Shown here piece by piece: positions 1 to 41,974 of a stretch of 41,974 nucleotides of DNA. The notes below the pieces were generated by a model. It ran no database searches. It saw nothing but the letters and a program-made list of their open reading frames with translations, and was not told the origin of the DNA. This DNA comes from a virus: IMG/VR virus record IMGVR_UViG_3300042485_000221, positions 1 through 41,974 of that record; one strand, 5' to 3'. The first letter of the stretch is position 1, and every line of letters starts with the position of its first letter. The translations under genes and the position numbers were made by a program.

Positions 1-2
1 GC

Positions 3-962
3 AAAAGAAAAACAACAGCAAAGGGCTGGGTTTCATTTAATTCACCCTGTTGTCATTATCGTGGACATAAGCCCGATAAAAGAATGCGTGGCGGTTTAAT
101 CAAAGACAACTACAACTTTACATACAGTTGCTTTAACTGCCATTTCAAATGTAGATTTGAGTTGGGTAAACCGTTATCTACAAACACTAAATTATTTCTA
201 AAATGGTGCGGCGCTGATGAAAGCTTGATCACAAAGATCGGTTTAGAAAGTTTACAAAATAAAGATATATTAGACTATATTACACCCGCAGTAAGAAATG
301 TAGCTATCAACTTTAAAGAAAAAGAACTTCCCGATAATAGTGAAGTGTTAGATATTAACAATTCAAAACACACTAGATTTATAGACTACTTAAATAATAG
401 AAAAATAAAACACGATGAATATCCTTTTTTAGTTACTACGGAAGATATCGGACGAAACTCAAACAGAATCATTGTTCCTTTTACATACAAAGGAACGATT
501 GTTGGTAATACAAGTAGATTTTTAGACGATAGAAAACCAAAGTATCTTAATGATCAACCAACAGGATATTTGTTTGGTTATGACTTTCAAAAACCTGAAT
601 GGTCTATTTGCATCGTTGTTGAAGGTATATTTGATGCACTAAGTATAGATGGTTGTGCTTTGGGTACCAGTACAATCAGTTTAGAACAACAAGAATTGTT
701 AAGAAGGTTAAACAGAACTATTATAGTAGTTCCTGATCAAGACAAAACAGGATTAGAGTTATGTGATCTAGCTATGGAGCTAGGATATCAAATAAGCTTA
801 CCTGAATGGGGACTGAACAATGAAGGTAAACCAATTAAAGATGTAAACGAAGCTGTAGTAAAATATGGTAAATTACCTGTGTTGCTAAGTATTATACAAT
901 CAGCAACTATGAGCAAAATTAAAATAGAAATGAGGAAACGAAAACTTGTTAAAAGAATTTAA
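3..962 (+). CDS. 61: DNA primase, T4 gp61-like (5' end cut by window)
   Basis: Primase that makes RNA primers for lagging-strand synthesis together with the helicase encoded next to it. The frame is open to the left edge, so the gene starts outside the window; the first internal ATG at 84 would cut off half of the zinc finger. Visible are a zinc-binding region with a CC-x-H group at about 45-60 and a C-x-x-C pair near 128-140, then a Toprim domain with the E-G-x-x-D-A motif near 621-638 and the acidic P-D-Q-D-K-T-G motif near 732-752, the usual metal-binding residues of DnaG/gp61 primases. The 3' end overlaps the helicase start by 17 bases, suggesting translational coupling. Family assignment rests on motif order and on the adjacent gp41 gene. 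Confidence 0.85.
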   Translation, partial: KRKTTAKGWVSFNSPCCHYRGHKPDKRMRGGLIKDNYNFTYSCFNCHFKCRFELGKPLSTNTKLFLKWCGADESLITKIGLESLQNKDILDYITPAVRNVAINFKEKELPDNSEVLDINNSKHTRFIDYLNNRKIKHDEYPFLVTTEDIGRNSNRIIVPFTYKGTIVGNTSRFLDDRKPKYLNDQPTGYLFGYDFQKPEWSICIVVEGIFDALSIDGCALGTSTISLEQQELLRRLNRTIIVVPDQDKTGLELCDLAMELGYQISLPEWGLNNEGKPIKDVNEAVVKYGKLPVLLSIIQSATMSKIKIEMRKRKLVKRI

Positions 963-2364
963 CCCCGAAGTACAAACGCTATTTTTGCGTATGATGATCA
1001 CTAACCCTGAGTTATATACTAGGGTAATGAACATCATGAACCCACTAAACTTTGACAGATCAGTTAGGGCGGCAGCAGAGTTTATAGTAGAACATTCACA
1101 AAAATACAATGTGTTGCCTGATCCTACGCAAATCAAAGCTACTACTGGTATAGAAATTGAACTAATCCCTGAACTTGACTCAGCAGGGCATACCGAGTTT
1201 TTCTTAACTGAGTTTGAACACTTTACAAAAAGACAAGAACTAGAACGAGCAATCTTAAAAGCAGCAGAGTTATTAGAAAAGGGTGAATATGATCCAGTTG
1301 AAAAACTGATCAAAGATGCGGTACAAATTTCTTTAATGCGTGATTATGGTACAGATTACTTTGCTGATCCTAAAGAACGATTAAACAGATACTTTAATCA
1401 AGGCGGTCAAGTAAGCACAGGGTGGCCTCAACTAGACAAAGTTATGTATGGTGGTATGTCTAGGGGCGAACTAAACATCTTTGCAGGTGGTTCAGGATCA
1501 GGTAAGTCACTTGTAATGATGAACTTGGCTGTGAACTTTTTAGCACAAGGATTAAGCGGTGTTTATATTACACTTGAATTGTCTGAAGAGCTAACGGCTT
1601 TAAGAACTGATGCTATGTTAACTAGCATGAGCACTAAAGATATTCGTAAAGACTTAGACACAGTAGAATTAAAAGTAAAAATGGCTGCTAAAAAGTCAGG
1701 TAAGTATCGTGTTAAAGGTCTTCCTGCACAAAGCAACGTAAACGTAATCAGAAGTTATATTAAAGAAGTACAAATACAAACAGGTATGCTAATAGACTTT
1801 GTAATGATTGATTACTTGGATCTAGTAATGCCTGTTAGTGTTAAAGTAAATCCTAATGATCAGTTTATCAAAGACAAGTATGTTAGTGAAGAATTAAGAA
1901 ACTTGTCTAAAGAGTTAGGTGTTTTAATGGTTACAGCATCACAGCTAAACAGATCGGCTGTAGAAGAAATTGAATTTGATCATAGTCATATTGCAGGTGG
2001 TATTTCTAAGATTAACACTGCTGACTATGTGTTTGGTATCTTTACTAGCAGATCAATGAAAGAGCGAGGCAAGTATCAAATTCAGTGTATGAAATCACGT
2101 AGTTCTACTGGTGTTGGTCAAAAGATTGACTTAGAATATAACATTGATACTATGAGAATTACAGATGAAGGCGGTGATGAAAATGCTGGGTATCGTCAAT
2201 CCGCTACAGATATTATGAACAAAATTAAAACTGTAAGTACAGTATCTCAAAATGAAACTATTGATGCTAACACTGGTGAAATTCAACAATCTGAGAAAAA
2301 AGTAGTAGCAGATGTTCAAGGTTCTAAGCTAAGAAACATGCTAAACTCCTTAAAGAATAATTAA
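946..2364 (+). CDS. 41: Replicative DNA helicase, T4 gp41/DnaB-like
   Basis: Hexameric 5'-3' helicase that unwinds DNA at the phage fork and works with the gp61 primase encoded just upstream. The RecA-fold core shows Walker A GGSGSGKS at residues 181-188, a likely catalytic glutamate in ITLELS near 211, and Walker B FVMIDYLDL at 285-293, followed by the SQLNRSA segment. Length (472 aa) is close to T4 gp41 (475 aa). The start is TTG at 946: it is the first possible start after the in-frame stop at 931 and sits 9 nt after GAGGA at 932-936. The first ATG would remove about 15 residues that look conserved in marine T4-like helicases. The N-terminal region (1-140) is the all-alpha DnaB-type domain. 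Confidence 0.9.
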   Translation: MLKEFNPEVQTLFLRMMITNPELYTRVMNIMNPLNFDRSVRAAAEFIVEHSQKYNVLPDPTQIKATTGIEIELIPELDSAGHTEFFLTEFEHFTKRQELERAILKAAELLEKGEYDPVEKLIKDAVQISLMRDYGTDYFADPKERLNRYFNQGGQVSTGWPQLDKVMYGGMSRGELNIFAGGSGSGKSLVMMNLAVNFLAQGLSGVYITLELSEELTALRTDAMLTSMSTKDIRKDLDTVELKVKMAAKKSGKYRVKGLPAQSNVNVIRSYIKEVQIQTGMLIDFVMIDYLDLVMPVSVKVNPNDQFIKDKYVSEELRNLSKELGVLMVTASQLNRSAVEEIEFDHSHIAGGISKINTADYVFGIFTSRSMKERGKYQIQCMKSRSSTGVGQKIDLEYNIDTMRITDEGGDENAGYRQSATDIMNKIKTVSTVSQNETIDANTGEIQQSEKKVVADVQGSKLRNMLNSLKNN

Positions 2365-2369
2365 TCTAA

Positions 2370-2377
2370 GATAAATA
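2370..2377 (+). promoter_or_regulatory. Late promoter octamer GATAAATA
   Basis: One-base variant of the T4 late promoter core TATAAATA, 17 nt before the ATG at 2395, leaving room for the AAAGG ribosome site at 2382-2386. Confidence 0.55.
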
Positions 2378-2394
2378 TAATAAAGGTTATTGCT

Positions 2395-2643
2395 ATGCAG
2401 AAAAAAACGCGCAGTCTCTTAGAAGAACTAGAAAGTATAGGCAACAATAAGGATGTTAATCTTCTTATTGAAAACCGTGCTAACAACGTTATTTCAAGTG
2501 CTATCAATCTGTTAGAATTGATGAAAAAGCATTATTCCTCTGAAAAAGCTGAGCTACTAGAAAGAAAACTGCTAAGTGCTATTAAGGGTCGAGACCAAGA
2601 AAGATTTTCTAAGTCTTTAAGAAAAAAAGATGAAGACAATTAA
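2395..2643 (+). CDS. Small conserved phage protein, unknown function
   Basis: An 82-residue, highly charged protein, predicted mostly helical, without cysteines, membrane segments or recognisable catalytic motifs. It resembles short hypothetical proteins I recall beside helicase or nucleotidyltransferase genes in marine T4-like phages; this is from memory. It has its own late-type octamer at 2370 and an AAAGG ribosome site, and the next gene follows after 24 nt. Late expression and a structural neighbour suggest a virion or assembly role, but nothing in the sequence proves it. Confidence 0.75.
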   Translation: MQKKTRSLLEELESIGNNKDVNLLIENRANNVISSAINLLELMKKHYSSEKAELLERKLLSAIKGRDQERFSKSLRKKDEDN

Positions 2644-2667
2644 AATTTAATAAGGAAGTAGATAATA

Positions 2668-4521
2668 GTGTTTATATCTGAAGGCGGAAACATCTTTAAA
2701 CAACAAGACGGTACTGAGCTAACTAGACGTATAAATCAGAATGAAGTTGCGCCTACTATTAATTGGTTAGAAAGTATTACTGGATTAGATTTAACTAAAG
2801 AAAAAGCTAAAGATGGTTTACCCGCTAAATGGTTGGGTTCTACTGGTAGAAAATCTACTAGCGGTGATCTAGACTTAGCAGTAAATGCGAATGAAGTAAG
2901 TAAAGCAGAGCTAGAAAGCAAACTAAAATCATGGGCTACGCAAAATAATCTTGATCCAAAAGACTTTGTAAAAAAGTCTGGTATATCTGTACACTTTGCA
3001 ACACCAATAGAAGGCAATTTTGAAAAAGGGTTTGTTCAAACAGATTTTATGTTTTTAAACAATCTTGAATGGGAAACATGGTTGCTTAGCGGAGGTATGA
3101 GAAGCCCTAGCGAATACAAAGGTGTATTTAGAGAAGTAGCATTAAACAGCGTAGCTAAAGGCACGATCACTAGTGAACATCCTCAAGGATTGCGTTTGAG
3201 TGGCAAAGGCGTAGTTGACAGAGCTACCGGAGAACTAGTAACACTAGATCCAGAAGTAGCTACTAAACTGTTGTTTGGTAAAGATGGTACACTTGATGAT
3301 ATGAGTTCAGTAGAAAACATCTATAAGAAACTAAAAAATGATCCCAACAAACAACAAAAATTAAAAGACTTTGAAGAATATGCAGCAAGAAGTGGCATAA
3401 CACCTCCCAAGTTTAACGATACTGCTAACGAAAGCGCATACGATATCATAACAAAGTTTAGAAATTTAGTTGTAGAAAATTCTTTTATTACTGAAGAAGC
3501 TAAAGGACCTAGAATACCTCATCCTGAAGATGCTATTTTTGACGGTGGCGACAGTGCAAAACAATATTTAAATGCACTCAAACAAGCTATTAGTAGTCCA
3601 GAATCTGGTAGTATTAAATGGGACGGCGGGATAGCATTATACTTTGGTAACTTACCTGACGGTAGATTTGTTGTTACTGACAAGTACATGCCAAACAAAG
3701 GTGTGTATCCTACTAGCCCCGAAGAATGGGTTGAATATGATCAACAGCGCGGCGCAAATAGAAACGACTTATACGAAAAGATTGATTTATTATGGCCCGG
3801 ACTAAAGCAAGCTGTATCTGGAACTACTGGTTTATTTAAAAGTGATTTAATGGCTATTAATCCCAAACCACAAAACGGATACTTTGTGTTTAAACCGGTT
3901 ACTGTAGAGTATCGCATACCAGTTGAGTCTGATCTTGGTAAACAACTTCAAGGAAAAGTAGGCTTCTTAATCGTTCACGAGTTTGATAACAAACCATGGC
4001 GCGGTGAGCCAGCAATGAATAAATCTAATGTAGCTTTGATACCTGCTTCTGCCGGAGTTACATTCAATATTAAGCCTCCTGCTAAACTAATTAATGATGC
4101 TGAAAGCGTGTTATCAACAAACAGTAAAGTTATAGACGACTTTTTAAGCGGACTTAGTAGCGTTGCGCGTGAAGCATTAAAGAAATACATGAATCATAAA
4201 ATAACCAAGCAAACTAACGATAAGTTAGTACCATGGTTATCTCAAAATATCAGTAAATCACAGTATAACTTCTTAGTAGGAACTGACGGTACTGGTTATT
4301 TACAGCAAAACGCAGAAGGATTGAATGCTCTTGTCAAAGTGTGGAATGCAATATACAAACTAAAAGTTAATGTATCCAATCAACTTGAAAACCAAGTTCA
4401 AGGCTTTGAACAGTCGTCAGGTGGGCAAAAAGGCGGAGAAGGATTCGTATTTCCTACTGATTCAGGTTTAGTTAAAATAGTAGACAGACAGCGTTTTGGA
4501 GCTGCCCATTTTAACAAATAA
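2668..4521 (+). CDS. Pol-beta-type nucleotidyltransferase fused to a ligase-like (KxDG) domain
   Basis: 617 aa with two nucleotidyl-transfer signatures. Residues 57-72 read GS-x8-D67-L-D69, the GS...DxD signature of Pol-beta-fold nucleotidyltransferases, with a candidate third carboxylate at D126 (VQTDFMF). Residues 317-320 read KWDG, the KxDG adenylation motif of ATP-dependent DNA/RNA ligases, followed by candidate motif III FKSDLM (390-395) and a FKPVTVEYRIP segment (408-418) in the motif IV/V region. I recall homologues in other large marine phages as hypothetical proteins (DUF6267-like, from memory). GTG start at 2668 after AAGGA. Possible roles are RNA or DNA end repair or protein AMPylation; the substrate cannot be read from sequence. 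The large C-terminal part (450-617) has no motif I recognise. Confidence 0.7.
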   Translation: MFISEGGNIFKQQDGTELTRRINQNEVAPTINWLESITGLDLTKEKAKDGLPAKWLGSTGRKSTSGDLDLAVNANEVSKAELESKLKSWATQNNLDPKDFVKKSGISVHFATPIEGNFEKGFVQTDFMFLNNLEWETWLLSGGMRSPSEYKGVFREVALNSVAKGTITSEHPQGLRLSGKGVVDRATGELVTLDPEVATKLLFGKDGTLDDMSSVENIYKKLKNDPNKQQKLKDFEEYAARSGITPPKFNDTANESAYDIITKFRNLVVENSFITEEAKGPRIPHPEDAIFDGGDSAKQYLNALKQAISSPESGSIKWDGGIALYFGNLPDGRFVVTDKYMPNKGVYPTSPEEWVEYDQQRGANRNDLYEKIDLLWPGLKQAVSGTTGLFKSDLMAINPKPQNGYFVFKPVTVEYRIPVESDLGKQLQGKVGFLIVHEFDNKPWRGEPAMNKSNVALIPASAGVTFNIKPPAKLINDAESVLSTNSKVIDDFLSGLSSVAREALKKYMNHKITKQTNDKLVPWLSQNISKSQYNFLVGTDGTGYLQQNAEGLNALVKVWNAIYKLKVNVSNQLENQVQGFEQSSGGQKGGEGFVFPTDSGLVKIVDRQRFGAAHFNK

Positions 4522-4553
4522 TATATCCTAAACCAGCATTTTTTTCTATTTGG

Positions 4554-4561
4554 CATAAATA
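4554..4561 (+). promoter_or_regulatory. Late promoter octamer CATAAATA
   Basis: Late-type octamer before the 4607 gene. An ATG opening a three-codon frame (MEQ, stop) begins exactly 5 nt downstream at 4567; the main gene has its own AAAGGA site at 4591-4596. Confidence 0.5.
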
Positions 4562-4606
4562 TTTGTATGGAGCAGTAGGCTTCAAAACATTTAAAGGATA
4601 TTTAAA

Positions 4607-4996
4607 ATGGCACAATTTACAAGAGTCAATGGTGACTTTAAACCAGTTCTACACTTAGACAGCGCAGCATACACTAACACTGGTGTTAACACTGTAACTT
4701 CAGCAGCTTCTGTTCAGCCACAGGGCCCAAAGCTTGAGTTTGCAACTATTACCTTTACCGGTACCGGTACTACTGGTGCACAGATTCTTGCTGCTGTGAA
4801 TACTATTCAGCAATTAGCAACAATTTACATGTATGAGTTCACTACTGATACTAACGACACTTTAGCAGTAGCTATGTACCCAATTGGTGCATGGGGCGAT
4901 GTAACTGCTACTGCTGCTGGTTCACTTGATGCTGAATTGACTGCTGCATGCGGTGAAGCTGTATCTATTGCTGCGACTGCAACATTCACAAACTAA
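4607..4996 (+). CDS. Small Thr/Ala-rich virion-like protein
   Basis: 129 aa, rich in Ala, Thr and Gly, low in charge, with beta-strand-like alternation (for example EFATITFTGTG). The composition matches small head-decoration or tail-associated proteins of T4-like phages. It has its own late-type promoter octamer (4554-4561), a good AAAGGA ribosome site and a strong rho-independent terminator directly after it, so it is probably a separate, highly expressed late transcript. No family is recognised; a capsid decoration protein is a guess from size, composition and single-gene transcription. Confidence 0.7.
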   Translation: MAQFTRVNGDFKPVLHLDSAAYTNTGVNTVTSAASVQPQGPKLEFATITFTGTGTTGAQILAAVNTIQQLATIYMYEFTTDTNDTLAVAMYPIGAWGDVTATAAGSLDAELTAACGEAVSIAATATFTN

Positions 4997-5022
4997 TTTA
5001 TTAGTTAATCGCAACACAAAAG

Positions 5023-5049
5023 ACCCTGAGTTTTTCTCAGGGTTTTTTT
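5023..5049 (+). terminator. Rho-independent terminator
   Basis: 8-bp stem ACCCTGAG (5023-5030) / CTCAGGGT (5036-5043), loop TTTTT, then a run of T to 5049. It ends the 4607 gene. Confidence 0.9.
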
Positions 5050-5054
5050 ATGCC

Positions 5055-5062
5055 AATAAATA
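5055..5062 (+). promoter_or_regulatory. Late promoter octamer AATAAATA, leaderless arrangement
   Basis: The octamer ends 5 nt before the ATG at 5068, inside the longer open frame that begins at 5050. No ribosome site lies between, so the predicted transcript begins at or next to the ATG. Confidence 0.45.
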
Positions 5063-5067
5063 TATCT

Positions 5068-5505
5068 ATGTCACATAGAATTAGATGTTATACATTATTC
5101 AATATCACACGAACCGGCACGACTAATCGCACTAAGCCAAGTGATGATGTAGCAGCTTGGTTGCAATCTAGAAATACACAATGTAATTTTGATACAATAC
5201 TACAGATTATATCATTGCGATCACAACCTGAACTGTTAAAAGATCCTCAAAAGTTAGAAATAAACTTAAGTGAATTTAATAAGTTTGGATTATTATACTT
5301 GTCTAAAGAAAAGGTATATTGCTGGTCTTTTGAATTTGAAGTACATCATTCAAGCGTTTTTGATAATGGCATAGATGAATTGGGTTCGTTATACACAGAT
5401 TGTGATAATGTTCCTATGATAAAAGACAGTTTAGAAATAAGTAACTTACCTACATTTTTAAACATTAGTCCCGAATTAAAGAATATACATTTTGAGATTA
5501 TATGA
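5068..5505 (+). CDS. Conserved phage protein, unknown function
   Basis: About 145 aa from the ATG at 5068; the frame also has an ATG at 5050, but that one sits directly on the terminator T-run and before the promoter octamer, so 5068 is preferred. The protein begins MSHRIRCYTLF and has the segment QCNFDTILQIISLRSQPE, which I recall from hypothetical proteins of marine T4-likes. No catalytic motif, signal peptide or membrane segment is seen. The stop codon overlaps the ATG of the next gene (ATGA), so the two are probably co-translated. Function unknown. Confidence 0.7.
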   Translation: MSHRIRCYTLFNITRTGTTNRTKPSDDVAAWLQSRNTQCNFDTILQIISLRSQPELLKDPQKLEINLSEFNKFGLLYLSKEKVYCWSFEFEVHHSSVFDNGIDELGSLYTDCDNVPMIKDSLEISNLPTFLNISPELKNIHFEII

Positions 5506-6002
5506 AGAAAAACAAACAGATTAAAGTTGAAAAGTTTTTAGAAAACCAAATACTTGATAAAAACAATAAAACTATGAACATGATAGTATTACCCATAGAT
5601 AGTAACAGTTATATATTATTTGGAAAATACGCAGCACTTAAAAAAGACAACCATTATAGATTATTAATAGATGATAATGACCAAGAAAAAATATTCAGTA
5701 CCTTAAAAACCGCAGTTACTTGGTGCGTGTTCAAAGAATTGAAAAAAGCAATGGAATGTAAGAATATTGAACAATTGGACTTTAAGTTAAGTAGTTTAGA
5801 AATAGACTTATTACAAAAAAGCAAGATTCTTAACAGTACTAAAGATGATAAATTCCGCGATATCTATGTTACTAAGATAGAAGAAGATAACTTAAAGAAA
5901 AAAATACTGCTTAAACAACTAAATAGATATATAAATATTTCTAAAGAGTGGCAAACTAAAAAGTTTAACACTGCTAATCTAGCGAGAAAAGATAAATACT
6001 AA
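5502..6002 (+). CDS. Conserved phage protein, lysine-rich, unknown function
   Basis: 166 aa, strongly basic (many Lys), with a probable small beta domain at residues 20-60 followed by long helices (65-160) that may form a coiled coil. It overlaps the previous stop by 4 nt (ATGA). Charge suggests nucleic-acid or acidic-partner contact, but no motif confirms this. The T4 genes rI, uvsY and 33 were considered, but no diagnostic similarity is visible. Confidence 0.65.
   Translation: MKKNKQIKVEKFLENQILDKNNKTMNMIVLPIDSNSYILFGKYAALKKDNHYRLLIDDNDQEKIFSTLKTAVTWCVFKELKKAMECKNIEQLDFKLSSLEIDLLQKSKILNSTKDDKFRDIYVTKIEEDNLKKKILLKQLNRYINISKEWQTKKFNTANLARKDKY
5991..5998 (+). promoter_or_regulatory. Late promoter octamer GATAAATA
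   Basis: Overlaps the last codons of the preceding gene, 24 nt before the ATG at 6023. Confidence 0.5.
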
Positions 6003-6022
6003 ATCAACATTGGAACAATATT

Positions 6023-6712
6023 ATGAAACTAAATGACTTAGAAAACAAGAATTATGCTAAAACAGCACTAAAAGAAAGCTTTAGTGTCAACTTTGATGTA
6101 TCCTCTTTGGATAAGATAAAAACAAAAACTATGTTGACTAAAGTATCTTCACTTATTAAAGAATCTAAGCAAGCTGCTGATTTCTATAAAAATCAAACTT
6201 CCCCAAGCTACATGAAACTTGTTTTCATGGAACAAGCATTGAATTCTCATTACATTGATTTACTTAACAGACCTAGTCCTCGTATTGTTTTTGAAAATGA
6301 AGAAGTTGAAAAGTCACAAGTAATCTTAGCTGCGCAAGACATGATTGATACTGTACAAAAGATGTACGAAGATGTTAACGATATGTTGGTTAAAGAACTT
6401 CCTGCATTAGTAAGCAGCATTCAATCTGAAATTGGTGCAAATGAAAGCACTCAGTTCAATGATCAAGCTAGCAGTTCTTTACAAACCTTAAATGATGCTT
6501 TGTTAACAACTAAAACTTCTTTACAAGGAGCATTAGGTACAATCACTGGTCAAGGTGGAATGGATTCATTTGCTGCACCTGATCAAAGTATGGATGAATT
6601 AGCGCCAGCAGATGATCTTGGTATGGATGACGGTGCTGATATTGACATGGATTTGGACATTGAAGAACCTGAACAAGCTGCTGTAGGCGGAGTAGGTAGA
6701 GCAAAAAGATAA
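6023..6712 (+). CDS. Probable virion or head-assembly protein with acidic tail
   Basis: 229 aa. Residues 1-150 are mostly helical (KSQVILAAQDMIDTVQKM and ELPALVSSIQSEIG are typical), residues 150-185 are Ser/Thr/Gly-rich, and 185-222 form a very acidic, methionine- and aspartate-rich tail. This layout and the middle segment resemble a structural protein of cyanophages and other marine T4-likes known to me as 'virion structural protein'; the assignment is from memory. The stop codon overlaps the ATG of the following gene. A scaffold or head-core role is possible because of the acidic helical character, but is not shown. Confidence 0.7.
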   Translation: MKLNDLENKNYAKTALKESFSVNFDVSSLDKIKTKTMLTKVSSLIKESKQAADFYKNQTSPSYMKLVFMEQALNSHYIDLLNRPSPRIVFENEEVEKSQVILAAQDMIDTVQKMYEDVNDMLVKELPALVSSIQSEIGANESTQFNDQASSSLQTLNDALLTTKTSLQGALGTITGQGGMDSFAAPDQSMDELAPADDLGMDDGADIDMDLDIEEPEQAAVGGVGRAKR

Positions 6713-7041
6713 TGCGTCTTTTTGAACTTGAAACAGACCCAGGTCTTAGCGCAAAACTTGTTGCGGTAACCGACCAACTAAAAACTGATTTGGAAAATAA
6801 CAAATTAAATTTTGGTATGACTACAGATCAGTTATTAGATTATTTTCAAGAATATGATATAATCCTAGATGTAACTGACTTGTACAACATGATACAAGTT
6901 CCTCCTTTAAAACAAGTTATTACCAATATACAAGGCGATAAAGTTGTTTTCAAAGGACAATCTGATGATTCAGAAAACCCCAATCAAGAATCCGAACAAG
7001 AAAAAACTGTAGCTCAAATGGCTAAAAGCGCAATGAAATAG
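6712..7041 (+). CDS. Conserved phage protein, unknown function
   Basis: 109 aa. It starts with MRLFELE, then a helical stretch containing KLVAVTDQLKTDLE, then a compact alpha/beta part ending in VITNIQGDKVVFKG, and a flexible acidic/Gln-rich tail (84-109). The first A of its ATG is the last base of the previous stop, so it is translated with the 6023 gene and probably shares its job in head or tail assembly. I recognise the conserved core from other marine T4-like genomes but know no function. Confidence 0.65.
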   Translation: MRLFELETDPGLSAKLVAVTDQLKTDLENNKLNFGMTTDQLLDYFQEYDIILDVTDLYNMIQVPPLKQVITNIQGDKVVFKGQSDDSENPNQESEQEKTVAQMAKSAMK

Positions 7042-7050
7042 CCTATTTTG

Positions 7051-7079
7051 TTGTGTCTTTCTTATTTCTTTTGTATAAT
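7051..7079 (+). promoter_or_regulatory. Sigma70-like promoter for the hesB-like gene
   Basis: -35 TTGTGT (7051-7056), 17-nt spacer, perfect -10 TATAAT (7074-7079). The expected start of transcription falls at or one base past the ATG at 7085, so the message is probably leaderless. Unlike the virion genes it has no late-type octamer, suggesting early expression. Confidence 0.65.
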
Positions 7080-7084
7080 ACACT

Positions 7085-7405
7085 ATGATTAAATTATCCG
7101 ATACTGCGACAGACAGAGTAAAATCACAACTAGAGAAAAGAGGTTCAGGCCTCGGTATAAGAATAGGTGTAAAATCCACAGGATGTAGTGGATTTTCTTA
7201 TGTCTTAGAATTCGTTGATGTAGCTGATTCAACTGATCATGAATTTAAGTTTGAAACCTTTTCTGTTTTTATAACTGAAAAATCACTTGTCTATGTTTCT
7301 GGTCTAGCAATAGATTATAAGAAATTAGATTTTAACGAAGGATTTGAATTTACAAACCCGAATGAAAAAGCCCGATGCGGCTGTGGTGAGAGTTTTACAA
7401 TTTGA
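7085..7405 (+). CDS. iscA: A-type Fe-S cluster carrier, HesB/IscA-like
   Basis: 106 aa, the usual length of IscA/ErpA/HesB carriers, which pass Fe-S clusters to target enzymes in the cytoplasm. All three conserved cysteines are present: C34 in GCSGF and C98/C100 in RCGCGESF. The fold signature (IRIGVKSTGCSG...) is clear. It is a host-type gene also found in other marine T4-likes, where it is viewed as an auxiliary metabolic gene. It is driven by a perfect -10 promoter with almost no leader, while its stop codon overlaps the exonuclease start (TGATG). The Fe-S target is unknown; many PD-(D/E)XK nucleases of the AddB/Cas4 type bind Fe-S, but the next gene shows no cysteine cluster. Confidence 0.88.
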   Translation: MIKLSDTATDRVKSQLEKRGSGLGIRIGVKSTGCSGFSYVLEFVDVADSTDHEFKFETFSVFITEKSLVYVSGLAIDYKKLDFNEGFEFTNPNEKARCGCGESFTI

Positions 7406-8100
7406 TGAACCCAATGTACAATCCTAACAAATTTAACTATAAAGAACTAAAAAGAGAAACGCTAAACGGAGCTAGAAAGTATATAACTCCCGACGGATTC
7501 GCTGTCCCCTCTGTAACAACTATTTTAGACGCTACTAAACCTGAAGAAGCAAAAAAAGCATTACAAAACTGGCGTAACCGTGTAGGTCATAAACAAGCAC
7601 AAGCTATAACTACCGAAGCTGCTGGTCGCGGTACTCGTATGCACAAGTGGTTAGAGAATTATGTAAAGCTTGGTGCTACCGGTGATCCTGGCTCCAACCC
7701 CTATAGTCAACAAAGTCATTTAATGGCTCAGTCTATTATTGAACAAGGTTTGTCTAAATGTAATGAATTTTGGGCTACTGAAGCCAGTCTTTATTTTCCA
7801 GAAATGTATGCAGGTACTACTGACTTAGCAGGAGTTCATGATAATCAAGAAGCTATCATGGACTTTAAACAAGCTAATAAAGCCAAGAAACGTGAATGGA
7901 TTGAAGATTATTTTATCCAATTAGCTGCATACGGATCAGCACATAATGAAATGTTTAACACTAACATACGCAAGGGAGTTATCCTTATGTGTACTAAAGA
8001 CAACGAGTATCAAGAATTTATTATAGAAGGTATAGAGTATGACCACTATGTTAACGAATGGTTCAAACGTTTAGAGCAGTACTACACTCAGTTCGTTTAG
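7405..8100 (+). CDS. PD-(D/E)XK exonuclease, MGME1/Cas4-like fold
   Basis: About 231 aa. The nuclease core is visible: GTRMHKWLE (about 76-84), E126 in TEASLY, D140 in AGTTDLAG, and D153-F-K155 in IMDFKQANK, followed by YFIQLAAYG (the QxxxY motif). These are the residues of the lambda-exonuclease/RecB-type single-metal or two-metal nuclease fold. Phage members degrade host DNA or process phage recombination ends. The start is taken at ATG 7405, whose A is the last base of the upstream TGA; a TTG three bases earlier is possible. No Fe-S cysteines are present, unlike Cas4. Confidence 0.82.
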   Translation: MNPMYNPNKFNYKELKRETLNGARKYITPDGFAVPSVTTILDATKPEEAKKALQNWRNRVGHKQAQAITTEAAGRGTRMHKWLENYVKLGATGDPGSNPYSQQSHLMAQSIIEQGLSKCNEFWATEASLYFPEMYAGTTDLAGVHDNQEAIMDFKQANKAKKREWIEDYFIQLAAYGSAHNEMFNTNIRKGVILMCTKDNEYQEFIIEGIEYDHYVNEWFKRLEQYYTQFV

Positions 8101-8111
8101 TATGTATTAAA

Positions 8112-8119
8112 GATAAATA
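8112..8119 (+). promoter_or_regulatory. Late promoter octamer GATAAATA
   Basis: Begins the fibre/decoration gene run; 32 nt before the ATG at 8152, with GGAAAG between. Confidence 0.55.
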
Positions 8120-8151
8120 AGATATAACACTATTATGGAAAGTTATATCTT

Positions 8152-9858
8152 ATGGCCATTATACAAATCTCAAAACAACAGCAAAGATCAGGCAACCTAG
8201 TTGATCTTCCTCAACTCTCTGAAGCAGAGTTCGGCTGGGCATCAGACGAAAAACGTCTGTTCATAGGTAAAGAAACCCCCAACGAAAATATTGAAGTTTT
8301 AACTTCTTATTCTGAAATAGACTTTAGTCAGATAGAAGGTTCCATTGGTAATTTAAATATAAGCAATACTGTAGTCAACGGTCAAGTATTAGCATATGAT
8401 GGTAATAACTGGGTCAATCGCGGCGGATCAGCAGGCGGTTTAATTACGTTGGGTGATGTATCTAATGTTAGAATTACCGGTGGTGCTATTGGATATGTTC
8501 TACAAACTGATGGATCGGGAAATTTAAGTTGGACTCCTAAGGGTACACTTGCTACTGATATCATAGATTTAACACCTGATGGTGCTAATGCGTTCGGTTA
8601 CGGTGCTAATACTGTAATCATGGAAGTTGATCCCACTACTCCGTATTCCAACGGTTTAGAAATAACTATTTCGGGCGTAGAAGGAAACAGTAACGCAAAC
8701 GTTAACTCAGAAGTTTTCTACGTAAGACTTGCTACAGACTACCCAACTTCGGGTAACGTAATATTATTCTTAACTGATGCGTTAGATTTAGCCAATGCAT
8801 TTATAGACGGAAGCTTAGAGTATGATAATCTTCCTAATTCTCTTGCTATTGCAACTACCGCATTAGGTGCCGCTGGCGGTGGAGGATTAGTAGGAGGAAC
8901 TACTAATTCTATTCAATATAATGATGGTGTATCTTTTGATGGTGACACCGATCTTACTTGGAACGGTAGTTTATTATATGTTAACGGTAATGCTAATGTA
9001 GGTAACTTAAATGCTACCGGCGTAGCAACTGCTTCAAGATTTTTATCAAACGTAGCTAACGGAACTCCCCCGCTACAAGTGACATCAATTACCCAAGTAG
9101 CTAATCTTAATGTTGCTACTTCTGGATCAGTAGTAAACGGTAATTCAAATGTAAATATTCCTGCAGCAAATGGTAATGTTAATATTAGTGCTGTTGGTAA
9201 TGCGAACATACTGGTCGTCACTGGAACTGGCGCCAACATTACTGGCACACTAACCGTAACTGGTAATGCTAACGTTGGTAACTTAGGTGCTTCGTTACTA
9301 ACCGGTACATTAACAACAGCAGCACAACCAAACGTTACATCAGTAGGCACTTTAACATCACTTGCGGTTACTGGTAATATCACATCAGGTAACGTTTATG
9401 CTAACTCAGGCACTATTGGTGCCCAGTTATTAACCGGTACTTTAACAACAGCAGCACAACCAAACGTTACATCAGTTGGTACATTAACATCACTTGCTGT
9501 TACTGGTAACATTACTAGTGCTAACATTACTACTTCTACTCATGTAATTAGAAGTGTTGCAACGGCAATTAGTGCTGCTGGTACAGTACAGGGTGATGCA
9601 ACAGCATTAGCAAAAGATATTAATGTAGTTTCTACAGTTAGTGCAGGACAGGGTGTTAGATTACCAACAGCGGTCGCAGGTATGGTTATTATTGTAAATA
9701 ATACAAGTGCTACAAGTTTGAACGTTTATCCATCTACTAGCGCCGCGATTAACTCTTTAGCAACAAATGCAGCATATACACACATAGCAACAGCTAGTTT
9801 ACAGTACTATGCTATAAGTGCCACTCAGTGGTATACTGTAGGCGCAACTTACTCATAA
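8152..9858 (+). CDS. Tail fibre/receptor-binding-type structural protein
   Basis: 568 aa. Residues 1-50 look like a short fibre-attachment module in which a segment such as FGWASDEKRLFIG precedes a glycine turn, as in several phage fibre and tropism-determinant proteins. The middle (about 280-450) has imperfect repeats with the pattern GTLTTAAQPNVTSVGTLTSL; two copies of about 100 bases lie at 9295 and 9427, 132 bases (44 codons) apart, suggesting a repetitive beta shaft. The last ~107 residues form a domain shared with the collagen-like fibre at 30733. Very low charge and high Thr/Asn/Gly/Val fit a trimeric fibre. Host-binding is inferred. Confidence 0.8.
   Translation: MAIIQISKQQQRSGNLVDLPQLSEAEFGWASDEKRLFIGKETPNENIEVLTSYSEIDFSQIEGSIGNLNISNTVVNGQVLAYDGNNWVNRGGSAGGLITLGDVSNVRITGGAIGYVLQTDGSGNLSWTPKGTLATDIIDLTPDGANAFGYGANTVIMEVDPTTPYSNGLEITISGVEGNSNANVNSEVFYVRLATDYPTSGNVILFLTDALDLANAFIDGSLEYDNLPNSLAIATTALGAAGGGGLVGGTTNSIQYNDGVSFDGDTDLTWNGSLLYVNGNANVGNLNATGVATASRFLSNVANGTPPLQVTSITQVANLNVATSGSVVNGNSNVNIPAANGNVNISAVGNANILVVTGTGANITGTLTVTGNANVGNLGASLLTGTLTTAAQPNVTSVGTLTSLAVTGNITSGNVYANSGTIGAQLLTGTLTTAAQPNVTSVGTLTSLAVTGNITSANITTSTHVIRSVATAISAAGTVQGDATALAKDINVVSTVSAGQGVRLPTAVAGMVIIVNNTSATSLNVYPSTSAAINSLATNAAYTHIATASLQYYAISATQWYTVGATYS
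9295..9525 (+). repeat. Two ~100-base direct repeats within the fibre gene
   Basis: Copies at about 9295-9393 and 9427-9525 differ at few positions and encode GTLTTAAQPNVTSVGTLTSL units. Period 132 bases, in frame. Confidence 0.85.
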
Positions 9859-9861
9859 ATA
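9854..9861 (+). promoter_or_regulatory. Late promoter octamer CATAAATA
   Basis: Overlaps the stop of the preceding fibre gene; 19 nt before ATG 9881 with an AGGA ribosome site. Confidence 0.5.
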
Positions 9862-9880
9862 AAATAATAGGAAAATAAAA

Positions 9881-10405
9881 ATGGCATCATATGTATATAC
9901 AGGTAATTTAGTATCACAGCAATCAGCAAACATTGCTACGGATAAGATTAGAATAGCAACTACCACCGTTGGTATTCACGCCGTTACTGGGTATCCCAGA
10001 GTTACCGGCACCGGAACAGCAACGGCAGCAACCAACACCACAGCAGTTACTGGTGTAGGAACTGCGTTTAGTACGCAACTTACCGTTGGTGCTTGGATAG
10101 GCAACACAACAGGAAGTACTGTTGGTATTGTAGCAAACATTGCTAACGCTACTAGTTTGACATTAACTGGAAATGCGGTAGTAGCATTATCAAATACAGT
10201 ATACACTTTCAATAATGCAGGCGTCCCGTTTGCAATTGCTACACAAAACTCAGAGATTTATTCTGCTAACGATAGCTTCAATAGTGTTTATTGTGGTCAA
10301 GGCAATGTAGTAGCATTTCTTACAACAGGTGGCGGCGCTGGAGCAGAATTCAGTATTACTGAATTAGGTATGCCACATGCTAACACTGGTACTACTGGAT
10401 ACTGA
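9881..10405 (+). CDS. Small structural protein with VTGVGT module
   Basis: 174 aa, almost uncharged, rich in Thr/Ala/Val/Gly. Residues 40-90 contain the pattern VTGTGTATAATNTTAVTGVG followed by a short hydrophobic GAWIGN segment. The same pattern recurs in the next protein (around 10945-11050), so both carry a shared beta-rich module common in marine phage virion proteins. Single cysteine near 138. Probably tail or head surface; exact place unknown. Confidence 0.7.
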   Translation: MASYVYTGNLVSQQSANIATDKIRIATTTVGIHAVTGYPRVTGTGTATAATNTTAVTGVGTAFSTQLTVGAWIGNTTGSTVGIVANIANATSLTLTGNAVVALSNTVYTFNNAGVPFAIATQNSEIYSANDSFNSVYCGQGNVVAFLTTGGGAGAEFSITELGMPHANTGTTGY

Positions 10406-10419
10406 TTTTAGAACTTCTA

Positions 10420-10427
10420 GATAAATA
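10420..10427 (+). promoter_or_regulatory. Late promoter octamer GATAAATA
   Basis: Upstream of the 10508 gene with an 80-nt leader. The leader holds an unused AAGGAG at 10444-10449, an ACGTA/TACGT inverted repeat (10455-10459 / 10468-10472) and then GGAG (10497-10500) that serves the ATG at 10508. Confidence 0.55.
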
Positions 10428-10507
10428 GTTTTAATATTCTCATAAGGAGAATTTACGTAGATTTTAATACGTACCGGCTAAAACCCGGATCACAATGGAG
10501 AAAAATC

Positions 10508-11776
10508 ATGGGCAGACCCCTAAAAATCGCTAAAGCACAAGCAGTCTTAACAATTACTGATACAGCAACAACAGGCAGTATCGTCACAGTATCAGGTGGA
10601 AATTTAACTACATCACCTACAGTAGGTATAACAGCAGGTATGCCATTCGTAGTTGCATCAAACATCAGTGGTTTGGTCGCCGGTGTGATATATTATGTTG
10701 ATACCATTCTGTCAAACACTACTCTCAGTGTTTCAGAAACAGACCTAAGCGTTCAACCACGTGTGATGGCTACGCTGACTAATTCATCAGGTGGAACAGT
10801 TAAAGCATCATTTGCAGTAGTTGACGGATACTTTAACAACCCAACTGGTGGTACTGGATATCCAGCTACTAACGCAAATACTTACTCAGTAGTAGGTGGT
10901 AACACTGCAATATTTGGAAAGCAAGTATTAGCTAACGTTGCTCTTGGCGTTAACGGTACTGGTACATTGTATTCTGCTACTGATACCGCGTATGTAACTG
11001 GTATTGGTACTGACTTGGCAAACACACTAAGTGTAGGTTCTGTAATTCAAGTTGCAAGCGCAAACATTAATAGTACAACTACTGATTACACTACAATAGG
11101 TTTTGCAAACACAGTTCCTGGTTTAACAACCGTTGCTGTTGCTAACACACAAAACACAGGTAACATCATTGGTACTTCAGGTAATGCTCAGACATTGATT
11201 GCTAATGGTACAGTAAGATTTACTGCTAACTTAGGTGGTCTAGTATCTGGTGAAATTTATTTTGTTAAAGCAATTGCTAACGCATCCGCATTTACTGTTT
11301 CAACAACATTGGCTGGATCAGAAGTTGATTTGTCCAATGCTACTGGTACTCCTGACGCTCAACAGGATGTAGTTGAACTAGTTGCAAACGCTGCCGTCGC
11401 ATCAACAGGAGCTTCATACATTTATGCAACTCCAGAAGCAGGCTACATTGTTCGTCAAAAAGGCAAGCAAAAGTACTTAGTACAAGGTACTTCAAGCGGA
11501 TTAATAGGACAATGTTTTACTGCTAACGTTGCTAACACTGCTATGTTACCAAACACTATGACTATTACTGCTACATACGCTAACTCAAGTACAGTTAAAG
11601 TTCAAAGCTTGAGCGATCACACTGCTGAATTGTTTAGTTCAACATCTGGTCCGGTAGCTACAGGTAATATTGTTCTTGCAAATGCTGATCCAGCGTTTGG
11701 TACGTTTAATACTGCTGCTGCTGCAAATGCTACAGACGGACAGCCTTACCCTATCGTAACTATCGGTAATGCGTAA
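10508..11776 (+). CDS. Virion structural protein with repeated surface modules
   Basis: 422 aa beginning MGRPLKIAKAQ, an N-terminus I recall from structural proteins of marine T4-likes. It has two copies of a module of the form (P/V)F-x-A-x-x-x-GLV-x-G-x-IYYV-x-x-I...(F/L)(T/S)VS: one near residues 45-85 and one near 235-280. The same module occurs in the proteins at 33157 and 35806. A VTGxGT module lies between. The C-terminal third contains a basic RQKGKQKYLVQG stretch, unusual in this neutral protein. Driven by a late octamer with a long leader. Likely an outer virion protein. Confidence 0.75.
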   Translation: MGRPLKIAKAQAVLTITDTATTGSIVTVSGGNLTTSPTVGITAGMPFVVASNISGLVAGVIYYVDTILSNTTLSVSETDLSVQPRVMATLTNSSGGTVKASFAVVDGYFNNPTGGTGYPATNANTYSVVGGNTAIFGKQVLANVALGVNGTGTLYSATDTAYVTGIGTDLANTLSVGSVIQVASANINSTTTDYTTIGFANTVPGLTTVAVANTQNTGNIIGTSGNAQTLIANGTVRFTANLGGLVSGEIYFVKAIANASAFTVSTTLAGSEVDLSNATGTPDAQQDVVELVANAAVASTGASYIYATPEAGYIVRQKGKQKYLVQGTSSGLIGQCFTANVANTAMLPNTMTITATYANSSTVKVQSLSDHTAELFSSTSGPVATGNIVLANADPAFGTFNTAAAANATDGQPYPIVTIGNA

Positions 11777-11782
11777 TAAATC

Positions 11783-12091
11783 ATGAGTTCATCTACGCAG
11801 CAATTAAAACAAGCAGAAACAGAAATTGCCATACTTCAGGTTAGATTTACCAACCTAGATGAAAAAATAGATGATCTTAAAACAGATGTAAACAGTATTC
11901 GTGAAGACATAAAAGAAAGTTCTGAAACAGCTACCAAGTTAATAAAAGATTTTCAAGCTGACAATATTGCTTCACATAAAGAAATGTCTGGAAAAATATC
12001 TGAGTTAGAAAAGTGGAAATGGATGATCATGGGAGCCGGATTAGTTATCGGCTCTTTGGGTTCATTTGTTTTAAGTATTATATTCAGTTGA
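11783..12091 (+). CDS. Coiled-coil protein with C-terminal membrane anchor (XhlA/holin-like)
   Basis: 102 aa. Residues 3-78 are a heptad-type coiled coil (NLDEKIDDLKTDVNSIREDI) and residues 79-101 form one hydrophobic segment ending the protein (MIMGAGLVIGSLGSFVLSII). This is the layout of the haemolysin XhlA family, small phage proteins that sit in the cytoplasmic membrane and often help lysis. It follows a virion gene by 6 nt without an obvious ribosome site, and a bidirectional terminator lies just after it. An endolysin (GH19) exists far away at 32535. Holin or lysis accessory is an inference from topology only. Confidence 0.65.
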   Translation: MSSSTQQLKQAETEIAILQVRFTNLDEKIDDLKTDVNSIREDIKESSETATKLIKDFQADNIASHKEMSGKISELEKWKWMIMGAGLVIGSLGSFVLSIIFS

Positions 12092-12096
12092 ATTAG

Positions 12097-12119
12097 AAAA
12101 CGGCTCTTAGAGCCGTTTT
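12097..12119 (+). terminator. Bidirectional rho-independent terminator
   Basis: Stem AAAACGGCTC (12097-12106) / GAGCCGTTTT (12110-12119), 10 bp with a 3-nt loop, T-rich on both sides. It separates the converging 11783 gene and the reverse Nudix gene; the Nudix stop codon (12107-12109) is the loop itself. Confidence 0.88.
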
Positions 12120-12517
12120 TCTTTTAACGCTTTTAATTTATCTTGTACTAAATCAAAATTTATCGTAGAAAACAATCCAGGATGTAAAGGTTTTGGATAC
12201 TGATCATTGCCTACCCAAGCATAACCTATATGCTCATAGTTTAGCTCAGGTATAAATTCTTTTTCAACTTCACTATAAAAAGTATGGTATATAAAATCAT
12301 TATTTACAAATTTTTGAATAGGTATAAGTTTGAAACCATTAATATCTACATTCATTTCTTCTAAACACTCACGAGTTAAACCTGTTAAAAGAGTTTCTTC
12401 TTTTTCAATACCCCCACCAGGAATACTCCAACTTGGATTTTTAGCGTCTGATCTAAGTAAGTAAAGATATCTATCAGTTGATGTACTATAAAAGAAAATT
12501 CCAGCTGCTTGTTTCAT
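12107..12517 (-). CDS. Nudix hydrolase
   Basis: 136 aa. Residues 34-57 carry the Nudix box: the glycine-rich turn, E at the expected position, then R49-E50-C-L-E53-E54. The usual hydrophobic residue after RE is Cys and the box's final Gly is Asn, small deviations that leave all metal-binding glutamates intact. Nudix enzymes cleave nucleoside diphosphates linked to another moiety; likely substrates for phages include oxidised or non-canonical dNTPs, ADP-ribose, or capped RNA ends. It is the last gene of the reverse gp14-gp15-Nudix unit, 2 nt after the gp15 stop, so it is probably made late with virion proteins, which is unusual for a nucleotide-cleaning enzyme. Confidence 0.88.
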   Translation of the reverse strand: MKQAAGIFFYSTSTDRYLYLLRSDAKNPSWSIPGGGIEKEETLLTGLTRECLEEMNVDINGFKLIPIQKFVNNDFIYHTFYSEVEKEFIPELNYEHIGYAWVGNDQYPKPLHPGLFSTINFDLVQDKLKALKEKRL

Positions 12518-12519
12518 TG

Positions 12520-13890
12520 TTAGATTACTACGGACCAGTCTCCCTGATCATACCAACCTTCTACTGACTTCATCCAAGTACCGTCTACAAATCTATACTG
12601 AACATTGGTTGTTATGTTAGTAACAAACTCAATATCTTCTGAGTTTTCACTATCAAATGATACTTGCCATTCTCCTGCGCTTGAGTTATATTGAATTATG
12701 TCATTAGCGTTAGCTACTAAATTTCCCCATGCAACTGTGGTAGCATCTTCTGATCCTATAGACTCTACTATTAAATATCTTTTTCCGTTTATTGGGCCTG
12801 GCAACCCTGCATTAGGACCAGTTGATAGCGGATTGATCACACTGTCTACTGGATTTAGTGTATTTTGTGGTAGTGTATCTGGATCTATGTTATAAATTAA
12901 TAGTCTATCATCTAACGGATCAGACACAATAGTACCAACGATATCAGTTTCCATATATGGATTTTGTAACCATATTTGTGATATACCTGGTTGGATAGCA
13001 CCGTATACGTTTAATACACTTGACCAATAAAGTGAAGTATCAGGTGACGGTGGTAAATTTAAGTCAACATTAGGAGGATTAAATGGTTGATTAGCGGGAA
13101 GAAGTTGCAACGAATTACCTATTAATAATACTTTATATCCATAAGCAGTAATTTTTTGTCTAGTTCCTAATAATATATCGTCATTTTGTATATCATCAAT
13201 TGCACTACCTTCATGAATAGATGCAATAATCTTTTGAATAACTCCCATCTTTTTAAGTTTTGCCGGAGCACTAATCCAAATGGGCATATAAAACTTCCAA
13301 CTTAATACATCTATAGGATTTCCTGTTCCTTGAGGTATACTTCTGCTAGAAAACGTTATCCCGTCTTGATATACTACAGTTAATGAAGTCCAATCAATGT
13401 AATTGTCAGTGCTTTGAATTTCTAAAGACGGATTAAATAATACTCCTAACTGTTCCATGATTTCTAATTTTTGTTGAGTATTAGAAGTCCATAAGTCTAC
13501 CGTTAATCTAAGAGTATACGGCACCGGCATTAATCTTTCTACAGTAAAAGCTTGTCCCTGAGTAGTTTCATATGATAGTGTTTCTTGATCATATGCTCTT
13601 TGTCTTACATTAATTTTATCTACAAACGTAGGTACTTGTGTTCTTTTCTGATCATATTCCAAGCCATTGATATAGTAAGTAAACAGAGGAGTAGATGGTA
13701 AATTACTAGCACTGTTGTTAGCAATGATTGTAGCTGCTTGCCTACTTGAATCTCCGTACATTACCGGAACTCGTGATAATATAACATTGCCTGCCGGGTC
13801 TTTACCTTTAGTAACTTGCCAATTGGAGAAAATTTTTCCAAATTGAATTAAAAATCTTCTAATCTGGTTATCATAATGAAAATCTGCCAA
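12520..13890 (-). CDS. 15: Tail sheath stabiliser/completion protein, T4 gp15-like
   Basis: 456 aa. gp15 caps the contractile tail after sheath assembly and provides the tail face that binds the neck. The N-terminal signature FHYDNQIRRFLIQFGKIFSN plus RVPVMYGDSSRQ matches the FYNSSFRRY...RVPITYA layout of T4 gp15 as I recall it. The protein is longer than T4 gp15 (272 aa): a C-terminal extension of about 180 residues carries an acidic, surface-like sequence. The start is TTG at 13890, with AGAGGA 7 nt upstream; no ATG lies near. It follows gp14 by 3 nt. Confidence 0.7.
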   Translation of the reverse strand: MADFHYDNQIRRFLIQFGKIFSNWQVTKGKDPAGNVILSRVPVMYGDSSRQAATIIANNSASNLPSTPLFTYYINGLEYDQKRTQVPTFVDKINVRQRAYDQETLSYETTQGQAFTVERLMPVPYTLRLTVDLWTSNTQQKLEIMEQLGVLFNPSLEIQSTDNYIDWTSLTVVYQDGITFSSRSIPQGTGNPIDVLSWKFYMPIWISAPAKLKKMGVIQKIIASIHEGSAIDDIQNDDILLGTRQKITAYGYKVLLIGNSLQLLPANQPFNPPNVDLNLPPSPDTSLYWSSVLNVYGAIQPGISQIWLQNPYMETDIVGTIVSDPLDDRLLIYNIDPDTLPQNTLNPVDSVINPLSTGPNAGLPGPINGKRYLIVESIGSEDATTVAWGNLVANANDIIQYNSSAGEWQVSFDSENSEDIEFVTNITTNVQYRFVDGTWMKSVEGWYDQGDWSVVI

Positions 13891-13893
13891 TTT

Positions 13894-15609
13894 TTATTCC
13901 TCTGGAGGTAACACATCAGGTGTTGGTTGTAATATAGTAGAAAGCGCCTGCGATTCAGGAACTGCTCCTTGTGTGTTATTTAGATAGATTTCTGCTTGAT
14001 CATTAATAAATCCTGATAGTAACGATTTGTCATCATATGTAAATCCGGTTTCAGTTCTTACGTTTTCAGAAATTCGTACCCATATTCTTCCGTCCCAGCG
14101 ATAAAGTATCTGAGGCAAATAATCTATACGCAAGAAGTAATCTCCCACTTGCGGATTTTGCGGAAATGATATACCTGCGCCTGTAGGGAATCCGTTAGGG
14201 GCACTACCATCACCGGTTAAGTAACCACTTGTATAGCCAAAAGTTTGAGGAGTAGCACGTACAATAAATTGAAATCTAGGATCACAATCTGCTCTAAAGT
14301 CCATTACAGAAGTTATTTCATCAGTAAAGCCCGGTTGAGTAGGATCTTGATCTGCTGTTGCATAAGTGTTGTCTGTGGTACCATAAGGACCAGTTATTAC
14401 CCCCAAAGACTGTACTGATAATACTTTTGTTCCTTCAACTGAACCTGATCCTGTATCAGTTAGTTCAGGTGCTTCAACAACTACTTGTAAACTAGCTTGT
14501 ACAAACTTGTCTAGTTTTTCACTAAAATCCATGTCTGCTGTCATATCCCAAATACTTTTTAATGAGTCTTTAGATATCTTGATACCAATACTCGGTGTTT
14601 TGTACTTAGGATTACGCATTGATACTACTGACGCAGTTACTGAATTAGGTGAACCATTCAAGTTAGCGATAACGCTATAAGGTGGAGCAGGCTGTCTATA
14701 GTTAGATGATAAAGCGCCGTTTTGTTGAAACGGTCCATATGTTGGAACAATATAAAGTTTACTAGTATCATAACCAGCTTTTGGTACTAATCGTTTAGCT
14801 TCTTCTAACGCAGCGTTGTTGATACTAATATTTGTATTATAGGTACTTAAAATATCTTTCAAATCTTGTGCTGTATCTAGTTCCCAGTATACTGGATCAG
14901 GTGGAAGTTTTCCTATAGGTACTTCTTGTTTTGCAATATAATTTTTATCACCATATGAAATTACATATCCTTCAGGATATACACGATCAGGTTCCCATAG
15001 CCCAAGATAATTGTCTTTATTAATTGGTTCATTAAGTATTTGTGAAAACTCTTGACTGTCAACTAGCGGCTCGCACTTTATACGCCATAAGTGAGGATAC
15101 CAAGTTTGTGAAAATCCTTCGCTAGCATAATTAGAATCGGTTACTTGATAAAATCTTTTTAATGCCACTGGTATAGTTTCTTTCAATGGATTATAATCTA
15201 ATAAGTGAGGTAATTCTAAAACATCACCAACCATTAATTTTCTACCAATGATATCAATCATATCATTGTAATGTATTACTATGAATATAATATCATTGTT
15301 TAAAAACAAACCAAACTGAGACAAATCAAAATCTAAATTTTGTACGTTATAGTGTCCTCGCAGTCTATAAATATCAGGATCATATGTTCTGTCTCTGTTT
15401 TCAAGGAACAGCAAATCTTGAATGTTAGTTGGGTCTAACTTATCATATTCAGGCTGAGTATAATCAATAGACGGACCTTGATTAGTAGGACCCAAATACT
15501 TGTGGATGTAAAGGTCTGTCCCACCTACAGTTAGTTGTTCCGAAATGGTACGATCCATAAATCTGTAGTCGTTTTGTTTATTGGGCCTATATAGGCTTAA
15601 TCTTGGAAT
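13894..15609 (-). CDS. 14: Neck protein, T4 gp14-like, with probable ATT start
   Basis: gp14 and gp13 form the neck joining head and tail. The region LMVGDVLELPHLL...FYQV and the N-terminal pattern match gp14-type proteins, but this one is twice as long as T4 gp14 (256 aa) and has an insert around 190-330 with a PPDPVYW-type carbohydrate-binding-like segment. The first ATG is at 15558, but the open frame extends upstream, and 17 residues (IPRLSLYRPNKQNDYRF) before that ATG align with the LNPYVNF...-type start of T4 gp14. An AAGGAG at 15622-15617 stands 7 nt before ATT at 15609; no ATG, GTG or TTG exists between it and the ATG at 15558. So an ATT start is the best reading. Gene order on the reverse strand: gp14, gp15, Nudix. 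Confidence 0.6.
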   Translation of the reverse strand: MPRLSLYRPNKQNDYRFMDRTISEQLTVGGTDLYIHKYLGPTNQGPSIDYTQPEYDKLDPTNIQDLLFLENRDRTYDPDIYRLRGHYNVQNLDFDLSQFGLFLNNDIIFIVIHYNDMIDIIGRKLMVGDVLELPHLLDYNPLKETIPVALKRFYQVTDSNYASEGFSQTWYPHLWRIKCEPLVDSQEFSQILNEPINKDNYLGLWEPDRVYPEGYVISYGDKNYIAKQEVPIGKLPPDPVYWELDTAQDLKDILSTYNTNISINNAALEEAKRLVPKAGYDTSKLYIVPTYGPFQQNGALSSNYRQPAPPYSVIANLNGSPNSVTASVVSMRNPKYKTPSIGIKISKDSLKSIWDMTADMDFSEKLDKFVQASLQVVVEAPELTDTGSGSVEGTKVLSVQSLGVITGPYGTTDNTYATADQDPTQPGFTDEITSVMDFRADCDPRFQFIVRATPQTFGYTSGYLTGDGSAPNGFPTGAGISFPQNPQVGDYFLRIDYLPQILYRWDGRIWVRISENVRTETGFTYDDKSLLSGFINDQAEIYLNNTQGAVPESQALSTILQPTPDVLPPEE

Positions 15610-15641
15610 TTTGGATCTCCTTACACTTTATCGTATCATTA

Positions 15642-15649
15642 TATTTATC
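15642..15649 (-). promoter_or_regulatory. Late promoter octamer GATAAATA on the reverse strand
   Basis: Reads GATAAATA on the reverse strand and would start a transcript about 14 nt before the AAGGAG of gp14. It lies back to back with the forward octamer at 15699. Confidence 0.6.
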
Positions 15650-15698
15650 TTCGGGTATTGACTAATGCTCAAAGATTTGTTATCATATGTATTCATGA

Positions 15699-15706
15699 TA
15701 TAAATA
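15699..15706 (+). promoter_or_regulatory. Late promoter octamer TATAAATA
   Basis: Exact T4 late consensus, 23 nt before the ATG at 15730, with AGAGAA between. Confidence 0.65.
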
Positions 15707-15729
15707 CCCCAACAAAGAGAACATATTGT

Positions 15730-16914
15730 ATGGCTATTAGACAAAAAAACACTGCTGAAGTTCGTGATCTTCGCCCAAAAGACTTGTTTGGGCTTAAAGG
15801 GCACGGAAACGAACCTAAATCAGTTGACTACTCTACTGAACAAAAACGACTGTCTTTTATGGGTAGTGCGTTTAACTGGTATAACTACTTTTGCTCCAAT
15901 AAAGAAGCAAAACAGTTTATATGTGATTATCTTAATTCAACTGGCGATACTGCTACTGCTAAAAAAGTATTCCGAACTCCCGATAACAAAGTGGCACCCA
16001 CATTTGGCTGGTTAGCTAGAATGTCTTTACGCGGATTTGAGCTAACAGAAGAAGAAAAAAAGCGATTAGCTAAAGAAGTAGCTAGGCTTGTTCATATGGA
16101 TGATGAAAATCCTGAAACTGAAGAAACTATAGCTGCTGCGGTTGTAGTAGAAGAAACTAACAAAAGAAACATTCAAATTATAATGCGTGAAAGAGCAAGT
16201 GATGTTTCAGGTGAACTTCAAGGAATGCTAGACGAATACATTAGTGATGGGTGTAAAACAGGTATTGACCCTACTACAAAAGTAATTAATTATTTGTCTG
16301 AAAAAAGTATTTTGCCGCAACACACTTCTATTGTAACTCAACCATTTACTCCCATTAAAGACGAACTTATTGAAGTTCAGCAAGGTACTGATGAACAATT
16401 AGTAGAAGGTTATTCACACCTTTCAAAAATGCAGATTAAAAATATAATCAAATACATTGACATTATTACTAGTGCGGTTAACTCGTATGTTGCGCTAAAA
16501 CAAACTAATAAAGTAAAACGAGCTAAAAAACCTGTTTCTGTAGAAAAGCAAGTTTCTAAACTGAAATATTTGCGTAAGTTTATTGATGAAAAAACAAAAC
16601 TGAATTTGGTTAGTATTGATCCTACTAAGCTCCATAACTCAAGTGAATGTTGGGTATACGATACTGCTAAGCGCAAACTTTACCACTTTGTTGCTGATGA
16701 AATGAGCAAATGTTTAATTGTCAAGGGAAATACACTTTTAGGCTTTGACACTAAAGAAAGTGAAGCAAAGATATTGCGGAAGCCAGAAGAACAGTTAAAA
16801 CAAATTACGGGTAGTAAGCCAGCAGCCAGAAAGTTTTTTAAAGATATCAAAGCTGTTGCTACTACACCAAATGGCAGATTTAACGATGCTATGATCATAC
16901 TAAAAGCATTTTGA
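15730..16914 (+). CDS. Conserved T4-like phage protein, unknown function
   Basis: About 394 aa from ATG 15730 (MAIRQKNTAEVRDL). The open frame extends back to 15658, but the promoter octamer lies at 15699-15706, so the later start is right. The N-terminal 120 residues contain a W/Y/F-rich globular part (FNWYNYFCSNKEAKQF), the middle is helical and basic (KQTNKVKRAKKPVSVEKQ), and the C-terminal 120 residues form a mixed alpha/beta domain (ECWVYDTAKRKLYHFVAD). No enzyme motif is seen. It opens a forward transcript with MazG and is divergent to gp14, so it is probably made late. Possibly DNA-binding, judged only from basic charge. Confidence 0.7.
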   Translation: MAIRQKNTAEVRDLRPKDLFGLKGHGNEPKSVDYSTEQKRLSFMGSAFNWYNYFCSNKEAKQFICDYLNSTGDTATAKKVFRTPDNKVAPTFGWLARMSLRGFELTEEEKKRLAKEVARLVHMDDENPETEETIAAAVVVEETNKRNIQIIMRERASDVSGELQGMLDEYISDGCKTGIDPTTKVINYLSEKSILPQHTSIVTQPFTPIKDELIEVQQGTDEQLVEGYSHLSKMQIKNIIKYIDIITSAVNSYVALKQTNKVKRAKKPVSVEKQVSKLKYLRKFIDEKTKLNLVSIDPTKLHNSSECWVYDTAKRKLYHFVADEMSKCLIVKGNTLLGFDTKESEAKILRKPEEQLKQITGSKPAARKFFKDIKAVATTPNGRFNDAMIILKAF

Positions 16915-16923
16915 GGAGAACAC

Positions 16924-17352
16924 ATGAATATTGATTTAAACAAGTACAAAGATTTTGTAGAGGTTGTAACTAGTAACCCAAGCAATCATTTTCACATTTT
17001 TCAGCAAAGGTGTGAAGAGCTAAATTCGCAAAATAAAGAAGATGTAACTGGGCCTGCAGTAAATGTTCCGTTGCTGATTACTGCATGTTTGGGTTTAGCA
17101 GCAGAAAGCGGAGAGTTTATCGAGGTAAACAAAAAAATCATTTTTCAAGGTAAAGAATTGAGTGATGAAAACGTTTACCACATGAAACGTGAACTAGGCG
17201 ATATTATTTGGTATTGGATCAATGCTTGCAGAGCATTAGGTTTAGATCCAAACGATGTGATTGCTGAAAACGTTAAAAAGCTTGAAGCAAGATATCCTGG
17301 CGGCACGTTTGATCCATTCTATTCTGAAAATAGAAAAGAGAATGATTTATAA
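16924..17352 (+). CDS. mazG: MazG-like nucleotide pyrophosphohydrolase
   Basis: 142 aa, single MazG domain. The metal-binding pattern is complete: E61-x-x-E64 in AAESGEFIE and E90-x-x-D93 in KRELGDIIWY, followed by the conserved Y-P-G-G-x-F end (RYPGGTFDPF). MazG cleaves NTPs or (p)ppGpp to monophosphates; phage versions are thought to recycle host nucleotides or change the starvation signal, though work on a cyanophage MazG points to GTP/dGTP rather than ppGpp (from memory). Excellent ribosome site GAGGAG before ATG. The stop codon overlaps the ATG of the next gene. Confidence 0.88.
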   Translation: MNIDLNKYKDFVEVVTSNPSNHFHIFQQRCEELNSQNKEDVTGPAVNVPLLITACLGLAAESGEFIEVNKKIIFQGKELSDENVYHMKRELGDIIWYWINACRALGLDPNDVIAENVKKLEARYPGGTFDPFYSENRKENDL

Positions 17353-17570
17353 TGCAAAAATGGGAGGATGATCTTTATCTTTTTACACCAGAAGAATTAG
17401 CAAAGATTCCTGAAGGTACAGTACTTACTTGTATTGACATGGAAAACTATACCAAAGGAAAAGATCACTTAGACGATGATACTAGATTTGGCTGTACAGC
17501 ATATGGTGTAAAAGATCCATGGAATCATCCCCTTAAAGATTTGTTTTTGATATTTAAACTTATAGAATAA
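17352..17570 (+). CDS. Small acidic protein, unknown function
   Basis: 72 aa with a high share of Asp/Glu in the middle (DHLDDDTRFG). It has the pattern LFTPEELAKIPEGTVLTCIDMENYTKG, then GCTAYGVKDPWNHPLKDLF, which looks like a small beta domain with two cysteines. ATG overlaps the last base of the MazG stop, so it is translated with MazG. It is too short for a confident family. It is followed directly by the promoter of the RNA candidate. Confidence 0.6.
   Translation: MQKWEDDLYLFTPEELAKIPEGTVLTCIDMENYTKGKDHLDDDTRFGCTAYGVKDPWNHPLKDLFLIFKLIE
17541..17568 (+). promoter_or_regulatory. Sigma70-like promoter ahead of the structured RNA
   Basis: TTGTTT (17541-17546), 16-nt spacer, TAGAAT (17563-17568). 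Transcription would start near 17575, at the left edge of the structured stretch. Confidence 0.4.
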
Positions 17571-17574
17571 TTGT

Positions 17575-17985
17575 TTATCAAGCAAGGTAAGTGTTAGCCA
17601 CAATAACATCCAAGTCCCACCTCAATCCGTGTTGTGTGGGTATAGAAGCGAGTCTAAGCTTGAACTGAGTAAAATCAGTGACTCCATTCACAAGACTACC
17701 CCGAATAGGGATGCCATAAACGTCTAACCCTTGTTAGAAACGTTTCTTGTGTCTAAATGGTTGTTGTTGCCAAGAGATGGTAATTGCGATAGATACTCTT
17801 GGGCTGGTTCAAACTCCTCGGTGAATAGCGTTTGAACGTTAACAGCGAATACGGCAAACTCCCTTTATGGGTTAGTGAGACATAGACAATCCTCCACTGT
17901 AATGTTTGAATTCATCGTTGCCTAAGTACCTCAAGAATAACCCGTGGCTTGTAGATTTTATATCTACTCGCCATGCCCTTAGAAT
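17575..17985 (+). ncRNA. Candidate structured non-coding RNA, about 400 nt
   Basis: A 478-base gap without a protein-coding frame that is packed with helices. Seen by eye: closing helix AGGTA 17585-17589 / TACCT 17927-17931 and TTAG 17594-17597 / CTAA 17922-17925; CCCAC/GTGGG 17616-17640; GAGTC/GACTC 17650-17684 enclosing ACTGA/TCAGT; a domain closed by CATTCACAAG 17685-17694 pairing with CTTGTG...AATG 17746-17759, inside which an 11-bp hairpin (17718-17745, loop CCTT) sits; CCAAGAG/CTCTTGG 17770-17802; GTTCAAAC/GTTTGAAC 17807-17837; and a 12-bp 3' hairpin 17943-17975. The single G-T pair in the last hairpin (17944/17974), the upstream promoter and the neighbours favour the plus strand. No group I intron core, tmRNA or RNase P signature is seen. 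Family unknown; large ornate phage RNAs such as GOLLD, ROOL and the marine IMES classes are the known kinds to compare. Confidence 0.65.
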
Positions 17986-18014
17986 AATTATTTCATGTAA
18001 ACTAAATGTAACCA

Positions 18015-18022
18015 GATAAATA
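18015..18022 (+). promoter_or_regulatory. Late promoter octamer GATAAATA
   Basis: 27-nt leader to gp13. AAGGA at 18034-18038 is best spaced for the ATG at 18049; the ATG at 18042 would only give a 9-codon frame. Confidence 0.6.
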
Positions 18023-18048
18023 GTTATAACATAAAGGAACCATGAAAA

Positions 18049-18825
18049 ATGATCCAAACAATTCCAACTAATCTTAATCTTACTCAATTAAAAGAGCAAT
18101 TATTTAATTCATGTTTATTAAGATTAGGTCAAAATATAATTGATCTTGAAGTTGATCCTGAGCACTTGGAAGTAGCATATAATTATGCTATATCTACATA
18201 TAGACAACGTGCGCAGAATTCCACACAGGAAACTTACACACTTTTTACTATAGAAAAAAATGTAGATACTTATACACTTCCCAGTGAATTTATTAATGTA
18301 AGATGCTTATACCGTAGAACAGTTGGATTAGAAACTGGCCCCGGCGCCAGCTCATTTGATCCATTTTCAAGTGCGATATTAAATACTTACTTGCTTAATT
18401 ATAACTCTGCCGGTGGCTTGGCTACTTACGATTTTTATGCTGGTTATGTTGAGTTAGCTGCTAGAATGTTTGGTGGTTACTTGACTTATACATTTGATCC
18501 TGTATCTAAGACACTTAGAATAGTTCGTGATTTTAAGGGTTCAGGTGAAAAGATCCTTATTTGGGCGGATATCCTGCGACCTGAAGCTACATTGTTACAA
18601 GACCCTTCTACTGGTACTTGGATTCAAGATTATACACTTGCGGTTTTAAAAACTATCATTGGTGAAGCCAGAGAAAAGTTTGCTACTATTGCTGGACCCA
18701 GTGGTGGTACATCACTTAACGGCGCAGCAATGAAAAGTGAAGGCTATGCTATGATAGAGAAATTGATTGATGAACTCAAACGATATGTTGATAATTCACA
18801 ACCTCTGACATGGGTGCAAGGCTAA
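18049..18825 (+). CDS. 13: Neck protein, T4 gp13-like
   Basis: 258 aa. gp13 joins head and tail together with gp14. Diagnostic segments are RLGQNIIDLEVDPEHLEVA (26-44), YNYAISTYRQRAQNST with the long acidic helix, and DTYTLPSEFINVRCLYRRTVG (73-93), matching the gp13 pattern of 'lg...i.veld..hlevaldkAL..YrqrS.ns..es' as I recall it. Length fits T4 gp13 (309 aa) loosely. In T4 genes 13, 14 and 15 follow each other; here gp14 and gp15 lie on the opposite strand about 2.4 kb upstream, with the RNA candidate and MazG in between. Own late promoter octamer and AAGGA site. Confidence 0.82.
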   Translation: MIQTIPTNLNLTQLKEQLFNSCLLRLGQNIIDLEVDPEHLEVAYNYAISTYRQRAQNSTQETYTLFTIEKNVDTYTLPSEFINVRCLYRRTVGLETGPGASSFDPFSSAILNTYLLNYNSAGGLATYDFYAGYVELAARMFGGYLTYTFDPVSKTLRIVRDFKGSGEKILIWADILRPEATLLQDPSTGTWIQDYTLAVLKTIIGEAREKFATIAGPSGGTSLNGAAMKSEGYAMIEKLIDELKRYVDNSQPLTWVQG

Positions 18826-18838
18826 TTAACCAATTTAC

Positions 18839-18868
18839 TTGACAATTGACTGTTCATTCTGTTATTCT
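18839..18868 (+). promoter_or_regulatory. Sigma70-like promoter for the dNMP kinase
   Basis: Perfect -35 TTGACA (18839-18844), 18-nt spacer, -10 TATTCT (18863-18868), then AGGAG at 18880-18884 before ATG 18891. Confidence 0.7.
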
Positions 18869-18890
18869 ATTAGAATCATAGGAGAATAAC

Positions 18891-19508
18891 ATGCCCAACA
18901 AAATTATATCTATCTCGGGTTTCATAGGCTCGGGTAAAGATACAGCAGCAGAATACTTAATCAACAATCATAATTTTACTAAACTAAGCTTTGCAGGATC
19001 GTTAAAAGATGCTATCGCAGTAGTATTTGGGTGGGATCGTGTTTTACTTGAAGGTGAAACTTTAGAGAGTAGACAATGGAGAGAACAAATTGATCCATGG
19101 TGGGCTGCTAGATTAAACATGCCCCATCTTACTCCTAGATGGATATTACAATACTGGGGTACTGAAGTTTGTAGACATGGTTTTCATAAAGATATTTGGG
19201 TAGCATCGTTAGAAAACAAAATTCTTAAATGCGAAGGTAATATCGTAATAACTGATGCTAGATTTGCTAACGAACTAAGTGTAGTAAAAAAACTAAATGG
19301 AAAATTGATTCGTATTGAACGCGGTGAACTTCCGAACTGGTATGATGATGCTGTTAGATTCAATCAAGGTACTGAAGGTTGCTTACCGCCTCGAGGCGTT
19401 CATGCTAGCGAATACAGTTCTGTAGGATTAGAGTATGATTGTTACCTAGCTAATAACGGCACTAAAGAAGATTTGTTTGCATCATTAAACTTAATAGTCA
19501 ACTTGTAA
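18891..19508 (+). CDS. 1: Deoxynucleoside monophosphate kinase, T4 gp1-like
   Basis: 205 aa. P-loop GFIGSGKDT at residues 10-18 right after the first strand (KIISIS), then the substrate-side segment WREQIDPWWAARL and a helix containing LQYWGTEVCRHGF, typical of T4 gene 1 dNMP kinase, which phosphorylates dGMP, dTMP and hydroxymethyl-dCMP in T4. The protein is slightly shorter than T4 gp1 (241 aa). It has its own sigma70 promoter, fitting early nucleotide metabolism, although it is set among late virion genes. Its last 18 bases overlap the 3' end of the reverse gene at 19491. Confidence 0.85.
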   Translation: MPNKIISISGFIGSGKDTAAEYLINNHNFTKLSFAGSLKDAIAVVFGWDRVLLEGETLESRQWREQIDPWWAARLNMPHLTPRWILQYWGTEVCRHGFHKDIWVASLENKILKCEGNIVITDARFANELSVVKKLNGKLIRIERGELPNWYDDAVRFNQGTEGCLPPRGVHASEYSSVGLEYDCYLANNGTKEDLFASLNLIVNL

Positions 19509-19841
19509 ATCTCCCCTCTTCCAAGTCACTTCTTTTCTTTTGACAACTTCTACGCAGCATAAACATATACTGCGTAGATTGTTTAACTTAATATCAGTTA
19601 AATCCCCGTTGATATGGTACACTACTATTTGAGTAGCGTATACACTTCTAAATCCACATAAGTCACACATTGTTTTTTTCTTATAACCGCTTTTTTGCCA
19701 AAGAAAAGTTCTGGGTTTTTTTCTGGGCTTTTTCCTACCGCAGCTATTACATGTGCTTCTATAATGATACACATTATTTTTCTTATAATTGATAGCACAA
19801 ACACATGTATTACATTTTGGACATATAGGTCTTATATTCAT
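19491..19841 (-). CDS. Zinc-binding/HNH-like conserved phage protein
   Basis: 116 aa. Contains CPKC (8-11), CNSCG (31-35) and CDLCG (59-63), and a C-x-x-C near the end (CLCC), with the segment VVYHINGDLTDIKLNNLRSI that resembles the H-N part of HNH nucleases. Strongly basic (KKPRKKPRTFLWQKSGYKKK), a likely nucleic-acid binder. I recall it from marine T4-likes as a hypothetical protein; nuclease activity is not certain since the paired histidine of the HNH motif is not seen. Start ATG 19841 lies 5 nt after the octamer AATAAATA, a leaderless arrangement, and the gene ends inside the dNMP kinase's last codons. Confidence 0.68.
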   Translation of the reverse strand: MNIRPICPKCNTCVCAINYKKNNVYHYRSTCNSCGRKKPRKKPRTFLWQKSGYKKKTMCDLCGFRSVYATQIVVYHINGDLTDIKLNNLRSICLCCVEVVKRKEVTWKRGDLQVDY

Positions 19842-19846
19842 ATAAA

Positions 19847-19854
19847 TATTTATT
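19847..19854 (-). promoter_or_regulatory. Late promoter octamer AATAAATA, leaderless, reverse strand
   Basis: Reads AATAAATA on the reverse strand, followed by 5 nt and then the ATG at 19841. Confidence 0.45.
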
Positions 19855-19907
19855 CTACCTTCAAAGGCATCCAGAATTGATGTAGGTGTTAATTTTCTTT
19901 AGTATTT

Positions 19908-19915
19908 GATAAATA
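19908..19915 (+). promoter_or_regulatory. Late promoter octamer GATAAATA for the sheath gene
   Basis: 58-nt leader with a small AGGTT/AACCT hairpin (19932-19945) and AAAGGA before ATG 19974. Confidence 0.6.
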
Positions 19916-19973
19916 AAAGAAACGCAGTATAGGTTAGTAAACCTCAAAATATTACAACTAAAGGAAAATTATT

Positions 19974-22900
19974 ATGGCATTAACATCACCCGGCGTACAA
20001 GTTAGTATTACTGATGAATCTCAGTACTTACCAGCGCCAACAAATTCAATACCATTTGTGCTATTAGCAACTGCACAAAATAAAGTTAACCCTAGCGGTA
20101 CAGGGATAGCATCAGGAACAACTGCTGCTAACGCAAACAAATTGTTTAGAGTAACAAGTCAGCGTGATCTTGTTAACTTATACGGTAATCCATTCTTTTA
20201 TACGTCTACTAATGGTACACCTATTCAAGGGTATGAATTAAACGAATATGGATTATTAGCCGCATACTCTGCTTTAGGTGCTACTAATACAGTATATTGC
20301 ATGAGAGCAGACATTGACTTGGCTGCATTAGTTGGTCAAACTGGAAGACCTTCAGGTGAACCATCAGATGGAACTCTATGGTTAAATACTTCTGAAACAA
20401 CTTGGGGTATTTATGTATTCAACCAAACTACTGGTCAGTTTACGTTACAAACTCCAATCGTAATAACTGATAGTACGCAAGTATCAGCTGGTTCACCTGT
20501 TAATACTGTAGGTAATATCGGTGATTACGCGGTAATCGCTATACCAACTTATAGTACTCCTACTAGTGCTACTGGTAAACAGTTTTTCTACAAAGCAACT
20601 ACAAATACTTGGGTTAGTATTGGTAGTAATGCTTGGTTACAAAATGTTCCTGCTATCCAAGGTTCTAACGCACCTACGTCACTTACCGCAGCAAATACTT
20701 TTATAATCAGATTATCCGGTACTACTCAAGTAAGTGCTACTATTACAGTTCCAGCAGCTACTAACAACACAGTATCAGGCGTAGCTGCTGCAATTAATAA
20801 CTTAGGTTGGGGCGGTGTAAGTGCTTCTGTAATCGGTGGAAAATTAAATATATATTCTTCTCAAAATCTTGATGATATAGCACCTAAATTTATTACTATT
20901 GTAGCAGGAACAGGCACTGTATTAACTGACTTAGGTATTACTGCTGGGAATTACTTTCAACCTGTAATTACATACGCTACTTCCTCACAACAACCTCTAT
21001 GGCAAACTGGTCAAACCGTTTCTAGACCTACTGGTTCTATTTGGATCAAAGTAGGATCTGTCGGTAACGGATTAACTCCTGTGATAGAAGAATGGTCTAG
21101 TGATTTAGCTGCTTGGAATGCTAAAACAGTAACCCTTGCGGTATCTGATAACGCAGCCATAGCATCCTTAGATGCAGAAGGAGGTTTAAATATTGATGCA
21201 AACACTCTTTATGCGCAATATAACTTCAACAATTTGTATCCATCAGATAGTCCTATTTATTATTGGAAAAAAGCAAATGCAGGGGCAACTGTAGTAACGG
21301 GAACTGTAGAAAATCCAACGTTTCCTAGCGGCCCCTATACTCTTTCTGTACAAGTATCGCAACCGGGAATTGCCCCACTGTCTAGTGCTTATACAGTAAT
21401 TGTAGCTGACAACGCCACCGCCGCCGACTTTATCGTTGATTGGACTAATGCTGCAATACCTTATACTAGTATAGAACTAAATTCTGCAGGTGCATTAGTA
21501 ATTACTCATACTGCCGGTGGTGTGATACAAATTACTGATAATAACGGATTTTTAACCGAAGCTGGATTTATCGCAGGTACAACCGACTATGTTAAACAGG
21601 GTGCTATTCTAACACCTACATACACACCTGTTGTTACCGGTGGTGCTGGCTCATCCGCAGTACTATCAGTTTCTCTTGCTTCTACATATGCAGTAAATTC
21701 AACCACTTTTTCTAACGCAGGTACAGGTTATGTAGTAGGAGATCAACTTACCGTTTCTGGAGCAAATTTAGGTGGTACTGCTCCAGCTAACAATTTAGTA
21801 GTTGAAGTAACACAAGTAAGTGGTGCAGGCGCGTTAGAAGGCATAACTTTTGTATCAGGAACTCCTAATGTTGTTTATACTTCATTACTATCTGACTGGA
21901 TCGAAGCTGATCCTACAGCAAGCGCAACTGCATTAACTGAAGCTCCGGTTACAGGAACTAATTGGTTCTATAGCGTTGTAGATCAAGTAGACATTATGGT
22001 AAATACTTCAGCAGGCTGGAGAGGATACAGAAACATCAACTTTAGCAGTTCAGGTTTTCCACTACCAAGCGGTGTGAACGCTACTGATCCTAACGGTCCT
22101 ATTGTAAGCGCAAGCGCACCAACTCTTCAATCCGATGGTACTGCATTAGCATACGGTGATCTTTGGATTGATATAAGTGATTTAGAAAATTATCCTATTA
22201 TCAATCGTTGGCAAAGTGTTAGCGGTACTGATCAGTGGGTAAGAATTGATAACACTGATCAAACAAATCCAACAGGTGTTGTCTTTGCTGATGCACGTTG
22301 GGCGACCAACGCAACAACAAATCCAGCAACAGATGCAGTTCCAACAATTGTTAGCTTGTTAACAAGCAACTACTTAGATTTAGATGCTCCTGATGATAGC
22401 TTATATCCAACAGGTATGTTGTTATTCAACACTAGACGATCAGGCTATAACGTTAAAGAGTTTATAACTAATTACTTTAACTCTACTAGTTTCCCAGATG
22501 TTGCGTTACCAACAGAAAAAGATGCTTGGGTATCTGTGTCTGGATTACAATCTAATGGTGCTCCGTACATGGGTCGTAAAGCTCAAAGAGCAATGGTAGT
22601 TCAGGCGTTAAGAGCATCTATTGACACTAATACTGCTATTAGAGATGAAGACAACTTCTTTAACTTGATTGCTACTCCGAACTATCCAGAACTTCAAGCA
22701 AACATGATTGTACTAAACGCAGATAGAGGAGAAACTGGGTTTATCATTGGTGATACTCCAATGAGATTGCCAGAAACAGCTACAGCAATTCAAGCATGGG
22801 CAACTAATGCTGCTGGCGCAACTTCTACAGGCGATGACGGGTTAGTAACTAGAAGTACTTACATGGGTCTATTTTATCCAAGTGGTTTGACTAATGATTT

Positions 22901-23543
22901 AGCAGGAAATGAAGTAGTAGTTCCAGCATCACATATGATGTTAAGAACTATTTTACGTAATGACTCTATCGCTTATCCTTGGTTTGCTCCTGCAGGTACT
23001 AGAAGAGGTGTTATTGATAATGCATTAAGCATTGGTTACTTAGATGCACAAACAGGTGAATTCCAATCTACACGAACTAGAGTTGGAATTAGAGATGTGT
23101 TGTATACAAACTTTATCAACCCTCTAGTATTCTTTACTGGAAACGGATTGTTAAACTATGGCAACAAGTCAAGCTTTAATTCACAAAGCGCACTTGACAG
23201 AATTAACGTAGCAAGATTAGTAGCATATATCCGTCGTCAGTTAACAATAGCTGCTAGACCGTTTGTATTTGAGCCTAATGATGCGTTAACTAGACAGCAA
23301 ATAACAGGTGTAGTACAAACTCTATTAGTTGATTTAGTGGCTAAACGAGGGTTGTACGACTACTTAGTAGTGTGTGACGATTCAAACAACACACCTGCTA
23401 GAATAGATAGAAACGAACTTTACGTAGATGTAGCGATTGAGCCAGTGAAAGCTGCTGAATTTATCTACATCCCAGTTCGTATCTTGAATACAGGTGAGTT
23501 ATCATCATCATTAGACGGTGCAGCACCAACTAGTTTGAGATAA
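19974..23543 (+). CDS. 18: Tail sheath protein, T4 gp18-like, very long
   Basis: 1189 aa against 659 in T4. The N-terminal 120 residues (MALTSPGVQVSITDES...RDLVNLYGNP) and the last 300 residues (RPFVFEPNDALTRQQI near the end, then the CDDSNNTPARIDRNELYVDVAIEPVKAAEFI end) are the conserved core that interlocks around the tube. In between, about 600 residues of low-charge beta-rich sequence (Thr/Ala/Gly/Val) are inserted, including a segment like VTGGAGSSAVLSVSLA that resembles surface modules of other virion proteins here. The insert probably forms extra domains decorating the tail surface. Single-gene late unit, ended by a strong hairpin. Confidence 0.9.
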   Translation: MALTSPGVQVSITDESQYLPAPTNSIPFVLLATAQNKVNPSGTGIASGTTAANANKLFRVTSQRDLVNLYGNPFFYTSTNGTPIQGYELNEYGLLAAYSALGATNTVYCMRADIDLAALVGQTGRPSGEPSDGTLWLNTSETTWGIYVFNQTTGQFTLQTPIVITDSTQVSAGSPVNTVGNIGDYAVIAIPTYSTPTSATGKQFFYKATTNTWVSIGSNAWLQNVPAIQGSNAPTSLTAANTFIIRLSGTTQVSATITVPAATNNTVSGVAAAINNLGWGGVSASVIGGKLNIYSSQNLDDIAPKFITIVAGTGTVLTDLGITAGNYFQPVITYATSSQQPLWQTGQTVSRPTGSIWIKVGSVGNGLTPVIEEWSSDLAAWNAKTVTLAVSDNAAIASLDAEGGLNIDANTLYAQYNFNNLYPSDSPIYYWKKANAGATVVTGTVENPTFPSGPYTLSVQVSQPGIAPLSSAYTVIVADNATAADFIVDWTNAAIPYTSIELNSAGALVITHTAGGVIQITDNNGFLTEAGFIAGTTDYVKQGAILTPTYTPVVTGGAGSSAVLSVSLASTYAVNSTTFSNAGTGYVVGDQLTVSGANLGGTAPANNLVVEVTQVSGAGALEGITFVSGTPNVVYTSLLSDWIEADPTASATALTEAPVTGTNWFYSVVDQVDIMVNTSAGWRGYRNINFSSSGFPLPSGVNATDPNGPIVSASAPTLQSDGTALAYGDLWIDISDLENYPIINRWQSVSGTDQWVRIDNTDQTNPTGVVFADARWATNATTNPATDAVPTIVSLLTSNYLDLDAPDDSLYPTGMLLFNTRRSGYNVKEFITNYFNSTSFPDVALPTEKDAWVSVSGLQSNGAPYMGRKAQRAMVVQALRASIDTNTAIRDEDNFFNLIATPNYPELQANMIVLNADRGETGFIIGDTPMRLPETATAIQAWATNAAGATSTGDDGLVTRSTYMGLFYPSGLTNDLAGNEVVVPASHMMLRTILRNDSIAYPWFAPAGTRRGVIDNALSIGYLDAQTGEFQSTRTRVGIRDVLYTNFINPLVFFTGNGLLNYGNKSSFNSQSALDRINVARLVAYIRRQLTIAARPFVFEPNDALTRQQITGVVQTLLVDLVAKRGLYDYLVVCDDSNNTPARIDRNELYVDVAIEPVKAAEFIYIPVRILNTGELSSSLDGAAPTSLR

Positions 23544-23549
23544 TAAAAT

Positions 23550-23578
23550 AAATGAGAGGGGTTAAGCCCCTCTCATTT
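23550..23578 (+). terminator. Hairpin terminator after the sheath gene
   Basis: 12-bp perfect stem AAATGAGAGGGG (23550-23561) / CCCCTCTCATTT (23567-23578), loop TTAAG. The T-run after it is short, so it may also protect the message's 3' end. Confidence 0.75.
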
Positions 23579-23583
23579 AAAAA

Positions 23584-23591
23584 GATAAATA
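23584..23591 (+). promoter_or_regulatory. Late promoter octamer GATAAATA for the tube gene
   Basis: Only 5 nt after the sheath hairpin; AGGAG site before ATG 23612. Confidence 0.6.
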
Positions 23592-23611
23592 TATAAAACA
23601 GGAGAAATAAC

Positions 23612-24283
23612 ATGGCGACAGCCTCAAATTCGTTGTTCAACATGACAGTAGCATCTGATAACGCAGGTGGCAACCAAGGCTTGCTGATGCCTAAACTACA
23701 ATACCGTTTTAGAGTTAACTTCTTAAACTTTGGTGTTGATGTTGATGGCGGATTAAGCTTAACAAAACAAGTAATGGATGTAACCAGACCACAAGTACAG
23801 TTTGACGAGATTACACTAAACGTATACAACTCAAGAATTTACTTACCGGGTAAACACACTTGGCAACCAGTTACTGTTAACATCAGGGACGATGCATCAG
23901 GATCAGTCTCTAAAGCAGTAGGCCAGCAATTGCAAAAGCAATTAGACTTTGTAGAACAAGCGTCTGCTGCATCTGGTCAAGATTTTAAATTCCAAGTTAA
24001 CGTTCAAGTTCTAGATGGTGGTAACGGAACTGCTGTACCGGTTGTATTAGAAAATTGGGAATTATACGGATGCTACTTACAACAAGCAAACTATAACCAG
24101 TTAAACTATGCAACAAGTGAAGCAGCTACTATAGCACTTACTATTCGTTACGACAACGCAGTTCAAACTCAGGGTGATACTCTTGGTACTGCTGGTGTTG
24201 GTCAGCGTATTGGTAGAATTGTTGCTGATGCTGCTGCTCAAGGTATTGCTACTGGTATAGGTTCAAATACACCTAGTGCATAA
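23612..24283 (+). CDS. 19: Tail tube protein, T4 gp19-like
   Basis: 223 aa (T4 gp19: 163). Subunit of the inner tail tube through which DNA passes. The pattern KLQYRFRVNFLNFG...LTKQVMDVTRPQVQFDEITLN and NSRIYLPGKHTWQPVTVNIRDD is typical of T4-like tube proteins in marine phages. It follows the sheath gene directly, as in T4, with its own late octamer and AGGAG. The C-terminus has an extra Gly/Ala-rich segment (TAGVGQRIGRIVADAAAQG). Confidence 0.85.
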   Translation: MATASNSLFNMTVASDNAGGNQGLLMPKLQYRFRVNFLNFGVDVDGGLSLTKQVMDVTRPQVQFDEITLNVYNSRIYLPGKHTWQPVTVNIRDDASGSVSKAVGQQLQKQLDFVEQASAASGQDFKFQVNVQVLDGGNGTAVPVVLENWELYGCYLQQANYNQLNYATSEAATIALTIRYDNAVQTQGDTLGTAGVGQRIGRIVADAAAQGIATGIGSNTPSA

Positions 24284-24302
24284 TACTTTAGGTAGTTTAT
24301 AA

Positions 24303-25619
24303 ATGTCTGGATTTTTTCAAGACTTACTAAGAGGCGCTGCTGGAGGATTCTTCGGCAGCGACTATCTTAGAGACTTTACCCATGCATCTAAAACATTTAG
24401 ACCTAATTTCTATGAAAATACTCCTAAGTATAAATTTTTATTTCATACATATTTTGAAATAAATCAAGAAATTTATAATGCAGGAATAGACAAAACTCAA
24501 AACTTAGGTTTATTAGTAAAAGAAATTAAATTACCTAGCTATACATTTGATACTTTTCAGATGAACCAATACAATAGAAAAAGAATTATACAAACTAAAA
24601 TAAAGTATGAACCTGTTACTATAACATTTCACGATGATAATGCTAACAAAGCTACGAAACTTTGGGAAGCTTATTATAGATACAACTATCGTGACATGGA
24701 CAAGAGTTTCAACAGACGTATTCAAGGTTCGGCGTTTTCTGATTTCAGTGCTGACGGAACGGTAGCAGGTGATGACTTAACAACGAGAAACATTTACCAA
24801 CCTAGTATAATAGGTGAAAACTGGGGATTCACCGGTGACGCATACAATAACAACAACGTAAAAGTTCAATTCTTTAAAAATATTACAGTGTATGGACTAA
24901 ACCGACATAATTTCGTATCTTATACATTAGTAAACCCCGTCATAACACAGTTTTCTCATGATACTTATAACTATGATCAAGGTAGCGGCATTATGCAAAA
25001 TCAAATGACTATTGATTATGAAACTGTAGTATATGATTATGGCTCAATTGATGGTACTAGACCGGATAATATTATAACAGGTTTTGGTTCAGAAGAAACT
25101 TATGATAGAAGATTAAGTCCTATTTCTATCCCCGGCTCAAATAGAACAATATTAGGGCAGGGAGGTTTAGTAGATGGTGTAGGTGGAACTATAGAAGCGT
25201 TAAGTCAAGGAAATATTTTAGGTGCTATCAAACTCGCAGGCACCTCGTACAACACTTTTAAAAATACTGATCTTAAACAAAATATAAAACAAGAGTTGTT
25301 AAATGGAGTAACATCTGCTTTAACTAATCCCAACGTAACTAGAAATATAGGTGCGTTTTTCCAGCAAGTTGGTTCTACTCCGTCACCTGTAGCAACAGCA
25401 AGTGCACCTACTACTGGCGCCATCAGCCATGCGGCAGTTGACACTAGAGCAGGTATAACTAGAGCACCTCTTCCTGCCGGTGCTCAAAGTTTCGCGGCAT
25501 TTGACACTAGAGCAGGTATAACTAGAGCACCTCTTCCTGCCGGCGGTCAAGTTAATTCAAGTGGTGCAACATCATATCCAGCTAACTTAGGTCAGCCGAT
25601 TACTAGAAGAAGTTTGTAA
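24303..25619 (+). CDS. Tail-tube-fold protein (tube initiator or gp19 paralogue)
   Basis: 438 aa. Residues 40-260 hold the tube-fold signature seen in gp19 and in the baseplate tube starters gp54/gp48: KEIKLPSYTFDTFQMNQYNR, KIKYEPVTITFHDDNANK and a W-x-x-YYRYNYRD pattern. It stands immediately after gp19 with a 19-nt gap. The rest (260-438) is a Gly/Thr/Pro-rich extension containing a 21-residue tandem repeat (25431-25553). A tube cap/initiator or a minor tube subunit is more likely than a second major tube protein. Which T4 gene it matches cannot be decided by eye. Confidence 0.65.
   Translation: MSGFFQDLLRGAAGGFFGSDYLRDFTHASKTFRPNFYENTPKYKFLFHTYFEINQEIYNAGIDKTQNLGLLVKEIKLPSYTFDTFQMNQYNRKRIIQTKIKYEPVTITFHDDNANKATKLWEAYYRYNYRDMDKSFNRRIQGSAFSDFSADGTVAGDDLTTRNIYQPSIIGENWGFTGDAYNNNNVKVQFFKNITVYGLNRHNFVSYTLVNPVITQFSHDTYNYDQGSGIMQNQMTIDYETVVYDYGSIDGTRPDNIITGFGSEETYDRRLSPISIPGSNRTILGQGGLVDGVGGTIEALSQGNILGAIKLAGTSYNTFKNTDLKQNIKQELLNGVTSALTNPNVTRNIGAFFQQVGSTPSPVATASAPTTGAISHAAVDTRAGITRAPLPAGAQSFAAFDTRAGITRAPLPAGGQVNSSGATSYPANLGQPITRRSL
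25431..25553 (+). repeat. 63-base tandem repeat, two copies
   Basis: Copy 1 starts at 25431, copy 2 at 25494. Nearly identical; encodes a 21-residue unit with DTRAGITRAPLPAG. Confidence 0.9.
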
Positions 25620-25631
25620 TAACACATAATG

Positions 25632-25639
25632 ACTAAATA
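25632..25639 (+). promoter_or_regulatory. Late promoter octamer ACTAAATA, leaderless
   Basis: 5 nt between the octamer and ATG 25645, no ribosome site. Confidence 0.4.
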
Positions 25640-25644
25640 ATATT

Positions 25645-26007
25645 ATGCCTACAATAATTAATAACCTTCAAAACACAGACAGAACTATATTAATATACGA
25701 TAATTTCTATAATACCAAGCTTGGTATAAACGCCAATGAATTTGACATTGTTTTTTCTTATTTTAAATCAATATCAGATAATGATACGATTGCTGGAAAC
25801 TTTACTTCAAATCTTTTTAGAATATCACAAGAAGCAGATATACCTGTATTAGAATTATTAGATCAGTTAAAGGGGTTACCTAACAAACTTGAAATGAATA
25901 AAGTTATTTGTTACTTTTTGAATAGCTTTAAATCTAATACTTCACTTTACGGTGTAGGAGTTATTGCTAGACCAAATCAACTTGCTGCTAGAAATGTAGT
26001 CCAATAA
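25645..26007 (+). CDS. Conserved T4-like phage protein, unknown function
   Basis: 120 aa. Begins MPTIINNLQNTDRTILIYDN and contains FDIVFSYFKSISDNDTIAGN and LFRISQEADIPVLELLDQLKG, segments I recall from a small hypothetical protein near tail genes of cyanophages. It is predicted helical, one Cys (108). Its TAA stop is followed at once by the gp4 ATG (zero gap), which suggests a shared role in head or tail completion. Leaderless late promoter. Confidence 0.68.
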   Translation: MPTIINNLQNTDRTILIYDNFYNTKLGINANEFDIVFSYFKSISDNDTIAGNFTSNLFRISQEADIPVLELLDQLKGLPNKLEMNKVICYFLNSFKSNTSLYGVGVIARPNQLAARNVVQ

Positions 26008-26454
26008 ATGGCTAAATGGGCGCAAGGTCAATACACTCCAAAAAATCCTGACAAATATATAGGTAAACACACACCAAGATATCGTTCTGGTTGGGAATTA
26101 CGAGTAATGATGTTTTTAGATGAGAACAAACATATATTAAAATGGGCTAGTGAAGCTATTGCAATTCCTTATAAAAACCCTCTTACGGGAAAACCTTCAA
26201 TGTATATTCCTGATTTTTTCGTAATGTATGAAAACAAACATCACAAAACCAGTGCAGAAATAATTGAAGTAAAACCAAAAAGTCAAACTTCATTACAAGA
26301 AGCTAAAACTAGACATGATAAAGTACATGCTATAGTCAATCAAGCTAAGTTTACTGCTGCTATGGCATATTGTAAACAAAACGGTTTTGTATTTAGAGTA
26401 GTAAGCGAAGACTCAATATTCATGAATACTACTAGCAAAAAAGGAAAAAGATAA
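26008..26454 (+). CDS. 4: Head completion protein, T4 gp4-like (PD-(D/E)XK-fold)
   Basis: 148 aa (T4 gp4: 150). gp4 acts on the filled head before tail joining. The N-terminal pattern GQYTPKNPDKYIGKHTPRYR with RSGWELRVM, then E30, the PDF motif with D69 (YIPDFFVMY) and E87-V-K89 (IIEVKP), reproduce the restriction-endonuclease-like active site of the TnsA/gp4 group. It directly abuts the preceding gene. Whether the nuclease is used on DNA ends in the head is inferred from the fold. Confidence 0.85.
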   Translation: MAKWAQGQYTPKNPDKYIGKHTPRYRSGWELRVMMFLDENKHILKWASEAIAIPYKNPLTGKPSMYIPDFFVMYENKHHKTSAEIIEVKPKSQTSLQEAKTRHDKVHAIVNQAKFTAAMAYCKQNGFVFRVVSEDSIFMNTTSKKGKR

Positions 26455-26463
26455 TTATTTTTT

Positions 26464-26471
26464 AATAAATA
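26464..26471 (+). promoter_or_regulatory. Late promoter octamer AATAAATA, leaderless
   Basis: 5 nt between the octamer and ATG 26477 of gp16; no ribosome site in between. Confidence 0.5.
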
Positions 26472-26476
26472 GTTAC

Positions 26477-26959
26477 ATGACTAAAAAATTAAGCGAACTT
26501 TTTGAATTACCCGAAGACTCTGATATTTCAGATACTGATTTATCAGAACCTATTTTTGACCACGCGCAAGAAATCACTCAAACTGCTTTAACTAACTTAG
26601 AAAAAATAGAAGCTGCATTACCTCAAGTAAGAGGATTGGAAGCGGCAGATAGCGAATTAGATGAACTTGCAGAATTAGCAGCTAGTAGTTACAAAGACTT
26701 AATGGATTTGGGTATGCAAGTAGAGTCTAGATTTTCAAGTGAAATATTTAACAGTGCTAGTAGTATGTTGGGACATGCGATTACGGCAAAGACTGCAAAA
26801 ATTAATAAAAAGCTAAAACAACTTGATCTTCAATTAAAAAAAGCCGCTTTGGATCAAAAACTACAAAACAAACACGAAGAAGTAGAAAACACACCTATCG
26901 GTGAAGGTAAAGCATTAGACAGAAACGAACTTTTAAAACTTTATACAAAAGACAAGTAG
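26477..26959 (+). CDS. 16: Small terminase subunit, T4 gp16-like
   Basis: 160 aa (T4 gp16: 164). Small terminase forms a ring that starts packaging by presenting DNA to the large subunit. The central segment SSYKDLMDLGMQVESRFS and SASSMLGHAITAKTAKINKKLKQLDLQLKKA are the conserved coiled-coil region of gp16 proteins. The N-terminus is acidic and the C-terminus basic, as usual. The large terminase gp17 is not in the window. Transcribed from a leaderless late promoter. Confidence 0.82.
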   Translation: MTKKLSELFELPEDSDISDTDLSEPIFDHAQEITQTALTNLEKIEAALPQVRGLEAADSELDELAELAASSYKDLMDLGMQVESRFSSEIFNSASSMLGHAITAKTAKINKKLKQLDLQLKKAALDQKLQNKHEEVENTPIGEGKALDRNELLKLYTKDK

Positions 26960-26974
26960 ATTTTAAAAGATAAA

Positions 26975-26982
26975 GATAAATA
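26975..26982 (+). promoter_or_regulatory. Late promoter octamer GATAAATA
   Basis: 31 nt before ATG 27013, with TAAGGA between. Confidence 0.55.
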
Positions 26983-27012
26983 ATAGATATTATACATATT
27001 TAAGGATTAACC

Positions 27013-27633
27013 ATGCGAAGCTTCAAACATTATTTGGTAGAATCTGTACACAGTTACGACTACACTATTAAAATTGTAGGCGATATAGATGCTAAACAGA
27101 TGGACCTGTTCAAGTACAACTTGAATAAATTTGATCCAATAGAAATTACTGGACCAACTTCTACACCTATTCAAAAATCACCATATGGATTTCCTGGTGT
27201 TACAAATCAGTCTGTAAATATCATTAAAGCAAAGTTTAGATATCCTGCAACTGAGCCAATGGTTAGACAAATGGCTAGATTAATAAACATAGATGAAAAC
27301 AGAGTGCGATTAGTTTCTACTGCGTTTGATGACAGCATTGATCATGAAGCAGAACAGTATGAAAATCAAATGGAAAAGTCACCAGTATTAACTAACGATT
27401 ATCCCGATGATAAGTCTGCTAAAGCAGCAGCAAAAGCATATGGTAATTCTTACTTAGATGAAATTGAAAAGTCTATGAAAGATCATAAAATTGAAAGCCC
27501 GTATGCTGGTGAAAAAACTAAACAAGCGTTTGATCCATTTAAGCCAGAAGAGTATATGAAATCAATGGGCGATAAAAGTCCAATGAGTACTATCAACAGA
27601 CCAGCTAAGCCCAAGATTGGCGCCGGAAGATAA
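27013..27633 (+). CDS. Probable internal head/virion protein with CTS-like N-terminus
   Basis: 206 aa. The first 11 residues, MRSFKHYLVES, fit the T4 capsid-targeting signal (M-K-T-Y-Q-E-F-I-A-E-A), which the prohead protease gp21 cleaves after E; LVE|S would be the cut. Middle: a probable alpha/beta domain (residues 18-95, YTIKIVGDIDAKQMDLFKYN); C-terminal third charged and rich in Lys/Asp/Glu/Pro. Conserved in marine T4-likes as hypothetical (from memory). Sits between gp16 and the next large charged protein, which fits the head region. Confidence 0.62.
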   Translation: MRSFKHYLVESVHSYDYTIKIVGDIDAKQMDLFKYNLNKFDPIEITGPTSTPIQKSPYGFPGVTNQSVNIIKAKFRYPATEPMVRQMARLINIDENRVRLVSTAFDDSIDHEAEQYENQMEKSPVLTNDYPDDKSAKAAAKAYGNSYLDEIEKSMKDHKIESPYAGEKTKQAFDPFKPEEYMKSMGDKSPMSTINRPAKPKIGAGR

Positions 27634-27643
27634 GGAATCTATT

Positions 27644-30625
27644 ATGAGTATGAAAGATTTATTAAACAAAATGACTGAACTTCAAGGCACTACTAAAGAA
27701 GAGAAAGTTACTACTACTGGTAAAAGAGTTCTAAACGAAAGTGCTGAACGCCCGTATGTATGTGTTCATGCTAAAAAAGGCAAGTATGAAGTTAAGGCTA
27801 ACTCTAGTTATGAAGCTGTTAAAAAAGCTGCTGATAAATGGAAGTTGAAATCAACTGCTGGTATTGATGCTTATGTGGCTGATAAACCCATTTCTGCTGC
27901 AAGTTTAGAAGAAAACACGAAGCCATCTTTAAAAAGTATGTTTAACGCTTTACTTGCTGAAGCTGAACAAGTTACTATTCAACCAGCTCAACAAAACACT
28001 CAAGTAATCAAGCAAGGTAATAAAACTCTTGGTACAGTTACTAATCCTAATCTAGCTAATCAAATTAAGCAAAGCATTGGTAAAGGTGAAATGAGTTTAG
28101 CTGGTGATGAATTAAATGAAGTTGATGATGATTATGACGGTGATGATTACGATCATGATGACGGCAGTGATCAATATGCTACAGAATTACACGGTCTTCA
28201 TCTTGGTGATGTAGTAAAAGCTAACTATAACGGTAAAACTGTAATAGGTAAAATTAGTGAATTACACCCAACTTATCTTGAAGTGGAATTAGAATTAACT
28301 GGAAGAAATGCTGGTAAAACAGTTATAGTTGATGTTAGAGAAACTGAATATGTAGATAATCTTAATGAAGCCAAGCTAACCGAAAAAGCAAAAAGTAAGT
28401 CACAGCAACAAGCAGCTGGTGCAGCATTAGCAGCTAAGCGCGGTGATGCTCCAAAAAGCACACTAAAAGGTGCATCAAAAGAAATGGCAAAAATGCCCGC
28501 TAAAGAGTTAGAAAAGTTTGCGAAAACTAAACACAAAGGCTTACCTGACAAAAAAGAAAAAACTAACGAAGAAAAGGGTTCTCCTTTAATGTGGAAAGAT
28601 ATAAAGACAAAAAAAACAACTCCTGCATTATGTACTCAACACAACAAACCCTTATTCAAGAAAGGGGAAGGTGCGAATGCTAAGTATGCTTGTGCAGATT
28701 GTCCTAAACCTGAAAAGAATAAAACTGATGAAGCAGCTATGCCAACCAATGACAGCGACTTTGGTGCAGGATTAGGCGCTGGAAGAAACAGCAAGACTTT
28801 AGAAGCTAAAAAAGCCAAGCCAGATTTTCTAGACTTAGACAAAGATGGCAACAAGAAAGAATCAATGAAAAAGGCAGCAGCCGACAAACAAAAGGTATCA
28901 ACAATGAAAAAGACAAATGAAGCTAAAGCTAAGCCAGACTTTTTAGACTTAGATAAAGATGGTGACAAAAAAGAACCAATGAAAAAAGCTGCGGCGGACA
29001 AGAAAACAGGTTCTACTGATAAAAAGAGCAGTGCAGGGTTAACCGCCGCGCAGAAAAAGTTACCGGCTGGTTTACAAAAAGCTGTTGCGAAAAAGAAAAC
29101 AGTTAAAGAAGGCACAAATCCAACCGAGTCAGCAAGATTACTTGGTAAAGCACATGCTATGGCAAATGATACTTTCAGTTGTAAGTATGAAGAAGGTTCA
29201 CAAGAAGCACAAGCTTATCTTGATGGATACAAATCTGGTTTAGACGAATGCTATGGATCAGGCGGCATGGGAATGCAACAAGATATCGGTATGATGCCTG
29301 GTATGGTATCACAAGATTCTATGATGGATACTCCTTCACCAAGAGGCGGTAGTGAGTTTGCGTTTGGTGGATTTGATGATGTGAGTGATGACGATATGAT
29401 GGCGTTTGAGTCATGGGATCGTGAACTAAATGCTTTATTGAATGAAGCAGTAACACCTAAATTCCAAGTTCGTTATTTACCTAACAACCGAGACACGTAT
29501 AAAATAGAGAAAGGATTCGCGAGTAAAAAAGAAGCTCAGGATTGGATAAAGGGAGAAAATCTACGAGATAGGGCAGAAGATATTAGTATTGAAACTAGTA
29601 CGAGCAAAGAAGTTAATGAAGGCAAAATTAAAGACATTGATATTGACATGACACACATGACTGATACTAAGTTTAAAGAAAAGTATGGTAAATCAAAAGC
29701 TGACATGAAAAAAGACTTGTCTGGTTCTACTGACAAAAAACCAGTAAAAGAAGGTATGACTGTTTCCGTTTCTAAAGGACAACAAGGATCACCTGACTCT
29801 GTTACTATTTCAGCACAAGATAGTGAAGCCGATCAGTTACTAAGTCTGATTAAGCAAGCTGGCTTAGGATTGTTCGGCGGTGAAGACACTGCGCGAACTA
29901 GCGCATATGGTGCTCCGGTACAATCTGATGCAGGATCGCAAAGTGTATATCCTGACTCAAATGTAGATACTGGAGATCATGATGGCATGATGGCACTGAT
30001 GCAGAAAGTAGCAGGCAATGATTACGAGGATGAAGAATCTCAAGATGCATCATGTGACGTATGTGGATCAGGTGATTGTGGATGCAATGATTCAGACAGT
30101 AAAGCATTGGTAGTTGGTGAAGAACAAGGCTACGATGACAAAGAAGATGAATCATTGGGAATGCGTACAGGTAAAGAATCTGGTAAAGAACAATCTATGA
30201 AAGATCGTAGAGATGATTCTTATGGAAAATTTGGAAAAAGAACAGACGAAGATGAAACTGAAGATCAAATGGAGTTTGAAGTATCCGAAGCAAATGCTCC
30301 TGATTCCGGTGAAGCTGAAACTACTGCTGACGAAAACGCAGAAGCTAAAGAAGATCAAGCACTAGCTGGTGCAATGTCTGACAACGAAGAAGAAATTGAC
30401 GAAAGCGAAGAAGAATTAACTGAGTGGGCTAATGACGCTGGATATCAAGGTTCTGAAAACATAAAAGACAATACGTTTGAACAAGACATTGAGTTTATGA
30501 CTAGAGTTATTTCAGGTGGATTGAACGGACAAAAACAAGATCAAACTACTTTACCGCATACTAAAGTTAAAGTAGCAGAGTCTAGTTTGCTTGATGATTG
30601 GAAGAAACTAAGCGGAATAAGATAA
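27644..30625 (+). CDS. Large charged, repetitive probable internal-head protein
   Basis: About 993 aa from ATG 27644 (MSMKDLLNKM), placed after TAAGGA; the open frame begins earlier at a TTG 27617 without a ribosome site. Highly charged and low complexity, with a possible gp21-type protease site in FNALLAEAEQ (near 27941-27970). Two copies of a unit (around 28814 and 28928, 114 bases apart) end in DxDxDG loops (DLDKDGNKKE, DLDKDGDKKE), an EF-hand/dockerin-like calcium-site pattern. Near 29290 Met/Gly-rich, near 30045 a Cys pair run CDVCGSGDCGC. Ends with the acidic tail and the sequence LDDWKKLSGIR. Function unknown; an internal or scaffold-like role is inferred from charge, position and protease site. 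Confidence 0.7.
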   Translation: MSMKDLLNKMTELQGTTKEEKVTTTGKRVLNESAERPYVCVHAKKGKYEVKANSSYEAVKKAADKWKLKSTAGIDAYVADKPISAASLEENTKPSLKSMFNALLAEAEQVTIQPAQQNTQVIKQGNKTLGTVTNPNLANQIKQSIGKGEMSLAGDELNEVDDDYDGDDYDHDDGSDQYATELHGLHLGDVVKANYNGKTVIGKISELHPTYLEVELELTGRNAGKTVIVDVRETEYVDNLNEAKLTEKAKSKSQQQAAGAALAAKRGDAPKSTLKGASKEMAKMPAKELEKFAKTKHKGLPDKKEKTNEEKGSPLMWKDIKTKKTTPALCTQHNKPLFKKGEGANAKYACADCPKPEKNKTDEAAMPTNDSDFGAGLGAGRNSKTLEAKKAKPDFLDLDKDGNKKESMKKAAADKQKVSTMKKTNEAKAKPDFLDLDKDGDKKEPMKKAAADKKTGSTDKKSSAGLTAAQKKLPAGLQKAVAKKKTVKEGTNPTESARLLGKAHAMANDTFSCKYEEGSQEAQAYLDGYKSGLDECYGSGGMGMQQDIGMMPGMVSQDSMMDTPSPRGGSEFAFGGFDDVSDDDMMAFESWDRELNALLNEAVTPKFQVRYLPNNRDTYKIEKGFASKKEAQDWIKGENLRDRAEDISIETSTSKEVNEGKIKDIDIDMTHMTDTKFKEKYGKSKADMKKDLSGSTDKKPVKEGMTVSVSKGQQGSPDSVTISAQDSEADQLLSLIKQAGLGLFGGEDTARTSAYGAPVQSDAGSQSVYPDSNVDTGDHDGMMALMQKVAGNDYEDEESQDASCDVCGSGDCGCNDSDSKALVVGEEQGYDDKEDESLGMRTGKESGKEQSMKDRRDDSYGKFGKRTDEDETEDQMEFEVSEANAPDSGEAETTADENAEAKEDQALAGAMSDNEEEIDESEEELTEWANDAGYQGSENIKDNTFEQDIEFMTRVISGGLNGQKQDQTTLPHTKVKVAESSLLDDWKKLSGIR
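28814..28990 (+). repeat. Two-copy repeat with DxDxDG loops
   Basis: Copies begin at about 28814 and 28928 (114-base offset). Each encodes PDFLDLDKDG followed by a lysine-rich helix. Confidence 0.85.
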
Positions 30626-30658
30626 TAATAATAATAATGCTCAACTGAACGTTTCTTT

Positions 30659-30686
30659 AATACCCGGTTCGCCGGGTATTTTTTTG
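30659..30686 (+). terminator. Rho-independent terminator with UUCG loop
   Basis: Stem AATACCCGG (30659-30667) / CCGGGTATT (30672-30680), loop TTCG, followed by T-run. Confidence 0.92.
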
Positions 30687-30697
30687 TTTGTAACAAT

Positions 30698-30705
30698 GAT
30701 AAATA
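30698..30705 (+). promoter_or_regulatory. Late promoter octamer GATAAATA
   Basis: 28-nt leader to the GTG start at 30733 with AGAGGA at 30719-30724. Confidence 0.6.
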
Positions 30706-30732
30706 CAGTAATATATTATAGAGGATATACTT

Positions 30733-32523
<1,791 letters not shown>

Positions 32524-32534
32524 AGGAAATATAA

Positions 32535-33155
32535 ATGATTACATTATCTTTACTACAACAAATAGCTCCTAAAACTAAAAAAGAAGTTTTAGAAACATAC
32601 GTTGCCCCACTCAATGCTGTGTGTAAAAAATATGGTATTTTAGATAACCATAAAAGAACAGCCGCATTTTTAGCGCAAGTTGCACACGAGTCAGGTGGTT
32701 TTAATTTTACTAAAGAAAACTTAAATTATAATGCTAAAGCATTACAATCAGTATTTAAAAAGTATTATTCAACAGAAAAAGACGCATTAGTACATGAAAG
32801 AAAGCCAGAACAAATCGCTAACAAAGTATACGCAAGCAGAATGGGAAATGGTGATGAAAAATCAGGAGACGGTTGGACTTACAGAGGTCGCGGTTTAATT
32901 CAGTTAACTGGTAAAGAAAATTATACTAAGTTTGCTGAATCTATAAAAAAGCCAATAACAGAAGCAGTTAGTTATCTAGAAACCGCAGAAGGTGCTGTAG
33001 CTAGTGCTGCTTGGTTTTGGGATAAGAATAAATTAAATGATTTATGTGATAAAGACGATTTTGTTACACTAACAAAAAGAATCAATGGTGGAACAAACGG
33101 GTTAGAAGATAGAAAGCATCACTACGAGTTAGCATTAAAAGCATTAAAAGGATAA
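32535..33155 (+). CDS. Endolysin, GH19 chitinase/lysozyme type
   Basis: 206 aa. Catalytic glutamate in AHESGGF (E52) and the GH19 motif RGRGLIQLTGKENY (117-130) are clear; the second acid is probably E61 in TKENLNY. Such enzymes cut the glycan of peptidoglycan, N-acetylmuramyl or N-acetylglucosamine bonds. No signal peptide, so a holin or similar is needed for release; the only membrane candidate in the window is the 11783 protein. It sits between fibre genes with 11- and 1-nt gaps, and therefore may be transcribed late with them; alternatively it could be a virion-associated lysin. Confidence 0.85.
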   Translation: MITLSLLQQIAPKTKKEVLETYVAPLNAVCKKYGILDNHKRTAAFLAQVAHESGGFNFTKENLNYNAKALQSVFKKYYSTEKDALVHERKPEQIANKVYASRMGNGDEKSGDGWTYRGRGLIQLTGKENYTKFAESIKKPITEAVSYLETAEGAVASAAWFWDKNKLNDLCDKDDFVTLTKRINGGTNGLEDRKHHYELALKALKG

Positions 33156-33156
33156 T

Positions 33157-35775
33157 ATGTCTCAACCAAATTGGACTACACCTGCAGGCAGTATAGGATC
33201 ATATCCAGCACTAGTATTATTATCTGTGCAGTTACTGGCTCAGCCGGTAGCACCTGCTGCAACCGTAACTTATACATTGATAAGCGGATCATTACCTGAG
33301 GGTTTGAGTTTATCCAATATTGGTTTAATATCAGGAACTCCTATAATAGTTATTAGCGATACGACTTATACATTTGTGGTTAGAGTTACAGACAATTTAG
33401 GAAACATAAGAGACAGAACATTTTCTATGATAATTTCAGGAGTAGCATCTCCTGAATTTACTACCCCTACTGGTAGTATATTAAATACTCCAGACAGTAC
33501 ATGGGTACAATTACCTATTGAATATAGTAATCCATTAAGTAACAATTTAGTTGCTATCAGAATAATACAAGGACAACTACCGCCAGGTTTAGAAATAAAC
33601 ACTAACGGACTGATACGAGGTTATGCTGAGCCACCAATTAATAATGTTAACTTGGGTGCGGTAAATACATCTATAACTTCTACAAATTCAAATATTATAA
33701 CTTGTTTAAGTACTACTGGGTTTAGAATAGGAAGACCTATAATATTTTCAGGTACACCGTTTGGCGGTATAGTAGCATCGCAAACTTATTACATTAAAAC
33801 TTTTGATGAATCTTCTTTTACTATATCAAATATTGTTGGAGGATCAACCGTTGTATTAAGTAATGACGTAGGATACATGACTGCTAGCCTACCTAACATA
33901 TCAATAGGACAACCTACTACACGCACATATTCATTTACTGTAAAACTAGAAAGCTTATTAGGCAGTGACATAGAATCCTATAACATTACCGTAGTGAATC
34001 AAAATGCTCCCGAAGCAGAAGGTGGACCTAAACCTGCGAATTCCAGAGAGCCTACTATATACAACACTAGACCCCCTACATTTAATATAAATGAATCTAC
34101 CCCTTACTATGGTTACTATGTATTACCACCAAACGAACAAGGTAATACCTATCTTCCTACAGAAGATGCTTATATAGGTAGTATTACCAGTGATAATATA
34201 TTTTCGTTTAAGGTAATAGGTCATGACTTTGATAGCAATGTATTAACTTATACATTTGCAGACTTACCATCAGGACTAACAGCAAATAGTGCTACTGGCT
34301 GGATCACAGGCAATCCCGTAATAGCTAATAATTCTATAAGTGAATTTTCATTTAGTGTAGCGGTAGCTAAAGCTGGTAACCCAGCTATCACTACTCCTTC
34401 TTATAACTTTTCATATAGACTAGTTAACAATTTGATAGGTGATATATTCTGGATAACTCCTTCTGATTTAGGGCAAATAGAAAATAGTACAGTTAGTGTT
34501 TTAAGTGTAGTGGCAGAATCAGATGTAAACTTAGAATACAGATTAGTAAGCGGAACTCTTCCACCTAATTTGGTTTTGTTGTCTAACGGAGAAATTACTG
34601 GTACAGTAGCATATCAACCTACAGATACATTATTACCAGCAGGCGCTATTACTGACTTTACATTTGAGATAGAAGCGTTTTCTCCTCTATATTCAACGGT
34701 TGTTAACTCTACACGAACTTTTACTTTATCAGTGGTGCAGCAATATACACAGCCAACTGACACACTATACATTAAGTGTACACCAAGTATACAAGATAGA
34801 AATTTACTAAGAACTTTATTGAATGATACTACACTAATACCTGACAGTTATTTATATAGACCAACAGATTTAAATTTTGGTAAAGCAACTAGTGTTATAT
34901 ATGCTCATGCTTATGGAATATATGCTAATGATTTAGACGCATATGTAGCTGCGGTTACTAAAAATCATTATTGGAGAAATATTACATTAGGTGAATTAAA
35001 TACCGCAGTAGCAAAGAATGATGCAGGCGAAGTTATATATGAAGTTGTATATAGTTCAGTAATTGATAACTTGATAAACCCTGAAGGTGTTAGTGTCAGT
35101 AAAGAAATAGTTTGGCCTAGACTTATAGATTTAAACTTAGGTCCATGGTATACAAGTGTTACTGATATTTATACTAGTTACATAAATGCACCAGTTGAGG
35201 GACAGTCTTGGCTAACACAAAATAATGAATATATTACCTCTGAGGATTTGTTCATTTTAGAAACTGAATCAGGTCAGCCCGGTTTTTATACTAGTTTAAC
35301 TCCCGGATATGCAACCGTTTTATATCCTAACAGTTTACCTAATATGAGAGAACAAGTGGGGGAAGAATTAGGGCAAGAATATAATTTTAGACTGTATCCA
35401 AGATGGATGACTTCACAACAAGCGAATGGTAGCACATTAGGATTTACACCAGCTTGGGTTATTGCTTATTGTAAGCCAGGAACAACAACATTAAATGGTC
35501 AAACTGTAACTTACGGTGAGTATATCAAGTATCAAATAGAAAATAATTGGCAAGATCCTGTAACAAATTATAAATTTCAACTTAACGAAATTAACTTTAA
35601 GATAGATAGATTTACTGTAGATAAGAGTTTGACATATAACTATGATAATAATTTAAGTCCGGCTACGTGGATTGGATTACCAAGTGCGACTCCAGTACCA
35701 AATCCAGTGAATAGTAATGATTTTTATACACTATTTCCTAGAAAAACTATTTTACCCGATGAAACTCAGTACTAA
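33157..35775 (+). CDS. Ig-repeat adhesin/virion protein (He_PIG-like)
   Basis: 872 aa. Four putative Ig-like repeats of the form Y-x-L/F-x-G-x-LPxGL-x-x-(x)-G-x-I-x-G are seen, at about residues 38-62, 135-158, 355-385 and 470-500. Between repeats 2 and 3 (about 178-225) lies the YYI...FTIS module shared with the proteins at 10508 and 35806. The C-terminal 300 residues (DTLYIKCTPSIQDRNLLRTL onward) are a globular domain with many Tyr/Asn and are unlike the repeats. Ig domains in phage virions usually bind carbohydrates weakly on the host surface. Starts 1 nt after the endolysin stop. Confidence 0.78.
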   Translation: MSQPNWTTPAGSIGSYPALVLLSVQLLAQPVAPAATVTYTLISGSLPEGLSLSNIGLISGTPIIVISDTTYTFVVRVTDNLGNIRDRTFSMIISGVASPEFTTPTGSILNTPDSTWVQLPIEYSNPLSNNLVAIRIIQGQLPPGLEINTNGLIRGYAEPPINNVNLGAVNTSITSTNSNIITCLSTTGFRIGRPIIFSGTPFGGIVASQTYYIKTFDESSFTISNIVGGSTVVLSNDVGYMTASLPNISIGQPTTRTYSFTVKLESLLGSDIESYNITVVNQNAPEAEGGPKPANSREPTIYNTRPPTFNINESTPYYGYYVLPPNEQGNTYLPTEDAYIGSITSDNIFSFKVIGHDFDSNVLTYTFADLPSGLTANSATGWITGNPVIANNSISEFSFSVAVAKAGNPAITTPSYNFSYRLVNNLIGDIFWITPSDLGQIENSTVSVLSVVAESDVNLEYRLVSGTLPPNLVLLSNGEITGTVAYQPTDTLLPAGAITDFTFEIEAFSPLYSTVVNSTRTFTLSVVQQYTQPTDTLYIKCTPSIQDRNLLRTLLNDTTLIPDSYLYRPTDLNFGKATSVIYAHAYGIYANDLDAYVAAVTKNHYWRNITLGELNTAVAKNDAGEVIYEVVYSSVIDNLINPEGVSVSKEIVWPRLIDLNLGPWYTSVTDIYTSYINAPVEGQSWLTQNNEYITSEDLFILETESGQPGFYTSLTPGYATVLYPNSLPNMREQVGEELGQEYNFRLYPRWMTSQQANGSTLGFTPAWVIAYCKPGTTTLNGQTVTYGEYIKYQIENNWQDPVTNYKFQLNEINFKIDRFTVDKSLTYNYDNNLSPATWIGLPSATPVPNPVNSNDFYTLFPRKTILPDETQY

Positions 35776-35778
35776 ATA
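35771..35778 (+). promoter_or_regulatory. Late promoter octamer ACTAAATA
   Basis: Overlaps the stop of the preceding gene; a second variant TATAAATG lies at 35782-35789. ATG 35806 has AGGAA upstream. Confidence 0.4.
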
Positions 35779-35805
35779 CTGTATAAATGAAATTAGGAAT
35801 TAAGA

Positions 35806-37101
35806 ATGAGCACAATTAATACCAATGGAATAAATGTAAACTATCCTATACCGGGAGAGAATAATTCTACTCAAGGTTTTAGAGATAACTTTGCATCTAT
35901 CAAAACGAATTTAAATACTGCCGGAACAGAAATAACTGATCTTCAGAATAAAGTAGTTCTTAAAGCTGCGTTGAATGGTTCTACAATTAACAACGACATG
36001 GCTAATACTCTTATTAGCAATGCTTCTACTAGATCGTTTAGAGCTACTACTTATAATTTAGGTAATGCGTTATCAGGCACTGTTTTAGTTAACGTAGCAC
36101 AAGCAGATGTACAATATGGTAATGTAGCAGGAAATGTAACATTACAGTTTGGTTCTTGGGCTCCCACTAACACAGAAAGTGCTATTACTTTGCGTTTAGG
36201 CATTAGTAATAGTAGTGCAGTTATAACATTTCCTAGTCAAGTAGTAGCATCAAATAATAATTTTGGTGGAACTATTTTAGAAAACTATGCAAACATAGCA
36301 AACGTAATTACAATTACAGCGCCGTACGATGTTGAGCAGTTAGAATTTAAACTAAGAACATTAGATTGCGGTAATACTATTACTATAGAACCTATGAATA
36401 GACCCTACCAGTCTACTCAAATTATAAAAAGAACTCCTCCAAGTACCGGCCAACAAGGTGACAAAGTAGGTACTGTTTGTATTGATACCGGTACAAGTCA
36501 GTTAGTTGTTACTGGTGCAAATACTGATCCTTATTTTACAACGTCAAGCACAACAACTCTGTATCCAGGATTATCAGTAACCTTTACAGGAACTAGTTTA
36601 GAAGCAAACGTTGTAGTAGGTAATACTTATTATATTAGAAACGTAGTAAACAGTACACGATTTACTGTATCTTCTACCGTAAGCGGATCAAATATTGCTA
36701 TAGGTGCTAACGCTACAGGAACAGCAATGCTGTTAAATGCCGTACAGTATATGTATGTTGCTGTAGCAAATTACTCTGCAAATGCATTCAATAGAAATAT
36801 AGCTAATACCACCTCTCCGAATATCATAACTGTAAGTGGATCAACAGCTAACTTAGAAGTAAATAATCCTATTATTTTCGCAGGTAATGCTTCGGGTAAT
36901 ACTGCTAACATAGAACTAGATACAGTATATTACATTAATTCAGTGTCAGGTAGTAATGTAACTATTAGTAAGACTAGATACAACGGTGTAGCAGGACCTG
37001 AATATACTAATATTACTACAGTTAGTTCTAATGTTGATATTGATTATACGGTATACGACGGACCAGATATTTTTAGAAGAACAACGTTGAATCCATTCTA
37101 A
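35806..37101 (+). CDS. Fibre/virion protein with NYPIPGENNSTQGFRDNF N-terminus
   Basis: 431 aa. The N-terminal segment (GINVNYPIPGENNSTQGF, then a helix FASIKTNLNTA) is a fibre-attachment segment I recall from many marine myovirus structural proteins. Two copies of the YYI...FTVS module lie at about residues 260-305 and 355-405. Low charge, Asn/Thr/Val/Ala-rich. Late octamer upstream. Likely a tail fibre or whisker-type protein. Confidence 0.75.
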   Translation: MSTINTNGINVNYPIPGENNSTQGFRDNFASIKTNLNTAGTEITDLQNKVVLKAALNGSTINNDMANTLISNASTRSFRATTYNLGNALSGTVLVNVAQADVQYGNVAGNVTLQFGSWAPTNTESAITLRLGISNSSAVITFPSQVVASNNNFGGTILENYANIANVITITAPYDVEQLEFKLRTLDCGNTITIEPMNRPYQSTQIIKRTPPSTGQQGDKVGTVCIDTGTSQLVVTGANTDPYFTTSSTTTLYPGLSVTFTGTSLEANVVVGNTYYIRNVVNSTRFTVSSTVSGSNIAIGANATGTAMLLNAVQYMYVAVANYSANAFNRNIANTTSPNIITVSGSTANLEVNNPIIFAGNASGNTANIELDTVYYINSVSGSNVTISKTRYNGVAGPEYTNITTVSSNVDIDYTVYDGPDIFRRTTLNPF

Positions 37102-37103
37102 TT

Positions 37104-37343
37104 ATGGAACATCCATTTATAGTATCACTTACAGATAAAAATTTAGAAGAGCTCCAGAATACGTTATCCGATTTGTACGGTAAATTAAATTTTGCATACA
37201 GATCGGGTAATGGAGCATTGATCAGTCAAATACATATGGTTATAGAAAGTTATCGGACTGAATATAATAAAAGAATGGACGAAATGATCAAAAAGCAAAA
37301 CATTAACGCTCAAATTAACATTGAAAAAGGTAGTAAGAGTTAA
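37104..37343 (+). CDS. Small conserved coiled-coil protein
   Basis: 79 aa, starts MEHPFIVSLTDKNLEELQNT and is entirely helical with a charge pattern of a two-stranded coiled coil, plus IHMVIESYRTEYNKRMDEM. I recall the family from marine T4-likes as hypothetical. It follows the 35806 gene by 2 nt and is followed by a weak hairpin and a new promoter. Confidence 0.65.
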   Translation: MEHPFIVSLTDKNLEELQNTLSDLYGKLNFAYRSGNGALISQIHMVIESYRTEYNKRMDEMIKKQNINAQINIEKGSKS

Positions 37344-37351
37344 CCTTTTTC
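37323..37351 (+). terminator. Possible terminator hairpin
   Basis: GAAAAAGGT (37323-37331) can pair with ACCTTTTTC (37343-37351). The T-run is part of the stem, so strength is uncertain. Overlaps the last codons of the 37104 gene. Confidence 0.4.
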
Positions 37352-37352
37352 A

Positions 37353-37381
37353 TTGACATAAACTTACAATTAATATATCAT
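37353..37381 (+). promoter_or_regulatory. Sigma70-like promoter, leaderless
   Basis: TTGACA (37353-37358), 17-nt spacer, TATCAT (37376-37381); the expected start of transcription is at or beside the ATG at 37388. Confidence 0.6.
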
Positions 37382-37387
37382 CAATCA

Positions 37388-37894
37388 ATGATTATTGATA
37401 ACTTCGGTCAGCACATCTTTAACGAAAAAGACATATGTAATTTGTACATGACTGACCCTACTCGGCAGTTAAAATCATTACTTGTAAAAGAAGTAATTAA
37501 CTTTGATTCAGAACTAGATTTACAAAAACTACCAGAACTTCTTGAATATCAAACCAGTGACCAAACTATTGAAGAATTTGACAACATAAGATCAACCGAA
37601 TGGTTCATGCCTGAAGAATATAAAAATTTTGATATTGCTAAATGGATTTTAGAGCAATGCAAAACTGATGAAGAATTACAACGCGCAGGAGAAGAACTGA
37701 TTATGTTTCAAGAACGAGACATGTTTATTCTTCTTCAATACTTAAAATATTTAGTAGACACTATGCGTAAACATAACATAGTATGGGGTGTAGGTAGAGG
37801 TAGTAGTATTGCTAGTTTTGTTTTATATCTAATAGGGATACATAGGATAAATAGTTTATACTATCAAATATCAATTAATGAGTTTTTAAAATAG
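37388..37894 (+). CDS. DnaE-like fragment (Pol III alpha palm start, no catalytic Asp)
   Basis: 168 aa. Residues 100-168 (FQERDMFILLQYLKYLVDTM, then VWGVGRGSSIASFVLYLIGI, then SINEFLK) follow the DnaE pattern 'FLIVxDFVxxAKxxGIxVGPGRGSxxGSLVxYxLxITxxDPL...FERFLN' that begins the Pol III alpha palm. The protein stops exactly where DnaE goes on with PDFDVDF, the catalytic aspartates, so it cannot polymerise on its own. The N-terminal 100 residues do not look like PHP. I recall such short genes in other marine T4-likes, so it is probably a maintained gene, not a fresh truncation. Early-type promoter, leaderless, no ribosome site. Perhaps a host polymerase decoy or a nucleotide-binding module. Confidence 0.65.
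   Translation: MIIDNFGQHIFNEKDICNLYMTDPTRQLKSLLVKEVINFDSELDLQKLPELLEYQTSDQTIEEFDNIRSTEWFMPEEYKNFDIAKWILEQCKTDEELQRAGEELIMFQERDMFILLQYLKYLVDTMRKHNIVWGVGRGSSIASFVLYLIGIHRINSLYYQISINEFLK
37846..37853 (+). promoter_or_regulatory. Late promoter octamer GATAAATA inside the DnaE-like gene
   Basis: About 50 nt before the ATG at 37905; could give the following chaperonin-related unit late expression. Confidence 0.4.
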
Positions 37895-37904
37895 GAGACT
37901 AATG

Positions 37905-38240
37905 ATGACAAAGTATAGAACTGCAATGGGAAAGACGATAGACATGGCTTCACTAACCGCAAAAAATGAAAAGGTAAGAGCCGTAGGTAACATGAGTGTA
38001 AATGCTCGTGGAGACACGATTGATGCTCAAGGTAACGTAATAGTACCTGCTACAAAAAAAGTAAGTAATAATTATCAAAAAACTGTGGGTAATAGGTCAG
38101 CAAACGTAGTAAAACCCCAACCAAAAGCTAATAAACCTACACCTGAACTAACACCAGATGAAATTGAACTAGAACAATCTCTTGACGATGATATAGAAAT
38201 AGAACAAATTAAAGCAAAAGAAAGGAAAAGTACTAAATGA
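37905..38240 (+). CDS. Conserved phage protein, disordered C-terminus
   Basis: About 111 aa. Ribosome site AGGAG at 37893-37897 fits ATG 37905 better than ATG 37902. N-terminal part TKYRTAMGKTIDMASLTA and VGNMSVNARGDTIDAQGNVI are recognisable from other marine T4-likes; the rest (65-111) is Pro/Lys/Glu/Asp-rich and probably disordered. The stop overlaps the start of the GroES gene (ATGA). Function unknown; virion location or assembly partner of the co-chaperonins is a guess from gene order. Confidence 0.65.
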   Translation: MTKYRTAMGKTIDMASLTAKNEKVRAVGNMSVNARGDTIDAQGNVIVPATKKVSNNYQKTVGNRSANVVKPQPKANKPTPELTPDEIELEQSLDDDIEIEQIKAKERKSTK

Positions 38241-38524
38241 AGATTAAACCAATACAAGGCAGAATAGTAGTTAAAGAAGTTGAAACAATAAAAAAGAGTG
38301 CAGGCGGTCTTATCTTAGCAGGCGCGGCAGCAGATAAACCTAATCAAGGTATCGTAATTGCTGTAGGTCCTGGAACTTATTTAGAAAATGGCACTTTTGT
38401 AGTACCCGGAGTTAATGAGGGTGACAAAGTTCTTTTCGTTCAAGGCGCGGGTCAAGTAGTAAAAGTAGAAGATCAAGAGTACCGCATTCTACAAGAAGAT
38501 GAAATTTTGGCAATTATTAAGTAA
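38237..38524 (+). CDS. groES: GroES-like co-chaperonin
   Basis: 95 aa, usual Cpn10 length. N-terminal KPIQGRIVVKEVE, then a mobile loop KKSAGGLILAGAAADKPNQG, then IVIAVGPG and the final EYRILQEDEILAII are classical GroES features. The mobile loop with GGLIL contacts GroEL. In T4, gp31 replaces host GroES so that the major capsid protein folds; this gene probably has the same job. Overlaps the previous stop and sits next to a second co-chaperonin-like gene. Confidence 0.88.
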   Translation: MKIKPIQGRIVVKEVETIKKSAGGLILAGAAADKPNQGIVIAVGPGTYLENGTFVVPGVNEGDKVLFVQGAGQVVKVEDQEYRILQEDEILAIIK

Positions 38525-38531
38525 GGATATT

Positions 38532-38897
38532 ATGTTAACAGCTAAAAATACGAATGCTATTCAAGTAGAAGAGTTTTTACCTCTTAAAGATTCTGTAGTT
38601 GTTCATCAAATGGAATTTGGTGAAAGATTGAGTCATGCAGGTCTTATTCTTCCAAATGATGATATGAAAAATTCTGGTATCAGACCTCGTTGGGCTAGAG
38701 TTTATGCGATCGGTCCAGATCAAAAAGATTTAGAAGTCGGGAAATGGATTTATATCGCACACGGAAGATGGACTAGAGGTGTAAAGATTGAAGACGCTGA
38801 AGGTGTCCAAATTGTTCGCAAAGTAGACAATAAAGATATACTATTAGTAAGCGATGAAAAAGTTGAAGACTATAACATGAGTGATAAGGGAATCTAA
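38532..38897 (+). CDS. Second co-chaperonin-like protein (GroES/gp31-related)
   Basis: About 121 aa from ATG 38532 with AAGGA at 38523-38527; an in-frame ATG at 38499 lies inside the GroES gene and lacks a ribosome site. LPLKDSVVVHQMEFGERLSH, AGLILPNDDMKNSGIRPRWA, RVYAIGPD and the end NKDILLVSDE follow the Cpn10 order of strands with a longer, differently charged mobile-loop region, and KWIYIAHGRWTRGVKI replaces the usual dome. I recall this version from marine T4-likes. Two different co-chaperonins in tandem suggest that they work on different substrates or combine into mixed rings. The last base overlaps the next ATG. Confidence 0.72.
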   Translation: MLTAKNTNAIQVEEFLPLKDSVVVHQMEFGERLSHAGLILPNDDMKNSGIRPRWARVYAIGPDQKDLEVGKWIYIAHGRWTRGVKIEDAEGVQIVRKVDNKDILLVSDEKVEDYNMSDKGI

Positions 38898-39202
38898 TGA
38901 AATTTTTTAAGAAATGGTTTGCAAATATGTGCCGTGAAGCGTGGGAAAATGCGCGTGAATACGAAAAAACAAGAGGGGATAGACCTTCAATAGCAAATTC
39001 ACTATCGCCTAAGTCAGTTGATTCTATTGACTCTAACGGTACTAGGTTTACTGTGTACAAAGCTGACGGCGGGCATGTAGTAGAAACACGTAGTTATGAT
39101 AAAAACCACGACAGTCAAACCAGTTTATACATAGTTACATCCGAACAAGATTTGGGTGAGAGACTAGCACACATTGTAACATACGAAGCAATCAAGAGAT
39201 AA
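38897..39202 (+). CDS. Small conserved protein, unknown function
   Basis: 101 aa; starts MKFFKKWFANMCREAWENAR, a basic amphipathic helix, then a beta-rich part FTVYKADGGHVVETRSYDKN and SLYIVTSEQDLGERLAHIVT. Overlaps the previous stop by one base. The amphipathic start might contact membrane or protein. No family is named; present next to gp44 in other marine T4-likes as far as I recall. Confidence 0.65.
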   Translation: MKFFKKWFANMCREAWENAREYEKTRGDRPSIANSLSPKSVDSIDSNGTRFTVYKADGGHVVETRSYDKNHDSQTSLYIVTSEQDLGERLAHIVTYEAIKR

Positions 39203-39205
39203 TTA

Positions 39206-40135
39206 ATGAAGAATAGACTTTGGGTTGAGGCATACAGGCCTAAATCTGTAAATGAATATGTTTTTGTTGATGAAAGACAAAAACAAATCGTTAATCAATG
39301 GATCAAAGATGGAATGATCCCTCACTTACTGTTATCCGGTGATCCAGGCACCGGTAAGACTACACTGGCAAAAGTTCTAATCAAAGAGCTTGGCGTAGAA
39401 GAATACGATGTAATGGAGATTAACGCTTCTAGAGATAACGGCGTAGGTATTGTTAGAACTAAAATCAATAACTTTGCTGAAACAATGCCTTTTGGTAAAT
39501 TCAAAGTTATCTTGCTAGACGAAGCTGATTACACTTCTCCTGAGTTTCAAGCAGCACTTAGAAACGATATGGAAGCTTATGCTAATACAGTAAGATTTAT
39601 TCTTACTTGTAACTATGAGCACAAGATTATTCCTGCACTAAGAGAAAGCAGATGTACTAAGTTTCACATTGCAAAACCTGATATTACTGAATTTACTGCT
39701 AGAGCAGCAACGGTTCTTGTTACCGAAAACATAGATTTTACACTAGAAGACTTAGATAGCTATGTTCGCGGCTGTTATCCAGATTTGCGCAAGTGTTTGA
39801 ATCAGCTACAAGCTAACTCAGGTACAGGAAAATTACAACCTCCTCATTCTGAAGGTAATGGTGAAGAAGAGTTATTGACTCAAGCTGCACAGTTATTTAA
39901 AACAGGTAAGATTCTTGAAGGTAGACAGCAACTAATGCAGTACATTGCTCTTTATCCAACAAGAGTAGAAAATACATATCGGTGGATGTACAACAATCTT
40001 GATCTTTGGGGTAAGACTAACGATAAGAAAGATCAGTCTATTATCACTATTAGAAATGGCTTGGCTAGTCTTCCTCTTGTGGGTATACCTGAAATAAGTT
40101 TAGCAGCTACACTTGCTGAGCTAACAGGGAGTTAA
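39206..40135 (+). CDS. 44: Sliding-clamp loader ATPase, T4 gp44-like
   Basis: 309 aa (T4 gp44: 319). AAA+ ATPase that opens the clamp gp45 and loads it onto DNA. Walker A GDPGTGKT (45-52), Walker B LLDEAD (103-108), sensor 1 TCN (134-136) and arginine finger ESRC (147-150). The N-terminal W-x-E-x-YRP start is the usual gp44 opening. A gp62-like small subunit is expected next to it; the following small gene is much shorter than T4 gp62, and gp45 is not in the window. Confidence 0.92.
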   Translation: MKNRLWVEAYRPKSVNEYVFVDERQKQIVNQWIKDGMIPHLLLSGDPGTGKTTLAKVLIKELGVEEYDVMEINASRDNGVGIVRTKINNFAETMPFGKFKVILLDEADYTSPEFQAALRNDMEAYANTVRFILTCNYEHKIIPALRESRCTKFHIAKPDITEFTARAATVLVTENIDFTLEDLDSYVRGCYPDLRKCLNQLQANSGTGKLQPPHSEGNGEEELLTQAAQLFKTGKILEGRQQLMQYIALYPTRVENTYRWMYNNLDLWGKTNDKKDQSIITIRNGLASLPLVGIPEISLAATLAELTGS

Positions 40136-40136
40136 A

Positions 40137-40424
40137 ATGCGTTATTTGTTAATATCATTTTTTAGAAGAAAGGGTGGTCAAATTGATGAAATGGTTAAGA
40201 CATCCAAACGACTTCAAGAATCCGATATCAATACTTCTAATGTTATTATTGATTATGCGGACAAAAAAGTAGAAAAGTGTGTAATTGAAGGTAAAAAGGT
40301 TGATACTGATTTTGACAAAATGAATATTTATTATAAAAAAATATACCCTAATATCATTGATCAGTTAGAAAAAGAAGCGATAATAACAAAAAATCAACTA
40401 TCCAAACTTAAGAAAACAAAATAA
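40137..40424 (+). CDS. Small conserved protein beside gp44
   Basis: 95 aa, starts MRYLLISFFRRKGGQIDEMV, then NTSNVIIDYADKKVEKCVIE and YYKKIYPNIIDQLEKEAI. Compact alpha/beta in layout, basic, one Cys. GGGAG at 40127-40131 inside the gp44 end provides the ribosome site, 1-nt intergenic gap. I remember the same small gene in marine T4-likes. It occupies the place of gp62 but is only half its length and shows no convincing similarity, so it is left unnamed. Confidence 0.68.
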   Translation: MRYLLISFFRRKGGQIDEMVKTSKRLQESDINTSNVIIDYADKKVEKCVIEGKKVDTDFDKMNIYYKKIYPNIIDQLEKEAIITKNQLSKLKKTK

Positions 40425-40447
40425 AAAACGGGGCTAAGCCCCGTTTT
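40425..40447 (+). terminator. Bidirectional rho-independent terminator
   Basis: Stem AAAACGGGGC (40425-40434) / GCCCCGTTTT (40438-40447), loop TAA. Separates the converging gp44 unit and the reverse phoH gene. Confidence 0.92.
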
Positions 40448-40450
40448 ATT

Positions 40451-41242
40451 TTATGAGTACATCTTAAGTATATGTTCTATAATCTTATGCCTCCTTATAT
40501 CTTTAGTGTCAAATTTGCAGACAGTCATTCCAGGCACTGCACATTTTTCTACTCGTGTTACTAAATCTAGTAGGCCGTTTTGAGATGTTTGGCGATCTGT
40601 TTGTTCAATGTCGCCTGTAATGATAATCTTACTACCTTCGCCTATTCTAGTTAATAACATCTTGAGTTGAACGGGTGTGCTATTCTGGCTTTCATCCACA
40701 ATAATCCAACTATTTTTAAAAGTTCTGCCTCGACAAAAACCAAGTGGTGTAATTTCTATCACATGTTCGTCTAACATATACTTTAATTCTGTTGCACTAT
40801 AAAATTCATTGAGAACATCATATAAAGGACGCACCCATGGTTCCATCTTCTGATTTAAGTCTCCTGGTAAGAATCCATGATCTTCATCGTCTACTGATAC
40901 CGCCGGCCTCGTCAATATTATCTTTTCGCATTCCCCGTCTCGTAATGCTTGTATAGCAGCTAATACCGCTAGATAAGTTTTACCTGTACCTGCTGGTCCT
41001 GAAGAGATAACTACATCTTTTTCTGGATCAGTAAGTGATAAAATATATTTTTCTTGGTTTACGCTTTTTGGAATAAGTTCAATTTTTCTGCGGGGTTTTT
41101 GTTTTTGCTGAGCTTGATTAAAATCTATCACTGTTTTAGATTCTTTAGTATAGAATGTTTTACTATCATCATACGAGTTCATTTCTTGTCTAGTGAATCT
41201 TGGATCTTTCTTTCGTAATGCACCGGTTTTTCTTTTGCTCAA
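40451..41242 (-). CDS. phoH: PhoH-like ATPase
   Basis: 263 aa. P-loop GPAGTGKT (82-89), LTRPAVSVDDEDHGFLPGD (100-118, the typical PhoH segment) and Walker B IIVDESQN (170-177), then LTRIGEGSKIIITGDIEQTD, a helicase-like motif. PhoH is among the commonest auxiliary genes in marine phages; in hosts it belongs to the phosphate regulon and has RNA-helicase or ribonuclease-related roles (from memory). The N-terminus (1-55) is basic and unstructured. Start is TTG at 41242, 7 nt after GGAG (AAAGGAGAACACAC); no ATG is near. A 17-base palindrome lies upstream (41265-41281). Confidence 0.9.
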   Translation of the reverse strand: MSKRKTGALRKKDPRFTRQEMNSYDDSKTFYTKESKTVIDFNQAQQKQKPRRKIELIPKSVNQEKYILSLTDPEKDVVISSGPAGTGKTYLAVLAAIQALRDGECEKIILTRPAVSVDDEDHGFLPGDLNQKMEPWVRPLYDVLNEFYSATELKYMLDEHVIEITPLGFCRGRTFKNSWIIVDESQNSTPVQLKMLLTRIGEGSKIIITGDIEQTDRQTSQNGLLDLVTRVEKCAVPGMTVCKFDTKDIRRHKIIEHILKMYS

Positions 41243-41264
41243 GTGTGTTCTCCTTTTGTTTTAC

Positions 41265-41281
41265 ATGAAGCTATGCTTCAT
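41265..41281. promoter_or_regulatory. 17-base palindrome before phoH
   Basis: ATGAAGC (41265-41271) / GCTTCAT (41275-41281), spacer TAT. Located in the phoH leader; either an mRNA hairpin or an operator. Confidence 0.4.
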
Positions 41282-41339
41282 TAATATTTAAGTAGGTAAT
41301 ATGCGCGTAAGACTGTACTATTAAAAGTAGTTAGCTTAT

Positions 41340-41347
41340 GATAAATA
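41340..41347 (+). promoter_or_regulatory. Late promoter octamer GATAAATA
   Basis: First of two tandem octamers before the final gene; the ATG at 41353 starts 5 nt downstream. Confidence 0.45.
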
Positions 41348-41352
41348 TATGA

Positions 41353-41397
41353 ATGTTCCGATTAAGTATTTTTACCGTTGTGTTTTATAATAAGTGA
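41353..41397 (+). CDS. Possible leaderless micro-ORF (14 codons)
   Basis: ATG 5 nt after a late octamer encodes MFRLSIFTVVFYNK, a short, hydrophobic peptide with basic ends; its TGA is shared with the next octamer (GATAAATA at 41396). No ribosome site. May be real or chance. Confidence 0.2.
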   Translation: MFRLSIFTVVFYNK

Positions 41398-41403
41398 TAA
41401 ATA
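41396..41403 (+). promoter_or_regulatory. Late promoter octamer GATAAATA, leaderless
   Basis: 5 nt between octamer and ATG 41409; no ribosome site. Confidence 0.5.
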
Positions 41404-41408
41404 AGTAT

Positions 41409-41974
41409 ATGAAAACAAAAACCGCAGATAAATTCTTTGACACCATTAACTTTATTAGTATCGTAGATACTGTAAAAGGTATATACACTAGTGACGGCAC
41501 AATGTCCACTTTGTTAGACTATGAAAGAGTTATAGATGATGCTGATGTTTATGCATTTAAAAATTGGATTAACGGTGAGTTAGTTCAAGGTCCTGATGTA
41601 GGAAGATACACAGCAACTTGCATTTTCATGTGGCCGTACAAAATGATGCCTGATCCCAGAGGTGCTGTAAGATTATTAAAGATTGGATGCAAAGTAGAAT
41701 TTGCTAAATCTGAAATAAAAGTTCCAGTTGAAGTAAGAGACTATGAAGACTTGGTCCCGGGCGGTAATTATCCCAAGATGAAAGAAAGAAAAGTTTGGTT
41801 CGTAAAAATAGAAATACCTTTAGCACTAATGGATTCTATTAAAGAGGGATCTATTGACTTAGCAGATAGCACTATTGACTTAGCAGATATTGAAGATGCA
41901 TATAACGAAGATTTAGACAAAGATGCGTCAAAAATAGAAGATTCTGAACAAGAAGATATGGATCAACCAGCATT
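41409..41974 (+). CDS. Conserved phage protein, cut by window edge
   Basis: At least 188 codons, open to the right edge. It begins MKTKTADKFFDTINFISIVD; residues 50-90 include FKNWINGELVQGPDVGRYTA and FMWPYKMMPDPRGA, conserved segments I remember from a hypothetical protein of marine T4-likes. Around 165 there is a short repeat (IDLADSTIDLADIEDA), and the visible end is very acidic. No enzyme signature. Leaderless late promoter suggests a virion or assembly role. Confidence 0.65.
   Translation, partial: MKTKTADKFFDTINFISIVDTVKGIYTSDGTMSTLLDYERVIDDADVYAFKNWINGELVQGPDVGRYTATCIFMWPYKMMPDPRGAVRLLKIGCKVEFAKSEIKVPVEVRDYEDLVPGGNYPKMKERKVWFVKIEIPLALMDSIKEGSIDLADSTIDLADIEDAYNEDLDKDASKIEDSEQEDMDQPA

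Follow-up and report, generated by a model that had tools for sequence, protein, structure and literature searches.

The DNA analysed here (the window) comprises 41,974 nucleotides of the IMG/VR virus record IMGVR_UViG_3300042485_000221. Within it, the stretch 17571-18014 is flanked most closely by a 72-aa ORF following a MazG-like gene on the 5' side and by a gp13-like neck gene on the 3' side (Table 1). The original prediction had described this stretch as a gene-free gap, which is borne out: no conserved ORF was found in any frame of 17571-18048. The last part of this interval, 17988-18048, holds gp13's late promoter together with its leader and lies outside the RNA element as defined by homology. 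ARAGORN predicts 0 tRNA and 0 tmRNA genes in the 42-kb window. None of the 4227 families of Rfam 15 matches the window at the gathering score, and between 17400 and 18200 there is no match even at E<=5; the same scan of the diverged members L119, L144, L108, L147 and L102 returned chance matches only. These empty scans, of which the Rfam one had been suggested beforehand, agree with the early impression that no tRNA, tmRNA, RNase P or group I core is present. The RNA is therefore not a recognisable GOLLD, ROOL or IMES. Farther downstream in the window, the kinase and sheath genes are separated by a small Cys-rich HNH-like ORF in antisense orientation (19491-19841, minus strand), and in many relatives a similarly sized antisense ORF occurs at an equal distance.

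Table 1. Genes, RNA features and promoter at the locus (window coordinates).
Feature	Position	Strand	Remarks
MazG-like pyrophosphatase gene, upstream neighbour	16924-17352	+	PHROG 229, Pfam PF03819
72-aa ORF, no assigned function, immediately 5' of RNA	17352-17570	+	PHROG 34791, E 4.7e-7
Structured RNA element	17573-17987	+	extent set by nhmmer/blastn homology in relatives
5' H-type pseudoknot	17586-17609	+	S1 17586-17588/17597-17599, S2 17591-17596/17604-17609; double changes in both stems
Helix P2	17616-17640	+	17616-17620/17636-17640; 99.1% of cells paired; CCGU/ACGG to CCCA/UGGG
Helix P4	17689-17695/17745-17751	+	100% paired, 4 double-change pairs; closes P5 and P5b
Helix P5	17719-17722/17741-17744	+	100% paired, 1 double-change pair
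Hairpin P5b	17724-17727/17734-17737	+	83% paired, 3 double-change pairs
Helix P7	17770-17802	+	17770-17776/17796-17802; 100% paired, double changes in 6/7 pairs
Hairpin P8	17803-17846	+	17803-17806/17843-17846, 17808-17813/17831-17836; double changes in 8/10 pairs
Long-range pseudoknot	17819-17917	+	P8 loop 17819-17826 with 17910-17917; 97.4% paired, double changes in 5/8 pairs
Helix 17855-17859/17904-17908	17855-17908	+	encloses CCC/GGG hairpin and P9; double changes in 4/5 pairs
Hairpin P9	17874-17898	+	conserved GACAUAGACAAUCC apical region; 100% paired, double changes in 3/6 pairs
3' hairpin P10	17945-17973	+	17945-17948/17970-17973, 17951-17956/17962-17967
GATAAATA, T4-late-type promoter of gp13, 3' of RNA	18015-18022	+	same motif found ahead of numerous structural genes in the window
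gp13-like neck protein / head-tail adaptor Ad2, downstream neighbour	18049-18825	+	PHROG 211, E 1.9e-25

Homologs were collected by two routes. From a search of IMG/VR with gp13, the best 80 loci were taken, none of them picked for the RNA element; besides the identical L001 and L002, about 15 carry the element upstream of gp13, and in most of the others an upstream ORF, often MazG-like, stops about 40-85 bp short of gp13. A 17-mer from the conserved P9 hairpin, used as a search key, matched at least 80 contigs, nearly all of which contain the full-length element. With later scans included, the collection comprises at least 61 distinct RNA elements from IMG/VR contigs, with a median length of 389 nt. 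Because the 17-mer was the sampling key, its invariance in alignments A2 and A4, and hence part of the apical invariance of P9, is a product of selection; the invariance outside the 17-mer is not. Most long contigs hold a single copy. The 277,516-base contig G003 contains two diverged copies (L178 and L177), i.e. one near gp13 and the other about 220 kb away, and one of them lacks the conserved 17-mer.

Outside the metagenomic contigs, no homolog was detected. Blastn against isolates gave only chance matches of 36-44 nt, a plasmid search one chance match of 36 nt, and a pattern search of GTDB genomes none, where the patterns demand two exact motifs and diverged copies could therefore be missed. 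The cultivated jumbo phages Atu_ph07, PA5oct, Munch, Phosso and XaC1 are related through gp13 (36-41% identity); the gap upstream of their gp13 is short, and CM R1 finds no RNA in any of the five (E>0.3). A 19-bit match of CM R1 in L046 was regarded as fortuitous. On the gp13 tree, presence of the RNA is clustered, yet about nine changes are needed, so that it must have been gained, lost or swapped repeatedly. For instance, L013 holds a cassette of a small ORF plus the RNA, which is missing from its close relatives L019 and L014.

A single sequence does not settle whether the gap encodes an RNA, since its minimum free energy (-110.5) is only mildly better than the shuffle mean of -100.0 (z = -1.58; 9 of 100 shuffles were as good). 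This comparison, put forward with the original prediction, would not have carried the claim of an undescribed large structured phage RNA; covariation in 44-47 relatives, together with the lack of an Rfam match, decides in its favour. In the core alignment A4 (47 sequences, 43 distinct), for which the model comprises 39 pairs in 8 helices including the long-range pseudoknot, 97.1% of 1666 cells hold standard pairs and both sides have changed in 27 of the 39 pairs. The covariation score is 0.423, compared with 0.032-0.102 when the partners are slid. RNAalifold, applied to the gp13-selected set that is independent of the motif, predicts 53 pairs, 25 of them with compensatory changes. A stricter, phylogeny-aware test, i.e. 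an R-scape-like null built for the present analysis, is passed by just 4 pairs (E<0.05), the sequences being closely related; three of these show at least 98% standard pairs, and the fourth, in the indel-prone P5b, 77%. Compensatory base changes beyond chance, as expected of a structured non-coding RNA, are thus found, and on this comparative evidence the locus almost certainly encodes a conserved structured RNA. In the element alignment, G-U pairs outnumber A-C mismatches (67 vs 19), which identifies the plus strand as the RNA strand.

Comparison of the relatives shows a predicted multi-helix fold that includes two or more pseudoknots and, on the 3' side, a hairpin that is conserved; the multibranched arrangement of many nested helices proposed earlier is upheld in the number of helices and in their branching. 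The long-range pseudoknot between the P8 loop and the 3' part is the most convincing feature of the predicted structure. By direct reading, its strands are rewritten in L102 (UUAUGAAAG/CUUUCAUAA), L187 (AAUGUUUC/GAAACAUU), L178 (CCGUGGUGG/CCGCCACGG) and L177 (CCACAAUGU/ACAUUGUGG), and complementarity is held with wholly different bases. One pair of the helix that encloses P9 ranks among the top phylogeny-aware matches, and the P7 loop is strongly conserved. A presumed covariation in the P9 loop (C3-A8 to U3-U8) is broken by L186 and L194 (C3, U8) and was dropped, as was a resemblance to a group I core (GACUA/UAGUC), whose complement is missing in most members.

At the two ends of the element, the predicted helices fared differently. 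The 3' hairpin, placed at 17943-17975, is correct and conserved: P10 can still be folded in almost all of the 45 distinct members although the 5' strands have changed, the exceptions being L147, which does not refold, and L144, which is cut by the contig end. A closing helix (17585-17597/17922-17931) is refuted by the relatives, since the invariant AGG/CCU alone pairs throughout 44 of them and the remaining pairs form in 4-25 of the 44. Its 5' strand forms the local H-type pseudoknot instead. The stems of this pseudoknot in the window were read from the sequence because MAFFT shifts the group by one column; such shifts depress its covariation count.

The RNA is facultative; in two phage lineages it sits within late modules of structural or packaging genes. 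In most members it ends 40-190 bp upstream of gp13 on the same strand, with an intervening ORF in several genomes: 68 aa in L100, 208 aa in L089, where gp13 is some 1.4 kb from the RNA (contigs G007 and G008), and 209 aa in G003 (copy L177). A second group of contigs (L187, L190, L192, L194, L199, L102) has the RNA at the head of a common run of small genes, and in L187 and L102 the gene for the terminase large subunit comes within the next 2-4 kb or so. The neighbours in this second lineage differ, the RNA standing ahead of the terminase operon. The two-lineage pattern could reflect common ancestry of the late module.

For the present phage group, GATAAATA is a T4-late-type promoter consensus found ahead of many structural genes; in the window it occurs at 2370, 5991, 8112, 10420, 18015, 19908, 23584, 26975 and 30698 on the plus strand and at 15649 on the minus strand. 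A sigma70-like promoter had been placed at the left edge of the element, and none starts transcription there: between 15600 and 18060, 6 sigma-70-like matches were found and 7.4 are expected from shuffles. Terminator-like hairpins stand immediately 5' of the RNA in many members, though not in the window. In L007, L012, L121, L148, L155 and L186, these are strong GC hairpins with T-runs or A-runs, from a few to about 20 bases away. Hairpins so close to the 5' edge leave at most very little space for a promoter. Upstream of the RNA, GATAAATA occurs in L199 and CATAAATA in L194. A second small hairpin pair, e.g. GAACTTAGCTTGCTAAGTGAAGG...GACTTCGGTC, recurs in both lineages (L148, L155, L157, L135, L158, L089 and L187, L190, L192, L199, L202, L102) 3' of the RNA and ahead of the following gene; it may be a 3' extension of the RNA or a separate element.

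From these sequence comparisons we lean towards the view that the locus is the gene of a structured RNA of about 390-420 nt on the plus strand, most likely expressed late in infection, which would fold and act in trans. Late expression is suggested by the late-module setting. Action in trans, taken by itself, is fairly probable in view of the position independence, the presence of two copies in a single genome and the fact that gp13 has its own promoter; the nearly constant site of the RNA before gp13 in most members counts against it, being expected of a cis role as well. That role would be a cis-acting leader (riboswitch-like, a processive antiterminator or an mRNA-processing element) for the downstream late operon, i.e. 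gp13 or terminase. It would account for an RNA on the strand of the next gene and usually close to it, heading late structural or packaging genes in both lineages. Nevertheless, we consider it unlikely. The RNA is most likely not the leader of gp13, because gp13 has its own late promoter 3' of the RNA, and this promoter is kept in the RNA-less relatives L019 and L014; a single transcription unit with a promoter only upstream of the RNA is not what we find, although read-through transcripts may occur. Moreover, genes intervene in several genomes, one copy is far from gp13, and the terminator-like hairpins stand before the RNA, not after it, which is the wrong order for an antiterminator.

The multi-pseudoknot fold and the adjoining neck (head-completion) and terminase genes in two lineages would also suit a packaging RNA, which like the phi29 pRNA would form a ring or bracket at the portal or terminase during DNA filling. 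Close relatives dispense with the RNA, however, and T4-type terminases are not known to need one, which makes this quite improbable. Size, pseudoknots and facultative presence within a fixed gap recall a large ribozyme or an ORF-less intron-like element. This explanation is very improbable: neither a group I or II catalytic core nor flanking exons were found, the RNA is intergenic, the Rfam models of group I, group II, RNase P and HEARO fail to match it even at E<=5, and in the flanks examined neither a nuclease nor an RT was recognised immediately beside it. Finally, the gap varies between close relatives, as might a DNA element (a recombination or replication site) with palindromes that mimic helices, or a decayed gene; the covariation of the long-range pseudoknot, the one-strand bias of G-U over A-C and the lack of a conserved ORF in any frame leave this hardly credible.

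If the trans-acting RNA is the correct reading, its source would be a late or a read-through transcript, from which it is released, since in several genomes the upstream terminator-like hairpin leaves no room for a promoter of its own. With or without a protein partner, it might then provide a scaffold for some late stage of infection, for example the assembly of virions or the takeover of the host. An assembly scaffold or ribonucleoprotein, a packaging RNA and an RNA-only oligomer are all conjectures, and any one specific function has a rather low probability.

To our knowledge, few RNAs of such size and intricacy exist in bacteria and their viruses. The phi29 packaging RNA (174 nt) comes from a phage gene, is structured, acts in trans and is linked with the packaging machinery; the present RNA is likewise a structured phage RNA gene, for which trans action and a tie to packaging are conjectured, but it is not homologous and belongs with another packaging motor. 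HEARO / IscB omega RNA, found in phages and bacteria, is similarly a structured RNA of a few hundred nt, whereas here there is no CM match and no IscB/TnpB gene was recognised in the flanks examined. GOLLD, a large, ornate RNA with pseudoknots, occurs in phages and prophages as well as in aquatic metagenomes; its function is unknown, its expression is reported to rise in lysis, and its members are often longer than 800 nt and often near tRNA islands (PMC12286853). ROOL, a large phage and prophage RNA with several pseudoknots and no known protein partner, was solved as a 659-nt molecule (PMC12286853). The present RNA resembles GOLLD as a large, ornate, pseudoknotted phage RNA and ROOL in its several pseudoknots, but it matches the CM of neither; at about 390 nt it is shorter than GOLLD and than the solved ROOL, and it has another gene context, adjoining neck or terminase genes. 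The tRNA-island location that is frequent, not universal, in this kind of RNA does not apply in the 42 kb. No description of the RNA was found in the open-access literature, where a negative is not proof. Since there is no Rfam match, GOLLD and ROOL are merely nearest in kind and the related isolates lack the RNA, it is a new family of the same loose kind.

GOLLD, ROOL and OLE, whose structures were recently resolved, form RNA-only homo-oligomers, two of them nanocages. The RNA described here adds a further family, unrelated to these three, whose natural variation suffices to fix its secondary structure and among whose members candidates for structure determination can be chosen. That it represents a new phage RNA machine for virion assembly or packaging, common to T4-like jumbo phages and to phages whose terminase module is a different one, independent of the phi29 pRNA and unrelated to GOLLD and ROOL, is improbable on present evidence. 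Its site beside head-completion and terminase genes nonetheless makes a role in assembly or packaging a concrete and testable hypothesis.
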